From the NCBI GenBank assembly GCA_903832665.1, contig CAILCG010000020.1:1-64000 (forward strand): a stretch of DNA of 64,000 nt, written 5' to 3'. Positions 1 to 64,000 of the stretch are shown piece after piece. How positions within the stretch are numbered: position 1 is the first letter of the stretch; each line of letters opens with the position of its first letter. The DNA is from an uncultured Methanomicrobiales archaeon. GTDB taxonomy: Archaea; Halobacteriota; Methanomicrobia; Methanomicrobiales; Methanospirillaceae. Under the pieces are notes generated by a model that worked only from the letters and a program-made list of their open reading frames with translations, made no database searches and was not told the origin of the DNA. The position numbers were made by a program, and so were the translations under genes.

Positions 1-1051
1 ATATATATTTCGTTTCATCGTTTGCTGGTGCATTCTTTGCGAGTATAGCGTACTTCTGTGCAAGTTCTGGTGCCATTCCAAAAGTACCACTCCAATAGTG
101 TATATTTTTACTCCGGCTTATATCGCCAGTTATAACATTATCAAATACATTATCGTTGATTATGTCGATACACCAATCTGTTGGCTTTAATTCTGGGTGT
201 ATCACACGGCATTTCTCTTCTGTTGTTGGGAGATATTACCAGGTGTCTGGATCCATTGCGTGACTGGCAGCAATATTCCGAAATTTTTGTGTGATGGTTT
301 TGTTTATGTTCATTGCATAAAGAATCAAGTTTTTATGGCCGTCATTTCCCCACCGACTGCTCCGATCTTTACGAAATTTATTGCGGTGGTATATTTTGTC
401 ATAGTATAGTTGACCAGCCGCACCCATTATTATATCAATTCTCTCTAATTCGCGTATTTCACCCGTTGTGAGTCGCCATTCGGGTATACCATTTGCATCG
501 AGGATCGTGGTTTTGTCAATGGTAGGAACTTCGTTAAAACTATCCTCTCCGATGTTGGGGACTATGTCGGAATAATAATGGTATGCTTCAGCTAACTCGG
601 GTTCGAGTTTATTTTCAAGTTTTATTAGTTGGGTATCTATTGAAGTATCAGAAGAGGACCTAACACCTGCTGCTTTTGTTTTATCAAAATAGACCGTTGT
701 TACAGGGTATGTTGTATTTTTCTTTTTGTATAACGATTCTACACGTTTTACAGGATATTTCTTCCAAGTCGCGTTGAGATAGTTGATCATATCTTGCTTG
801 TATGTTGGTTGGGCAGGATTCGCCTCAATCTCCGTGCGTATCCTATAGCGCATATTCTCTTGCTGTTCCTCTGTACATAGAAGAAAATGGTCATTATATG
901 CCGTCGCATTTTCAATCTCGGATGATACAACCAACAGATGTGGTCCATCATGTTCAAAGTCTTCTGGATCCAAGTTTGTAGGCTCAGCCACGACGATGGT
1001 AGTGCAGGTTATACATAAAGCTAGTAATATAAAAACGAGTAATAATTTCAT
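1..1051 (-). pseudogene. Secreted hypothetical protein, interrupted by one in-frame stop, running off the window
   Basis: The reading frame starts at the ATG at 1051 with a clear signal peptide (MKLLLVFILLALCITCTTIVVAE) and gives 271 residues to a TAA at about 236-238. Reading on in the same frame there is no further stop to base 1; the continuation begins YLPTTEEKCRVIHPELK and has normal, polar, protein-like composition. The gene is therefore probably one longer exported protein with a single nonsense lesion, or a sequence error. I recognise no family. It is rich in Lys, Asn, Tyr and Ile and sits in visibly AT-rich DNA, unlike the GC-rich genes that follow, which suggests horizontal acquisition. 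Its start lies just past the truncated end of the MFS gene. Confidence 0.6.
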
Positions 1052-2298
1052 AGTGAAGTAACCGCCTTGATGTTATTAGGTTAAACATAATTTCGTTGTA
1101 GATAAATTTTAGGCTTACCCAGCGAATTTCCGAGCCTAACGACGCGATCGCATTGACCAGGGCCACACCGGAAGCCCGAAGCCCGGATGATATTGATTCC
1201 ACAATGAGTACAAAGAACGGGGCATATGCGGCATACGAAGCCGCGATCGCGCCCGACAGGAGAATAAAACCGGTAAGGGCATTGTGGGGAATCGACAAGA
1301 GGATCAAACTGATCGCGGCAAGCGTCAGGGGGACGGCCACATGCCATCTTCGTTCAGCAAGCTGGTCGGAACGTCGCGCCCAGGCATACATTACCACAAC
1401 GGAAAGGGCATAGGGGATCATCACCAGGAGGCCCGTATCCACTATCGAACCAGAGAGCCCGGATGAATTCACGATCTGGGGCATCCAGATGAGCAGACTC
1501 GTGAGGAAGAGCCCGACAAGAAAGCCGGTGAGACATATCAGGGGGATCCCGGGGGTGGAGATGAGCTGCCGGAGGGGAATTTTCCGCGGGGTCTCGTTCT
1601 GTACCCGGGATTCGTCAAGCCGGGACGTAAGCCACGTACGCTCAGGGCCGGAAAGCCAGGCTGCATTCTTCGGAGAATCCTGGAGGTACCACAGGATTGC
1701 AAGCCCGAAGAGGATCGCAGGGACCCCTTCAAGCACGAAAAGCCAGCGCCACGAAGCAAGACCGGCCCATGCAGAATGGGAAAGAATGAATGAGGATACG
1801 GGGGATGCGATCACCATCGAGAGGGGTATGGCGACAAAGAAGACAGAGAACGCCTGCGAGATCCGGTTTTTCCGGAACCAGAACGTGAGGTACAGCATGA
1901 TGCCGGGCGTGAACCCTGCTTCCGCGGCCCCCAGAAGAAAGCGGAGGATTGCCAGCTGAACTGGCGTCTGGACGAGCGCGATGAGGAGCGTGATGATCCC
2001 CCAGCTGACCATGATCCGGCAGAGCCAGATCCGGGCTCCCGTCCGGACAAGGATCTGGTTGCTCGGCACCTCAAAGATTACATAACTGATAAAAAATATT
2101 CCGGAGATGAACCCGAAAAAGGCGGGATCGATACCAAGATCCGCGTTCATGGTCAGCGCTGCGTAACCAATATTGACCCGGTCGATGATGCAGATCACGA
2201 GCAGGATGACCACGAACGGGATGATGTGCCACCAGACTTTCCGGTCAAGAGCAGGCTCATCAATATTTCCCTTGGGGGGGTTCCTTCACAACAGTCAT
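984..2298 (-). pseudogene. MFS transporter (anion/sugar-acid permease type), both ends damaged
   Basis: This is a major facilitator protein of the anion:cation symporter type, closely resembling the intact transporter at 26536-27804 (shared IDRVN, GFISGIFFISYV, ASWRWLFVLEG and ALVNA motifs). The match stops at ALVNAIASLGSE (about base 1130). The remaining residues down to 984 come from AT-rich DNA, so the last membrane helix is lost. At the 5' end the natural N-terminus (MTVVKEPP from the ATG at 2298, then KGNIDEPALDRKVWWH) is split by a one-base shift at a run of seven C on the coding strand (2274-2280). Without that shift the only in-frame starts are ATT or the GTG at 2213. Substrate unknown. 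Probably non-functional. Confidence 0.75.
1109..1139. repeat. Inverted repeat at the MFS / AT-rich junction
   Basis: TTAGGCT (1109-1115) and AGCCTAA (1133-1139) form a 7-bp inverted repeat with a 17-base spacer. It sits exactly where homology to MFS transporters ends and AT-rich sequence begins. It could be the trace of an insertion end, or chance. Confidence 0.4.
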
Positions 2299-2621
2299 CG
2301 CTCGGGGCTGGCATGAGATTTGACTCCTAAGTTCATCTCACGGGAAAAAATGAGGAAACGAGCAATGGAGCTTTTCGTTTCCCGGTCCCTCCCGCCAAAT
2401 GATAGTTATGCTGTGTTTATTTCCGGACATAAAAGCTCTGCTTTTTGTGTTTCAGGTATGATACAGCAGTTCTATGAGCACCACGGAATCATTCCATTGT
2501 CCGCGTATGACTGGCGGATAGTGGGAAACAACGGGACGAAAGAGCAATCGCGTGCGTTCCTAACCCCGTGCGACAATGGTTACGGTATATTTTTTGCCCG
2601 GCGAATCCTTTCTGCTATTTC
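2299..2621. other. Intergenic region, no supported gene
   Basis: This gap lies between the divergent MFS and lipoprotein genes. A 101-residue open frame on the plus strand (2320-2625) has no recognisable family and overlaps the lipoprotein start, so I do not call it. Promoters for both neighbours must lie here, but no clear TATA box stands out. Confidence 0.5.
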
Positions 2622-3371
2622 ATGAAAGCAGGAACCTGTATGGTTATTATGCTCATCATCTGCCTCCTTGTGTGCGGGTGCACCGGCGAAAAGCCGGCAT
2701 TGTCCGAAACCAAAAACCCGGCCTTTGAAACCCAGGCGATCCCGGTTAACGCCTCACCTTCCGCGGTTTCTATCCCCGCCTCACTGTCCGATCGCCACCC
2801 GGGTACTACGATCTTCACCGGTCCCGGGGTGATCGTGGTGTCATTCCAGGCAAAAGGCCCCCAGGATATGCATATCGCGCTCCACTCCCGGACTTCTTCC
2901 CGGTACAGCACACCCTCGGCAATCTCCATGACCGGCCCGTACAATGGCTCGGTCGCATTCAGGATCCCAAGACAGGACGAATTCAACCTGAACATTACGG
3001 ACGGGGGAAACTGAACTGCTGACGTCTCCTCCCTTACTGCAGAGAGCCCACAGAAAGTGCCGCTGGACTTCTCGGGTACGGGGACGACCGTGACCCCGGT
3101 CTTTTACCTGGAAAAAGGGCAGTATATTTTCAAGCGGAATGTGACCGGGGGATCAGCCCCCTGGTCGTTCCTCTACTATGGAAACGGCACAACCCTCATG
3201 GACCAGAAAAATTCGTATGTCCAGCCCGGTTTTGGTGCAAATACTTCCGACACATTCAGGACCATTACCATCCCGGAGTCCGGGAACTATTTCCTGCAGG
3301 TCTTTTCAGACAGGAACCCGAACCCCTGGTCAGTATACATCGACAAGCTGGCAGAAATTCCCCTCACCTGA
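2622..3371 (+). pseudogene. Predicted lipoprotein with one in-frame TGA
   Basis: The ATG at 2622 begins a lipoprotein signal (hydrophobic stretch, then LLVCGC with the lipid-attachment Cys). The frame stops at TGA 3012-3014 after DGGN, then continues without a shift as TADVSSLTAES to a stop at 3371. The second half (VPLDFSGTGTT, YIFKRNVTGGS, NYFLQVFSD) is a beta-rich domain of the kind found in secreted archaeal proteins, and a TGG-to-TGA change would restore GNWTADV. Intact length would be about 249 residues. Function unknown; it presumably sits on the outer face of the membrane. Either a nonsense mutation or a base-call error. Confidence 0.65.
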
Positions 3372-3698
3372 GTTCTCCTGACAGTCAACACTTTACCCAG
3401 GGACTAGTAGCCGCATCTGAAAGGTTATACCGGAAACAATCAACAATCTTTTTTCTCAACCCGTCTCCTGGCCATTTCCGGCCGGATTTTGTATAGATTC
3501 ACCGTCACGATGCGCCACCCGGGGATGTTTCAGAAGATTCTCATTTCTCAGCGCACCTCCGCAGGTCAAGGACTATAGGACTGCACCCCTCTTGAAAAAG
3601 GCTGGATCCATTGTCAGTTTGGCAAACTATTTGACGAGAGGAGGTACTATTACGAGTATCGGACAGTAATTTTCGATCATTAAAAAAACACCACCATC

Positions 3699-6290
3699 AT
3701 GAACTTCAATAATTTCACCATCAAATCCCAGGAAGCCGTGGAGAAGGCAACGGAAATTGCCACGGCCCACCAGAACCAGGCGATCGAGACCTCGCATCTC
3801 CTCAGGGGGATGCTGATGGTTGATGAGAACGTGATCCCGTATCTCCTCAAAAAACTTAATGTGAACCTGGATCTCTTCATCCCGGAACTTGACCGGATGC
3901 TTGATTCCCTCCCCCAGGTGACCGGCGGGGATCATTTCCTCTCGAACGAAGCCACCAAAGCCCTGCAGAATGCCATAGCCTCATCCCAGGAATCCAAGGA
4001 CGAATTTGTATCGCTGGAACATCTCCTCCTGGGAATTCTTTCGGCAAATGACAAAACTTCGCGCCTCTTAAAAGGGCACGGGGTCCGGGAGAAAGAGTTG
4101 AAGACCGCGATCAGCCAGTTGAGAAAAGGTGCAACCGTGAACAACCAGAACGCAGAAGAGACCTACAATTCCCTGGAAAAATATGCCCGTAACTTAAACG
4201 ATCTTGCCCGAACCGGAAAACTCGATCCCGTCATTGGGCGGGACGATGAGATCCGCCGGGTCCTGCAGATCCTTTCCCGGAGGACGAAGAACAACCCGAT
4301 CCTCATTGGGGAACCCGGGGTGGGAAAGACCGCGATCGCCGAAGGTCTCGCCCACCGTATCATTGACAGCGATGTACCGGAGAACCTGAAGAACAAGCAG
4401 ATCTTTTCTCTCGATATGGGGGCGCTTATCGCGGGGGCGAAGTTCAAGGGAGAGTTCGAGGAACGACTCAAAAGCGTAGTTAAGGAAGTGATCGCTGCCG
4501 AGGGGGAAATTGTCCTTTTCATCGACGAGATCCATACCCTGGTCGGGGCCGGCGCCAGCGAAGGGGCGATGGATGCCGCCAATATTCTCAAGCCCGCCCT
4601 CTCCCGGGGAGAACTGCATGTCATCGGTGCAACAACATTAAAAGAGTTCCAGAAATATTTCGAGAAGGACAAGGCACTCGAGCGCAGGTTCCAGCCGGTG
4701 CTGGTCAATGAACCCGATACGCTGGATGCGATCTCGATCCTTCGCGGCATCAAGGAGAAGTACGAGACTCATCATCATGTCCGGATCAAGGACGAAGCGA
4801 TCATTGCGGCCGTTGAACTCTCGCAGCGCTATATCTCCGACCGGTTCCTCCCCGACAAGGCGATCGACCTGATCGATGAGGCTGCCTCGAAACTCCGGCT
4901 CGAGATCAACTCGAAACCGGCCGAACTCGATACGATCGAGCGCAAGATCCAGCAGATGGAGATCGAACGCGAAGCGATCAAGCGCGAGAAAGACCAGGGC
5001 AAGCTCAAGGGCCTCAGCGAGGTGATCGCGAACCTGACCGAGGAACGCAACCGGCTCAAGGCGAAGTGGCAGTCAGAGAAGGAGCTGGTTGACCAGATAC
5101 AGGCCCGGAAGAATGAGATCGAGGACCTGAAGTTCGAGGCCGAAGGTGCACTTCGTAATGGCGATCTCGGCAAGGTGGCAGAGATCCGGTACGGCCGCAT
5201 CCCCGCAACCGAGAAGCTCATCGAGGAACTCAAGGGAAAACTGACCGTGCTCCAGAAGGACTCGGCGATGGTGAACGAGGAGGTGGATGCCGAAGAGATT
5301 GCCGCCGTTGTCTCGCGCTGGACCGGCATTCCCGTCAGCCGGATGCTGCAGAGCGAGAAACAGAAACTCCTGACCCTCGAATCCGAACTTCACAAGCGGG
5401 TCGTGGGGCAGGAGGAAGCCATCGGGGCGGTTGCAGATGCGATCCGCCGGAGCCGTGCCGGGCTACAGGATACCAAACGCCCGATCGGATCGTTCATCTT
5501 CCTCGGGACAACCGGCGTAGGAAAGACCGAACTGGCAAAGGCGCTCGCGGAATTTCTCTTCAACAACGAGAACAGCATGGTGCGGATCGATATGTCGGAG
5601 TACCAGGAGCGCCATACCGTCTCGCGGCTGGTCGGGGCCCCTCCGGGGTACGTGGGCTATGAAGAGAGCGGCCAGCTGACAGAAGCCGTGAGGAGAAAAC
5701 CCTACTCGGTGGTGCTCCTGGACGAGATCGAGAAGGCTCACCCGGATGTCTTCAACATCCTGCTGCAGGTGCTGGATGACGGCCGCCTTACCGACAACAA
5801 GGGACGGACAGTGGATTTCAAGAATACCATCATCATCATGACATCCAACATCGGGTCGCATCTCATCCAGGAGAACCTGGAACATGTCACCGACAAGACC
5901 CGCGACGAGGTGTTCGATCGCACTCGCGAGCAGGTCCTGGATCTGCTGAAAAAGACGCTGCATCCCGAGTTCCTCAACCGGATCGATGAGATCATTATGT
6001 TCCGGCCGCTCACACAGGATGAGATCCACGATGTGGTGGAGCTCCAGCTGGACAATGTCGAGAAGATGCTCGGGAAGACCGATATCCGGCTCCGGGCCAC
6101 GAAGAAGGCGATCGAATTCATCGCCACGCAGGGCTTCGACCCGCAGTTCGGTGCACGACCGATCAAACGGGTGATCCAGAAGATGCTCCTCAATGAACTC
6201 TCGAAGATGATCCTCGAAGGGACGGTCAACAAAGAGAAGGAGATCGTTATTGATGAGAAAGGCGGGAAGCTGACGTTCTCCAATACCTGA
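3699..6290 (+). CDS. clpB: ATP-dependent disaggregase ClpB
   Basis: This is an 863-residue Hsp100 chaperone that pulls apart protein aggregates using ATP. Domains in order: Clp N-domain repeats (about 1-145), AAA module 1 with Walker [10 protein letters not shown] (about 204-212) and Walker [11 protein letters not shown], the long coiled-coil middle domain characteristic of ClpB and absent from ClpA (about 405-525), then AAA module 2 with Walker [10 protein letters not shown] (about 603-611), sensor motif NRIDEI and the C-terminal D2 small domain. The length matches bacterial ClpB. ClpB is patchy in archaea and usually thought to be acquired from bacteria. No DnaK/DnaJ/GrpE genes are nearby. 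The ATG at 3699 gives the family N-terminus ([13 protein letters not shown]). Confidence 0.97.
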
Positions 6291-6431
6291 TCGTGACTAT
6301 GCAGAGAGAACGATCTTATCGCAACCCGGGAAATATTAAAAAAACCTCCAACGATTCCCGTTCTCATTTTTTGAGAGATCCCGAAATATTGAAGATATTC
6401 TTCCCCAGTATTACGCGGCAGAGGAAACCTG

Positions 6432-6662
6432 ATGACACACGTTGACGAATCTGTCGCGAATCTCGATATCTGTGGGAGGTTCTGCGGCACCTGCCCGACC
6501 TATGCAGCCAATCACCTGAAGAGCGGAGAACCCAACCGGCTCTTCTGCGCCCGGGGCAAATCCGGAAAATCTGTGGATGCCGAAACGAAAGACTGCAACT
6601 GCCCGAAGTGTGGCGTGCATTCGCGGTATAAGCTGACCGGTGATTTCTATTGCGTGAAATGA
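6432..6662 (+). CDS. DUF2769 cysteine-rich protein
   Basis: A 76-residue protein with two Cys clusters: CGRFCGTCPTY near residue 14 and CNCPKCGVH near residue 56, plus single cysteines around FCARG and FYC. This arrangement (CxxC-TCPTY, then FCARGKS, then CNCPKC, ending FYC) matches the DUF2769 family common in methanogens. The spacing suggests metal or Fe-S binding, but function is unknown. It stands alone about 140 bases after clpB. Confidence 0.75.
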   Translation: MTHVDESVANLDICGRFCGTCPTYAANHLKSGEPNRLFCARGKSGKSVDAETKDCNCPKCGVHSRYKLTGDFYCVK

Positions 6663-6859
6663 GTGTGATCGTAAAACCAGGATGGGAGCCCGGCGAGACT
6701 CATTTTTTGACGTGATTCCTTCGGCAGTATACGAGGCGTGGCATTGGAGATTGCCAAAGGGCATTTACCTATCAGGAGATGCGATAATCCCGATCAGTGA
6801 GGACCCGGACAGAAAAAATGTACTCACCGGTACCTCATGCCCGTTGAGTAAAAAGGGAT

Positions 6860-7282
6860 TTAGAAATCATCATCGGCTATGGGAGGGACCAGCTCCTCGA
6901 CTTCGGGCTGGAGAAGCAGCAGTGCCTCGCGCACCTTCTCCCGGATTGTAGTATTTTTCGAGTCCTGCATGGTATCAAGGCACGCAACTACCCCTTCGCT
7001 TTTGAGATCTTCTTCATGACCGGTCGCTGCGATCGCAATGATGATCTCCAGGGCTGAAAGCACGATATGCAGATTCTTCTCCCCAAGCAGGTTCCTGATG
7101 ATCTCGATCCCGCCCTGCTGTATAAGTTCGTTGGGCCTCCAGTCATCGTCTTCAGTGCTCACGGCCAGGGCTTCTATCGCAGTCTCTTTGCCCTGCTTTC
7201 CCGTTCCCGAGAGACGGGCAAGCAGGTCCTCCATCAGTTCCACCTTTATCTTCAGGTCTTCGGTCACTCGTTCTCCTTTCAT
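6860..7282 (-). CDS. ARM/HEAT-repeat protein, function unknown
   Basis: A 140-residue acidic, helix-rich cytoplasmic protein with no signal peptide. Two or three armadillo-like units can be seen: NELIQQGGIEIIRNLL, then NLHIVLSALEIIIAIAATG, then VVACLDTMQDSKNTTIREKV. Such folds act as protein-binding scaffolds; the partner is unknown. It is transcribed divergently from the DUF47/Pit pair, sharing a 200-base upstream region. It ends VPPIADDDF at 6860. Confidence 0.7.
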   Translation of the reverse strand: MKGERVTEDLKIKVELMEDLLARLSGTGKQGKETAIEALAVSTEDDDWRPNELIQQGGIEIIRNLLGEKNLHIVLSALEIIIAIAATGHEEDLKSEGVVACLDTMQDSKNTTIREKVREALLLLQPEVEELVPPIADDDF

Positions 7283-7498
7283 GAGTCTTCTCCCGCGTAC
7301 AGCAAAACCGCGTCTGATTGATGATACTGCATCTCATGGGTGAAAAAATCTCTGATAGTACAAAAAATGGCACTTTTTTGCTATGCCTTGATTTTTCTAT
7401 GCCTTGTGGTGGGATTCGTGAGTGGCATCATACTACACAATGGGCTACCGATCCCATCCTTTTTTAAGATCCCCGCCAGAATACCAATCAGGATACCT

Positions 7499-8128
7499 AT
7501 GGGCTTAAGGGAATTTCTGCTTCCACAGGATACCGTTTTTTTTGATCTTTTCGAACAACAGGCTGCCCTGCTGGTCGGGAGCGCAGCAAAACTCATCTGC
7601 CTGTCAGAAAATTTTACCGATACCAAGGCGAAATACCGCGAGATCGAGCTCCTCGGGCAGCAGGCGGATCGGGTGACCTACGAGATCAAGAGAGAACTCT
7701 CAAAAGTATTCATCACTCCCTTTGAGCCAGAAGAGATATCGGGACTTGCGGTGGCGCTGGATGCGACCATGGTCTACATCGCGGGATCCGCTGAACGGAT
7801 GCTCTATTATGATACCCAGGAACCGGATGCCCACATGATCGCGCTTGCGAAGATGATCAGCCTGTCAGTGACCGAACTCCAGGAAGCCATACTCCGGATC
7901 CGGACCATGAAAGACCCGGAACGTATCGAGAAGCATTGTCTTGAGGTGAGCCAGGTACGGCATCTCGCCCATGACCTGCTCTCGGATGCGATCACCGAGA
8001 TGGTCCGGAGGGAGGATGCGATGCAGGTCATCAAGTCCAAGGATATCTATGAGCAGCTTGAACATGCAACCGGGCACTGCAAGGATGCCGCGGATGTACT
8101 CTCGAATATTGCGATCCGTCATGCCTGA
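7499..8128 (+). CDS. DUF47 (PhoU-like) accessory protein of phosphate transport
   Basis: The family N-terminus MGLREFLLPQDTVFFDLFEQQA begins at the ATG at 7499, preceded by AGGAT, giving 209 residues. An upstream GTG at 7340 would add a hydrophobic segment that the family lacks, so I reject it. DUF47 proteins are helical bundles related to PhoU and nearly always pair with Pit transporters, as here (Pit begins 35 bases downstream), where they are thought to regulate or assemble the transporter. No key region is missing. Confidence 0.88.
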   Translation: MGLREFLLPQDTVFFDLFEQQAALLVGSAAKLICLSENFTDTKAKYREIELLGQQADRVTYEIKRELSKVFITPFEPEEISGLAVALDATMVYIAGSAERMLYYDTQEPDAHMIALAKMISLSVTELQEAILRIRTMKDPERIEKHCLEVSQVRHLAHDLLSDAITEMVRREDAMQVIKSKDIYEQLEHATGHCKDAADVLSNIAIRHA

Positions 8129-8162
8129 AAGCGCCGGATTTTCCGGGTGCCGGGAGGATTGA

Positions 8163-9172
8163 ATGCTCCTGCCTCCGGAAATCCTTATTGCAGTCATCAT
8201 CCTCATTGCCCTGGTCTTTGATTTTACCAACGGGTTCAATGATGCGGCAAATGCCATATCGACAGTCATCTCCACAAAAGTCCTCACCCCGCGAAAGGCG
8301 GTGATCTTTGCCGCATTCTTTAATTTCATTGCTGCCTTTGTGATGGGCGTTGCCGTCGCGTCAACAATGACCCATATCGTCAACCTGGACCGGGTCGCAG
8401 CCGCCATGATCCCCTACATCATCCTGGGGGCCCTGCTGGCAGCGATTGCCTGGAACATCATCACCTGGAAGATTGCCCTTCCCACCTCATCGTCGCATGC
8501 CCTCATCGGGGGCCTCGTAGGAGCGGGAATCTCCGCAGCGGGTGTCGCAGTGATACACTGGGAGACTATCGCACTGACCATCCTCTTCATGGTCGTGTCG
8601 GCAATTGTCGGCCTCATCATGGGATACCTGTTCATGGTCCTTCTCCTCCGCACCGTCCGGGGAGCCCCTAAGGCAAAGGCGGATTTCCATTTCAAGAAAC
8701 TCCAGCTCTGTTCAGCGGCACTATTCAGCTTCTCCCATGGTTCGAACGATGCCCAGAAGACGATGGGCATCATTGTGCCGCTGCTCTTTTCCATAGGCTA
8801 TTTCGGGGCATCTGTGGATCCGAATAACCTGCCGGTCCCGGTATGGGTGATCCTGGCCTGCTATTGTGCGATCTCGCTGGGCACCCTCTCGGGCGGAATG
8901 CGCATTGTCAAGACCATGGGATACAAGATCATGAAGGTACGGCCGGTCCATGGGTTTGCCGCCGAAACGGCGAGTGCTGTGACCATCATCGGCGCATCGC
9001 TGGGAGGCATCCCGGTCAGTACCACCCAGGTGATCAGCTCCGCGATCATGGGTGTTGGGTCCCGAGCGGGGTACACAATGTCGGCTGGGGTGTCGGGAAA
9101 CGGATCCTCTGGGCATGGGTCCTGACCATTCCCATCAGCGCGGGTCTCGGGTTGATCAGCCTGTTCATGTAA
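8163..9172 (+). CDS. pit: Inorganic phosphate transporter, Pit/PHO4 family, frameshifted near the C-terminus
   Basis: A low-affinity phosphate permease with the signature repeated in both halves: DFTNGFNDAANA near residue 20 and FSHGSNDAQKTMG near residue 195, with about ten membrane helices. The frame as given stops at 9125, but the correct C-terminus (GVHNVGWGVGKRILWAWV through GLISLFM) lies in the next frame to 9172. One extra G in the run GGGG at 9068-9071 would restore GVGSRAGVHNVG. The loss affects the last of the conserved helices. Operon with DUF47. Called as one gene carrying a one-base deletion or sequence error. Confidence 0.85.
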
Positions 9173-9888
9173 TGGGGAGGATCGGATACCGGCCCCGGAT
9201 TATTTCATGCTTATCTGCCGGGATTACCCGGAGATTTTTTTTAGTGCCGTACTTCCATGCTTCAGATCCAACCACGAAGCTAATCACACGAAGGGATCAA
9301 AACAGGAATTTTTAAAACGGAGCAGTCTTTGCCCTTAAGGGTATCATTCTGCGGTTCTCGTCCGGCAGGTCAGAGAAGGGAGATCCATTTTTATCGATCC
9401 ATGGGTCGGAAACCCTCCGGGAGAGATTCTTGTTTTTATTCCCGCTAAATTCAGCGTGCGGTTTTTGATCCAATGAACGGGATAGTGAGCAAAAAAGATT
9501 ACCGGAAAAGAGGAGAGGTGGTTTTACCATCCGGTGAAAGGGCACCACCATTTTCCATAGGAAGGGCAGTCGACCCTGTCACACAATGCGTTCGTGACGA
9601 CTTGACCTGTTGAAGACGTTCCCATGCCTGACGCCGCTGAATCGCCGCTGGGGACCCTTTAGTGGCAGCGGAGTTTATCGTATCCGGGGGGTATGGGGGT
9701 CTCAACCTCATCAACATTTATGAAGAATATAATTTTTACGGGAAATCCTCGCGGGGAATTGAGGAGGCGCTCTTTGAGATTCACACAATTCGTCCTTCCG
9801 CTCCAGTCGCCCAGGCATCACCATTTAGCGAGCTCCAAAATCCCGCCGGGTATATCGCTTGCCGGGTGTCAGGAATCTTATCCGGCAA
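9173..9888. other. Noncoding gap
   Basis: About 700 bases between the converging pit and ABC-exporter genes. Only short, compositionally random open frames are present. A TTTTTTTTAG tract near 9235 may terminate pit transcription. I see no RNA gene or repeat here. Confidence 0.5.
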
Positions 9889-11621
9889 TCAGGGTTCCTC
9901 ACCCGATTCACAAAATGGCCCACTTTCTTTAGCCAGATGCACAATCGTGCTGCCTTCCTCAATGTCGGCCGGGTTGTGGGTCACGATGATCACGGTCTTG
10001 TCGGGCAGCTGCCGTATCACCAGGTAAATGGATCGTTTGGATTCGTCATCAATGGAGCGGGTGAATTCGTCAAAGACGATCACGGGCGAATCCCGCAGGA
10101 GGACCCGCGCCAGGGCAATCTTCTGCATCTCACCGCTGGAGAGATTATGGCCGGACTTCCCCACGCAGGTATCATACTTCCCGGGAAGATTATGTATAAG
10201 CTCATCCAGACCGGCCTTGTGCGCCGCCAGGTACACCTCTTCCCGGGTTGCCGACAGGTTCCCGACCAGGATATTGTTGTAGATCGAACCGTCAAAGATC
10301 ACGGAATCGGAAAATATTATCGAGATGTACGACCGGAGATCGTCCAAGCGTACCGATGCAAGGTCCAGGCCATTAATCGTGATCCTGCCGGATTCCGGGG
10401 AATATAACCGGCAAAGATGTTTGAGCACGGTTGATTTCCCCGATCCGTTCTCGCCGGTCAGGTAATTGATCCCCCGGGTGAAATGTCCGTTGAAATCCCT
10501 GATGATGACCCGGTCGTCATACGAGAAAACGACATGCTCAAACCGGATATCACCAGCCCCATCCGGTGGCAGAGCTATGCTCCCCTCAGTACCGGGAGCA
10601 AGGTCCAGCACCTCGGCAACCCGGTCATAGGAGGCCTGGGAAGTCTTGTACGAAGTCCAGAGATCCGAGACCTGCAGGACCGGCGAGAGGAAGAGGCTGA
10701 CATACGCGATGAACGCAGTCAGCGTCCCGATCGTGATCGTTCCCTCCAGGACAGAGATGCTTCCCAGCGTCAGGATGAGGAGCGTGGGAACACTGTAGAT
10801 GAGCATGGTGACCGCCGCGCTCAGGAACGAGAGCCTGATGACCGAGACGGAGGTCTCCCGAAAGCGGAGGAACTGCCGGTCGTAATTTTTCTCCGCCCAG
10901 TTTTCCAACCCGAAGACCCGGATCAGGGAACCGTAGGGCAGGGTCTCCTTGAGATACGATTGTATGCCGGCATCCGCATCCAGGGCCGGCCTCTGGGCCG
11001 CCTTCATCCGCTTCACCAGGCTGAGGAAAAAACAAACAGCACTGCCGGCACGATTACAGCCACCGCAAGGGTCGCATCCATACTGATCATGATGCCAAGC
11101 GGCAGGCAGATGCCGAGGCTTATGACAAGAATCTGGGGGATGGTCCGGATGGCGGTCTGGACAACCGGGGTCATATTTCCCGTTACCCGGGACAACAGGT
11201 CACCGGTCCTGAACTTCTGCAGGGATGCATATTCCGCCCGCTGGATGTGGGCAAAGATGCGGGATGAAAAGTCACGGTACAGGTCGATATAGAGCGTTCC
11301 CCGGACCCGGGCAGAGAGGGAGTTTGAGAGAGCCGAGATGAAGAAGATCCCCGCCATGGCGAGAAGAAGCGGGGTGAGAAGGGACGTGTTCTTCCCGATG
11401 AGCACATCATCGATCAGCGACCGCATGATCAGCGGGCTGATGATGGCAAAGAGCGTCCCCGAGATACTCAGCAGGATGACTGTCAGGTAGGCAAACGGCC
11501 GGGCACGACAGATCTCAAAGAGGAACCGGTTGTACCCGTATCCCCCGCGTGGTGTCACATCGGCTGACGTTTTTTCTATGGCAGTCTCCGGATCGTTCGA
11601 GAGTATGCGTGCCGGGATCAA
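9889..11621 (-). CDS. ABC exporter, fused membrane and ATPase half-transporter, frameshifted
   Basis: The two open frames (11013-11621 and 9889-11016) make one half-transporter of about 577 residues. The N-terminal part holds the six-helix exporter domain (FAYLTVILLSISGTLF, then SRVTGNM). The C-terminal part is the nucleotide-binding domain with Walker A GENGSGKST, signature LSSGEMQKIALAR, Walker B VIVFDEF and H-loop VTHNPAD. The break lies at a run of six T on the coding strand (11027-11032); one more T would read VLFVFFLSLVKRMK. Such proteins dimerise and export lipids, peptides or drugs; the substrate cannot be told. Either a sequence error or a recent pseudogene. Confidence 0.85.
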
Positions 11622-11672
11622 AGAGATTGCCTTTTCATCCGGCCCGTATCGGGTTATTCCCTTGGTAAAAAG

Positions 11673-11918
11673 TTAGATCTTTTCTGACCATGCGAGAAAG
11701 TTTGCATACACTTTCCTGGCACCCATGATGATTATTGCCGATACGATCATTAACGTGAGCAGGTAGAGAATCAATCCTGGAGCCATGGCCATATACTGCA
11801 CGAGAAAATTCGCCGTTGGAAATGTGCTGCTAAGAATTCCCAGGAAAAATGCTGTTATCAAATATGCGATGCCGGCAATCGTAAAAACCGTATAGAACAA
11901 TGCATGGTATCTTCCCAT
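11673..11918 (-). CDS. Small membrane protein, unknown function
   Basis: An 81-residue protein with two or three hydrophobic helices (FYTVFTIAGIAYLITAFFLG and ILYLLTLMIVSAIIIM) and a polar C-terminus. A strong ribosome-binding site, GAGGAGAG, precedes the ATG at 11918. It lies just upstream of the ABC exporter on the same strand (about 50 bases apart), so it may be co-transcribed. No family recognised. Confidence 0.65.
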   Translation of the reverse strand: MGRYHALFYTVFTIAGIAYLITAFFLGILSSTFPTANFLVQYMAMAPGLILYLLTLMIVSAIIIMGARKVYANFLAWSEKI

Positions 11919-12304
11919 TTTCCTCTCCTCATCTTTTTTTAGTCATCGTACCCGGGTCACAGGATTTGAGGGTAATTATTCACAGGAATTCCTCAACAGG
12001 GTTCTCCGGCCCCGTGTTGCCTGCCGGGCGGAAAAGACCGGTGCGGGACAAGAACGCGTCTCTCATGCATCCACCCAACGACTGGCCCTGACCGGGAGCG
12101 TGCCCCCCCTCGCGAGAGTGGGCAGGTGCATTCATACCCCGCGGAGCAGGCAGGGGAGGGACGGACAGGTGCCGGACCGTCCCGACGGATTACCATTGTT
12201 GACCTCAGCCAGGAGGGTCAGGAGTCCGGACGGTTCGAGAGGAAGAATTCCGTAAGGATAGGGTTGCTATCATTTTACCTCGCCAGGATGAATCATAAAC
12301 GCAG
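11919..12304. other. GC-rich intergenic region
   Basis: Between divergent genes. It contains C/G-rich tracts around 12000-12200 that could fold, but no covariation-style stem stands out and no ORF looks real. The right end runs into the inverted-repeat promoter element at 12305. Confidence 0.4.
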
Positions 12305-12334
12305 CGATGAGTGAAAAAATAATTGCACTCATCG
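12305..12334 (+). promoter_or_regulatory. Inverted-repeat promoter element, copy A
   Basis: Perfect 9-bp arms, CGATGAGTG at 12305-12313 and CACTCATCG at 12326-12334, with an A/T-rich 12-base spacer. They are followed at once by TCGTGCTTATCC and the start codon 30 bases on. This is the best copy of a motif seen upstream of several genes in the window; TTAT after the right arm may be the TATA-like box. Confidence 0.65.
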
Positions 12335-12363
12335 TCGTGCTTATCCGAACCGGTGGCCGATCT

Positions 12364-13281
12364 ATGATACCAATGATACTATGGCATTTTAAAAAAATCA
12401 GAAACTATGCTCTTTTGTCTCTTGTCCTTGCGGCGCTCCTTGTCCTGCCGGTGATGGGAGCCCTGCAATGCACGGGTGACGGAGACTGCTTCACCAGTCA
12501 CGCTTCGGATATCCCGGGCGCCGGAACTACTGCCGGCTTTGCACCCGGGAACTTTGGCTCGCGGAGCATTGTTATGGCCCAGCCTGCTGATGAACCGGAG
12601 TACTGGATGGCCCTCGACACGCCTGGCACTTCAACCCTGGGCGTTCTCACCCTTACCGGTACCACCAATCTTCCCGCCGGAACCAACCTCTCTGCCGGCG
12701 CGGGGCTGACGATCTTCCATCCAACACCCAGAAATTACAACTGGTCTCATGAAGTTGCAGCCGGAAATGGGATCGTTTGTTCCGCTGATGGCAACAATAT
12801 CTTTACTGCCACCGTCGACACCTCCCTCCTCTATCCCGGGGAGTATTACCTCGAAGTCCGCACCCGGGATCTTCCGAATGAGACATACGCGTGGGACTAC
12901 CGGAACCTGATCCCTGTCATCCCGTCAGCGCCCGGGAAGACCAATTACATCAACTGGTCAGCACTCAGCATCCCGCATCTCGCAGTCAACGAGAGCATCA
13001 AACCCGAGGTCAGTTTCTATGGGCGGATTGTTGAAGAGAAACGGGAATATCCCGGCGATATGACGTACGGATCGTTCAGGTACTGTGCCTGGGACGGGAT
13101 CTGCCGGGTATTTGACCGGAACGGAACGCAATATTCTGCAGCCTATCACGGGTATACCATCACTCAGGTGCCGAACAATTCCTGGATTGGCGCAAGGATC
13201 GAAAATGTCTCTGTGATCTCATTGAACGGCGCACCGATCCTCACCACGATCCATGAATACCGGTTCAGGTGGGAAGAATAA
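12364..13281 (+). CDS. Secreted protein of unknown function
   Basis: I place the start at the ATG at 12364, just after promoter copy A. An upstream GTG/ATG frame from 12307 reads through the promoter element. The product (about 305 residues) has a signal peptide (YALLSLVLAALLVLPVMG cut after GA) and an extracellular part rich in Asn/Thr with beta-sandwich features (STLGVLTLTGTTNLP, YYLEVRTRDLPNETY). It contains several N-glycosylation sequons (NLS, NWS, NES, NGT, NVS). It resembles the secreted domain proteins common in Methanomicrobiales, but no named family is certain. No membrane anchor is visible at the C-terminus (RFRWEE). Confidence 0.75.
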   Translation: MIPMILWHFKKIRNYALLSLVLAALLVLPVMGALQCTGDGDCFTSHASDIPGAGTTAGFAPGNFGSRSIVMAQPADEPEYWMALDTPGTSTLGVLTLTGTTNLPAGTNLSAGAGLTIFHPTPRNYNWSHEVAAGNGIVCSADGNNIFTATVDTSLLYPGEYYLEVRTRDLPNETYAWDYRNLIPVIPSAPGKTNYINWSALSIPHLAVNESIKPEVSFYGRIVEEKREYPGDMTYGSFRYCAWDGICRVFDRNGTQYSAAYHGYTITQVPNNSWIGARIENVSVISLNGAPILTTIHEYRFRWEE

Positions 13282-13513
13282 CGGTACCATCTTTTTCCGA
13301 CAAAGTGGAAGGTATCCCAAAAGGAAGGAAGAAATTCTTGTCAATACATTCTGTCTGACATCCAGATCGCAGTTACCCGGGACCTTTGTCCCGTATCCCG
13401 TTTGTTCCGGATGGCCAAACAAGCCAGCAATTTCCCTCTTGACCCGGTAATCGAATCCCCGGCGAAACCTGCGACAAGTTAGCGAATACAAAAAAATCCA
13501 TTCAGATACACCC

Positions 13514-15004
13514 ATGAATGCCATCTCTCCTGAAACCGGTGCGGTATTTCTCCTCTATCTCGCTGCCATGACCGGTATTGGTATCTTCTACTGGCAAAAG
13601 ACTGCATCCGTGAGCGAATATATTCTTGGCAACCGGGACCTGGGATGGTTTGTCACCGCGCTCAGCGCCGAGGCCTCGGACATGAGCGGCTGGCTCCTGA
13701 TCGGACTGCCCGGCCTTGCCTATGCCTGCGGGCTGCAGGCCGGGTGGGTTGCTCTCGGGCTCATTGCCGGGACATTCCTGAACTGGAAATTTATTGCCCC
13801 GGCCCTGCGCCTCTATTCACGCCGGGCCGGTGATGCACTGACCATCCCGGAATTTTTCCGGAACCGTTTCCATGACTCATCGGACCAGGTCGGCATCATC
13901 TGCGCTGTCTTCATCCTCATCTTCTTTGTCATTTACACCTCGGCCCAGTTCGTAGCCGGGGGAAAACTTTTCGAGACGGTCTTTGGGATCGATTACCGGA
14001 TTGCCATTCTTATCGGCTCGGGTATTGTTATTGCCTACACGGTGACCGGCGGGTTCCGGGCCGTCTGCGTGACCGATACGATCCAGGGCATTATGATGTT
14101 CTTTGCAATCCTTATCGTGCCGGTCACCGGTATGATCCTCATCGGCGGACCTGGTGCCGCGATCTCTGCCGTCATGCACGATAATCCGTATCTCCTCAAC
14201 CCGTTTGTCGGCCCTGACGGGACACCGCTCACCTTCATCGCCATCATTTCATTGCTCGCATGGGGGCTCGGGTACTTCGGCCAGCCGCATATCCTGGTCC
14301 GGTTTATGGCCATCAGGAAACCGGAGGAGATTCGCAATGCCCGGCTCGTTGCCACGGCCTGGGTCTGCCTCACGCTGGGGGCTGCAGTTGCTGTCGGACT
14401 GGTGGGGAGGGCTGTTCTTACCCAGCCCCTCCCGGGTACCGCATCCGAGACAGTCTTCATGGTAATGACCCTCGATCTCTTACCGTCTCTTCTGGCGGGG
14501 ATAGTACTCTGCGGGATCCTTGCCGCAATCATGAGTACGGCATCCTCAATCCTGCTCGTCACGGCGTCCGCGTTATCCGAAGATGTCTATCTGCCGCTCA
14601 TCCGGCCCCGGGCCTCCGGACTGGAGCTTCTCTGGGTCAGCCGGATCGCGGTACTCATCATTGCCGGCCTCGCCCTCCTGCTGGCCCTCAACCCGGAGAG
14701 TTTTGTCTTCTCACTCGTGGCATACGCATGGGCCGGGTTCGGCGCTGCCTTCGGGCCCGCGGTGCTGGCAAGCCTCTTCTGGCGCAGGACCACCCGGAAC
14801 GGCATCCTCGCGGGAATCATTGCCGGGGGCTTGACAGTTCTGGTCTGGAAACAGTTCGCCTTCTTTGGCCTGTACGAGATCCTGCCCGGCTTCTTCCTTT
14901 CGATGGCAGCAATCTGGATCGTGAGCCGACTGAGCCCGGTGCCGGCACCGGCTATTACCCGGGAGTTCGATCAGGTCCGGGAGGAGACGCGCCGGCTCGG
15001 ATAG
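13514..15004 (+). CDS. putP: Sodium/proline symporter
   Basis: A 496-residue member of the sodium:solute symporter family with about 13 helices. PutP-type features are SVSEYILGNRDLGWFVTALS near residue 35, AEASDMSGWLLIGLPG near 52, the TVTGGFRAVCVTDTIQG segment near 180 and GYFGQPHILVRFMAI near 256. It imports proline using the sodium gradient, as an osmolyte or nitrogen source in methanogens. The length is normal. It ends at a TAG followed by a short unrelated sequence, which shows that TAG serves as an ordinary stop here. Confidence 0.92.
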   Translation: MNAISPETGAVFLLYLAAMTGIGIFYWQKTASVSEYILGNRDLGWFVTALSAEASDMSGWLLIGLPGLAYACGLQAGWVALGLIAGTFLNWKFIAPALRLYSRRAGDALTIPEFFRNRFHDSSDQVGIICAVFILIFFVIYTSAQFVAGGKLFETVFGIDYRIAILIGSGIVIAYTVTGGFRAVCVTDTIQGIMMFFAILIVPVTGMILIGGPGAAISAVMHDNPYLLNPFVGPDGTPLTFIAIISLLAWGLGYFGQPHILVRFMAIRKPEEIRNARLVATAWVCLTLGAAVAVGLVGRAVLTQPLPGTASETVFMVMTLDLLPSLLAGIVLCGILAAIMSTASSILLVTASALSEDVYLPLIRPRASGLELLWVSRIAVLIIAGLALLLALNPESFVFSLVAYAWAGFGAAFGPAVLASLFWRRTTRNGILAGIIAGGLTVLVWKQFAFFGLYEILPGFFLSMAAIWIVSRLSPVPAPAITREFDQVREETRRLG

Positions 15005-15403
15005 AGGAACAGATCCGCCCGGGCAGGATCGGTATTTTGAAAAAACAAGAAGGATTTTTCTGCTCTGGGAAACGCGCATGAACGGGGGTTCTCACCTGGA
15101 ATTGTAAAATCGTATTTTATGAGGTTCGCCCGCATCGGCACCCTTCTTCAGGCACGATAGGACAGGAAGGTTTCCTGGATTTTCTTTTACGTCATTGATC
15201 CGCCGCACAGGAAGTCCCGTCAGGGGCGGCGGTGTTCATCATAATTAAAAAATGATTGGGAAAAAATCCCGGTAACCGGTTTTTTGATACCCACAATCCT
15301 TCAGAAAAACATCGTTTTCCGGTTACCGGCGAATCCTCGTATGCAAGGAGGAGAGTAACCCCTCTCACCCATCGGGAGACTCACTCCCCTGCCGGTAGTC
15401 CTC
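15005..15403. other. Intergenic region with GC hairpin
   Basis: Lies between converging putP and the response-regulator gene. It holds a 7-bp stem CCGCCGC/GCGGCGG at 15200-15206 and 15226-15232, and runs of T and A that could end transcription from either side. No gene is supported. Confidence 0.4.
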
Positions 15404-16336
15404 CTATTCCAGGATGGCCCCGACAATATTGCCGGCCATAAGAAGCGCCTCCATCTCACCATCAGACCAGAGGCGGGGAACACTGGAAGAGAGGGTGACA
15501 AAACCCCAGAGTGAATCATCTTTGAAGAGCGGGAGCATGGCAAGGGACGAGATTCCGCACTTCTCAAAAAATTTCCTCTCTTCATCGGGGAATTTCCCGA
15601 TATCGCCGGCAATGGCGTTCCCGCTTGTCAGGAGCGTGCGCCAGAGGGAGGTGGTGAAGGTAAGGGGCGTACTGTCTCCTGAGGGATGGGGCAGGGTATG
15701 CGCAGTCCCCGGTGCAAACCAGATGTGCTGGATATTTGACTCGCCCATGGGATCGTTTCCCGGCTTCATCCGGAAGATCGCCACCATATTCGCGTCAACA
15801 GCAAGGCCGATATGTTCGAGAATATCGAGGATTCCTTTTTCCAGGATTTCAGCCTGCCCGGTTTTTGCCCCGCGGCTCTCTCTCTGGTGCCGCAGGAACC
15901 ATTCGATGGCAAAACTTATGGCAAAGAGAATGGTATCGCGCTTTTTTATCTCCTGCTCCATCAGGTGCCGGTGGAGCGCGAGTTCAATGGCGGAATACAA
16001 CTCCCGTTCATTGAATGGCTTGAGTATGTACGCAAACGGTTCGGTGGCCTTCACCCGCTCAAGAGTCTCATCGTCCGCATACGCGGTGACAAAGACGACC
16101 GGGATATCATGGTTTTTCCGGATCCTGCGGGCAGTCTCAACGCCATCGAATTCTGAACCTTCCAGCGAGATATCCATCAGGATCAGATCCGGCAGGTTTC
16201 TTTCCACAGAATCCATGGCTTCGCTGCTGCTGCAGGCAGTCTCGGGGACATGATACCCCATGCCCGAAAGGGTAACACGCAGGTTTTCTGCAACAATCAC
16301 CTCATCTTCCACCACAAGAATGGATGCACTGGTCAT
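15404..16336 (-). CDS. Response regulator with receiver and GAF-like domains
   Basis: 310 residues. The N-terminal receiver domain has the acid pair E10/D11, phospho-acceptor D55 (in LILMDISLEG) and Lys near 107 (FAYILKPF). A short helix follows, then a GAF domain (about 165-310, ending LLMAGNIVGAIL) that may bind a small ligand. There is no DNA-binding domain, so output is probably through protein interaction. It overlaps the histidine kinase upstream by four bases (16333-16336), so the pair is translated together and is almost certainly a cognate two-component system. Confidence 0.9.
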   Translation of the reverse strand: MTSASILVVEDEVIVAENLRVTLSGMGYHVPETACSSSEAMDSVERNLPDLILMDISLEGSEFDGVETARRIRKNHDIPVVFVTAYADDETLERVKATEPFAYILKPFNERELYSAIELALHRHLMEQEIKKRDTILFAISFAIEWFLRHQRESRGAKTGQAEILEKGILDILEHIGLAVDANMVAIFRMKPGNDPMGESNIQHIWFAPGTAHTLPHPSGDSTPLTFTTSLWRTLLTSGNAIAGDIGKFPDEERKFFEKCGISSLAMLPLFKDDSLWGFVTLSSSVPRLWSDGEMEALLMAGNIVGAILE

Positions 16337-17772
16337 ACAACACCACCTTTTCTGGCCAGGGGAATGGTTAAGGTAAATTCCGTACCGCTCTCCCGTGAGA
16401 GTTCAACGGTGCCCTTCAGCTGCCGGGTGAGCATCTGCACCAGGTGGAGGCCGAGAGATTCGGCATGTTTCCAGTCCAGTGACGCGGGAATTCCCTGGCC
16501 GTCGTCCCGGACTTTCACGATCATGGTATTTTCATATATATCGCCACTGACACTGAGATTCCCTGGCTGACCGTTCGGGAAGGCGTACTTGAGGGAGTTG
16601 GAGACCAGTTCGTTCATGATAAGTCCAAGGGGAATTGCGGTATTGATCGTAAGGGGCAGTTCATTGACGGAGATAGTGATCCGGACCCGGGTCTGGTCTA
16701 CCCCGTAGGTGATCATCAGGTTGGTAATCAGGTTCTGGAGATACCCGTGAAAATCAATGGAGCTCAAAGAATCCGACTGGTAGAGTTTCTCATGGACCAG
16801 GGCCATGGACTTGACCCGGGTCTGGCTATCGATAAGCGCTGATTCCGACCGGGGATCATCGGTCTTTTTTGCCTGGAGGAAGAGCAGGCTGATGATCACC
16901 TGGAGGTTGTTCTTCACCCGGTGGTGAATCTCCTTGATCAGGATCTCTTTTTCTACAAGAGAACATTTGAGTTTTTCTTCCGCCAGCGATCGCTGCTGGT
17001 TTTCTGCAAGGAGTGCACTGTTGGCCCATTCCAGTTCCCGGGTTCTCTCGGCAATCCGGCTCTCAAGCCCGGTGTTGAGCAGGGAAAGTTCTTCTTCAAC
17101 GCGTTTGCGTTCAGCGATATCTTTTAAGACGAGAATAAAATATTTGGGCTTTCCCGTATCCGTCCTGACTGCGGAAAGAGAGATCTGGCACCAGACCAAA
17201 GAATGGTCGGACCGGGTGATGAGCATCTCTCCGGAATACTCCGGTAAATTTCCCCGTAGTACCCCATTGATCGCCTCGAAATGGAGCAGGTGATCGTCAG
17301 GGGGAATGATATCCCAGATCGATCTGCTGACCAGTTCACCCTGGGTGCATCCGAGAATTTCCGCAAATTTCCGGTTACACCGGTCGATCGTATCGTTGGT
17401 GAAAAATTCCACGATCCCGACAGCGGTCTGTTCGAACGTGACATTCAGGTGCTCCTCGCTCTCCCTGAGGGCTTCTTCAGCTTTCCTGTGCTCTATGATA
17501 TCTTTGAGGATCGCAAAAAGCCCGACCGCGACAAGGATGTACCCGAGAGTTCTCACCAGGATGAGGAAATTTTCCAGAACCGTCCCGTACCCCGTAAGCA
17601 GGATCAGGTGGGAGAGGGCAAAGAGCAGGTACGCTGCACCGAAATAGAGCGGGGTTGGCCTCCCAAGCCGGTAGTAACCCCACAGACTTATTGCGACAAT
17701 GGTAAGGCTCAGGATAATGTTGAGGAACAGGGTCGTGTCGGGGGTATTGAGGATGAACGTCAAAAGTCTCAC
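16333..17772 (-). CDS. Membrane sensor histidine kinase (PAS, HisKA_2 type)
   Basis: 479 residues. N-terminal membrane helices (about 12-100), one PAS domain (about 107-230, FEQTAVGIVEFF), a coiled coil, then the H-box EIHHRVKNNLQVIISLLF (His near 285) typical of HisKA_2/HWE-like kinases, and a HATPase domain (LIMNELVSNSLKYAFP, RDDGQGIP). It senses an unknown signal and phosphorylates the regulator encoded just downstream. The start is ATG 17772. The motif copy at 17854-17887 lies about 80 bases upstream and has a TATA-like TTTATT on this strand. Confidence 0.92.
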   Translation of the reverse strand: MRLLTFILNTPDTTLFLNIILSLTIVAISLWGYYRLGRPTPLYFGAAYLLFALSHLILLTGYGTVLENFLILVRTLGYILVAVGLFAILKDIIEHRKAEEALRESEEHLNVTFEQTAVGIVEFFTNDTIDRCNRKFAEILGCTQGELVSRSIWDIIPPDDHLLHFEAINGVLRGNLPEYSGEMLITRSDHSLVWCQISLSAVRTDTGKPKYFILVLKDIAERKRVEEELSLLNTGLESRIAERTRELEWANSALLAENQQRSLAEEKLKCSLVEKEILIKEIHHRVKNNLQVIISLLFLQAKKTDDPRSESALIDSQTRVKSMALVHEKLYQSDSLSSIDFHGYLQNLITNLMITYGVDQTRVRITISVNELPLTINTAIPLGLIMNELVSNSLKYAFPNGQPGNLSVSGDIYENTMIVKVRDDGQGIPASLDWKHAESLGLHLVQMLTRQLKGTVELSRESGTEFTLTIPLARKGGVV

Positions 17773-17853
17773 ACCAGGGTTGCCTGATTCACCGGTCTCC
17801 TTGGTTAGGAACCGGATTGTAAGCAGTGGTTCACCTTAAGGACGAATAAATCA

Positions 17854-17887
17854 GGCGTTGAGTACAAAAAAATTTTCACTCATCGCC
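17854..17887 (-). promoter_or_regulatory. Inverted-repeat promoter element, copy B
   Basis: GGCGTTGAGT (17854-17863) and ACTCATCGCC (17878-17887) are 10-bp arms with one mismatch around an A/T spacer. Read on the minus strand, the arm leads into GATTTATTCG and then the histidine-kinase gene. Read on the plus strand, it leads into GTGTTTATAG, with no clear gene downstream. Confidence 0.55.
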
Positions 17888-18621
17888 GTGTTTATAGTCA
17901 CCACGCAATTCTTTCCAGAGAATTTCCCGGTTATCGCCCTGCTTTTGACCCACCGGGGTAACTTTTTTACGCGGATCGAATCCGCTTGCAGGGGAAATAA
18001 ATGAGAGGCATACCGGTTGTTACGAAAGATCGAAGACAACCTCGTACGGGTTATGGCAGTCCATTTTGACGCAAGAGACACAGGCCCCGTATTCCGTCGC
18101 ACTCGCAACCTATAACTGAAATTTTTTTCATCCATTGCCGGGATTTTAGCTCCATCATGGATCCAAACGATAAGCGAACGAGCCCCTGTTCTCAATCACA
18201 GTGGTGCCCAATCAACCTCAACAATCGCGAGGCGGCCCTGACGTCGAGAAGACCAGCAACAATTTAATGAAATATATCTTTTCTTAGATAATCAAAATGC
18301 TCCGCGCCCCCTTGTCGGATTCCAGCCCGATACCGCTCATGAGGAACGCAAGGATATCCCTGCCATGAAGCAGACCCCAACGCCGCGTTCAATCATGACC
18401 AAGTCATTACGACACGCAACAACCCGGGGGAGCGGACCAGTCAGTACAGATCGCAGACCAAACCATTCCACACAAGATGGAGATGAAAGTATAGGCAAAA
18501 CTACCCGTGAAAAAATCCCTCCGGCCGGGCAATCCCCCCACGCGCCAGATGCAATAACACAATCGTTGACCACATCACCCGCTCGCAAAACGGGCCTTAA
18601 AAAATCCGGGAAGTTCCCGCC
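17888..18621. other. Gene-poor stretch
   Basis: Open frames here (17851-18195 minus, 18365-18625 plus) have skewed, polar composition, no family and poor starts, so I do not call them. The plus-strand frame ends in a four-base overlap with the gene at 18622, the only hint that it could be real. A TATA-like CCTTAAAAAATCC at about 18594-18606 suits a leaderless start at 18622. Confidence 0.4.
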
Positions 18622-18993
18622 ATGACCCTGGGACGCTTGGCACCCAAGGCCCTGAAGGACGCGATCCCCATCGCAAAGATGCGGGGCCTCATCCAGCTGG
18701 CCGCAAGGGGACCCGAGCGGATCTTCGATATCAACATCTTCTCGAAGATCCCGGTGTCGTACATCCGGGTGGGGTTCGCTCCCGAGATCCTCGCGTCGCT
18801 TGCCGAGATTTCCGCGGATTTCAAAGAAGAGATCCGGAGGCTGCGGCTCATTGCCCGGGATGCAGCCATCACGGTCGAGCTCTGGATCCGGTCCCGGCAC
18901 GGGACGTGGCGGTTCTTCCTGGTCACGGAAAAGGATCTCATCGAGCTGGACCGGAACGGGTGGCCGCTCCGGACTGCGGGGACCGCGAACTGA
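18622..18993 (+). CDS. Conserved-looking hypothetical protein
   Basis: 123 residues, soluble, no signal peptide. It is mixed helical with basic N-terminal half (KALKDAIPIAKMRGLIQLAARGP) and a C-terminal beta-type part (TVELWIRSRHGTWRFFLVTEKD). Codon usage with strong C/G at third positions fits the genome's real genes. I do not recognise a family. The TATA-like box 20-25 bases before the ATG suggests a leaderless mRNA. A T-rich tract at 19013-19025 may terminate it. Confidence 0.6.
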   Translation: MTLGRLAPKALKDAIPIAKMRGLIQLAARGPERIFDINIFSKIPVSYIRVGFAPEILASLAEISADFKEEIRRLRLIARDAAITVELWIRSRHGTWRFFLVTEKDLIELDRNGWPLRTAGTAN

Positions 18994-19152
18994 AGGCCGG
19001 GGCCGGAAAGTTTATTATTTTTTTTAATCGGGATTCGTACGGGATTTTTTTTGATCGGCCGTAAAATTTTGCCCTGTGGGGAATTTTCAATGAAACAATT
19101 GATCGCTCTGTGGGCTTGAAATTTTTTTACTCTCGTTTCCACGACCAGTCAC

Positions 19153-19260
19153 TAAAAACTACGGTAATAACGGTGAGGGTGAAGTAAGAGTCTCTTGAAG
19201 GGAGTCAGGGGAGTCACCCTCATAATGTCACCCCAAAGAATGTGTCTCCGTCGGAGAGTG
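19153..19260 (+). repeat. Possible third copy of an intergenic repeat
   Basis: The stretch with AATAACGGTGAGGGTGAAGT, CTTGAAGGGAGTCAGGGGAG and later GGAGAGTGGCC resembles, with many differences, the clearer copies at 37775-37904 and 62346-62478. The surrounding gap 18994-20117 has no supported gene. Confidence 0.35.
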
Positions 19261-20117
19261 GCCTTTTTCGGCAGGTGGATCAATCCGGGCCCGTAGGGGG
19301 CTCCGTTTGCCTGTTTTTCCAATCCGGGAGGCAACTAAGCCGGGAAACGCGGAGTTAAGGCCGGAATTAAGGGACGTTCTCCGTCAGGAAATGGGGAGGC
19401 AACTAACAACAGCGTTCTGATGGCCGAAAAGGAAGGTGGTGAGGTTTAGATCATTGGGTTCACTGCCGGAGGCTGGATTCTGGGAGTTTTGGATCAGGAC
19501 CATGACGGATCATTTTCAACATGCAGACTTTCTAAAAATCTAATCCGCCGCGGGGCGCTCTCCGGGTCGGCGGCCCATTCATCGCAACCATGGGAATGGA
19601 AACATCCGCCCTCCTCATCACAAGATCATATCCACAGCAAGCCCACCCTACCGGCCCCACCGGATCGCTTGTGGAGATCGACCGCGTGGGGAAACCGCTG
19701 TAATCCGGATGGATGATCGCATGAGCGGGCCGGGAAAAATTTTTTCAGTTTTTTATAACGGATTTTTTGTCCACGGTTTCCGGAAATTTTTCTGAACGAT
19801 TGTTTCTGAGCCGGGGATCTTCCCGCATTATTCAATCATAACCGGCTCGGGAAGAAAGTTTTTCTGCCGGGATTTTCAGCTGCCAACGGCACGCAGAGCA
19901 TCCCCAGAAGAAAAAGCCCGAGGACATACTGGATAGTTTTTCTCGTCATGCGAATGATTCTCCCCTATTTAGTACTCAGCCGCTTGCCGCGATCCAGTCC
20001 GGTCATCCCGGCAAGCAGATAGTGTACTTTCCTGAGAGATCAGTCAACCGAAGATACGATAGGACTTTTTTTATGGAAAAAACCAATAACTTTTCAGTTA
20101 ACTGCAAATTTTTTTTC

Positions 20118-20138
20118 ACTCATCGCTGTGTTTAACCA
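20118..20138 (+). promoter_or_regulatory. Promoter element, copy C (right arm only)
   Basis: CACTCATCGCTGTGTTTAACC after an A/T tract. It matches the right arm plus TATA-like portion of the recurrent element, but the left arm is degenerate. It lies 80-100 bases upstream of the secreted protein starting at 20222. Confidence 0.5.
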
Positions 20139-20221
20139 TTTCTGGAGAAAAATGTATGGAAATCTGTAACGGGATTTCATGGACCTGCACGCACGGTCAT
20201 ACCCTACGAAAAGGGAGCCAG

Positions 20222-21153
20222 ATGAAAATGTTAAAGATTTTTGTAATTGCCATTGCAGCAGCCTGCCCGTTTGTATGCCTGCCGGGTGTTAGTGCAACCG
20301 GCGATCTTGCCGGAAATGACGTTACCTCATCCACGGGCAATCACCCCATTACGGTGGATCAGGCAAAGAACAGTGTCCGCCATTTCATGGACGATATGAG
20401 TATCGATCCGGTCTTCAACCCGGATGTCAGTGATGTCAGCACGGGAAATATCTGGAACCTGTATTATCTCTCTGCAGGTAATGCAAGTTTCCGCGTGAAT
20501 GAGAATACCGGCATTGTCGAGTTCGCCCATTTTGATGACAACGGCGGGCTCACCCCGGATCCCGCGAACAGCCGCGACACTGCCTTTGAAAATGCACGGG
20601 AATATGCCGGGAAAAATATGATGGATTTTCCGGAAAGACCTGGAAACTGGTGATAGACAAGGTATACGAGTACTCCTACCCGAAGTACAATGTCACTGCA
20701 CAGAAGAATGAGTGGACCGTAGTAACCCGGGACTATGTTTTTGTATTCCGCGAAGTGAAAGACGGGGTCCTTCTTCCCAATATCGTCCAGGTCCGGATCA
20801 ACCCGACCACGGGAGCTGTCGAGGATTACTGGGGCGTTGACCGCATAGTCACCACCGGCCTGAAGAACACGATCTCCTTGGATGAAGCAACAACAATTGC
20901 AAAGGATCGTATCGTGGCAGAGCGGCCAAATGCGGATGTTGTGATCAACTCGTCAGATGGATACCTCGCGGTTGTCACCTGCAACAGGAATGGCCAGAAC
21001 CTGGCATGGGTCGTTGAAATAACCTACCACGCATGGGGCAGGGATTACGAAAGGAAAAATACGGTCTTTGTCAGTGCTGATGATGGATCGATCCTGACCG
21101 CCAAGTCGATGGGCGGAGAGATCTGGCCCGAGTCACGGATCAGCTCATTATAA
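20222..21153 (+). CDS. Secreted PepSY-like domain protein, frameshifted
   Basis: The ATG at 20222, with GGGAG before it, starts a signal peptide (LKIFVIAIAAACPFVCLPGVSA). Two open frames (20156-20653 and 20650-21153) join if the TTTT at 20636-20639 had one more T, giving MMDFSGKTWKLVIDKVYEYSY, so the gene is one protein of about 310 residues. Two or three repeats of the kind TVDQAKNSVRHFM / SLDEATTIAKDRI followed by RVNENTGIVEF / RINPTTGAVEDYWG / FVSADDGSIL look like PepSY units, which often inhibit secreted peptidases. Exact role unknown. Broken by a one-base shift at a homopolymer. Confidence 0.75.
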
Positions 21154-21526
21154 AAAAATGCAGGATTTGTCAGTGGATAACTGATCCTGCAGATCCCTTT
21201 TTTTTATTTCCGTACTGATTGGGATTCGGGTTTTTTTTGCGATTACAATGGTGCACACCATTCCACGGCCAGCAATTTTTTACGTTCACAAAATAGCGGC
21301 GGCAAATACGTGTTCTCAAGGAGTCGGGCCGTGTTCCATCTTCTCCGGGGACTCCCGTTGAATGCGAGAAGTTTCATAATTGTCCGTTGGGGGCTTGCGG
21401 ATGAAAAAACTTGAGGCGGTCAAAAAGGGACCGGTAATTATCCTTATCTCGCCACCTTTCCAATCATAATTAGTACAAAACCGACAGGTTCCCGCGGGGA
21501 ATACTCGGTCCATCCTTCCCGCAGGT

Positions 21527-23625
21527 GTGATATCCGTCAACAAGAGAACACTCGGGCTTATTGCCCTTATCGTCATTGTTCTGGCCGCCGGTGCTTGGAT
21601 CGGGTACACGACCATCCACGCAAATACGCCGGTACGGATCGGTGTCCTCCTCCCCATAACCGGCGATGTAGAATTCAAAGAGCCTCTTGAATGGGCAAAA
21701 GATACCATCAACAGCCAGAGCGGGATCGCGGGGAGGCCGGTTGAACTCGTGTACAAGGACACCGGGTCCGGTAATGTGACCCGGCTGGCTCAGGAGCTCC
21801 TGAACGATGATTCCGTCCGCATCGTGATGGACCCGACACAAGTGACGACGTGTACGCGCTTGCTCCTGCATTCATTGCAAAGAAGAAGGTCCTGATAAGC
21901 CCGTCCGCAACCTCCGGGGATATCCTGCGGGCATTCGGCAAAAACGGGTATGTATGGCGGACCGTGCAGGGCGATGTTGCCCAGGTCAAGGTGATCCTCA
22001 CGATCCTGAAAGGGAAGGGGGCGACAAAAGTTGCACTGCTTGCCACGAACGACACCTATGGCAAAACATTCTATGACTGGACCGGGTTCTTTGCCACCGA
22101 ATACGGTATCGAGGTCCCCTTCATCCGCCAGTTCGATGCCGGGTCGCCCACGATCGAATCCGATGTAGCCGATGTCCTGAAGACGGACCCGGATTACCTT
22201 GTTGCAGCCTGCTGGCCGGAAGATGCCGCCACGATCAAACGGGCGATCGACCGATCCGGCAGCAGGACAAAACTCTTCCTCACCGATACCGGAGCCTAGC
22301 CGGCCCTGTTCAGTTCACTTGGGGCTGCGGCCGATGGTATCGAGGGCACCAGCCCGAAAGCCGACCCGGCAACCGGCTTTACTGAGGCATACCAGAAAAA
22401 ATTCGGGCACCGCCCGGATGATCTGGCAGCGCCAACCTACGATGCCCTCCTGATCGCTGCATTTACCGAAGCCCGCCAGGAACGGGCCCTCTTCGAGTCA
22501 CTGGCAGACTCGGTCCGCCAGGTTGTGTACGGCGAGGCCACCGTCACCGGCTGGGATGCACTGGGAGTCCACACGGCAATCCAGGATACCCTGCACGGGC
22601 CCATGCCCTGGATCACCGGTGCCAGCGGCGGGCTGGAATATGACGAAGTGCTCGGCGTTGACCCGATCGCTTCGTATTACGCTAACTGGCAGGTGAGCAA
22701 CGGTACGTTCCGGACCGTCCGGGTCCTGGATTCGAAGAACAGCACCGTCCCTGACAAAACCGGCGGAGAATCGGCCGGGCAGTCCCATGCCTCGGCCGGA
22801 CTTATGTCCACATCGTCAGCCCTTGCAGGCGTGTACAGTGCTCCGGGTGAGAGGACACATTTCAAAGCCGTGATCGTCGGTCCGTCGCGGGGGTGGGCCA
22901 ATTACCGGCACCAGGCCGATGCCCTGGCAATCTATACCCTGCTTCGCCACAACGGGGTGAGCGACGACGATATCATCCTGATGGTGTACGACGATCTCCC
23001 CACCCTCCCGGAAAATCCCCTAAGGGGAGACATCCACAATATTCCGAAAGGACAGAATATCCGGGCCGGGGCACAGGCAGATTATACCGGTGCAAACGTG
23101 ACTGCGGCCATCTTCAAAAACGTCATGACCGGTACCAGGAGCTCAACTACCCCGGTTGTGCTGGAGAGCGATGCCGGCACCGATGTATTCGTGTATATCG
23201 CGAGCCATGGTTCGCCGCAAAACATTGTATTCGGGACAGGAAACTCGTTACTGGCTACGGAAGATTTCACCACCCTTACGAATTCAATGGTGAAGGACCA
23301 CCGGTACCGGCAGATGGCCTTTTTCGTGGATACCTGTTTTGGGGAGAGCATGGCCACCAACGTGACCGCACCGGGTATCCTATACCTTACAGGCGCAGCC
23401 AGGAGCGAGCCCTCGCTCGGGGCAGTGTATGATACCGACATCCGACAGTGGCTCTCGGACGAGTTCACCGCCGGAATCATCACCTCGCTCAAGGCCAATG
23501 GCAATGTCACGTTCCGGGAACTCTATCCCGAGGTGTACCAGAGAGTGACAGGCTCGCATGTCCGGATGATCAGCACGGGAAAATTCGACATGGACACGCC
23601 AGTCCTGCAGTATTTCAAACCATAA
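21527..23625 (+). pseudogene. Solute-binding domain fused to a legumain-type (C13) cysteine peptidase, with two lesions
   Basis: One product of about 700 residues. It has an N-terminal signal/anchor (LGLIALIVIVLAAGAWIGY), a branched-chain amino-acid-binding type I periplasmic domain (IGVLLPITGDVEF, SPSATSGDILRAFG, PTYDALLIAAFTEA), then a C-terminal domain (about 440-640) that follows legumain closely: GWANYRHQADALAIYTLLR, MVYDDLPTLPENP, DYTGANVT, catalytic His in YIASHGS and catalytic Cys in FVDTCFGESM. Legumains cleave after Asn/Asp. Lesions: a one-base loss near 21835-21842, before SDDVYALAP, and an in-frame TAG at 22297-22299 in TDTGA-PALFSS. The catalytic pair and following sequence are intact, so the damage is recent or a sequence error. 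Confidence 0.85.
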
Positions 23626-23941
23626 TTATTTTTCCGGAATCCGCCGCGGAATAAAAACAAAAAGAGGAACAGCGGGAAGGAGACCGGGAGATTTGTGGGG
23701 GAGGAGAGATTTCCCCTGATTCGGGAACCCGTGGGCACCCGGGTACCGGACAATTTTCCCGGACGGTCATCACTCGCATGGGTCCCCTAGCCACGGGTCA
23801 TCTCCAAGTTACGACAGGGTAGAAGTGGATTCTTTTTTGTTCGGCTACAAAGACGCCGTAGCCCGGCACCCGTGAACATTATTGCTGTCACGCCCCAACT
23901 GGTTCAATAGCAATTTCCCAATAGCGAAGGATTTCTCCAGA

Positions 23942-24778
23942 ATGGATCACAAGAATTTTATCCCGAATACCCCCGTCGCAACGGGTATCTGCTGCGGTAC
24001 ACTGATCAGTCTCATAGCGGGCATGGTGTACATCCTACTTCTCCATGAACCGGGACCGGTGTTTTACCCATTCGCGGCCGTGGCTTTCCTGGGAGGTCCG
24101 CTTCTCGCTGGAACAATGGCCGCTTCGCGCTCCCGCGACCACCGGTACCGGACATTTCTCATTTCAGGTTCTGCTGTATTCGGCGCAGTGCAGGTAGTGT
24201 TCTTCATCACCTATGCAATCCTTCCCCATCTCGATCGCACGAGCGTACAGCTGCCGGAGTCCTGCAATGGTTTCGGCAGCCGTCCCCACCCGTCTCCATC
24301 ACTTGCCTACGAGCTCCCCGGCGGGGGAACCGGCATCCCGATCACCGAAAACAATCAGACAGCGGTGGTGGCGATGATCGATTACACCGGGGCGCCGTAC
24401 CCCACCACAGTCATTATCGTGAACAGGACCGACAAAAGGACCCTCCGTCGTATGGATTTTACCGACAATACCATCATCGCGAAGATCGACAACGGCATTG
24501 TGTACCTCTACCATGACAAACAGGGATATCGCATAAATGCCCAGACCGGTGCACCGGAAAAAACGCTCCTTGTCATCGACAACTATGGCGGCTTGAGTGC
24601 GGGCGACCGCCCGGTCCTTCCCGGCCCATCCGAAGGACGCAGGTATCTGGAAACCACCGCAGTGATCTCCTCGTGGAGTGCTGATGGGACAGTCCGATCC
24701 CGCCCCCATCTCACGATGAACGGTATCGCGTACCATTGTTTTGTCAACGGAACTTCCGGAGAGATTGTGGTGATTTGA
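23942..24778 (+). CDS. Membrane protein with extracytoplasmic domain, unknown
   Basis: The start is placed at ATG 23942 (MDHKNFIPN); an upstream frame from 23882 adds an unlikely N-terminus. About 278 residues: three membrane helices (TGICCGTLISLIAGMVYILL, FYPFAAVAFLGGPLLAG, GAVQVVFFITYAIL) then an outside domain of about 180 residues with beta-strand character (VVAMIDYTGAPYPTTVIIV, GIVYLYHDKQGYRI) and glycosylation sequons. No family recognised. Confidence 0.65.
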   Translation: MDHKNFIPNTPVATGICCGTLISLIAGMVYILLLHEPGPVFYPFAAVAFLGGPLLAGTMAASRSRDHRYRTFLISGSAVFGAVQVVFFITYAILPHLDRTSVQLPESCNGFGSRPHPSPSLAYELPGGGTGIPITENNQTAVVAMIDYTGAPYPTTVIIVNRTDKRTLRRMDFTDNTIIAKIDNGIVYLYHDKQGYRINAQTGAPEKTLLVIDNYGGLSAGDRPVLPGPSEGRRYLETTAVISSWSADGTVRSRPHLTMNGIAYHCFVNGTSGEIVVI

Positions 24779-25095
24779 TCTCTTTTCAGGTTTTTTACTA
24801 TCATTCAGTCAAATGCACATTTCCTGGCGGGTCCTGTTTTGGGGTACCTCCGGTGTTCAGAAACGTAGTCACTCGGGTTCCGTACAGTTTTTCCCGTAAG
24901 CTCATTCATGCGCATGGATCCACCAGTCACAGGTCCCCGAGTCACTGGCCCCTTTTTGGTGCAGAGGGGATAACCGATTTTGTTTTGACGAGCAAAATGT
25001 CAGGCGCTGTGGGGGTATTCCGGGGACCGGGAGGTCTATCGCAGTTGAAAATATAGGTGCCTTACAAGATCAGAACAGGCCCGGACTTCAGCGAT

Positions 25096-25123
25096 CGATG
25101 AGTGAAAAATAAATTTCATTCAA
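25096..25123 (+). promoter_or_regulatory. Promoter element, copy D
   Basis: ATGAGTGAAA (25098-25107) and TTTCATTCAA (25114-25123) form an imperfect inverted repeat of the recurrent type, about 135 bases upstream of the asparaginase gene. The TATA-like part is weak here. Confidence 0.45.
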
Positions 25124-25281
25124 GGTGGAGTTTTTGCATTTTTGATGCAATTGCTACTTCAACCATTTCAGGGTCGGTGCCCGGCCCGAAGGATCTGGGA
25201 TCATACAATCCTCAGAAGTACCGGTAAAAACCAGGATACAAACGGTACCGGGACACCATGGTAAAAAAATCCGGAGTCATT

Positions 25282-26346
25282 ATGTCGCACACGATCCATC
25301 ATCTCTTGGTATTGGCAATTTTCATCGGAATGCTCTTTCCGGCAGTTTCTGCCGATATCTCAGCGGTTCAGGAACTTCCCCGGGTCCATATCCTTGCAAC
25401 CGGGGGGACCATTGCGGGGAATGCCAACAGTTCAACGGACACCGTGCATTACCGGCCCGGAGAGATTGGCGTGGATGTGCTGATCGATTCTGTACCGGAG
25501 ATCCGCCAGTATACCCGGGTTACCGGAGAGCAGGTCTGCAACATCAACAGCGACGATATCACCCCCGCCATCTGGCTCAACCTTTCCCGGCGGATCAATG
25601 CAGTACTGGCAGATCCCGGCGTTGAGGGAGTTGTCGTCACCCACGGGACAGATACGCTCGAAGAGACAGCCTACTTCCTCAACCTCGCAATCCTGAGTGA
25701 AAAATCCGTTATCATCACCGGCTCCATGCGCCCGGCAACCGCCCTCTCAGCAGACGGCCCCATGAATCTCCTCAACGCGGTACGGCTGGCAGCAAGTGAA
25801 GATGCCCGGGGGAAGGGGGTGCTCATCGCATTAAACGGGGAGATCAACGGGGCACGCGATACAACCAAGTCCAATACCCAGTCGGTCCAGACATTCAGTT
25901 CGCCGGATCTCGGGCTCTTTGGTTACGTGAAAGATGGAAAGCCCATGATATACCGGACTTCGGCCCGGAAGAACACCCTGTCTTCGGAATTCAATCTCTC
26001 CAGTCTGACAGCTCTCCCCCGGGTCGATATTGTCATGACGTACCCCGGTATGGACAGCGTGGCAATGGACGCCTTTTCCGGCCGGGGAAGTCAGGGTATT
26101 GTGGTTGCGGCAATGGGAAATGGCGAATACCCGGCCGTGATCCAGCCTGCACTGGAAGCTGCTGCACTCAAAGGGATTCCTGTGGTCATCTCTTCGCGGA
26201 CAGGGAGCGGTATCACTTCGGTAAAAGATCCCCGGTTCATCTCAGCCGATACCCTGACCCCCCAGAAGGCCCGTATCCTGCTGATGCTGGCCCTTACAAA
26301 AACGAACAATCGGGACCGGATAGCGGGTATGTTCCGGAACTACTGA
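25282..26346 (+). CDS. ansB: Secreted L-asparaginase (type II-like)
   Basis: Hydrolyses asparagine to aspartate and ammonia. From the ATG at 25282 there is a signal peptide (HLLVLAIFIGMLFPAVSA) and then the asparaginase fold. The catalytic Thr lies in LATGGTIAG (T43) and the second active-site motif is VVVTHGTDTLEETA. Other hallmarks are ITGSMRPATALSADGP and VVISSRTGSG. Length is normal (about 354). An upstream ATG at 25258 would only lengthen the N-terminus. The gene stands alone, followed by T-rich sequence at 26348-26356. Export implies scavenging asparagine, or asparagine-containing peptides' products, outside the cell. Confidence 0.9.
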   Translation: MSHTIHHLLVLAIFIGMLFPAVSADISAVQELPRVHILATGGTIAGNANSSTDTVHYRPGEIGVDVLIDSVPEIRQYTRVTGEQVCNINSDDITPAIWLNLSRRINAVLADPGVEGVVVTHGTDTLEETAYFLNLAILSEKSVIITGSMRPATALSADGPMNLLNAVRLAASEDARGKGVLIALNGEINGARDTTKSNTQSVQTFSSPDLGLFGYVKDGKPMIYRTSARKNTLSSEFNLSSLTALPRVDIVMTYPGMDSVAMDAFSGRGSQGIVVAAMGNGEYPAVIQPALEAAALKGIPVVISSRTGSGITSVKDPRFISADTLTPQKARILLMLALTKTNNRDRIAGMFRNY

Positions 26347-26535
26347 CGCTTTTTTTTCATCCATTCATTACGGTTATTCGTTTTTTCCCGGAGATTTACG
26401 GGGAGTTACGCGAAGTTGGATTGGGAAGTTGGATCTCCCCCGGCTCATTTTTCAAATTTTTTCTTGTTCTTTCCAGGAAATCACGGCATTACTGACCCTG
26501 AACCACGGGTTTCGGACCGGGACTTTTTTCTCCTG

Positions 26536-27804
26536 TCAGCCCGTACTTCCGCAGTCCTTTGAGCGGAAATCCCACAACATGAGCAGGACCGATACCAGCA
26601 TGAATCCTCCGAAGATTGCCAGGATGGAGCCGGTGTGAATCCCGCCACTTCCCGCAACAAAGAAACCCATCATGAACGGTCCGGCAAAACCCCCGAGGGT
26701 TCCAAGCGCATTCACGAGTGCGATTCCACCCGAACCATCGATACACCGCATCCGTTCCGTCACGATCGCCCAGAAAACCGGGACTCCCGCGTATAACCCC
26801 ATCAGTGCCAGGGTCAGGAATGCCAGGGAGAGTACCGGATCGGTAACGCAGGCTTCCCCGAACAGCCCGACAGCAGCAACGATCCAGGGAATCACCAGGT
26901 GGAATTTCCGCTCCCCGGTGGTATCCGAATGGCGGGCCCAGAGAAGCATGGCCACAAGTGCCCCCAGGTAGGGAACTGCCGTAATGAAACCGACGGCGGT
27001 ATGGCTGGAGTTGAAACTGAATGAGTCAACGATCTGTGGCAGCCAGAATACAATGGCATACGCTGCAGTCATCTCGAAAAAAAATGCTATCCAGATCCGG
27101 TTAAACGAGAGCTGCCGGAAGAAATACCCCAGTGTCCGCTGTATTGGAGTGCCCCCGGCCTCCCGCTCTGCAGTCACCGTCTTTACCAGCCATTCCCGTT
27201 CATCGGCTTCAAGCCATTTCGCCTCTTCCGGCCGGTTCGTCAGGTAGAAATAGGCAATTACCCCGAGAATCAGCGCAGGTATCCCCTCGAGAATAAAGAG
27301 CCAGCGCCAGCTGGGCAACCCGATCCAGTGCACATTATCGAGAATGAAGGTGGAGAGGGGGGCCCCGATGATCACCGCAATGATCTGGGCGGCGTAGAGA
27401 TAACTCATGCACTTTGCAAGATCTTTGCTCCGGAGCCAGAGCGAGAGATAAAACACGATCCCCGGGTAAAATCCTGCCTCAGCAAGTCCCAGGAGAAACC
27501 GTAAAGCCCCCACATCAAACGCACTCCTCGCCAGTGAGAGCAGCACGACAACAATTCCCCAAGACAGGAGGATGCGGGGGATCCAGAGCTTTGCCCCGAC
27601 CCGCTCCATCACCCGGTTACTCGGGTATTCAAAGAACACGTACCCGATGAAAAATATCCCCGACACCAGACCGAAGATGACCGGCGTGATACCCAGGTCC
27701 GGGTTCATAGTCAGGGCCGCAAATCCCAGGTTCACCCGGTCGATGTAATTGACAATATACATCACGAGGATGAAGGGAATGAGATGGAGGATGACTTTTT
27801 CCAT
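26536..27804 (-). CDS. MFS transporter, anion:cation symporter family
   Basis: 422 residues, twelve helices, intact paralogue of the broken transporter at 984-2298. Family signs: VNYIDRVNLGFAAL, GLVSGIFFIGYVFFEYPSN, SWRWLFILEGIPAL and GGIALVNALGTLGG. These proteins take up organic anions such as sugar acids, phthalate or tartrate by proton or sodium symport; the substrate here is unknown. The frame is open further upstream to an ATT codon at about 27855, preceded by GGAGAGG, which would add an N-terminus like other family members. The ATG at 27804 may thus be too short a start. Confidence 0.85.
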   Translation of the reverse strand: MEKVILHLIPFILVMYIVNYIDRVNLGFAALTMNPDLGITPVIFGLVSGIFFIGYVFFEYPSNRVMERVGAKLWIPRILLSWGIVVVLLSLARSAFDVGALRFLLGLAEAGFYPGIVFYLSLWLRSKDLAKCMSYLYAAQIIAVIIGAPLSTFILDNVHWIGLPSWRWLFILEGIPALILGVIAYFYLTNRPEEAKWLEADEREWLVKTVTAEREAGGTPIQRTLGYFFRQLSFNRIWIAFFFEMTAAYAIVFWLPQIVDSFSFNSSHTAVGFITAVPYLGALVAMLLWARHSDTTGERKFHLVIPWIVAAVGLFGEACVTDPVLSLAFLTLALMGLYAGVPVFWAIVTERMRCIDGSGGIALVNALGTLGGFAGPFMMGFFVAGSGGIHTGSILAIFGGFMLVSVLLMLWDFRSKDCGSTG

Positions 27805-28047
27805 GACCCGGTCCCCATACGCCGGATCGGTCTGGTGTGGTGCGTTCGAAATCTAAATCCTCTCCTAAATTTGTATCAGACGGGTACCTGACATCAGGAA
27901 CCGGGTGCTGCCAGATCTCCCCCTCGGGTTCCTACCGGCTGCCGGCTGAAGCTGCTTCACCGCTACGCGGAGACCTGTCATGAGTCGGACCCGAAAATCA
28001 TTTCCCGGATGTTATGGTAAAAATGCAGGAAGAAAATGGATAAGTTC

Positions 28048-28080
28048 GCCGATGAGTGAAAAATATTTTTCATTCAACGC
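28048..28080. promoter_or_regulatory. Promoter element, copy E
   Basis: GATGAGTGAAAAAT and TTTTTCATTCAACGC form an inverted repeat of the recurrent type. On the minus strand the arm reads CACTCATCGGCGAACTTATCC, pointing to the MFS gene about 190-240 bases away. On the plus strand it reads on to CGTACTTAAG. Confidence 0.5.
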
Positions 28081-28411
28081 CGTACTTAAGTTCCAAGAAA
28101 AACAAACAACCCATTCTGGGAGGAAGACGGAAATAACTGAGCCTCTTAAAAAATCCGCGTGCAGTATGCTTCCTCAGGCACCAATGGCAGCTCCGGTTGT
28201 ACCGCAGAGCAAAAGCCGGCAAAACAGCCCCGGGAAAAACCCGGCGCCGGAGATCTGCCCGAGGGAAACGTAAGTGGGCGGCCGGAATTGCCCACACTTG
28301 GGTTAAAGTGCGTCTTCAAAGTTCGGAAATGCTGTATTGCGTTCCGATACTTGACACTTTCACACCCCCTCCTCACTGAGTTCATACCCCCCGGTGCTAC
28401 CATGATGATCC

Positions 28412-28579
28412 ATGGAAAGTCAATTCACCTCATGCTTTGCTACCTGTCACAAATGCAAGCACCAGTGGACATACATGGGGTCACGGCTGGCCGGGCTGGA
28501 ACGGGCACGGAAACCGGTTCACGTGCAATGTTCACGATGCCATAACAAGGTCAGACTGGATGTGAAGAATGCGGTCTAG
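28412..28579 (+). CDS. Small zinc-ribbon-like protein
   Basis: A 55-residue protein starting MESQFTSCFATCHKCKHQW. Two CxxC knuckles (CHKC at 12-15, CSRC at 40-43) about 25 residues apart, with HQWTYMG between and NKVRLD after the second, are typical of a small zinc ribbon. The spacing and the ending make chance unlikely. Function unknown; may bind nucleic acid or protein. It lies in an otherwise gene-poor stretch. Confidence 0.55.
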   Translation: MESQFTSCFATCHKCKHQWTYMGSRLAGLERARKPVHVQCSRCHNKVRLDVKNAV

Positions 28580-28695
28580 CACCGTGGTGAAAGACCCGCT
28601 GAATTTCTAAAGGAAAGTCCTGGTGCTGATACGTATCCATAACTTTCACCTTTCGCCAGCGGAACCTGATAATCCACAACAGCCGCAGTTATCTC

Positions 28696-28869
28696 ATGGA
28701 CAAGAGATATCCGGATACTCTATCGCTCTGGTGCTGCGACCGGGGACCGGGAAGAGAACTGAAAAACCTGGCGCTGGAACGCTGTAAAAAAGAAGCATGT
28801 GAACGATACCGGCTGGAATTTCCGTATTGTGTCATGATGATACGATTCGACAAACACGGAAGAATTTGA
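28696..28869 (+). CDS. Small Cys-rich open frame, tentative
   Basis: 57 residues beginning MDKRYPDTLSLWCCDRG, with five cysteines (WCC, LERC, KEAC, PYC), many charged residues and an ATG start. It lies just after the zinc-ribbon gene. I recognise no family. Composition looks protein-like but the length gives little statistical support. Confidence 0.3.
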   Translation: MDKRYPDTLSLWCCDRGPGRELKNLALERCKKEACERYRLEFPYCVMMIRFDKHGRI

Positions 28870-29484
28870 GATACACCCTGCCTGGCCGTGAGAAATTATC
28901 GCAGGCATCAGTTTATCCCCTCACTTACCTATTTCGGTATATGCTTGAGGAGTTCTGTGAAGGAAATCACTGCGATCAATATATCCATTCGATTGGTGGA
29001 TCATTCGCACAGTGTCTCATGGTACAGAGAGAATTATCCCGGGTCGGTTCCTGTCCTCTCCGCTATGACTGGATTGTGGCAAAGGCGAGCCCGGTAGCAA
29101 AAACCGGTTCGCATAGCAACGTAAAGGCCGGGCCGGAGAGAAAGGGAGGATTTCCCGGCCGAACAAAATGATAGCACCGGTATGAGCTGGCCGGAACGAC
29201 CGCTGGTGAGACACACCTTATCCCTTCAAACCCGAGAGTGGGCCAACCGAAATCCAACTGGCGGTAAGGGTCGCTGATTCATGGGGCCTGGATCTGCGTG
29301 CGCAGAGCAGAATGCGAGAATATACCGGGTTCATCCCGCAGGGGATGGTACCGGTCCGGTCCGATACCGTACTCATACCGGCGTAGTCGCGCGTCGCATA
29401 AATGAGAGTCCGCCCCCCTCCCCGGCACGGGGTCATAAAAACATTCCGGGCGCGGGAAAAATTATGGGTAAAAAGAGACCGGGA
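28870..29484. other. No supported gene
   Basis: Several short overlapping frames on both strands contradict one another and have no family features. I see no RNA gene or repeat. Confidence 0.4.
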
Positions 29485-30489
29485 TCAGAGAATGATCTCG
29501 ATATTGAGTTTTTCTGCAAGTTCCTTGTACCGGTTCCGTATGGTGACTTCGGTCACACCGGCAACTTCCGCTACTTCGCGCTGGGTGCGCCGCTCGCCGC
29601 CAAGAATAGAGGCAATGTAGATCGCCGCTGCCGCAACACCGGTCGGACCCTTGCCGCTCGTCAGTTCGCGTTCCGAAGCCAGCCGGAGGATCTCGATGGT
29701 CCGGCTCTGGACTTCTCCTTTCAGGGTGAGACCCGAACAGAACCGGGGCACATAGTCCATCGGCGATGTCGGCAGGAGCCGTAAACTCAGCTCACGCGAG
29801 ACGAACCGGAAGGTCCGGCCAATCTCCTTTCTCGAGACCCGGGAGACTTCCGCAATCTCGTCAAGCGTGCGGGGCACGCTGCACTGCCGGCAGGCGGCAT
29901 AGAGTGCTGCTGCGGCAACGCCTTCGATGCTCCTGCCACGGATCAGGTTCTTGTCTACGGCATCACGATACACCACAGCGGAGCTCTCCCGGATGTTGCG
30001 CGGCAGGCCAAGTGCGGATGCCATCCGGTCCAGTTCCGAGAGTGCGAACGCCAGGTTCCTCTCGGTGGCGTTGCTGACCCGGATCCTCCGCTGCCATTTG
30101 CGAAGACGGTAGAGCTGGGCCCGGTTCTTGGAAGAGATCGACCTGCCGTAGGAATCCTTGTTGCGCCAGTCGATCATGGTGGAGAGGCCCTTGTCATGGA
30201 TCGTCATGGTCATCGGTGCGCCGGTACGGGCCCGCTTGTTCCGCTGTTCGGAATCAAACGCACGCCACTCGGGACCCCGGTCAATGAACTCGTCATCGAG
30301 TACAAGCCCGCAACTCTTGCAGACCAGTTCTGCCCGCTCCCGGTCATGGACCAGCTGGCGGCCGCCACACTCCGGGCAGGTGGTTTCTGTCTGGTTTTCC
30401 GCTTTCTTCTCCAACTCATTCTGTTTCATTCGCGATTTGAATGATTCCCGCTGAGACTGGAGGACTTTTAACTGTTCAATTTCTGCCAT
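29485..30489 (-). CDS. tfb: Transcription initiation factor B (TFB/TFIIB)
   Basis: A 334-residue general transcription factor that binds TBP at the TATA box/BRE and recruits RNA polymerase. It has an N-terminal zinc ribbon with C38, C41, C57 and C60 (CPEC, CKSC), the B-finger/linker ([34 protein letters not shown]), and two cyclin-like repeats (about 145-235 and 240-330) ending in [19 protein letters not shown]. Normal length, complete. On the minus strand, TATAAAA at about 30740-30747 may be its TATA box, with a long leader. Confidence 0.97.
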
Positions 30490-30726
30490 TCACATTTCCC
30501 TTGCTTTGATGATCTGGTTGTCCAGGTAGTTGCTGCTGCATTTTAACCGGTATATCCGCATACCATTTTCATGCCGCGGACAGTTGCGCAGACTCCCGCT
30601 GCCGGGATCCGCGTGCCTTCCCGCGGTCGAACCGGGACGGGCATGACATCTCTTTACCGCCGATAGTTTGAGTCCCGGACCATCTTTGTTTTTGACAGAT
30701 TTCCCATCAGGACAAAAATGATAACG

Positions 30727-30749
30727 CACTCATCAGCGGTTTTATAGTC
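30727..30749 (+). promoter_or_regulatory. Promoter element, copy F (right arm)
   Basis: CACTCATCAGCGGTTTTATAG followed by TC matches the right arm plus TATA-like part of the recurrent element. It lies about 100 bases upstream of the broken gene at 30852. On the other strand the same bases give TATAAAA, facing tfb. Confidence 0.5.
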
Positions 30750-30851
30750 AGGTTGAATGAACCGGACTTGTCGTGTGTCATTAACCGAGTGAGTTTATAT
30801 GTCTTCGTGTGATCACAGGTCCGTAAAAAATGCGCAGGAGGGAGGAGCGTC

Positions 30852-31310
30852 ATGGGAAAAAATTCTGGTGCAGGTAAGCAGTCCGACGAACTTTCAGTAA
30901 ATGACGAGTGACCCCTGGAAACACAGGGTGAATCATTTGCTGAAGCGGAGGATCAGTGGTCGGGACCACAGTTATACTGGGCACGGGACGGGTTACCGGA
31001 GATAATTCCATTTTTTACTGATGACGGAGTGTACCCGGTCATGCGCAAGAGGGGGGCTCATACAGAGTGGCTACACGGGTTCCAGAAAATTTCCCGGAAG
31101 GTCATTCAGTTGCATGAGTCTCCACCATTTGAGCGTCCCGCTGGAGTGTGGGTTTCATTGTGGTTGAAAAATAGGGCATCTACCAGAATATCTGAATATG
31201 GGTACCCTGACAGGACGATTTCCGAAAAAACCCACGGTGACAGCAACCTCCGAGCGAGCGCCGACAGAGCGGCCGAACTATTGGTAAACGGGAGTAGAAG
31301 AATCCGCTGA
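30852..31310 (+). pseudogene. Hypothetical protein with one in-frame TGA
   Basis: An ATG at 30852 after a strong GGAGGGAGGAG ribosome-binding site begins MGKNSGAGKQSDELSVNDE, then meets TGA at 30909-30911. The same frame continues as PLETQGESFAEAEDQWSG to 31310 (152 codons in all). The acidic, well-behaved sequence on both sides and the shared frame argue for one gene with a single nonsense change or error. No family recognised; no signal peptide. Confidence 0.5.
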
Positions 31311-31546
31311 CAAAAGAAAAAGAGTTCCGGCCGGGCCGCGGCTTGCGTGGTGCGGGATGCACGGAATCCGTGAGAGGGAGGGGGACGAGAGGAGATCTGT
31401 CAAATGAGTGACCTATACAGGGCTCCGTTTCACCCCACACATGCAAGGAAAAAATTATTGCGTCATTTCATCGGGATCTAAGGGACAGGGATGTCACCCG
31501 GTTTTGATCCGGCTTTAATCCCATCTTTATCGGGAAGAATCCTGCT

Positions 31547-33816
31547 TTACTCCATCCCGTTGAACCGGTACGCTCCCTTCGGTACCTGGATCTCGAACCG
31601 TGCACCGGAACCCGGCAGACTGGTCTCAGCGATCGTAATACCGGTTATGAGCAGGATCTCACGGGAGAGATATAACCCTAAGCCGGTATGTTTCCCGTAT
31701 CCCCGCTCGAACAGCCGTTTTTTATCGGGGTCCGAAATCCCTTCCCCGTCATCCTCACAGACGATCACGAGCCCATCGTCCGATTCAAAAGTCGAGATAC
31801 GGATAGTTGTCAGCTGCCCGCCACCATAGGTAAGCGCATTCTGGATCAGGTTATAGAAGACCTTATCGAAGAGCGGATCGACATACAGTTCCAGGTCCGA
31901 CCGGTCGGTAGTAACTACAACATTTCCCATATTCTGCGTCCCTTTTGCACGGATAATACTCAGGCCGACACTCTGCCATGAGGGGGCCTTCACGCCAATG
32001 TCCTGGTATTCAGCGGTAAAGAGGATCTGATGTGCGATCGTTTCTGCGCTCTTCCGTTGCCGTGCAATGTACTTCTGCAGGTTCTCCGGATCGTGAATCG
32101 CGTCTTCCGAGAGGTCGAGATAGCCCCGGAGTGCCGTAAGCTGGTTTAAGATATCGTGCCGGGTGATGGAGCTCAGCAGGTTGAGTTTCGCATTCGCCTG
32201 CTGGTATGCCGCCTGGGTGCGCCGGAGTTCAGCGGTCCGCGCTTCTACCCGTCTCTCCAGTTCGTCATAGAGCCGGTGGAGTTCTTCTTCGGCAGCTTTC
32301 CGTTCAGTGATATCCCAGAAGATTCCCTGGATACCCGTGATGGTCCCGTCAATATCTTTTACCGGCGTCTTGATGACTTCGACCCAGCAGACCTTCCCAT
32401 CAAGTACGTGCTGCTCGACAAACTCCTGGGCCTGCCCGGTTGTCATCACCCGCTCGTCATCACGCCGGTATTTTTCTGCAAGATCGTGAGGATAGAAATC
32501 AAGATCGGTCTTTCCAGCAATCTCTTCGGGCCTGAGGTTCAAGGTAGAAGCAAAGTTCTCGTTGCAGGAAACAAAGACGGAATTGAGATCCTTTTTAAAG
32601 ATATTAAGGGGGATATTTTCAAAGAGGGTCCGGTATTTATGTTCCGATTCCTGCAGGGCAGCATCTTTTTGTTTCAGTTCACGGAGATTATTTTCCAGGC
32701 CTTCAAGCGTATGCCGCAGTTTTCCGGTCATCTGGTTGAAAGCCCCAGCAAGCACACCGACTTCATCTTCCGTCAGGACAGGAGCTTCCCGGTTGAGATC
32801 GCCGACTGTCACCCGCGCTGCAGCGTCGGCGATCTCCAGGATGGGCCGGGTAATCTGGCGGGCCAGCAGGTACATCCCGGCTGCCAGGATTATGGACAGG
32901 AGAATGCCGATATAAAAGATCAGGAGGGCAAGGTCCCGTGCAGGCGCAAGTGCCTCTTCCTGGCTCATCTCCGCAATCAGCGCCATATCCTGGTGATCCA
33001 CCCAGCGGTAAACCCCGACCACCGGCACTCCCGCATAATTCCGGTAAAATCCGGAATCATCGTTGCCCCGGAGTGCCGCATCGATCCCTTCGGACCCGAC
33101 AGGTTGCGAAGATATGCCATTCTTCATCAACGGGCTTTCCGAGACGATCCATCCTGACCGGTCAACAAGATAGATTTCTCCGCTGGTGCCAAGACCGGTA
33201 CGTTCGAGAATAATCCGGTCAATATGGTCAAGAGAAAGGCGCGAGGCCAGCACACCGATGCGTTTTCCCTGCATGTCGAATAACGGGGTTGCAATCATGA
33301 TGACAGGTTTTCCACCGGGTGACGAAGAATTTACCATCTGGATGAAAGTTTTGGATCTGCCCTGTGAGAAATACGGAGAGGTGGCCACTGACTGCCCTTC
33401 AGGTGCCTTGTCACTTGAGACCAGAATCGTGCCATTCAGGTCAATAATGGAGATTTCCTCGGTGTAGGTGGCCCGGGAAACCACCTGGTGCAGGAGATAG
33501 ACAAGCCCGTTGTACGCCTGTTTTCGTTCCGGAGAAGGATCCGGTGATGACAGCATAAGGGAGGCCGGGTTCCGGATTCCCGGGATTCCTGCGAACATGA
33601 CCACATTCTGCGTCTGGTCCTCAACCCAGTTGTTCAGCATGTCTTCTTTTATCGTGGCCACAGCATCGAGCCGGTTATAGACCGAAACGGTGAGGGACTG
33701 GGTGGCCTGGAGTAGGCGATACTCCCCACAAGGCTAACGATCAGGAGAGAGAAGAGGAGAAACGTACAGATCAACCGGGCTGTCAGGTTCCGACGCCAGA
33801 ATGTGGTGATTTTCAT
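31547..33816 (-). CDS. Sensor histidine kinase with extracellular Cache domain, HAMP and PAS, frameshifted at the N-terminus
   Basis: The true start is the ATG at 33816 (MKITTFWRRNLTARLICTF, first helix). A one-base loss near 33712 shifts the frame before LQATQSLTVSVYNRLD, so the uninterrupted part begins at 33661. Order: helix 1, a large extracytoplasmic Cache sensor (SIIDLNGTILVSSDKAPEG), helix 2 (LALLIFYIGILLSIILAAGMYLL), HAMP, PAS (YRTLFENIPLNIFKKD), H-box TRHDILNQLTALRGYL and HATPase (NLIQNALTYG, EDDGEGI). It lies 10 bases after the solute-binding protein gene, so the binding protein may deliver the signal. No response regulator is adjacent. Confidence 0.88.
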
Positions 33817-33825
33817 TGACTCTTC

Positions 33826-34791
33826 CTAACCGGGAACCTGCTCGAGGGCACTGCTATTGAACCGGGTTGTATCGGAGACGAGATCCCGCCCATAGTAATG
33901 CTGCGAGTACCGGAGGAGGATGCCGTCCCGGTTCATCTCCCGGATACTACCGGTAACGTTGTTTACAAAGGAAGCCGGGTCCCTGCCGCTCTTTTTGTCT
34001 ACTGCTGCAGCATCGTAGTCATAAAAAACAGGGCTGCCCAGCAGCCGGACTGCCATACCATCGTTGATCGCATCCTCTCCCAGGGGCTGGTTGGTGAGGA
34101 CGCCATCCAGTTTCACGCCATCCCCGTAGGCAAGGTCAGACAGGGCCGTTGCTTCGTTATCGTACGCAACAATCGTGGCATTGGTGATCGCAAAATCGAT
34201 CTTATGGCCGGGCAGAACGAGTGTGCCTTCCAGGTAATGCTCCAGAATGCAGCCGGCACAGACACCAACTTTCTTTCCGGAGAGATCGCCGGGTTTTGCA
34301 TAAGCCGTATTGTTCTTATTCACAAAGAGGCTCACCGGACCGGCATAATACGGTTGCGTGAAGTACATCACCTTCATGCGTTCCGGCGTGATAGCCAGCG
34401 ACCCTATGTGGATATCCCACCGGTCGGCCCAGTTACCGCTGATGATCTCGGTCCTTGTGGGGGTGACAAAACAGGGTTCAACACCGAGCCTCCGGGCGAT
34501 CTCCACCGCAACGGCGATGTTGTAGCCGGTGAACTCGTTTGAGGTATATTCGTTCCGGGAGCATCGCGTATCTGCAGCCCGGGTGGCATTGGGCAGGAGT
34601 TCTGAATTGGGAGGATACGCTGCATCAGTTGCGATAACCAGTTTGCCGCGTGTCAGGATTTCCGACAGCTTGTCATCCGGTGTCTCGGGCGCCGGGCCGG
34701 TCTGCCGGGGGAGGTTAAAGGAATACACCACGATGATGCATAACAGCAGGGCAATGACTATTCCTGCAAGAGCAATGCGCCGGGAAGACAT
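33826..34791 (-). CDS. Extracellular solute-binding protein, amino-acid type (SBP_bac_3)
   Basis: 321 residues with an N-terminal membrane anchor/signal (IALAGIVIALLLCIIVVYSF). The binding fold follows: ILTRGKLVIATDAAYPP, FTGYNIAVAVEIARRLGV, WDIHIGSLAITPERMKVMYFTQPYY, and DLSGKKVGVCAGCILEHYLEG. These are typical of family 3 periplasmic binding proteins for polar amino acids. No ABC permease or ATPase is nearby; instead the gene is followed directly by the histidine kinase. That pairing suggests a ligand receptor for signalling rather than uptake (inference). Confidence 0.85.
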   Translation of the reverse strand: MSSRRIALAGIVIALLLCIIVVYSFNLPRQTGPAPETPDDKLSEILTRGKLVIATDAAYPPNSELLPNATRAADTRCSRNEYTSNEFTGYNIAVAVEIARRLGVEPCFVTPTRTEIISGNWADRWDIHIGSLAITPERMKVMYFTQPYYAGPVSLFVNKNNTAYAKPGDLSGKKVGVCAGCILEHYLEGTLVLPGHKIDFAITNATIVAYDNEATALSDLAYGDGVKLDGVLTNQPLGEDAINDGMAVRLLGSPVFYDYDAAAVDKKSGRDPASFVNNVTGSIREMNRDGILLRYSQHYYGRDLVSDTTRFNSSALEQVPG

Positions 34792-34807
34792 GATACCATC
34801 TCGATAA

Positions 34808-34837
34808 TTTTTTTACCCGGCCTTTTTTTACCCGGCC
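34808..34837. repeat. Tandem 15-bp direct repeat upstream of the solute-binding protein
   Basis: TTTTTTTACCCGGCC occurs twice without a gap (34808-34822, 34823-34837), 17 bases upstream of the start codon of the binding-protein gene. It could be a pair of operator sites or a slippage duplication. Confidence 0.6.
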
Positions 34838-35057
34838 TTTGATATTGAGAAATTTATTCATCCGGGATATACTGAATTTTACGTTCGACAGATCATTACT
34901 TTAGCATTTCTATTTACAATCGTGACTTTGTTACCGAGAATGCCTTTTTTGCGTTTCACTTTTTTCGCATAACAGTAAACAGATTCCGGGGTTCAGGATA
35001 AGAAGGGAGAAATTGCAGGGGCCACTGGTATCTCAGAAAATCCTCCGGAAAGTCGCA

Positions 35058-36062
35058 TCAGGCAGAAAGGTTAAAACCCGCCGCCATCAGGATAGAGCAG
35101 GCCAGGAAGAATCCATAATAGACAATGATCATCAGCGGATGGGTAAGAACCGTATCATGATAGCTGTAGCCTTCGTAAAGCAGCCGGGGCAGCTGGCCAA
35201 TCAGGAGCGCAACAAACGCGACCACGAGAACGATCGTCCCGTACACAAGGATGCAGCCCAGCATCTCGCGCCATGTTTTCCGTACGAGGGATACCAGTCC
35301 CGCAGGAGCGGGAACCGACCCCGTCTTTTTCAGCACAATGACCGGTACCAGGCAGAGTGCGAGAAGGAAGAGGACAGTATTGATGAACAGGAGAATGAAC
35401 GAGTAAAAGAACGCCATCACGTCCCCAAAGGGGATATACGCATCGGGAATCCAGACGATGAGCATCTGGATCTCAATCACGATATCGCCGAAGAACTCGA
35501 TTCCGGAGAGGATCCCAAACGCCATGGTCGCGATGAGAGCCATTGTGAGAGATATTACGGCAAGCGGTACGATATGGGTGCCCGCTTGGGCAAATCCCTC
35601 ACGGAACGTGACCGTTTTTTTATCTTCGCACCCGTGCCGCTGCAGGACCAGGCCTGCGAGCAGGATAGCAAAGCCGGACATACAGATCAGCTCAACAAGG
35701 AACAGCCACGGGTCGAATACGATGATTGCGTTGCCCAGGGGAATATTGACAAGAAACGGCAGGGTCTTGTCAAACTCCTGTACATCCCATACTTTTGCCA
35801 CGATCAACGAGAAGATCGCAAGCCCGGAAAGGAACGAGAAAACGAGCAGGTGCCGGTTCCCGACAACCGCCTTCAGGCTTGCTGCAGCGATGCTGACTCC
35901 CAGCCTGACCCGCCCGGAACCGCTGGCAGGTCCGCTGTCTCCGGACCGGTCGGAGTACATTGTTTCCTGCGTGGATGGAAGGGAGACTGATCCCGTGCAC
36001 AGGACCGGTGGTTTCCGGCACAGGTCTGACCAGGATTCAGCAAGTGCCGATATCCGGGTCAT
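35058..36062 (-). CDS. Polytopic membrane protein, paralogue of the next upstream gene
   Basis: 334 residues: a cytoplasmic N-terminus, then about six helices (LLVFSFLSGLAIFSLIVA, WLFLVELICMSGFAILLAGL, LAVISLTMALIATMAFGIL, ALCLVPVIVL, LVVAFVALLIGQLP). The start codon overlaps the stop of the upstream paralogue as ATGA. The N-terminal LAESWSDLCRKPPV is shared with that paralogue. It is similar in layout to archaeal membrane proteins annotated as hypothetical or DUF; function unknown. Part of the three-gene unit with the HTH protein at 37148. Confidence 0.75.
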   Translation of the reverse strand: MTRISALAESWSDLCRKPPVLCTGSVSLPSTQETMYSDRSGDSGPASGSGRVRLGVSIAAASLKAVVGNRHLLVFSFLSGLAIFSLIVAKVWDVQEFDKTLPFLVNIPLGNAIIVFDPWLFLVELICMSGFAILLAGLVLQRHGCEDKKTVTFREGFAQAGTHIVPLAVISLTMALIATMAFGILSGIEFFGDIVIEIQMLIVWIPDAYIPFGDVMAFFYSFILLFINTVLFLLALCLVPVIVLKKTGSVPAPAGLVSLVRKTWREMLGCILVYGTIVLVVAFVALLIGQLPRLLYEGYSYHDTVLTHPLMIIVYYGFFLACSILMAAGFNLSA

Positions 36063-37151
36063 TCATGATCCTCCCGAATCCTTGTATTTTTGTAAAGATC
36101 CAGCACTGCAATCCCTCCTACCGTTGCCACGATAAACGCGACGATTACCAGTGCGAGATTGTAGAGGATGGCAAGTGCAATCCACGTGCCAGGGGGGTGG
36201 AAGGTGACCGTCTCGTGGGGGATACTATCCCGGATACTGCCTGGACAAGCACGTACATAAGGAAAACACCCGATACAATGACACCGAGGAAGAGAGCGCA
36301 GGAAGCTACATCGGTCCAGGTCTTTTTCATCAAGGCAAACGATCCCACAACTGCCTCCAGAAGGGTCTTTTGCTCACGAACGATGAGGGGGATGACAAAC
36401 GGGGTCAGGACAAACAGGAGCAGGGTGATCGCGGAAAATTCCAGGGTTTCCATGAACCCGAATGGATATATCCATAACAGCAGCGAGCGTCCACCATAGC
36501 CCGGAATCTCGGTTAACATGTCCCTGTCGAGCGTCCAGTTGAAGGGGAACTGGGTGATTGTGCTGGAAATGAATTGAAATGGTCCGAGGATAGTAAGGAA
36601 CTTGAGCTCAGGAGGCAACCAGTAGAAAAAATGACCCCAGATATAGATGAGGAGTATGGCTGCGAGTGCCAGAAGCAGGGACCATAAAAAGATAGATTTA
36701 CCGTATTTCTTTGCCCTGAAAAGCCCCTCAAGGAATGGGGCTAAACCTTCTTTCTTTAACGAGATATTCGTAAAAAGGGCCGCCAGTAAGAACACGAGGC
36801 AGAACAGTGTTGCGAACCCGAGTAAAAAGTCCTGGGCATAATGTACGATTATATCCGGTTGGAGGGTTCTGTTGATGTACCAGAGTACCGCTTGGCCGAT
36901 GGCGTTTCCCACCAGCACAAGACCGGCAAGGAGCGTAAACCAGAGGAGCTGCGGGTTATGGATCAGTGTCGTAGTGCCTGACAGGGTGGCGCCGATTCCC
37001 CGACGGATCGTTTTCGATCCCCCCCGCCATCCGGAAGTCCCTCATGGGAGTGTTCACGCAGATCAACAATACCAATCTGTGAGGCATGGACTACCGGTGG
37101 TTTCCGGCACAGGCCGAACCAGTGTTCAGCAATTTATGAGACCCGCATCAT
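36059..37151 (-). pseudogene. Broken paralogue of the membrane protein at 35058
   Basis: It starts at the ATG at 37151/37148 (overlapping the HTH gene's stop as ATGA) and ends at a TGA overlapping the next ATG (36059-36062), so its natural borders are clear. Three lesions lie between: an in-frame TAA at 37134-37136 (MRVS-stop-IAEHW aligned to MTRISALAESW of its paralogue), a one-base shift at the seven-C run 37019-37025, and another at the five-G run 36217-36221. Correcting the last restores HETVTFHPPGTWIALAILYNL through NTRIREDHE. The intact middle part (36145-36918) spans several helices. It is either decayed or badly sequenced. Confidence 0.75.
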
Positions 37152-37585
37152 GGTACCTTCTCCCGGATCTTTGCGAGCAACTCCTCCGCCATCTTGGTCG
37201 GGTCGGCAGTTTTCTCAATTTTGATCCCGAGTTCTGCAGCAAAATCCCAGATGAATTCGATACACTTTGTGTACTCATCGCAGGACCCGCAGTCGCCGTC
37301 GTGCTCATACCAGACCTGCATGCCGTGCTTTTCCGAGACAAAGATGAATGCGGCCTTCTGGAACGGGATGGATTTGCCAAAAAGGACCCCGAGTTCCCCA
37401 TCGATCTTCTCGATCTGGATCCGGTTAGCGCGGGCCATCTCCCGCAGCGAGGCATCAATCTTCTCGTCCATCGCAAGGAGCGCCTGGAAAACGCCCTGCC
37501 GGGTGATCCCGACAAGGTTTGCAATAGTGATGTTGGACATCCCGCTGCGCCGCATCTTCCAGAACCCGAACTGTTTTTCGTTCAT
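37148..37585 (-). CDS. HTH-containing regulator-like protein with a Cys cluster
   Basis: About 145 residues from ATG 37585 (MNEKQFGFWKMRRSGMSN); an in-frame ATG at 37597 is possible. The N-terminus forms a helix-turn-helix (SGMSNITIANLVGITRQGVFQALLAMDE). The C-terminal part has CGSCDEYTKC, a CxxC..C cluster suggesting metal or redox sensing, followed by a helical tail. A TATA-like TTTTATATTG lies about 35-45 bases upstream (near 37620-37630), suggesting a short leader. It heads the unit with the two membrane-protein genes, so it may control them (inference). Confidence 0.75.
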   Translation of the reverse strand: MNEKQFGFWKMRRSGMSNITIANLVGITRQGVFQALLAMDEKIDASLREMARANRIQIEKIDGELGVLFGKSIPFQKAAFIFVSEKHGMQVWYEHDGDCGSCDEYTKCIEFIWDFAAELGIKIEKTADPTKMAEELLAKIREKVP

Positions 37586-37774
37586 TGGCAGGAACATATG
37601 TAAATGTATAGGAATTTACAATATAAAAATATCGGGACGAGCTGACCCATGCTCCCAGCGGGTATAACCAACGATGAGGAAAGATACCGGTATCCTAGTA
37701 GATCAAAAAAAATGTGTTCTGAAGAAATCCTGCGGAAAACTGAGGCGATGTTCCAGGGGCTCTTGCACTTATGA

Positions 37775-37904
37775 GCTTCCGCCTCCTCCACCGGGGGATC
37801 CCACTCATATAACCATAACCTGATAATGTCGAAGAGAATTTCCCAACAGGAGTCAAGGGGGTGCTCCGCGTAGGATGACCCCCAGGGGGGAGAGACGCGA
37901 TCAC
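37775..37904 (+). repeat. Intergenic repeat, copy 1
   Basis: About 130 bases matching 62346-62478: both begin GCTTCCGCC, share ATAACC, a GAGAA-TTC block, a GTCAAGGG block and a C-rich/G-rich hairpin-like part, and are followed about 50-60 bases later by CAGAGCAAAAAAAA. It is noncoding and lies in the gap between the HTH gene and the surface-protein gene. Confidence 0.6.
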
Positions 37905-37974
37905 CTCTCGGACACCCGGGATGGCAGGGGTAACATGAGAACGATGATTTTCGCAGAGCAAAAAAAAGGAATTC

Positions 37975-38976
37975 CTAGCGCCGCTTCCACACGACAATTC
38001 CCAGGATCAGGACAACTGCTCCCATCAGGGCAAAGGGAAACAGGGCAGGATGTGCCTGGTCAGTACCGGGCGTTACCATGATGGGTTGTGTCTGGGACAC
38101 TGAATCAGCAGTCTCATCGACCGTGAAGGGAATCACGGTAAAGGTATCATCACCATTTGCCGGGTCGCCGAGCGCAGCATTTAGTGCATCGGCCGCGTCC
38201 CTGCCCTGCAGGCTTCCGGCACCCCGGATCCTGAAGAGATTCATACCGCTTTTGCCCTGCAGGGCGCGGACATAAGCTCCGCTGGCAACAATGTCGAACG
38301 TGTTGTTCTGCATTGAGTGCTGCACGATCAGATAACACGGGCCTATGGGAAGGTTTCCTGAGAGTTGCGTATAGCCGGTAAAAGTAAACGATGCATCAGG
38401 ATTTACCGGTGTGGTGGTGTTAAACGCGTAGTTATTGCCAAAAATCCAGAGCTGGACAGTGGGTGGGTTTCCTTCCGCAGTTCCATTGACCGTAAAAGGC
38501 TCTCCATTTGTGATCGTGGACGGGGTGATCTCTGCGGTTATGAACGGCTTTTTCAGGATAATTCCGACATTGGCCGAACGTACGCCATCCAACTGGTCCT
38601 GTGCTTTTGGCTGGCTCGCTGCATAGATTGTGTAAGTTCCGGCATCGCTATTCAGATTATGGGTATAATAGACATACTCCCAGGACCTGTCCGCCTTTGT
38701 TGGTGCGGTGTCAAAAGAACCGGGATTCCCGCTGACAACTTCCTGTAAGGGAGAGGTCAGTTTTCCCCCGACTTTGGGGATGCCAGGCCCGTTCATGAAG
38801 ACCCCGGGTCCCGTCATGAAGAGGTACGTAGTATCCGAATCATAATTATGGCCGCTGAAGACCACTTTTTCTCCCAGGTAATAGGACTGCACACCGCTTG
38901 CGGAGAGGGTCACTCCAGTATCTGCAGATACGGGCGATGTGATCTCAAACGGGACAATGAGTGGTGGCGTCATCAC
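37975..38976 (-). CDS. Cell-surface protein with Ig-like domains and C-terminal anchor, N-terminus lost
   Basis: 333 residues. Beta-sandwich repeats (SYYLGEKVVFSGHNYDSDT, AEITPSTITNGEPFTVNGTAEGN) and a C-terminal membrane helix with basic tail (ALFPFALMGAVVLILGIVVWKRR) mark it as a surface-anchored protein of the Methanomicrobiales type. It should begin with a signal peptide. A plausible cleavage site (SPVSA before DTG) remains, but only about 20 residues precede it and they are not hydrophobic enough. The region beyond is AT-rich foreign-looking DNA, so the true start appears to be cut off. Confidence 0.7.
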   Translation of the reverse strand: MMTPPLIVPFEITSPVSADTGVTLSASGVQSYYLGEKVVFSGHNYDSDTTYLFMTGPGVFMNGPGIPKVGGKLTSPLQEVVSGNPGSFDTAPTKADRSWEYVYYTHNLNSDAGTYTIYAASQPKAQDQLDGVRSANVGIILKKPFITAEITPSTITNGEPFTVNGTAEGNPPTVQLWIFGNNYAFNTTTPVNPDASFTFTGYTQLSGNLPIGPCYLIVQHSMQNNTFDIVASGAYVRALQGKSGMNLFRIRGAGSLQGRDAADALNAALGDPANGDDTFTVIPFTVDETADSVSQTQPIMVTPGTDQAHPALFPFALMGAVVLILGIVVWKRR

Positions 38977-39051
38977 TCTGTGGTTTAAGATGAAAAAAAA
39001 TAAATTGAATAATTAGGTAAATTAATTTGATGATAAATAGTATTCCTATTA

Positions 39052-40056
39052 ATGACTTCATTTGACCCAGAGAATTGGGTGATTTTTTCAGCAGGTCTGT
39101 TGATAGGATTGGGTTTAACTTTTATCGCAACCGCTTACATAGATTTAGATTCACGTTTACAAGACCTTAAAATAAGAACAAATAAACTTACCACAGAAGA
39201 AGCACTTAAAATTACTAGTCGTAATTATCAATTAATTCAAGCAATTTTTTTAATCCTTGTTCTTTTGTTGGCCGGTTTATTTCTATTAACAATTGGCACC
39301 TATTCAATAGGATTTTTCATAAACACATCGGAAACAACGAGCCCGAATCAAGTAAACATTTTTGCTTCGGTTTACAATTGGACATTTTCTAATATTTTAG
39401 GAATAATTATTGGTCTGATTTCGGGGTTACTTTCCACTTTCATTACTGCGAAATATGTTACTAAAAAACAGCGTGCAATTCAGATTAACGATGATTTGGA
39501 AAAATGTCTTGACGATATCACTACGAATAAAATAAGATTGACTGAAGAAGCTCTTGACAGACAGTTTGGACGAATACGAAATATTGTCAAAGAAAAAAGA
39601 ATAATCGCTCATACGAATCCAGAAAAAGCAAAAGAATTATGGGCTGCATTTGAAAAAGATGAATTTGATTTCTCTTTATCAAATTATTACCAATATCTTC
39701 TCGTTGATAATCTCAATTATTTTTTAATGTCGTATGCACATCATTATCCTAAAAAATTCAATTCGATGAAATCTAAATTTAGATCTATGAAAGAATTACT
39801 TTCGATATACATTGAATTTAATCGGCAATTGCAAGTATATGAAATTGAACTTCTCAATAGTGTCAATGCGTTAATTGAGAGTAAGGATTTTGATGAATTA
39901 AAGTATGAGGCCAATGTCAGTCTGAACATTTCAAAAATAAATCAATATTATCAAAATAATATCACAAAAATCAACCAAAATTATTCAATAATTCATCCTG
40001 AATCTTATTCCGAAATGGAAATTCATGTTAGTTTTTTTAAGGGCGATTTTTATTAA
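39052..40056 (+). CDS. AT-rich hypothetical membrane protein
   Basis: 334 residues. Three helices (VIFSAGLLIGLGLTFIATAY, AIFLILVLLLAGLFLLTIGTY, NILGIIIGLISGLLSTFIT) are followed by a long soluble, Lys/Asn/Tyr-rich helical region. Codons end mostly in A or T, unlike all neighbours, so the gene is a likely recent arrival, as with 1-1051. No family recognised. Confidence 0.7.
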   Translation: MTSFDPENWVIFSAGLLIGLGLTFIATAYIDLDSRLQDLKIRTNKLTTEEALKITSRNYQLIQAIFLILVLLLAGLFLLTIGTYSIGFFINTSETTSPNQVNIFASVYNWTFSNILGIIIGLISGLLSTFITAKYVTKKQRAIQINDDLEKCLDDITTNKIRLTEEALDRQFGRIRNIVKEKRIIAHTNPEKAKELWAAFEKDEFDFSLSNYYQYLLVDNLNYFLMSYAHHYPKKFNSMKSKFRSMKELLSIYIEFNRQLQVYEIELLNSVNALIESKDFDELKYEANVSLNISKINQYYQNNITKINQNYSIIHPESYSEMEIHVSFFKGDFY

Positions 40057-40240
40057 TATCGCCCCCGACACAGTTCTGATGAAGAATATCATTTTGATTT
40101 TCAGTAATTCACCTGCATTGACACGAAATTAAAAATTCATTATAAATTGAAATTACTAAGTTCCTAAATTAAGAATAATCCCTACATTTCATCCTAGCGC
40201 CCGGATCTTTCCCCCACACCCATGCTACACCTAGCACACA

Positions 40241-40250
40241 CAAATATATA
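40241..40250 (+). promoter_or_regulatory. TATA box ahead of the aromatic operon region
   Basis: CAAATATATA followed by CCCCC is a good archaeal TATA element. The expected start of transcription is about 25-30 bases on, right at the short frame at 40273. A weaker T/A-rich box, TTTTATTTTAACC, lies at about 40418-40430, nearer to the first operon gene. Confidence 0.45.
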
Positions 40251-40272
40251 CCCCCGCACCATACAATAGAGT

Positions 40273-40338
40273 ATGCAGGACGAGTGCCACCGCATTCATG
40301 AGGATTTTTTTGCCCGTGAATGTCTTTATCTCCACTAG
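40273..40338 (+). CDS. Tentative 21-residue leader frame before the aromatic operon
   Basis: The ATG at 40273 sits where transcription from the TATA box at 40241 would begin. The peptide is MQDECHRIHEDFFARECLYL plus a final His, ending at TAG 40336-40338. It contains two adjacent Phe and a Tyr, and lies 180 bases before a Phe/Tyr biosynthesis operon. A leader-peptide role is speculative; the frame is too short to prove coding. Confidence 0.2.
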   Translation: MQDECHRIHEDFFARECLYLH

Positions 40339-40517
40339 CCCATCACCCGCCCCATGCATAGTCAGTCACATTTCTAAAAAATTCGAAGCCAGTACTGCAG
40401 GGTATCGCGCTTTCGCATTTTATTTTAACCGCTTTAGCCAGTATTCCAGGTATCATTAATCCCTCTGCTTTGCCTGAGAATTCTTGCAAAAACCAGGGGG
40501 GGAGTTGTTGTTTCACT

Positions 40518-41333
40518 ATGAGAGGAAAGGAAATTCGTCTGGAAAGAATCATGAACCGCAATACGAAGAAGACCATCATCGTCCCGATGGATCACGGCGT
40601 CTCGGACGGGCCCATCCCGGGTCTCATCGACATGGGCCAGACCGTCAACCTGGTGGCGGACGGCGGCGCAAATGCCGTCATAGGTCACGTGGGCCTGGCG
40701 CTGCATGGCCATCGGCAGGGTGGCCGCGACATCGGCCTGATCCTGCACCTGTCGGCCAGCACCAGGCTGGCGCCCGACCCCAACAGCAAGGTGCTGGTCA
40801 ACTCCGTGACCAATGCGCTCAAGATGGGAGCCGATGCGGTCTCGATGCACGTCAACATCGGGGCGGAGTCTGAAGAGCGGATGCTCCAGGATCTCGGGAC
40901 CGTGGCGGTCGAGTGCATGGAATGGGGCATGCCGCTCCTTGCGATGATGTACCCGCGGGGCAAGAACATCACGGTCGCCAACGACATCGACCACGTCAAG
41001 CTCGCGGCCCGGGTGGCAGCGGAACTCGGGGCCGACATCGTCAAGACGATTTACACCGGGGACCCGGAGTCGTTCCGCGAAGTCACGCGGGGCTGCCCGG
41101 TGCCGGTCGTAGTGGCCGGAGGTTCAAAGACCGATGACCGCACAACGTTAGAATTGATAGAAGGCGCGATGGCGGGCGGGGCGGGCGGGATCTCGATCGG
41201 GCGCAATGCCTTCCAGCACCGGACCCCGGACAAGTTCGTCCGGGCAGCGGCCTGTATCGTGCACGCGAACAAGAGTGTTGAAGAAGCACTTGCAATATTA
41301 TCTGATCCATCAGGATCAGGACGGGCAAAATGA
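40518..41333 (+). CDS. 2-amino-3,7-dideoxy-D-threo-hept-6-ulosonate (ADTH) synthase
   Basis: First step of the archaeal route to 3-dehydroquinate, replacing DAHP synthase: it condenses a deoxy-ketofructose phosphate with aspartate semialdehyde. From ATG 40518 ([16 protein letters not shown]) it is a class I aldolase-like TIM barrel with [22 protein letters not shown] and VKTIYTGD (probable Schiff-base Lys). It strongly resembles M. jannaschii MJ0400. First gene of the operon; its stop overlaps the next ATG by four bases. Confidence 0.93.
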
Positions 41334-42115
41334 TCGGCAAGGACATCAGGATCGAACGGATCATGGATCGCAATACGGGCAGGGCAGTCATCGTGCCGAT
41401 GGACCACGGGTTCTCCATGGGACAGATCGACGGGCTCCTCGATATGACGCAGGTCATCTCGGACGTGAGCAACGGGGGCGCGAATGCGATTGTGCTCCAC
41501 AAGGGCCTGGTCAAGCGCGGGCACCGGAAGCATGGCCGCGATATCGGCCTCTTCATCCACCTCTCGGGGAGCACCTCGTTAAACCCGGACCCGAACGACA
41601 AGGTCCAGGTCTGTACCGTGGAAGAAGCGATCGCGCTCGGGGCCGACGGGGTCTCGATCCATATCAACCTCGGGGCACCCAATGAGTCCAAGATGCTGGA
41701 GATCGGTGCCAATGTGGCCCGGGACTGCAACCGCTGGGGCATACCGCTCCTCATCATGAGCTACCCGCGGGGCAAGGGCATCGACTCCTTCTCCCCGCAG
41801 TCGATCGGGCATGCGGTCCGGGTGGCCGAGGAGCTCGGCGCCGATCTCATCAAGACCAACTACCCCAACGATCCGGCAGCCTTCGGCAGGATCGTCAAGG
41901 CCTGCTCAGTGCCGGTCTTCATCGCGGGCGGCGAGAAGTGCGCTGACCTTGAGTCGCTCCAGATCATCCGGGACTCGGTCAATGCCGGCGGCGCCGGGGT
42001 CTGCGTGGGACGGAACGCCTTCCAGCGCAAAGACACCAAGGCATTTGTCCAGGCACTCTGCAACGTGGTGCACCGCAACGTGGACCCGGCAAAGGCGCTG
42101 GAGCAGCACAAATGA
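41330..42115 (+). CDS. ADTH synthase/fructose-bisphosphate aldolase paralogue
   Basis: 261 residues, a tandem paralogue of the gene before it ([32 protein letters not shown]). The position suggests it makes the deoxy-ketofructose phosphate substrate for ADTH synthase, as M. jannaschii MJ1585 does, but it could equally be a second ADTH synthase or an FBP aldolase. The active-site Lys and Asp are present. Joined to both neighbours by ATGA overlaps. Confidence 0.85.
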
Positions 42116-43098
42116 AACAGTTCTGGGTCGATATCCGCCCCTGGAACAAGGACGTCGCCACCACTGCAATCGAGAGCGGTGCGGATGCGCTGGTCGTGGA
42201 TAAGGCAGAAGATGTCAGGCGCCTGGGGCGCATCGCAACCATTGCACCGGATGGGGACATGAAGATCGGCAGCGATGTTGCGGAGATTACCATCACCGAC
42301 AAGGCGAGCGAGAACAAGGCCGCTGAGCTCGGCAGGCACAAGCCCGTCATCGTCACGACCAGCGACTGGACCGTCATCCCGCTCGAAAATCTCGTGGCCC
42401 AGTCCGACCACATCATCGCGCGGGTGAAGAACGTGGCGGAAGCCGAGATGGCGAGCCATGTGCTGGAGAAGGGTGTGTACGGCATCCTCCTCACGACCAC
42501 CGATCCCGCGGTTGTCAAGGCAGTCGCGGCGATCCTCAAGAGCACGACCGGAAAAGTCGGGCTTGTCCCGTTCAGAGTAACAAAGATCCAGCCCGTGGGC
42601 ATGGGTGACCGGGTCTGCGTGGATACGTGCTCGATGCTCTCGGACGGAGAGGGCATGCTAATGGGAAACACCTCATCCGCGATGCTGCTCGTCCATGCCG
42701 AGACACTCGAGAACCCCTACGTGGCCCCGCGTCCCTTCCGGGTGAATGCCGGCGCCGTGCATGCGTACATCCTCCTGCCGGACGGCAGGACCGCGTACCT
42801 CGCGGATCTCGCAACCGGCGGCCAGGTGCTCGTCTCGGACAGCAAAGGCACCGCCCACTCTGCCATTGTCGGACGGGTCAAGATCGAACGGCGGCCCCTG
42901 CTGCTCGTTGAGGCAGCTGCCGGTCCGGCCAAGGTGAGCCTGATCCTCCAGAACGCAGAAACAATCCGCCTGGTAGGAAAAGATGGCAAAGCAATCTCGG
43001 TCGTCACGCTTGCAGTCGGCGATGAGATCCTCGGCAGTATTCTTGAGGGCGGCCGGCACTTCGGAATGGCTGTCAAAGAGACGATCCGCGAAAAATGA
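42112..43098 (+). CDS. aroB': 3-dehydroquinate synthase II
   Basis: 328 residues. Oxidatively deaminates and cyclises ADTH to 3-dehydroquinate using NAD, the archaeal replacement for AroB (MJ1249 type). It begins [20 protein letters not shown] and has GKVGLVPFRVTKIQPVGMGDRVCVDTCSML-type central motifs and a GSILEGGRHFGMAVKETI C-terminus. Directly follows the two aldolase genes in the order of the pathway. Confidence 0.93.
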   Translation: MKQFWVDIRPWNKDVATTAIESGADALVVDKAEDVRRLGRIATIAPDGDMKIGSDVAEITITDKASENKAAELGRHKPVIVTTSDWTVIPLENLVAQSDHIIARVKNVAEAEMASHVLEKGVYGILLTTTDPAVVKAVAAILKSTTGKVGLVPFRVTKIQPVGMGDRVCVDTCSMLSDGEGMLMGNTSSAMLLVHAETLENPYVAPRPFRVNAGAVHAYILLPDGRTAYLADLATGGQVLVSDSKGTAHSAIVGRVKIERRPLLLVEAAAGPAKVSLILQNAETIRLVGKDGKAISVVTLAVGDEILGSILEGGRHFGMAVKETIREK

Positions 43099-43937
43099 CC
43101 GGGACCATGAAGCAGAAGGCAGGCATCATTGGCGGGACCGGCAAGATGGGCCGGCTCTTTGCGAAAGTCTTTGAAAACGCCGGGTACGAAGTGCTCGTCT
43201 CGGGAAGAAAGACCGCCATCACGGCTGCGGATATCGCAGAGCAATGCGATATCGTGATCATCTCGGTCCCCATCCGGGAGACCGTGAAGGTGATCGAATC
43301 GATCGCCCCGCGATTACAACCCGGCCAGCTCCTCTGCGACTTCACGTCGCTCAAGGTGCGGCCCGTGGAAGCGATGCTCACCTCAAAAGCGGACGTGATC
43401 GGCCTCCACCCGATGTTCGGGCCCACGGTAAAATCCATCAGTCGCCAGACCATCATCGTCTGTCCCGCCCGGGCAGACAACGCCCGCGTCACCGCACTTG
43501 TCGGCATCTTCGAAGCGCAGGGTGCGATCTGCACGATCGCCACTCCCGAAGAGCACGACCGGATCGTGGCCGTAGTGCAGGGCCTCACCCACTTCGTGAC
43601 CCTCTGCATGGCCAACACCGTGCGGCGCCTCGGCATCGATCTCCACACCACGGGAAAGTTCGAGAGCCCCGTGTACCAGATCGAGCTCTCGCTGGTGGGG
43701 AGGCTCCTCTCGCAGGACCCTGCCCTCTATGCCGACATCCTCCAGCAGAACCCGTACGTGCCGGAAGTGCTTGCGGCCTGCCGGAATTCCGCTGCGGATC
43801 TCGCCGCGATTGTCGAGGCAAAGGACCCCGAGCAGTTCCGGAAATTTTTCGAGCAGAACAGCCGCCATCTCGGCACCTACTGCCAGGAAGGCCAGAAGAC
43901 CACCGATGCCCTGATCGAATGCATGGTGAACCGATGA
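43095..43937 (+). CDS. tyrA: Prephenate dehydrogenase
   Basis: 280 residues. Oxidises prephenate to 4-hydroxyphenylpyruvate for tyrosine. N-terminal Rossmann motif GIIGGTGKMGRLFA, then IISVPIRETVKVIE and LHPMFGPTV (active-site His). The C-terminal helical domain is complete. Overlaps both neighbours by ATGA. Confidence 0.92.
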   Translation: MTGTMKQKAGIIGGTGKMGRLFAKVFENAGYEVLVSGRKTAITAADIAEQCDIVIISVPIRETVKVIESIAPRLQPGQLLCDFTSLKVRPVEAMLTSKADVIGLHPMFGPTVKSISRQTIIVCPARADNARVTALVGIFEAQGAICTIATPEEHDRIVAVVQGLTHFVTLCMANTVRRLGIDLHTTGKFESPVYQIELSLVGRLLSQDPALYADILQQNPYVPEVLAACRNSAADLAAIVEAKDPEQFRKFFEQNSRHLGTYCQEGQKTTDALIECMVNR

Positions 43938-44776
43938 TACCCGAAACAGCACCGCGGAAACCGGCTCAAAAACCGGTGCGTCTCATCACGCTCGGGCCCG
44001 AGGGCACCTTCTCCCATGAAGTGGCGCTGAAGCTGAACCTCGCAAAGCCCGAAGACCTCGTCTTCCTCCCCACCATCAACGGTATCATGGCGGCTGTTGC
44101 GAGGGGCGAAGGGGACGGGATCGTCCCGATGGAGAACTCCGAGGCGGGCAGTGTCGGCGAGACCCTGGACGGCCTCTCGCGGCATCCCCTCTTCATCACG
44201 GGCGAGATGTACATGCCCATCCACCACAACCTCGCCTCGCTCGTACCGCTCAAAGAGATCCGCGTCATCTACGCCCATCCCCAGACGCACGAGCAGTGCA
44301 GCGAAGCGATCGAGAAGTGGGGCGTTCCCGTGATCTACACGAGCAGCAATGCCGCAAGTGCACTCGAAGCAAAGAAGACTCCCAATGCCGGCGCCCTCAT
44401 CCCGGTCATCGCCGCCGGCCTCTACCATATGCCGATCCTGGTCCGGAACACCGAGAACAATCCCTCCAACACCACCCGGTTCGTCCGGATCTCGCACACG
44501 CCCCGTCATGACACACCGCCGGAAAAATGCAGCATCCTCATCGATCCGGACACGGATCGCTCGGGCCTCCTCCATGAGCTGCTCGGTGCGTTCGCCCGCC
44601 GGGAGATCAACCTGACCCGGATCGAGTCCCGGCCCTCCAAGCGCAAGATCGGCGAGTACGTCTTCTTCCTCGATACCACGTGGTCGCCAGAGACCGCTGA
44701 AGCGATCGCGGAACTCAAAACCATCACGAGCGTCAAGGAACTCGGCTGCTACCGGAAGATCGGGGTGCCGGCATGA
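43934..44776 (+). CDS. pheA: Prephenate dehydratase with ACT domain
   Basis: 280 residues. Converts prephenate to phenylpyruvate for phenylalanine. The catalytic domain has LGPEGTFSHEVALK, GIVPMENSEAGSV and NTTRFVRIS (the TRF motif). The C-terminal ACT domain (about 195-270: LLHELLGAFARREINLTRIESRP) binds Phe for feedback control. The start is the ATG at 43934, overlapping tyrA's stop; longer upstream frames are shadows. Confidence 0.93.
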   Translation: MIPETAPRKPAQKPVRLITLGPEGTFSHEVALKLNLAKPEDLVFLPTINGIMAAVARGEGDGIVPMENSEAGSVGETLDGLSRHPLFITGEMYMPIHHNLASLVPLKEIRVIYAHPQTHEQCSEAIEKWGVPVIYTSSNAASALEAKKTPNAGALIPVIAAGLYHMPILVRNTENNPSNTTRFVRISHTPRHDTPPEKCSILIDPDTDRSGLLHELLGAFARREINLTRIESRPSKRKIGEYVFFLDTTWSPETAEAIAELKTITSVKELGCYRKIGVPA

Positions 44777-46038
44777 AGCAGACACCGCCGCAGGTCCATG
44801 ACGCAGACCTGACCGTTACAGCCCCGCCCTCAAAAAGTTACACCCACCGGGCCCTCATCGCGGGATCCCTGGGGCAGGGCAGAACGGTTGTCACGAACCC
44901 GCTCGAGGCGGAAGATACGCGCCTCACGCTCGCAGCATTGCGGGCGCTCGGAGTGCAGGCCGACCTCGAGGAGGACCGCATCACCATCGAAGGATGCGAC
45001 GGCCTCCTGCCGACCGCTGGAGAGACCACCCTTGATCTCGACAACTCCGGCACCAGCCTCCGACTTCTCACGTCCCTCGCCCTGCTCTGCCGGCATCCCG
45101 TCACCCTCACGGGCAGCCAGCGGATGCAGGAACGGCCGATCGGCCCGCTGGCAGTCGCCCTCCCCGCGATCGGGGGCCGGGTGGAGTTTCTCAAAAAGGA
45201 TGGCTACCCACCGCTCCGGGTGAGCGGCCATCTCCGGGGAGGAGAGGTCACGATAGACGGCTCCATCAGCAGCCAGTTCATCTCCTCCATCCTGGCCGCA
45301 GCCCCGTACGCTGATAGCGAAATCGTGGTAAAAATTCCCGCACCGCCGGCCTCCGCCTCCTATCTGGATATCACGCTCGATGTGATGAGCACCTTCGGGG
45401 CGAAAGTCGACCGGACCGGATGTGAGCGCTTCGCGGTAAGCCCGACCCATCACTACCGGGGCCGCGAATATGCGGTCGAGGGAGACTACTCCTCCGCCTC
45501 GTACTTCTTTGCCCTCGCGGCGATCTGTGGCGGGAAAGTAACGGTAAAGAACCTGGCCCCCGCATCCGTGCAGGGCGACCGCCGGTTCCTCAATGCCCTT
45601 CAGGCAATGGGCTGCACCGTGACGTACGGCACGCAGTCAGTCACGGTAGAAAATTCCGGAGACCTGAACGGGATCACCTTCGACATGGCCACCTCGCCCG
45701 ACACGGTCCAGACGCTCTGCATGGTCGCGGCGATGGCAGGCTCGCCCACCACCATCACGGGCATCAGCCATCTGAAGTTCAAGGAGAGCGATCGTATCAA
45801 TGGCACCGCAGACCGGCTCCGTGCGCTCGGCGGAAATGTGACCGTTGGCGACGACTGGATCACGATTAAACCCGCCCGCCTGCATGGCGACACCATCGAG
45901 CCGGCAAACGATCACCGCACAGCGATGAGCTTTGCCATCCTGGGCTGCGGCATCGGGGGAATTACGATCGAGAACGCAGAGTGTGTTGACAAATCCTTCC
46001 CAGGATTCTGGGAGCAGCTGGCCGGGGTCGCCCCATGA
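44773..46038 (+). CDS. aroA: 3-phosphoshikimate 1-carboxyvinyltransferase (EPSP synthase)
   Basis: 421 residues. Joins shikimate 3-phosphate and PEP. Motifs: SKSYTHRALIAGSLG near 15, LDNSGTSLRLLT, QRMQERPIGPLA, and HLKFKESDRINGTADRLRALGG near 335. Two-domain fold of normal length. In the operon order it sits just before shikimate kinase although it acts after it. Confidence 0.95.
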   Translation: MKQTPPQVHDADLTVTAPPSKSYTHRALIAGSLGQGRTVVTNPLEAEDTRLTLAALRALGVQADLEEDRITIEGCDGLLPTAGETTLDLDNSGTSLRLLTSLALLCRHPVTLTGSQRMQERPIGPLAVALPAIGGRVEFLKKDGYPPLRVSGHLRGGEVTIDGSISSQFISSILAAAPYADSEIVVKIPAPPASASYLDITLDVMSTFGAKVDRTGCERFAVSPTHHYRGREYAVEGDYSSASYFFALAAICGGKVTVKNLAPASVQGDRRFLNALQAMGCTVTYGTQSVTVENSGDLNGITFDMATSPDTVQTLCMVAAMAGSPTTITGISHLKFKESDRINGTADRLRALGGNVTVGDDWITIKPARLHGDTIEPANDHRTAMSFAILGCGIGGITIENAECVDKSFPGFWEQLAGVAP

Positions 46039-47426
46039 GGAGGATTGTGCTGACCGGGTTCCGCGGCACCGGCAAGAGCGAAGTCGGAAAGATTCTCGCC
46101 CGCCTGCTGAACCTGCCCCTCCTGGATACGGACCAACTCGTGGAGCAGAAGACCGGCAGGTCCATCCCCTCGATCTTTCACGAAGACGGGGAGGAGCGGT
46201 TCCGAGCCGAGGAGCGTGCGGTCATTGCCTCTCTCCCTCCCGGCAACGCGATCATCAGCACTGGCGGGGGAGCGATCCTCGACCCGAAGAACATGGAGCA
46301 CCTCCGCAGGGAGAGCATCGTCATCCTCCTGACGGCCGGTATCGATGCGATCGAACCGAGGCTGGCCCGGGCCCCCCGGCCCGCACTGACCAGTCTCCCG
46401 CTCCGGGAAGAGATCGCAACCCTGCTGGACCAGCGCCGCCAGCACTATTCTGCATCGGCCGATCTCTGTATCGATACCAGCGAAACCACCCCGCAGGAAG
46501 CAGGAGAGAAGATCCTGCACTTCCTCAGGGAGGGAGTCCCGAATGTTGCGCAGCGCACGAAGGCCCTGGCGTTCTTCAGGACCGGGCGGATTCCCCCCCG
46601 GGCACTGCACCAGCTGGAGGAAGTGCTCACGGGTGCCGGCCGGGACCCGCAGACCCGCATCATGGGGGTGGCGGGGTACCCGTGCGCCCACAGCAAGAGC
46701 CCGGCCCTCTTCAACGGGCTCTTTGAACAGTACGGCCTCAACTACCACTACACCTGGTTCGAAGACCCGGCCATCTCCCGGATCATGGAAGTGGCCCGGG
46801 ACGTGGATGCCAAAGGGCTCTCGGTCACAATCCCGTTCAAGGCCGACGTGATGGAGTACGTTGATGAAGTGGACGAGCACGCGGCCCGGCCCATCGGCAC
46901 CGTGAACACGGTAGTCTTTTCCTGCGGAACGGCAGTCGGGTACAATACCGACTGGCTGGGCGTGCGAAAGCCCCTGATCCACCTGAAGGGAGCAAAGGCG
47001 GTACTGCTCGGGGCCGGAGGGGTTGCGGCGGCCGCGGCCTATGCGCTGGTCGACCTCGATATGGACGTGACGATCCTGAACCGGACACCGGCAAAAGCAA
47101 AAATCCTCGCCGACAGGTTTGGCTGCAAATTTGCGGACTGGGATGCATTTGATGCGATAAAACCCGATCTGGTAGTGAATACAACACCACTTGGCATGGA
47201 GCCCGATACCCGGAGCCCCCTGAAAGACGCACAGATCCTGCCCGGGATGACCATCTATGACCTTGTCTACACGCCGCCCGAGACACCACTCATCCAGGCT
47301 GCCCGGAAGAAAGGGTGTCCCACCATCCTCGGGACCGAGATGTTCATCCACCAGGCGCGTGAACAGTTCTACCTGAACTTTGGTATCGATGTACCGGATG
47401 CAATTATACGGGAGCTCGTAGCATGA
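46035..47426 (+). CDS. aroKE: Fused shikimate kinase-shikimate dehydrogenase
   Basis: 463 residues with two enzymes in one chain. Residues 1-170 are a bacterial-type P-loop shikimate kinase (Walker A GFRGTGKS at 8-15, [21 protein letters not shown]). Residues about 200-463 are shikimate dehydrogenase ([26 protein letters not shown] with catalytic Lys, [13 protein letters not shown] Rossmann loop, NRTPAKA, NTTPLGM). Most archaea use an unrelated GHMP-type shikimate kinase, so the kinase half is of bacterial type. The two activities are consecutive, so fusion may help channel shikimate. Confidence 0.92.
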
Positions 47427-48412
47427 ACACATTTGGCAGATATTTCAGGTGCACCACCTTCGGCGAGAGCCACGGGCCGGCCGTGGGCGTGGTGATCGAC
47501 GGGTGCCCGGCAGGCATGGCACTGGCAGAAGACGATATCCAGCCCCTCCTTAACCGGCGGCGCCCGGGCACCTCCCCCCTCACGTCCCCGCGTCAGGAGG
47601 CGGACCGGGTGGAGATCCTCTCGGGCACGTTCGAGGGAAAGACCACCGGCACCCCCATTGCCCTCATGGTGAAAAACGAGCACCAGCTGTCAAAGGATTA
47701 CGAGGAGTTACGCGAAAAATTCCGCCCGGGCCATGCCGACTTTACGTACCTGGAGAAGTTCGGCATCCGGGATCACCGTGGCGGCGGGAGGAGTTCGGGA
47801 AGGGAAACCCTCTCCCGCGTGGCTGCCGGCGCCGTAGCAATGAAATGCCTGGCTGAACGGGGAATCACGATCACCGGGAAGATCTGTGAAGTCCATGGCC
47901 GGACCCTGCCCGCAGAGATAGAGCGGGAGATCCTTACCGCAAAGGCGGCCGGGGATTCTGTGGGGGGGATCGTGGAGATCACCGCCACCGGGTGCCCCGC
48001 CGGGCTTGGCGATCCGGTCTTTGGGAAACTCGATGCCCTCATTGCGGGTGCGATGATGGGGATCGGGGCGGTCAAGGGAGTCGAGATCGGCGACGGGTTT
48101 GCAGCAGCACGGGCGTTTGGCAGCCAGAACAATGACCCGATGACGGCTGACGGCTTCCTGAGCAATCACGCGGGCGGGATCCTGGGCGGGATCTCCTCCG
48201 GCCAGGACATTGTTGTGCGGATTGCGGTGAAACCCACGCCATCGATCGCAAAAGTCCAGCAGACCCGGGACATCCACGGGAACGGTTGTGAGATCTCCGT
48301 GGGGGGCCGGCACGATCCCTGCATTGTTCCCCGCATTGTCCCGGTGGCCGAGGCAATGCTGGCGCTGGTGCTCCTCGACTGCGTGCTGGAAGAGATGAAA
48401 TACCTGAGGTAA
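47423..48412 (+). CDS. aroC: Chorismate synthase
   Basis: 329 residues. Makes chorismate from EPSP with reduced flavin. Motifs: [64 protein letters not shown]. It ends at 48412, last gene of the operon, slightly shorter at the C-terminus than bacterial forms but usual for archaea. Confidence 0.95.
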
Positions 48413-48512
48413 AGACGCCCCGGTTCGTAACGGTATCCGGGCATTCCCCTGGTGAGACACGAAACCGGGTGCGACCCTTAACGGGAATACCAGCAAAAAT
48501 CCGGTTTCGATC

Positions 48513-48527
48513 TTTTTTTTTATTTTT
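48513..48527 (+). terminator. T-rich terminator of the aromatic operon
   Basis: A TTTTTTTTTATTTTT tract about 100 bases after aroC; U-rich tracts terminate archaeal transcription. A TATA-like AAATATTTAAG at about 48552-48562 then serves the next gene. Confidence 0.55.
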
Positions 48528-48589
48528 CGGCGGGTCCGGGCCAGCACAACAGAAAATATTTAAGATCCCTGGATAGAGAGGGACGAACC

Positions 48590-49090
48590 ATGAACTATCT
48601 TCTTTGTATGGGATTACTGGCGGCACTCCTGGTAACTGCCGGATGTAGCGGGGTGAACCAGGCTCCCGCGGTCACTCCAACCCCGCAGATCATTTATGTG
48701 ACGGTTCTCGTAACTCCAACGCCGCCAATTACTGAAGAAACAACAGCAGCAACTGCCCCCCCGGCTCTTGATACCCCGTCAGAACGAAAAATTACGGACG
48801 GGTACTGGTGCCGGGATACTACGATGAATATCGGGACGGCACCCACTGAAATAAAAGAATGCTACCAGTTCTTCCCGGACATGACGTACAAATGGGGGTA
48901 CTCACCCGGATGGCGAATGGGAAAATCACTGAGTTGTTCCGGTGATCCAGGAGTAAAATGTACCTATGTACTGAACGGGAAAGGCCTGTATGAAGTCGAG
49001 GGAGGATACTCGTACATATTAAGCGGAGATTCGCTCATTGATCCTCACGATCCTCCGTACTTCACGTGGTCTGCTGCCGGGATACCATAA
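48590..49090 (+). CDS. Predicted lipoprotein
   Basis: 166 residues. Lipoprotein signal MNYLLCMGLLAALLVTAGCSG with the lipobox VTAGC at residues 15-19, a Pro/Thr-rich linker (TPTPQIIYVTVLVTPTPP), then a small Cys/Tyr-rich domain (GYWCRDTT, KECYQFFPDMTYKWGY, CSGDPGVKCTY). Ribosome-binding GAGAGGGA before the ATG. Function unknown. Confidence 0.8.
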   Translation: MNYLLCMGLLAALLVTAGCSGVNQAPAVTPTPQIIYVTVLVTPTPPITEETTAATAPPALDTPSERKITDGYWCRDTTMNIGTAPTEIKECYQFFPDMTYKWGYSPGWRMGKSLSCSGDPGVKCTYVLNGKGLYEVEGGYSYILSGDSLIDPHDPPYFTWSAAGIP

Positions 49091-49196
49091 TATTTCACCA
49101 CCATTTTTCCACCAAATTTTTTTAAGAAGTGCCCCGGGCCACGGTAAACGCAGGTGCCCGGAGATTGAACAGTCACGGGAATCGCCGGGAACTCTG

Positions 49197-49330
49197 GTAA
49201 CACTGCCTGTCCATCACCGAACCGCAAATCCCGCCCCGGGCTCTTTGAAATCGCCGCAGCACCAGGGTATCGTGTGGCAGTGGAAGTGCATCACAGTCTG
49301 GCCCGCCGCTGGTGCTCATCGACTGCGTGC
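49197..49330 (-). pseudogene. Remnant of a HIT-family gene
   Basis: The minus strand encodes GQTVMHFHCHTIPWCCGDFKEP and, after a one-base shift, RGGICGSVMDRQCYQ. This matches the end of the HIT gene at 52972-53349 (GQTVMYCHCHMIPRYSGDVKEPRGGIRGVVMGKQCY). Only about the last 40 residues survive and the stop is lost. A duplicated, decaying fragment. Notably it retains the first His of the triad, which the intact gene lacks. Confidence 0.75.
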
Positions 49331-49395
49331 CAGAGCAGGGGGGGTACCATTGAAGACAGCGAGGCCAAAAACCTTTTTTAATTTCTGGGATCCCT

Positions 49396-50664
49396 TCACG
49401 CGGGAATTTTGATCTCCACCCCAAAGAGATCCCGGAAAAATGTGGATATACTGCCAAAAATCTCCGTCTTCACATCAGTCTTCCAGACGTCCCCCTCATG
49501 ATCACCGGGTGCTGCACTCATTGCATCGACACCGGTCGTGGGGGACAGGATCGGGGCAACAAGGGTCACCGGGGATGCGTTCGGTGCGGTCGTAAGAGTT
49601 GTTGTGACCGGGGGGCTGGTGACCACGGCACTATCCTGCAACCGGGTCGGAACCGCTGATGGGGCGATCACTACGTTCGCCTGCTGGGCATCCAGGGCAA
49701 ATGGGTACACAATGGGGGAAGGGGTCGGCGTGGGGATCAATGAGGGGGTCCCGTACTTCCCGATCTTCCATCCGGCACCTGACTGCCAGAGGGCATAGAG
49801 ATAGCCGTACGAATCAATGGCGACGGCATGGGTATTCCCGCCCGTCTTGCAGGAAGTGAAGTACTCCCCGGTCGGGCTGAACTCCTGGACCCGGGGAGTG
49901 TGATCAGCCACATAGACATTACCCCAGGAATCAGCAGCAATGCCGGTCGGGGTGGAGAATTGTCCTTTGCCGGTCCCCTCGCTACCCCATTTCGCGAGAA
50001 ATGTTCCGTCAGAGGTGAACTTTTGTATCCGGCGGTTGCCCGTATCAGTGACATACACGATGTCGTGAGAATCGATGGCGATACCCTCCGGGGCATTAAA
50101 CGCCCCGTCAAAAGTCCCATAAGATCCCCATTGCAGGAGATACAATCCGGTGGAATGAAATTTCTGGATCCGGTTATTGCCGGTATCGGCTATGTACACA
50201 TTGCCGGAAGAATCAATGGCAATGCCGGTTGGATGGGAGAATTGCCCGTCCCCGCTCCCCTCACGACCCCATGCCTGGCTCTCCCATGTTGAAAACTTCA
50301 TGACCGTGTTGTTCTTACGGTCGGTTGTATACACATTGCCGGAAGAATCAACGGCGATCCCGCCAGGGACCATGGCCTTCCGGTCTCCCGATTCCCCAAG
50401 GTCCCGGAACGAAATCATTGATCCATCGGAGGAAAATTCCTGGATCCGGTTATTGCCCGGGCTGGTCACGTAAACATTGTCGCTGGAATCTGTAGCAACA
50501 CCACTGGCTGTTGCAGGAGATCCACCCTCGTACGATCCCCAGGTCCTGACAAGTGTGCAGGTCTCTGCGGCAAAGACTCCCTGCGCCAGTACAATGAGGA
50601 GAAGGAGAACGACGGGCAGGATCCTCCCGGAATACCTGATGACCGGACTATGTTGAATAATCAT
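49396..50664 (-). CDS. Secreted NHL-repeat beta-propeller protein
   Basis: 422 residues with a signal peptide (RILPVVLLLLIVLAQGVFA). About six NHL blades follow, each like GIAIDSSGNVYIADTGNNRIQKF, forming a propeller (residues about 35-300). A Thr/Pro-rich linker and an unclassified C-terminal segment (ISTFFRDLFGVEIKIPA) follow. NHL propellers bind proteins, polysaccharide or nucleic acid; here it is extracellular, and the ligand is unknown. Confidence 0.88.
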   Translation of the reverse strand: MIIQHSPVIRYSGRILPVVLLLLIVLAQGVFAAETCTLVRTWGSYEGGSPATASGVATDSSDNVYVTSPGNNRIQEFSSDGSMISFRDLGESGDRKAMVPGGIAVDSSGNVYTTDRKNNTVMKFSTWESQAWGREGSGDGQFSHPTGIAIDSSGNVYIADTGNNRIQKFHSTGLYLLQWGSYGTFDGAFNAPEGIAIDSHDIVYVTDTGNRRIQKFTSDGTFLAKWGSEGTGKGQFSTPTGIAADSWGNVYVADHTPRVQEFSPTGEYFTSCKTGGNTHAVAIDSYGYLYALWQSGAGWKIGKYGTPSLIPTPTPSPIVYPFALDAQQANVVIAPSAVPTRLQDSAVVTSPPVTTTLTTAPNASPVTLVAPILSPTTGVDAMSAAPGDHEGDVWKTDVKTEIFGSISTFFRDLFGVEIKIPA

Positions 50665-50832
50665 TGGTTCACCCAGTATCTGCTGTGTCTGAAAAATCTA
50701 TTGCGCGATAAATATATTTGGATTCATCGATCTGTCCCCCGGATGTACGGACCGGCATGAATACCGGGTGATTATTCATGAGCAGGTTCGTCCGGATGGC
50801 ATTTCCGCTGGCCATAACAGAAAAAATATTTT

Positions 50833-50854
50833 CACTCAACGACGGATATAATCC
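50833..50854 (+). promoter_or_regulatory. Promoter element, copy G (right arm)
   Basis: CACTCAACGACGGATATAAT then CC, preceded by an AAAAAATATTTT tract: the right arm and TATA-like box of the recurrent element. It lies 24 bases before the ATG at 50878, close enough that TATAAT is probably the TATA box of that gene. Confidence 0.55.
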
Positions 50855-50877
50855 CCCTCCCGTCGCTTTTATTTTCA

Positions 50878-52143
50878 ATGCCGGCCTGGGATAACTACAT
50901 TTTACGGACGATCTGCTCAACCCGTCTGATCTTTGCGATCCTGCTGATTCTCCCGGTGATAGCCTTCCCGGTTCTTGCCGGGCCCGGTATCGCGGGTAGC
51001 GGGAACAGCCCTGCAACGGTCCCTGATGCCATTACCATTACCCCTGAACCGGTCACGGATCCAGGAAGCGTCGAATCACCAGTTCCGGCCAATGCAACAG
51101 CTACACCTGATGGCCTGACCATTGTGGTCAGGGATGCCGGAACCCTGCAAAAACTGGGCGATGCACGGATCTATCTCGATGGCGGATATCGAGGTGACAC
51201 GTCTTCCTCTGAGGGGGCCGGGATACTGGCAATCCCGGATATCCGGCCGGGCACCCATACGGTACGGGTGACCCGGACGGGATACAAGGAGATCACCCGG
51301 AAGTTCATGTCTCCCGGGGAACCAACGGTCGTTGTTGATCTCGCGGCCGGGGCCCTGGTATCCCTGAACCCTGACGGTACCCGGGCAGAGGCCATCAATG
51401 TGATCTTTTACCCGTCATCAACCTCCTACTCCTGTAAAGACCATACGAAAATACCGGCACCCGAGTACCTGGAGAATGAGACCCGGTTCAGGTCGGATGT
51501 CCAGAACGTGATCAACAAAACCTACCTGGAGCTCGACCAGGTCACGTCTCCCGCAAATCCACTTCCGTCGGACTACCGGAAGAATTTCAATTTCTATTAC
51601 TATTATGATCCCGCATTCCCGGCTGATGCTTTCTCCGGCTGCGCCGGGAAGGTGCCGGAACAATACTGGAACGAGGTGCCGTTCAGCGATATCACGGTCA
51701 TCCTCTACCCAGGTTACTCTGGAATATCGGCAGATTCCACCTGCCAGCCCACCGGCGGTTTCCAGGATTACGGGCCGGGACGCGCCCTGATGAAAGCGCC
51801 GGCAGACCAGATGGGACTCGTCCGGCATGAAACCGGGCATGCGGTCTTTGGCCTGATCGACACATATTGCGGGACAACCTATTACCGCCAGAACGATCCA
51901 AATCCGAACGTCTGGTCCTCGTCCGATTCCTGCCGGGCCGACGCAGTTATCAATCATCGGGATCCGGACCAGTGCCGGTAGATCACCGGAGCAGGTGCAC
52001 TATCTGCATCCTGTTCCAAAGATTTCTGGCACTGGGATCCCCAGCCGGATGTGATGGCCAACAGTTATGGCGGGAAGTTCGGCGCTGCGGCTACCCAGCG
52101 GATCAATCATGTCCTGTCAAAAGCCGGGGGAGATAGTGCTTGA
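50878..52143 (+). pseudogene. Secreted PEGA-domain / M64-like metallopeptidase, interrupted by one TAG
   Basis: A signal peptide (LIFAILLILPVIAFPVLA) is followed by a PEGA-like carbohydrate/anchor domain (VVRDAGTLQKLGDARIYLDGG, GTHTVRVTRTGYKEI) and a zinc-peptidase domain with HETGHAVFGLIDTYCG (HExGH with a downstream Asp, like the M64/IgA-peptidase type). The frame stops at TAG 51979-51981 after DQCR and continues in frame as ITGAGALSASCSKDFW to a TGA at 52141-52143. That TGA overlaps the TTG start of the next gene (TTGA), strong support for the longer reading frame (421 codons). TGG-to-TAG would restore it. Confidence 0.78.
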
Positions 52144-52775
52144 GGTGGATTACCGTCAGCTGCCTGGTCCTCGTGCTGGCAGGCGTTCTGTGCGTACCGG
52201 CTGCAGGGGCACAGGACTCAGGGTACGGGAAGATCCTCCAGGTTCACTTGAGCCCACTGAGCAGCGGGTATGAGGTGTCTCACGTGGAAGTACGGTACGG
52301 CGAGGCCCCCCATCTCGCGATCCGGAGCGGTAACCTCAAAGGCATTGTTCGGGATGGGAACGGGAAGGAATTACAATCGTTCACGTTTCCGGAACCCGGG
52401 ACCATTCAGGGGGACTTCCTGGGACCGGGGGGAGAGAACAGCCTGACAGGTTTTACCGCACATGCCCCCCGCAGTGACATGACCGTCACCCTCCCGTACC
52501 GGCAGGGCATGCAGCAGTTTACCCTGACCGATACAAGGACCGGGAACGTTCCTGCCCGGGCGGATCTCCATGGTCCGTTCGCTCTGTTCTGTACCGGGTA
52601 TTCCCAGGATCCCGACTGCCTTGCGCTCCAGGCTCCGCCACAAACACCGGTACCGGATTCCATGCCCTGTATTTATACGGGCATGCTCCTTGCAATTGCC
52701 CTGATAATTGCGTCGGGAATTTTTGTCCGGCAGGGGATTGCAGCAGGTCATCGCGCCGGCTATCCCCTTTTTTAA
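52140..52775 (+). CDS. Secreted, membrane-anchored protein of unknown function
   Basis: 211 residues from a TTG start coupled to the upstream peptidase gene. Signal peptide (RWITVSCLVLVLAGVLCVPAAG), a beta-rich outside domain (GYEVSHVEVRYGEAPHL, GFTAHAPRSDMTVTLPY) and a C-terminal membrane helix (YTGMLLAIALIIASGIFV). No family recognised. Its coupling to the peptidase suggests shared work on the cell surface. Confidence 0.7.
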   Translation: MRWITVSCLVLVLAGVLCVPAAGAQDSGYGKILQVHLSPLSSGYEVSHVEVRYGEAPHLAIRSGNLKGIVRDGNGKELQSFTFPEPGTIQGDFLGPGGENSLTGFTAHAPRSDMTVTLPYRQGMQQFTLTDTRTGNVPARADLHGPFALFCTGYSQDPDCLALQAPPQTPVPDSMPCIYTGMLLAIALIIASGIFVRQGIAAGHRAGYPLF

Positions 52776-52971
52776 GACATTTTTTTGAGTCTCTTTATTT
52801 ATGGCCGGGACGGTCTGCACGCGTATCACAGGGTTCCTCCCGATCAGGCCGGGCATTATCGCGGGTTTGAAATGTTCTCCAGATTAAGGACGTACGTGTT
52901 TTGTGTATCCCCCCGCAGTGATGATGGGTGCATGAACAGAGATAACCGGCCTGAAGGATCGCAAACGAAAC

Positions 52972-53349
52972 CTAGTAACACTGTTTGCCCATCACCACGC
53001 CACGAATCCCGCCCCGGGGCTCTTTGACATCCCCGCTGTACCGGGGTATCATGTGACAGTGGCAGTACATCACGGTCTGCCCCGCCACTTCGCCGGTATT
53101 GAACCCGATGTTGTACCCGGCGGGGTGGAAATTTTCCTCAACGATCACCCGGCAGTCATCGATAAGGATGAACAGTGCCAGTCGCTCATCGGCCGTCAGC
53201 GTGAAGAGATTGGGAGTATGCCGGTAGGGGAGCACGAGCAGGTGGCCCTTGCTGGCGGGAAAACGATCCCAGCGGGCATAGCAGAGCTCATTTTTTGCAA
53301 CAATATCATCCGCAAAGGGCTTGCAGAACGGGCATTTCGGGGGTTCCAT
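52972..53349 (-). CDS. HIT-family protein with an altered triad
   Basis: 125 residues from ATG 53349 (MEPPKCPFCKPFADDI). CxxC at the N-terminus is typical of archaeal HIT proteins. The nucleotide-binding triad normally reads HxHxH; here it is MYCHCHMIPRY, so the first His is Tyr while the other two remain. It probably still binds nucleotides, but hydrolysis may be changed. A decayed second copy lies at 49197. Confidence 0.85.
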   Translation of the reverse strand: MEPPKCPFCKPFADDIVAKNELCYARWDRFPASKGHLLVLPYRHTPNLFTLTADERLALFILIDDCRVIVEENFHPAGYNIGFNTGEVAGQTVMYCHCHMIPRYSGDVKEPRGGIRGVVMGKQCY

Positions 53350-53469
53350 GCAGGATGATTTTTGCCGTTCATCCAATATACGCATTCTTCTTTTGTGCCG
53401 GACCGGGAATTTCCGGCCGAGAGACCGTAAAATTCCTACAATTTAAAAAAAAAGAATCGGTAGTCCGGG

Positions 53470-54408
53470 CTAGTAACCCGGATTGTCCATTGTCCGGGGC
53501 GGCACGAGAGTCCCCACGGCCGTGACACCGGAGATGTTTGCGGCAAAGAAATCTGTACTGTACTTCTGTGCGAGGGTATCACCCGGCTTTTTATCTTCGA
53601 CATAAGAGTACAGGGGCATACCCTTGTACGCGATCTGGGATACGCCATCGGCTCGTGTCACAAACGTGAAATCCTTGGGATCCAGGGAGGACGGGGTGGA
53701 GATAAGGCGGGGACCGAATACCGGGAATTCCGTAAGGCTGTGGCCCACGAGGGTACTGTTCCCCGGGGTATCCTGTATGAAATAGTAGAGCGTCTTGCCG
53801 CTGGCGTCGGTGAGATAGGAACCCCGCTCCGGGGACTGGGCGACAAGGATATACTCAAAGGGTGTGGCCGCGAACCATACCTTGTTCACATTCTCGCCCT
53901 TGACATCGCCGGTCTGGGTATCTGCCTTATAGGTATAAAGCCGCAGGCCATTGTAGGTGATCTGTTTTGTGCCGTCAGCCCGTGCCGAGGTGCCAAAATC
54001 CTTCAGGAAGAGCGGGGACGAGACCTGGATGGTGTCGGTCGAGAAGGCGGGCCACGTATCAGCACAGGTTCCCGTGCAGGCACTCGTCTCACTTCCCACG
54101 ACATCATTTGCGAAATAGTACAGGGTCTTTCCCTTGGCATCAGTGAGGACCTTGCCCAGGGTGGAACCGGCAGTCCCTATGGTATCTGCCCCGGACCTCA
54201 CGTGAGTCTGCAGCGGTTCTGCCGTCACGGTTGCCGGAGAATTCCCGGGTGACGACGCAGGAGGAGTGACGGGGGAGGCAGCCGACGTTGTTGCCATGGG
54301 AGTTACTGTTGAAGTTACCGGAGGCGTAGTTGGCTGCTGTGTGCATCCTGCGATGAAGAGCAAGCCAATGACTGCCAGCACAAAAAGAATACTATGTTGG
54401 GTTTTCAT
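53470..54408 (-). CDS. Lipoprotein with Yx(F/W/Y)xxD repeats (COG4315 type)
   Basis: 312 residues. Lipobox IAGCTQ after a short signal, a Thr/Ser/Pro-rich linker, then two or three repeats built around GKTLYYFANDVVGS / GLRLYTYKADTQTGD / GKTLYYFIQDTPGNS / GMPLYSYVEDKKPGD, each with the Yx(F/W/Y)xxD motif. One unit has CTGTCADTWPAF. These secreted repeats (PF03640) occur in many bacteria and archaea; role unknown. Confidence 0.88.
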   Translation of the reverse strand: MKTQHSILFVLAVIGLLFIAGCTQQPTTPPVTSTVTPMATTSAASPVTPPASSPGNSPATVTAEPLQTHVRSGADTIGTAGSTLGKVLTDAKGKTLYYFANDVVGSETSACTGTCADTWPAFSTDTIQVSSPLFLKDFGTSARADGTKQITYNGLRLYTYKADTQTGDVKGENVNKVWFAATPFEYILVAQSPERGSYLTDASGKTLYYFIQDTPGNSTLVGHSLTEFPVFGPRLISTPSSLDPKDFTFVTRADGVSQIAYKGMPLYSYVEDKKPGDTLAQKYSTDFFAANISGVTAVGTLVPPRTMDNPGY

Positions 54409-54589
54409 ACGTTTACCTGACAGATATCCGCAAAAGAGACGGATACGATAGATGCCATATGATGAAGCCGCATATTTAAAGGCACGTAAGTTGGAAAAAA
54501 TCCGCAGGTTATCTGGAATTTAAGGATCCCGGCTTCGCTTGCAAAAGGACCGGGTAAAGAGTGCTTCTACCGGGTAAAAAAATGTTTTT

Positions 54590-55114
54590 TTAATAATACC
54601 CGCCGCCAACAGCGAAATCATCGAGCACCTTGTAGCGGGTACCCGCTGAGGTCACGAACACCTCGCACCGGTCCTTTCCCTTGGTGCCCGGGACCACAAT
54701 TTCATCACCGGGAAGGGGCTTCTTGCCATCGTTCATCTCAAATTCCTTGTAGGTGCCATCAGCAGAATAGACCCGCATCATGACCTTGTTGACAAAACGC
54801 TCTCCTGGACCTCCCTGGTATTGGAGATGGATCTCGGTGGTGGTGCGATCCTTGGTGAGCAGTACGTTCACCTGCTGATCCGGGGGCATCACCCGGACGA
54901 GTTCGGTGGTGGCCGTGGTCACGGGTTTTGCGGTAGGTACCATAGTAGTAGGGGTTGAGGTGACCGTGACGGTAAACGCCGGTGTTGCCGCGGGAGTTGC
55001 GGGAGCAGGAGTCTCGGAACCGGAGGTGCAGCCTGACGTGAGCACGCACACGATAATCACAAGAAGAAATACCAGGGTTTTTGGATAGTTCATGTCCGGA
55101 GAGTTGTTGTTCAT
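54590..55114 (-). CDS. Predicted lipoprotein
   Basis: 174 residues. Lipobox VLTSGCTS after TLVFLLVIIVCV, a Pro/Thr-rich linker, then a beta domain (VNVLLTKDRTTTEIHLQYQGG, GDEIVVPGTKGKDRCEVFV). A downstream ATG at 55093 is an alternative start. Similar secreted domains occur repeatedly in Methanomicrobiales. Function unknown. Confidence 0.75.
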   Translation of the reverse strand: MNNNSPDMNYPKTLVFLLVIIVCVLTSGCTSGSETPAPATPAATPAFTVTVTSTPTTMVPTAKPVTTATTELVRVMPPDQQVNVLLTKDRTTTEIHLQYQGGPGERFVNKVMMRVYSADGTYKEFEMNDGKKPLPGDEIVVPGTKGKDRCEVFVTSAGTRYKVLDDFAVGGGYY

Positions 55115-55288
55115 TCCTATTTCTGATTTGCGCCTGTCCCAGGAGACAACCTAAACCGGTGATATGGGATTGCTTACGGGGCCGGTCAGGGATGGCAGGA
55201 TGTGATACAAAAATAACCATTACCGACAGGTCCTGACCGGGGAAGTCCGGAAAAATAATGCGAGTGGTGCAGGAGTGTTACCCGGGAT

Positions 55289-56179
55289 TCAACGGGGCAT
55301 TTTTCCCGTCACGGTCGGGTTTTCCGTATGCGAGACCCATTCGGTGAACCCGCCTTCATACATCACCACATCCGGATACCCGAGATACCATTTCAGGACA
55401 AGAAATACGGTAGCGGCAGTCCTGCCGGTACCGCAGGAACAGATGATCGTCTCCTCCGGCGTGATGCCCCGTTCGCGTAAGAGGGCGCGGATCTCGTGCA
55501 CCGGTTTTAAGAGCGTGGGAATTTCCGGATCCATCAGGAACGAGGCCGTGAGGTTGACTGCGCCGGGGATGTGCCCGGGCTTTCTCCACGGGCCCTGACC
55601 CTCGTACCATCCGGCCGGCCGGGTGTCCAGCAGCACCACGTCCTCATGATCCCCGACGCTGACGCATTCTTCGTACCCGATGAAGAGATCGAGGGGTATC
55701 CCGACCGTGAATGCCGATGGGGAGGTCACACCGGAATCAGGTGTCAGGGGAAGACCACGGGCCCTCCACTGCTCGAGCCCGCCATCGAGTATCATCACCC
55801 GGCGGCACCCGTACCGGACCAGCGAGTAGGCAACAAAACCGGCTTCGAGTCCGTCACCGGGAGCCCCCGCCAGGCCGTCTTTCGGCCGGCCTTCGGAATA
55901 CACCACAACGGGACTCTGCTCCCCAAGCCCGAGCGTACGGAAGAGTGCCTGGGCCATCCCGGCGGGAATCCACCGCACCGGAATTCCCCCGATGTGCATC
56001 CGCAGGAGCCCCTCGTGGAGGTATATCGCACCGGGAATGTGTCCGGTAAAATAGGCATGGCTGTTCTGCCGGCAGTCGACCACGATCAGCCCCGTATCGT
56101 GCAGGTGCGCCTCCAGCCACTCCGGGGTGACCCAGCTCACGCCACTGCGATCCGGGTTTTCCGGGTTCGTCCCGCTCAT
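55289..56179 (-). CDS. Thiosulfate sulfurtransferase (tandem rhodanese)
   Basis: About 296 residues from the ATG at 56179 (MSGTNPENPD); a longer frame to 56359 is not needed. Two rhodanese domains: the first (VSWVTPEWLEAHLHDTGLIVVDCR) lacks the catalytic Cys; the second carries it in ETIICSCGTGRTA followed by ATVFLVLKWYLGYPDVVMYEGG. Moves sulfane sulfur to acceptors such as cyanide or thiols. No neighbour explains the sulfur source. Confidence 0.9.
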   Translation of the reverse strand: MSGTNPENPDRSGVSWVTPEWLEAHLHDTGLIVVDCRQNSHAYFTGHIPGAIYLHEGLLRMHIGGIPVRWIPAGMAQALFRTLGLGEQSPVVVYSEGRPKDGLAGAPGDGLEAGFVAYSLVRYGCRRVMILDGGLEQWRARGLPLTPDSGVTSPSAFTVGIPLDLFIGYEECVSVGDHEDVVLLDTRPAGWYEGQGPWRKPGHIPGAVNLTASFLMDPEIPTLLKPVHEIRALLRERGITPEETIICSCGTGRTAATVFLVLKWYLGYPDVVMYEGGFTEWVSHTENPTVTGKMPR

Positions 56180-56480
56180 GGGACCGGATCCTGCCCCAAG
56201 GTTGTTACCGGACGTTTCATCAGTAACGCTCTTTTTCACCGGAACGGTTATACCTTCCGGCCGGAGCCGGTACCCGGCGATGACCCCGGTATCAACTGGA
56301 TCTGATTCAGGATTTACCCTGGAAACAGGCATTTTACGATAAGGATCCGGATACCGCATCGCTACTCACCTGCCGGAAGAAGAGGAAAGTATTCAGAGGC
56401 AAACCGGGAGTTTCTGCAGGCCGGGTACAAAACAATAACCGGAACGATTATTCCCGTTCGCATTCCACTCTGACGGAAGA

Positions 56481-57359
56481 ATGATTGAACTCCTGGTTCT
56501 CGCGATTGCACCGGCAATCTTTATTGCATGGTACATCTACCGCAAGGACAAGTACGAGCCTGAACCCCTGCATCTCCTCCTCGGGGTCTTTATCCTGGGT
56601 GCCCTTTCGGTGATCCCCGCAAGTATTCTCGAGTACCCGTTTGGGTCCGACATCTTCACATCGGCCGTTATCGCCCCCGTGGTGGAAGAGTGTACGAAAT
56701 TCTCGGTTGTCTTTTTTTTCATGTACCGCAACGCGGAGTTCGACGAGCCCATGGACGGGATCGTCTATGCCGCTGCTGCGGGTCTGGGCTTTGCCACCAT
56801 CGAGAATATCTTCTACGTGCTTGACGGCGGGGTCGCGGTCGGGATCCTCCGGGCGGTGGCCTCGGTCCCGGGCCATGTCATCTTCTCCTGCATCTGGGGA
56901 TTTGCCCTCGGGATTGCAAAGTTCCGCCCGGCATCCCGCAGGGCGGGCATCATTCTTGCGGGGCTCGCCGGCGCGATACTGCTGCACGGGATCTTCAACT
57001 TCAGCCTCGAATATTTTGAAGTGCTGGGCCTGCTGCTGATCCTGGCAGTCATCATCCCGCTCGGCTGGTGGATCACCTGCAGGAATATCCGTTGCGCTCA
57101 CGCGGATCCTGCTTCAGCGTGCTCTGCACTCACCCGGGCAGCCTCCCACGATCCGGCGATAAGTGCACCCATGATGCCATCCAGTGTTACGGGGATGCCC
57201 GGAGGGGGAGGGGTTCTGTCCGTTCCGGAACAGCGGGAGGGTTCCCTGCACTCCGTGTCTCCTCCACCGGGAAAAAGTGAGCGGCATTTCTGCACCTATT
57301 GCGGAGCCCGTATACCGGAGGGGATCCGGTTCTGTGAGAACTGCGGGAAGGAATTGTAA
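56481..57359 (+). CDS. PrsW-like intramembrane protease with C-terminal zinc ribbon
   Basis: 292 residues. About seven helices carry the PrsW/CPBP-type motifs: VVEECTKFS (EExxK), GFATIENIFYV and the His in VPGHVIFSC and LLHGIFNFS. After the membrane part comes a low-complexity linker and a zinc ribbon (HFCTYCGARIPEGIRFCENCGKEL, CxxC twice). Such proteases clip membrane-bound anti-sigma-type proteins; the archaeal substrate is unknown. The zinc-ribbon tail may bind it. Confidence 0.85.
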   Translation: MIELLVLAIAPAIFIAWYIYRKDKYEPEPLHLLLGVFILGALSVIPASILEYPFGSDIFTSAVIAPVVEECTKFSVVFFFMYRNAEFDEPMDGIVYAAAAGLGFATIENIFYVLDGGVAVGILRAVASVPGHVIFSCIWGFALGIAKFRPASRRAGIILAGLAGAILLHGIFNFSLEYFEVLGLLLILAVIIPLGWWITCRNIRCAHADPASACSALTRAASHDPAISAPMMPSSVTGMPGGGGVLSVPEQREGSLHSVSPPPGKSERHFCTYCGARIPEGIRFCENCGKEL

Positions 57360-57466
57360 GGGAGATGATCCGGATACCCGGAACAGAAGGTCCTTAGCGT
57401 CAAAAGGAAACGACACCGCGAAAACAGGATAAAACAAAAAAATTCTATAAATTTTTTTCTCGGAAA

Positions 57467-59293
57467 TTAGTCAAACTCCCGGAACAACGCCGGGTTCTGC
57501 CGGCGGATCCACCAGCGCCGGACGAGCAGCCAGCCCCCAATAAACCCGACACCGGTAATCCCAACCAGGACAATGATCGTGACTGGAAAGCCGGTATCCG
57601 GTGCGGAGGGAGCCTGGGGTGCCAGGGTCCTGCTGGCAGCCGGGCCGGATGCACCAGATACTGCGGGCCCAGTTCCTGATGATTTTACCAGCTCGTCAGA
57701 GACCGGTACATGAGATGATGCAGTTGCGGCGGGCAAGCCCGCTGAGCCGGATGCCTGCCCAGTGATCGCGAACCGCGAGAGCCCGGGACTTGAGGCGGTG
57801 AACCAGAGCTGGCCGTTTATGGACCTTACCAGACGGGTGGGAAGAGCCTGCCAGGTGCCCCCGACACGGTGATACATCACCACATCCCCAGGGGTGAGCA
57901 GGTGCTCGTCCAGCCATGACTGCGGAACGACAAAGCTGATCTCTGCCCCGGTGATCACGCCGTACCGGGCCGGCGTGATATCCAGGTACTGGTACACGAT
58001 CCCGGGGGGTAACGGGATATCCAGCCCGGGCCCGGGAGCTTCAGTTGCCGTTATAATTATATCTCCATTGCCGGTACCGGTCACCACGATACTGGAGACG
58101 GGGGTTCTGCCACCCACATTGACCGGGACCGTCCCGGATGCCTGTTGCGTCCCGGGAAGTGACGGATCATTATTCCCGGAGTCCGAAGTGCCTCCAGAGT
58201 TCAGGAATGTCGGGGTACTGGTAGGCACCGTGGTCGGGACAATTGGCGTTACATACGTGAAAGCCCCTGTCCCGGTCGCTGCTCCTCCACCAGTAGTGAC
58301 AACAACATTGACGGCCACGGCCGCATGGGCCGGCGTAGTTGCCGTGATCCGGGTGTCTGAGGCAACAACGATTGTGCCGGCGTTGATGCCGTCAAAGGTT
58401 ACCGTACTGGCCCCGGTAAATCCCGTTCCGGTGATGGTAACGGGTGTGCCCCCAACAGTCGTGCCGGTGATGGGAGCGATACTGGAGAAGGTTGGGATCG
58501 GAACCGTGAGGGTTACGATGATAGCTCCGGAGGTAGCCGTCAACACGGTATCACTGGTCGTGATAGTCCGGGTGCCAAGGGTTGACAGGGTGGCAGAGAA
58601 TGTATGGATCCCTGCATCTGCGCCGGTGAATGAATAACTTCCCGGCAAGATTGCAGCACTGTCCGAACTGGTGAAATGGACGTTCCCTCGGTATCCGGTT
58701 GCGGTGTTCCCGTACGCGTCCAGCGCTTTTACGATTACACTGAAAGGGTTTCCCGTGCCGACAAGTCCCGGTGCGGTGACGACCAGGGATGCTGCTGAGG
58801 CGGGGCTGACCGTGACCGCTCCGGAAATCCCGGCAGTTTTCAGCGTGGCCGTGAAGGTGTGGGCTCCCGCATCTGCACCCGTGAAGGTATAGTCAGCCGG
58901 CAGGACTGCCGCACCATCTGTTCCCGAAAAGACCACGGTACCGGTATAGCCGGTTACCGGGTTGTTACCGCTGTCGAGCGCTGTCACGATACAGGAGACG
59001 GTATTGCCGGCAGTTACCGGCGAGGGCGTGGGGGTGGAGACGGCAAAGTGCGTTGCGGGGGCCGGCAGGGTAAAGGAGAAGACCGAGCTGCTGCCGGTGC
59101 CGCTGTAGATGATGAATCCGTCAGGGCTCACCGCGAGGGCGGAGATGTTCTTGTTCCCAAGACCGGTGGCAAAGGGGCCGTTCGTTGTCCAGGTGCCGGT
59201 GCCGGCCTGGACACTGCCACAGAGTGCGGCAAGAATGAGCAGGCATGCCATGAATCGCCGGAGTGAGAAGACCGGGGGTTGGTTCCGGATCAT
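57467..59293 (-). CDS. Surface protein with invasin/IPT-TIG repeats and PGF-pre-PGF domain
   Basis: 608 residues. Signal peptide (CLLILAALCGSVQAG), a short BNR-like repeat, two filamin/Big-like repeats (NPVTGYTGTVVFSGTDGAA, NTATGYRGNVHFTSSDSAA), an IPT/TIG domain (ITGTTVGGTPVTITGTGFTGAST), a PGF-pre-PGF domain (YLDITPARYGVITGAEISFV, VMYHRVGGTWQALPT, SPGLSRFAITG) and a C-terminal helix (VTIIVLVGITGVGFIGGWLLV) before a basic tail. A membrane-anchored surface adhesin or envelope protein. Follows the next gene without a gap. Confidence 0.88.
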   Translation of the reverse strand: MIRNQPPVFSLRRFMACLLILAALCGSVQAGTGTWTTNGPFATGLGNKNISALAVSPDGFIIYSGTGSSSVFSFTLPAPATHFAVSTPTPSPVTAGNTVSCIVTALDSGNNPVTGYTGTVVFSGTDGAAVLPADYTFTGADAGAHTFTATLKTAGISGAVTVSPASAASLVVTAPGLVGTGNPFSVIVKALDAYGNTATGYRGNVHFTSSDSAAILPGSYSFTGADAGIHTFSATLSTLGTRTITTSDTVLTATSGAIIVTLTVPIPTFSSIAPITGTTVGGTPVTITGTGFTGASTVTFDGINAGTIVVASDTRITATTPAHAAVAVNVVVTTGGGAATGTGAFTYVTPIVPTTVPTSTPTFLNSGGTSDSGNNDPSLPGTQQASGTVPVNVGGRTPVSSIVVTGTGNGDIIITATEAPGPGLDIPLPPGIVYQYLDITPARYGVITGAEISFVVPQSWLDEHLLTPGDVVMYHRVGGTWQALPTRLVRSINGQLWFTASSPGLSRFAITGQASGSAGLPAATASSHVPVSDELVKSSGTGPAVSGASGPAASRTLAPQAPSAPDTGFPVTIIVLVGITGVGFIGGWLLVRRWWIRRQNPALFREFD

Positions 59294-60211
59294 TTATGGC
59301 AACCCGGAGTTCTGCACGTCCCAGCTGGTGCAGGAGTCCGTGCTGGCAAAGACCCCGGACTCGGTGCCGGCATAGAGTTTTCCCGTGGGACTGGTAACGA
59401 GCGAGAGCACGTTGAGGTTCGCGAGATTGGTGTTGGTGCAGGCACTCCACCCGACACCGTTGTTCATGCTCTTGTATACGCCTCCGCCGTACGTTGCGGC
59501 AAAGAGCCTGGTGCTGTCACCGGGTTTGATGACAAGGGCCTTGATCCGTGCATTGGCCGGCACCAGTGTCGCAGCTGCCCATGAGCCGCCGCTGGTGGTA
59601 CTCCGGTAGATGCCTTTTCCATCCACCCCAGCAAAGAGCGTGGATGGGGTTACGGGATCGACAAGGAGGCTGCTGACCGCGGTGGTGCCGGTGCCGGCGA
59701 GGCTTGTGGTCAGCGGGGCAGCGGCCGGGACAGTGGTGACGGTGAGCACGGCATTGCGGCTGCCGGTATCAGCCGGGGTGAAGGTGATGGCAACCGTGCA
59801 TCTCGCATTCTTGGCAATGACTGCCCCCGCTGCGCAGGTCCCTCCCCGGTTGAATTCACTTCCCTGGGGACCGCTCATCGTGATGGTCCCGAGAGTCATG
59901 GCCTGGTTTGCCGTGATGGTGAGAGTCTGGACCCATCCGGTGGAACCCAGGGTGACCGGGCCGAAATCGATGGAGTCCGGAGTCATTGTCGTATTGCTGA
60001 TCCCTGCTAATTTTGCTGAAAGTTCAGCATTCGCAGTCTCCAAAGTTCCCTTATCTACGTTGCAGATATGAAGGTCATCATACGTTATACCCAGTTCGCG
60101 CTGACAATTCCTGAGATCTCCTGCACAATCAGCCTGCACCAGAGGGACTGCGAAGGCGACGAACAGCAGGACGAGCAGCAGGAACCTGATCGAGCGGGCG
60201 GGCGTTTTCAT
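59294..60211 (-). CDS. Secreted protein with ASH-type and BNR/sortilin-like repeats
   Basis: About 305 residues from ATG 60211 with GGGGGAAC before it. Signal peptide (IRFLLLVLLFVAFAVPLVQA), a short coiled-coil (DLRNCQRELGITYDDLH), a choice-of-anchor/ASH beta domain (SIDFGPVTLGSTGWVQTLT, TCAAGAVIAKNARCTVAITFTP), then two BNR-like repeats (LFAGVDGKGIYRSTTSGGSW, LFAATYGGGVYKSMNNGVGW). Its stop TAA touches the ATG of the surface protein downstream (TAAATG). The BNR theme carries on at the start of that protein, so the two likely derive from, or act as, one surface unit. Confidence 0.82.
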   Translation of the reverse strand: MKTPARSIRFLLLVLLFVAFAVPLVQADCAGDLRNCQRELGITYDDLHICNVDKGTLETANAELSAKLAGISNTTMTPDSIDFGPVTLGSTGWVQTLTITANQAMTLGTITMSGPQGSEFNRGGTCAAGAVIAKNARCTVAITFTPADTGSRNAVLTVTTVPAAAPLTTSLAGTGTTAVSSLLVDPVTPSTLFAGVDGKGIYRSTTSGGSWAAATLVPANARIKALVIKPGDSTRLFAATYGGGVYKSMNNGVGWSACTNTNLANLNVLSLVTSPTGKLYAGTESGVFASTDSCTSWDVQNSGLP

Positions 60212-61590
60212 GGCTGTTCCCCCATACATAATAATAATCGTCGCGAAAAAGGTCCACCCGGTGCTCCGCGGCCAGAGGGCTCCCTTGTCCCGGCCAGCTT
60301 CCCGGCGGGTGTGGGAAGAACCAGTGCATTGCTCAACAACCCTGCAAAAACCAGACCCAAATATTTCATACTCATCAGCGCCGACCTTCCGTATTCACGA
60401 CAAAACCTGGGGTGGCAGAAAATTGTATTCAGCGCAGAAGTCGTGGACTCCGGAAATGAGAAAATCCTGCACACCCCGATTAGGGTATCTTTGGCTGAAG
60501 GAGGGATAAGGGTTGGGAACTGAATGAAAAAATCCCGGTATCCCGGCACCGGTTAATTTCTCCGGGACCAGAGCCGGGGTTCAACGATATTTAGGTCCGG
60601 CTCCTTGACGAGCGTCCTCCCGCCGCGAACCCGTAAATAATTGCAGGGATGGGCGGGCTACCGGAAATCCGGTACGGGCGGGGATCTTCCGGCACCGGTG
60701 CCGGAAGATTTCGGAATACCCGGACTACCGGAATACGGATACCCCACCAGGTATTTTTTCCGGAAATCTGTCCCTTCTCTATTCTTCCCGCAAAAAAATG
60801 TGCAAGAATTATGCACAGGAAAAATTTTCTAAAAAACCCGGAACACGGTCTCTGATCCCGCCCGATCTTTTCCGGAAATTTCTCTTCGGGAATTTTTTTA
60901 AAAACCCGGGAGCGAACAAAAAAATTTCTGAAATAAATTCTGTGCATTCTTTGGGGAAAGATCCCCATTTTCTGCCCCCGTCCCCCCCTTCGATCCCCGG
61001 AAACCCGTATACCCCCAGTTATTCACCAGTTATATCTGCGTATAATGTCCCAATCGCCAAAATAAACACAAATTGAGGCGCATATAATACCCTCCGGCGC
61101 CCCGCATTGCACTTTGGAGCCCCGAAATTCCTGACCCGCCCCGTTTCATCCTTCCTTTTTTTCAGATGAAAATTCCACCCTGATCCTTATAAACCCTGGA
61201 TGAACGCCTTTTGCAGTTTCCTCAACTATGCATGGCCGGATGGAATCCGGGCGTTTTACGGGGTTTTCCGGAAATGGCCCGTTTGGCAAACCGGGCATTC
61301 TGCGGGGTTTTAAGGGGCTGACCTCACGCACCGGATGGAGGGTTTCGACCCGCCCGGAGTATTAGGTCTTTGAGGAGAATCCGGGGATTATCGCGGCACT
61401 TCCCAAAGACGCTGGAAGGAAAAGAGCGAGCAAGGGAAAGACCAACCGGGATTTGCCGGCAGATTTTTTAGCCGGATGAAATTTTCCGGCCGTGAAAAAT
61501 TTCTGAAAATGGGGGCAGAGAAAAAAATAAAAAATAAAAAAAATCCCGGACCGGGTCAGGATCGCACGGAGCCCGGAAATTTAAAAAAAA
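60212..61590. other. 1.4-kb gap without genes
   Basis: Contains A- and T-rich tracts (60880-60930, 61500-61550) mixed with CCGGAAA-type short repeats. An open frame of 125 residues (60591-60968 minus) reads as low-complexity phenylalanine/arginine and is probably chance. No RNA gene identified. Confidence 0.45.
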
Positions 61591-62223
61591 TTATCCGAGC
61601 AGCAGCTTCTTCAGCCGGACAAACTCTTCGACCGTGTACTGTCCCTCCGCGGTGGTCTCGCCCATGTGGCAGTACACCAGCTCTGAACCAAAGAGCGGCA
61701 GCACCGCCCGGGCATAACGGAAGGCCGACCCCATCACGCCACAGCAGCTCGGCTGCTTGACCGCGTGGGTAAACGCGATCAGCTCGATCACATCGTCCGC
61801 AGTGGAGGGCGTCACGATGATCTTGACAATATCCCCGTACGCCCGGAGTTCGCGCTCCATGACAAAGAGCACATGGAGCGGCATCATGATGGAGGCGTGG
61901 TGGGAGGCGATGATCTTTGTACCTGCCTCCTTTACGCAGATCGCATTTCTCACGAACTGCTGTTCCACATCCACGTAATCGACCAGCGGGATGATCGGCC
62001 GGATCTTCTTCTCCCATTCCGCCCCGTCACCGAAAAACTGCCCGCCTTCGCGCCCGGACCGGAGCGTCCCGATGATCGGCAGCGAGCAGTCCTTCCGGCA
62101 CTGCTGCACGAGCTTCTTGGGGACCCCCTTCATCAGGTCGAACCGGAGTTCAATCATATCGGCCCCCTGTTCCTCCGCACGGGAAGCCTGGAGCGGATCG
62201 GTCAGCGCTGCGACAATCTTCAT
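61591..62223 (-). CDS. aroD: 3-dehydroquinate dehydratase, type I
   Basis: 210 residues from ATG 62223 (MKIVAALTDPLQASRAEEQGADMIELRFDLM); the frame upstream is a false extension. Type I Schiff-base dehydratase: EQGADMIELRFDLM (substrate binding), IIASHHAS (catalytic His) and VKIIVTPSTADDVIEL (catalytic Lys). Completes the shikimate pathway whose other genes lie in the operon at 40.5-48.4 kb; it is alone here, 13 kb away. Confidence 0.93.
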   Translation of the reverse strand: MKIVAALTDPLQASRAEEQGADMIELRFDLMKGVPKKLVQQCRKDCSLPIIGTLRSGREGGQFFGDGAEWEKKIRPIIPLVDYVDVEQQFVRNAICVKEAGTKIIASHHASIMMPLHVLFVMERELRAYGDIVKIIVTPSTADDVIELIAFTHAVKQPSCCGVMGSAFRYARAVLPLFGSELVYCHMGETTAEGQYTVEEFVRLKKLLLG

Positions 62224-62345
62224 GTACCGTGGTGTTGGCCGGCAGTTCACAAAAAGATACCCCGGAAACGCTCTACCGGGAAAATCGGCTCTGTAGAATC
62301 CCTTAAAAAAACTGCGAAATTCGCTTGGGGGCTCCAGCATTTCGT

Positions 62346-62478
62346 GCTTCCGCCCTCGCGGCCCGGGCATCCCCCCATATGGCGATAACCTTATAAGGTC
62401 AACGAGAACTTCTGAAGGGGGTGTCAAGGGAGGTGAACCACTTGGGATGCCTCCCCTTTGGGAGAGAGAAAGGTCGCC
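62346..62478 (+). repeat. Intergenic repeat, copy 2
   Basis: Matches 37775-37904 over about 130 bases: GCTTCCGCC start, ATAACC, a GAGAA-CTTC block, GTCAAGGG, and the GGGAGAGAGAAAGG end, with CAGAGCAAAAAAAA about 60 bases further. It lies just upstream of aroD (divergent) and before the membrane-protein gene. Confidence 0.6.
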
Positions 62479-62681
62479 CTCAAAAACAGCCGTTACGATG
62501 GATCGAATAATTTGAAAATAGGATTTCTACAGAGCAAAAAAAACCAGACCGGAAATATTTCGGCCGGAAAACCGGCACTCCCGGTCGGCCCTGACCCAGG
62601 GGATCGCCGCGACAGGATCCTGGCTTCCCATCGCCACGATACCTGTTTATCCCTTTTGCCGCAATAGATCTATCTGGATTC

Positions 62682-63218
62682 ATGGAGAGCATAGCAATTC
62701 CCCCCTACGCAGGTCCCATCATAGGAGCAATAGCAAAAGGTGTGGCTCTGGTCCTGGTCATTCCGCTGGGAATTGCCTTTCTCCTCTCCCAACCGATCCC
62801 GGCAACCCTGGCCCTCATCACGAGCACGCTCATCATCGAGTACGGTGCCGGACCGATCGGTCTCGGCCTCGGCCTGCACCCGGCCTTTGTCCTCCTTGAC
62901 CTCACCAGCGTGGCCCTGGGAGTCACCCTCTTCCTCTTCGATATCTTCGAAACGCTCGACCGGCACTCCGGCCGGGTGGCCCGGTTTCTCGAACGATCGG
63001 AAGCGAAGGTCAAAGAGTCCGCCCTCATCTCGAAGTACGGCATCTACGGGCTCGTTCCCTGCGTGCTCACCCTCGGGCTCTATGTCTGCCCCCCGGTCTC
63101 GTGGGCACTGGTCTGGCGCCGGGACCATTCGCTCCTCCTCATCATGGGAGGTTTTATCGCCATCTCTGCCATCCTTATCCTGGTAACACTTGGATTGTTC
63201 AGCATCATCCTCCCTTAA
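62682..63218 (+). CDS. Small multidrug-export-like membrane protein
   Basis: 178 residues with about four helices (IIGAIAKGVALVLVIPLGIAFLL, LALITSTLIIEYGAGPIGLGLG, GLVPCVLTLGLYVCPPVSWAL, GGFIAISAILILVTLGLFSIIL). The overall pattern, with an internal charged region (FETLDRHSGRVARFLERSE), is like PF06695 small multidrug-export proteins. The substrate is not known. It lies 13 bases before the U32 peptidase gene on the same strand. Confidence 0.6.
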   Translation: MESIAIPPYAGPIIGAIAKGVALVLVIPLGIAFLLSQPIPATLALITSTLIIEYGAGPIGLGLGLHPAFVLLDLTSVALGVTLFLFDIFETLDRHSGRVARFLERSEAKVKESALISKYGIYGLVPCVLTLGLYVCPPVSWALVWRRDHSLLLIMGGFIAISAILILVTLGLFSIILP

Positions 63219-63231
63219 CGAGAAAAACCCT

Positions 63232-64000
63232 ATGTCTGACCCTGCCACCTCCCGAAAACCTGTGAGAAAGATCCTCCCCGAACTGCTCGCCCCTGCGGGC
63301 TCTCCCGAAGCCTTCCGTGCAGCCATTGCCGCAGGTGCCGATGCCGTCTACCTGAGCGGAAAACGGTTTGGCGCCCGGCAGTTTGCTGCCAACTTTACCG
63401 AAGCGGAGATCGAAGAGTCGATCCATTTTGCCCATGCAAGGGGTGTGCGGGTGTACGTAACGGTCAACACCCTGATCCATGACGCCGAGATCGCCGGTAC
63501 CATGGAGTACCTCATCTGGCTGTACTCGATCGGCGTGGACGCCGTCCTCATCCAGGATATCGGGATCGCGGCACTGGCGCGGGAGATGATTCCCGGTCTC
63601 GTCCTCCATGCCTCCACCCAGCAGACCATCCACAATGCGGAAGGAGTCAGGTGGGCTGCGGCGCAGGGCATCTCCCGGGTGGTGATTGCACGGGAACTTT
63701 CGCTGGCGGAAGTGGAGAGGATCGCCCGCGATACCAAAGATACCGGTGTCGGGCTTGAGGTCTTTGCCCACGGGGCGCTCTGCTACGGGTACTCCGGGCA
63801 GTGCCTCCTCTCTTCCGTCATTGGCGGCCGGAGCGGCAACCGGGGCATGTGTGCCCAGCCGTGCCGGAAACCCTATACGCTTGTGACGGGACCGGTCGAT
63901 GCCTGTGACCGCCCCACCGAACTCCGGCCACTCCCTGCCCGGGAGCAGTATCTCCTCTCGCCAAAAGATCTCTGCACGTACCGGCACCTGCCGGCCCTGG
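63232..64000 (+). CDS. U32-family peptidase, C-terminus beyond the window
   Basis: The ATG at 63232 begins MSDPATSRKPVRKILPELLA and the frame is open to base 64000 (256 codons seen). Family signs: ELLAPAGSPEAFRAAIAAGADAVYL, YVTVNTLI, and the signature EVFAHGALCYGYSGQCLLSS followed by IGGRSGNRGMCAQPCRKPY with its cysteine cluster. U32 proteins are collagenase-like or act in tRNA/rRNA hydroxylation; which one cannot be decided without the rest. Confidence 0.9.
   Translation, partial: MSDPATSRKPVRKILPELLAPAGSPEAFRAAIAAGADAVYLSGKRFGARQFAANFTEAEIEESIHFAHARGVRVYVTVNTLIHDAEIAGTMEYLIWLYSIGVDAVLIQDIGIAALAREMIPGLVLHASTQQTIHNAEGVRWAAAQGISRVVIARELSLAEVERIARDTKDTGVGLEVFAHGALCYGYSGQCLLSSVIGGRSGNRGMCAQPCRKPYTLVTGPVDACDRPTELRPLPAREQYLLSPKDLCTYRHLPAL

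What the first reader, a model, noticed from the sequence alone, without database searches (positions are those of the whole stretch)
21527..23625. Solute-binding domain fused to a legumain-like cysteine peptidase in an archaeon
The C-terminal part follows eukaryotic legumain (MEROPS C13) over about 200 residues, including the YRHQAD stretch, MVYDD, DYTG, and the catalytic His and Cys. Here it hangs on a branched-chain amino-acid-binding domain with an N-terminal anchor, so it would sit outside the cell. A binding module joined to a caspase-fold protease could be a receptor whose ligand switches on cleavage after Asn/Asp. This is the most unusual protein in the window.
Basis: partly seen in the sequence, partly recalled or inferred. 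Interest (0 to 1): 0.8.

Follow-up and report, generated by a model that had tools for sequence, protein, structure and literature searches.

The report
Broken copy of binding-domain–legumain fusion protein
A methane-producing archaeon carries a recently disabled copy of a cell-surface protein that joins an amino-acid-type binding domain to a legumain-like protein-cutting enzyme; intact copies in related archaea and in gut bacteria usually come with a second binding protein, pointing to a shared and apparently undescribed sensing-and-cutting module.

Summary
The two domains are real. Peripla_BP_6 is followed by Peptidase_C13 (E 4e-49), and an AlphaFold model of an intact relative matches LivK-type binding proteins (Z 35) and human legumain (Z 37, 1.6 Å). 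The fusion is also real: close Methanoregula relatives carry it as one open frame of about 700-740 aa. But the window copy is not one gene. It has a 1-nt deletion at 21828/21829 and an in-frame TAG at 22297-22299, which lies inside the binding domain, not at a domain boundary. No pyrrolysyl-tRNA synthetase was found. dN/dS (0.14) shows selection until recently, so it is a fresh pseudogene or carries assembly errors. The catalytic His/Cys and the Asn/Asp S1 pocket are conserved in all 37 relatives. The intact fusion is often translationally coupled to a second, anchored binding protein (Bmp/PnrA-like), with no importer genes nearby. In other Methanomicrobiales the same binding domain is fused directly to Bmp. 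Bacteroidota and Treponema share the fusion–Bmp pair, sometimes behind a MACPF gene. The window genome lacks Bmp as well. Best reading: an extracytoplasmic, ligand-regulated Asn/Asp-specific peptidase module, decayed here. The ligand, the substrate and the gating are inferred, not shown.

The parts
21527..21828 (+). 5' part of the broken gene: GTG start, N-terminal membrane anchor (about 21551-21607), first part of the Peripla_BP_6 domain
   Evidence: (PF13458, E 5e-8, profile 1-79)
21828..21829 (+). 1-nt deletion (GTGAT-GGACC; all three nearest orthologues have one base more here); frame 1 then ends at TGA 21893-21895
21829..22296 (+). second part of the binding domain, in the shifted frame
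   Evidence: (PF13458, E 1e-10, profile 83-218)
22297..22299 (+). premature TAG inside the binding domain (AAA Lys in G043, ACG Thr in G069/G070); no PylS over its cut-off; TAG also ends 6 of 33 long window ORFs
22300..22866 (+). last part of the binding domain and linker
22867..23622 (+). legumain-like Peptidase_C13 domain to the end of the protein; no legumain C-terminal prodomain follows
22900..22920 (+). NYRHQAD motif; its Arg is the S1-pocket Arg44 equivalent
23206..23208 (+). catalytic His (legumain His148 equivalent)
23329..23337 (+). Asp-Thr-Cys: S1 acid (Glu187 equivalent, Asp here) and catalytic Cys (Cys189 equivalent)

Best explanation
The window holds a recently disabled copy of a membrane-anchored fusion protein: a type I periplasmic-binding (LivJ/LivK-like) domain followed by a legumain-type (C13) cysteine peptidase domain. 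In genomes where it is intact, the protein sits on the outside of the membrane, by a signal-anchor helix in archaea or a lipobox Cys in bacteria. It works with a second anchored binding protein of the Bmp/PnrA type. Proposed mechanism: the binding domains sense or capture an extracellular small molecule or peptide, and this controls or directs an Asn/Asp-specific cleavage (possibly transpeptidation) of a surface protein by the C13 domain. Shown: domain identity, fold, invariant catalytic residues, fusion in many lineages, coupling to Bmp or direct SBP-Bmp fusion, absence of importer genes in the loci inspected, and the two lesions. Inferred: activity, P1 preference, ligand, gating, substrate. 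In this genome the module has probably decayed, since the fusion gene is broken and the Bmp partner is absent.
For: C13 and Peripla_BP_6 profile matches. AlphaFold model of the Methanoregula OWC_0058 orthologue, pLDDT 83.6: residues 442-696 fit human legumain at Z 37.5, 1.6 Å, 30% identity, and residues 35-406 fit LivK 3td9 at Z 35.3. Invariant R44, H45, H148, C189 and S216 equivalents; E187 is D/E and D231 is D/N in 37 sequences. The binding-pocket acid equivalent to the LivJ/LivK ammonium ligand is Asp/Glu in 31 of 34. Bmp directly adjacent or overlapping at 10 Methanoregulaceae loci, in G129, and at 8 of 10 bacterial loci. SBP-Bmp fusion proteins at seven other Methanomicrobiales loci. Bmp present in 20 of 26 genomes with the fusion-type C13 versus 15 of 82 without. 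Window copy: two lesions, dN/dS 0.14, no Bmp in the genome, and none at the syntenic place of the G043 Bmp.
Against: No direct evidence of proteolysis, ligand or gating exists for any member. The co-occurrence count is not corrected for phylogeny. Several intact fusions, including the nearest relatives G043, G069 and G070, have their Bmp unlinked, and G002, G003, G009, G034 and G073 lack one. Reads were not available, so the lesions could be assembly errors; another window gene (ABC exporter, 9889-11621) also shows a frame break against a homologue.
Confidence: 0.5

Rival explanations
1. The two lesions are assembly or sequencing errors, and this genome encodes a normal intact fusion protein.
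For: dN/dS of 0.14 with no excess of amino-acid changes on the window branch (56 N/97 S versus 47 N/74 S on the sister branch). Only two lesions. A second frame break in the same window, in the ABC exporter near 11016.
Against: The assembly scores 98.8% complete and long genes such as the 863-aa ClpB-type ORF are intact. The deletion is not in a homopolymer and the second lesion is a base substitution. The partner Bmp is missing too, although its flanking genes are present. A truncated C13 copy also occurs in G035.
Confidence: 0.35
2. The C13 domain acts as a GPI8-like or asparaginyl-ligase-like transpeptidase that attaches surface proteins, the binding domains serving as acceptor or donor holders.
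For: The domain fits GPI transamidase PIG-K (Z 36.3) and plant asparaginyl ligases nearly as well as legumain, and sequence matches include GPI transamidases and peptide ligases.
Against: Legumain scores highest in sequence (115 versus 90 bits). No GPI-like pathway or sorting-signal family was looked for or seen. Ligase and protease cannot be told apart by these data.
Confidence: 0.2
3. A degradative surface peptidase that feeds amino acids to the cell: the binding domain only holds peptides for scavenging.
For: The LivJ/LivK-like domain keeps the amino-acid pocket signature. A secreted asparaginase lies 1.6 kb downstream in the window.
Against: No ABC importer permease or ATPase noticed in the neighbourhoods inspected. 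The asparaginase is not in the conserved neighbourhood of relatives. The second partner is Bmp-type, a family otherwise known for nucleoside binding.
Confidence: 0.2
4. The TAG is read through, or the frames are joined by recoding, so that the window copy is functional.
For: Purifying selection right up to the present sequence.
Against: No PylS over its cut-off. TAG is an ordinary terminator in this window. Orthologues have variable sense codons (Lys, Thr) at the site. Two independent recoding events would be needed.
Confidence: 0.03

Closest known systems
Legumain / asparaginyl endopeptidase (MEROPS C13; human 4awb, 7fqk)
   Same: Same fold over 253 residues at 1.6 Å with 30% identity; His/Cys dyad and S1-pocket residues conserved
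   Different: No C-terminal prodomain; N-terminal LivJ-like binding domain with membrane anchor; works beside a Bmp protein
GPI-anchor transamidase catalytic subunit PIG-K/GPI8 (C13; 8imx chain K)
   Same: Same fold at Z 36.3, 28% identity
   Different: No transamidase partner subunits seen; prokaryotic; fused to a binding domain
LivJ/LivK-type amino-acid binding proteins (Peripla_BP_6, PF13458; 3td9)
   Same: Whole two-lobed fold and pocket signature
   Different: No linked ABC importer in the loci inspected; carries a protease domain; below every NCBIfam cut-off
Bmp/PnrA-like binding proteins (PF02608)
   Same: The partner matches the family strongly (E 6e-47)
   Different: Orphan, no ABC importer genes beside it; coupled to or fused with the LivJ-like domain
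Fragipain/doripain C11 proteases that activate Bacteroidales toxins (PMC9308784)
   Same: Clan CD proteases of Bacteroidales that process surface or secreted proteins; a possible analogue for the MACPF-linked loci
   Different: Different family (C11, cutting after Arg); no binding-domain fusion; function of the C13 loci untested

Membership tests
Peptidase family C13 (legumain) | Match to the C13 profile over its curated cut-off | tested here: met
   PF01650 168 bits versus cut-off 22.8, profile 3-242 of 258
Peptidase family C13 (legumain) | Catalytic His/Cys dyad | tested here: met
   Present in the window DNA and invariant in 37 sequences
Peptidase family C13 (legumain) | Caspase-like fold as in legumain | tested here: met
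   Model of orthologue L031: Z 37.5, 1.6 Å to 7fqk_A
Peptidase family C13 (legumain) | Asn/Asp S1 pocket (Arg44, Glu187, Ser216, Asp231 equivalents) | tested here: met
   R and S invariant, E187 as D or E, D231 as D or N; activity itself not tested
Legumain proper (zymogen with C-terminal prodomain) | C-terminal prodomain after the catalytic domain | tested here: not met
   The protein ends right after the catalytic domain
Amino-acid binding proteins of ABC importers | LivJ-like two-lobed fold | tested here: met
   Z 35.3 to LivK 3td9 over 334 residues
Amino-acid binding proteins of ABC importers | Linked permease and ATPase genes | tested here: inconclusive
   None noticed next to the fusion in 30 loci by clustering and reading of ORF starts, but neighbours were profile-annotated only in part
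Functional gene in this genome | Uninterrupted reading frame | tested here: not met
   Deletion at 21828/21829 and TAG at 22297; sequencing error not excluded
Pyrrolysine-decoding gene | PylS in the genome | tested here: not met
   Only weak class II synthetase-like matches below the cut-off

The most novel reading that the evidence does not exclude
A conserved extracytoplasmic module shared by methanogenic archaea, Bacteroidota and spirochaetes, in which two different small-molecule binding domains (LivJ-like and Bmp/PnrA-like), coupled or fused, gate a legumain-type Asn/Asp protease: a ligand-controlled surface protease, linked in some bacteria to a MACPF pore-former that it may process.
Probability: 0.35. 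Interest if true: 0.78.

Novelty: new variant of a known kind. Interest (0 to 1): 0.55.

Why it matters
C13 enzymes are studied almost only in eukaryotes, where activity is controlled by a C-terminal prodomain or by transamidase partners. Here intact prokaryotic relatives lack the prodomain and instead carry a ligand-binding domain plus a second binding partner, a recurrent architecture across two domains of life that I found no description of in the literature library searched. If ligand gating is real, it would be a new way to control a clan CD protease and a possible receptor type in archaea. The window copy suggests that the module can be lost, with its partner, in one lineage.

Tried and rejected
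Two separate genes with a boundary at the TAG: rejected, since orthologues read through and the TAG lies inside the binding domain. Pyrrolysine at the TAG: no PylS. MACPF partner in archaea: none in 108 Methanoregulaceae genomes. Functional link with the neighbouring asparaginase: not conserved in relatives. Literature on the fusion or the operon: searches for legumain/archaea/C13, peptidase C13 with substrate-binding protein, MACPF with legumain, PnrA with MACPF, PF01650 with archaea, and Methanoregula with legumain gave nothing on it. The 2010 Bth-MACPF paper describes a MACPF cluster; the passages read mention no such pair. C13 in archaea as such is known (PMC4357240 Table 1; PMC6461988). 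NCBIfam has no model that the fusion passes.

Full report
Observation. The window at 21527-23625 (+) contains matches to Peripla_BP_6 (PF13458) in two frames, and to Peptidase_C13 (PF01650, 168 bits against a cut-off of 22.8) at 22867-23571. The best solved relatives are human and other legumains (2e-32) and then GPI transamidase. The frames do not join. The first ends at TGA 21893-21895, and the second has TAG at 22297-22299. Aligned with the three nearest orthologues (L011 in G043, 84% aa identity; L007 in G070 and L006 in G069, about 77%), the window lacks exactly one base at 21828/21829. It has TAG where they have AAA (Lys) or ACG (Thr). The rest aligns without further indels in the coding part.

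Is the fusion real? Yes. In 108 Methanoregulaceae genomes, 30 have C13 matches; most strong ones are single frames of about 670-760 aa, with a few cut short by contig ends or by decay. Full-length alignment covers both domains. The same fusion was found in Bacteroidota and Treponema loci and in another Methanomicrobiales family (G129). In the tree the window copy is sister to G043 (SH-aLRT 98), and archaeal and bacterial fusions separate. G058 is labelled same genus as the window genome, and its contig 5 has the same length (156193) as the contig of locus L031, which is titled Methanoregula sp.; so the host is most likely Methanoregula.

Structure. AlphaFold on L031 with 12 aligned rows gave mean pLDDT 83.6 and pTM 0.80. 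Residues 442-696 match human legumain (Z 37.5, 1.6 Å, 30% identity) and PIG-K (Z 36.3). Residues 35-406 match LivK of Thermotoga (Z 35.3) and other amino-acid binding proteins. Residues equivalent to legumain Arg44, His45, His148, Cys189 and Ser216 are invariant in 37 sequences; the Glu187 position is D or E, and the Asp231 position D or N (mapping from the alignment). The equivalences of individual S1 residues come from established knowledge of legumain structures. The binding domain keeps the Ser/Thr and acidic pocket positions of amino-acid binders. Archaeal members begin with a hydrophobic anchor and bacterial ones with a lipobox-like Cys. No legumain prodomain follows the catalytic domain.

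Partner. Neighbourhood clustering showed one recurrent neighbour, a Bmp/PnrA-like binding protein (PF02608, E down to 6e-47), often overlapping the fusion gene by four bases. It is adjacent at ten Methanoregulaceae loci (G068, G071, G005 twice, G042, G040, G055, G061, G067, G089), in G129, and at eight of ten bacterial loci. In other Methanomicrobiales the same LivJ-like domain is fused to Bmp in one 723-784 aa protein (L103, L104, L105, L107, L108, L110, L111), which suggests the two proteins act together. Three bacterial loci have a MACPF gene upstream by profile (L036, L037, L038); L034 has a clustered, truncated relative. No MACPF was found in Methanoregulaceae. Bmp occurs in 20 of 26 genomes with the fusion-type C13 and in 15 of 82 without (Fisher 8.5e-8, not corrected for phylogeny). 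The standalone Bmp genes of G043, G068, G069, G070, G058 and G042 are anchored; only an ABC exporter-like gene, no importer, was noticed beside the G043 one.

State of the window copy. dN/dS against L011 is 0.14, and the window branch carries 56 nonsynonymous and 97 synonymous changes, against 47 and 74 on the sister branch. The gene was therefore under constraint until very recently. PylS is absent and TAG is an ordinary stop here. The genome has no Bmp. At the place syntenic to the G043 Bmp, the flanking methyltransferase (83%) and a 143-aa protein (77%) are present, but Bmp is not. Loss of both parts favours real decay. Against this, another gene in the window also shows a frame break, and reads were not available, so an assembly error remains possible (about one in three).

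Mechanism. Shown by sequence and model: anchoring, an outward binding domain, a competent C13 site, and association with Bmp. Inferred: cleavage after Asn/Asp, control by ligand or by Bmp, and a surface-protein substrate. A transpeptidase role (as in GPI8 or plant ligases) is not excluded. For the MACPF-linked bacterial loci, activation of the pore-former is a possibility only; the known precedent in Bacteroidales is toxin activation by C11 proteases (PMC9308784).

Novelty. C13 in archaea is known (PMC4357240; PMC6461988). The binding-domain fusion with a Bmp partner was not found in the library searched, nor as an NCBIfam family. I rate it a new variant of a known kind.

Noticed in passing
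window 9889-11621 (-): ABC exporter homologue split into two frames near 11016-11019 where a G043 homologue is continuous (27% identity): a second frame break in the window.
   Followed up: partly
window 20156-21153 (+): Secreted PepSY-domain protein apparently split over two overlapping ORFs (20156-20653, 20650-21153), possibly another frame break.
   Followed up: no
window 25258-26346 (+): Secreted type II asparaginase 1.6 kb downstream of the fusion; not conserved beside the fusion in relatives.
   Followed up: partly
L103, L104, L105, L107, L108, L110, L111: Single proteins of 723-784 aa joining the LivJ-like domain to a Bmp/PnrA domain in other Methanomicrobiales: tandem binding-domain receptors without a transporter.
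   Followed up: partly
L036:2-1915, L037:198-2900, L038:548-2920: MACPF genes upstream of the Bmp and fusion genes in Bacteroidota and Treponema.
   Followed up: partly
L014 / L064 (G035): C13 half of the fusion joined to unrelated upstream sequence, with the binding-domain half missing: another decayed copy.
   Followed up: partly
L109 (G066:C1:1030884-1031561): Fragment of the binding domain with an internal TGA and possible transposase-like ORFs nearby: a remnant copy.
   Followed up: no
window 39052-40056 (+): ORF of 334 aa with third-position GC of 0.24 against 0.6-0.8 around it: probably foreign DNA.
   Followed up: no
L063:6442-7680 (G006): A second Peripla_BP_6 protein overlaps the fusion gene by four bases in place of Bmp.
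   Followed up: no
L020 / L059 (G034): Fusion protein with about 38 extra residues between the binding domain and C13, in a genome without Bmp.
   Followed up: no
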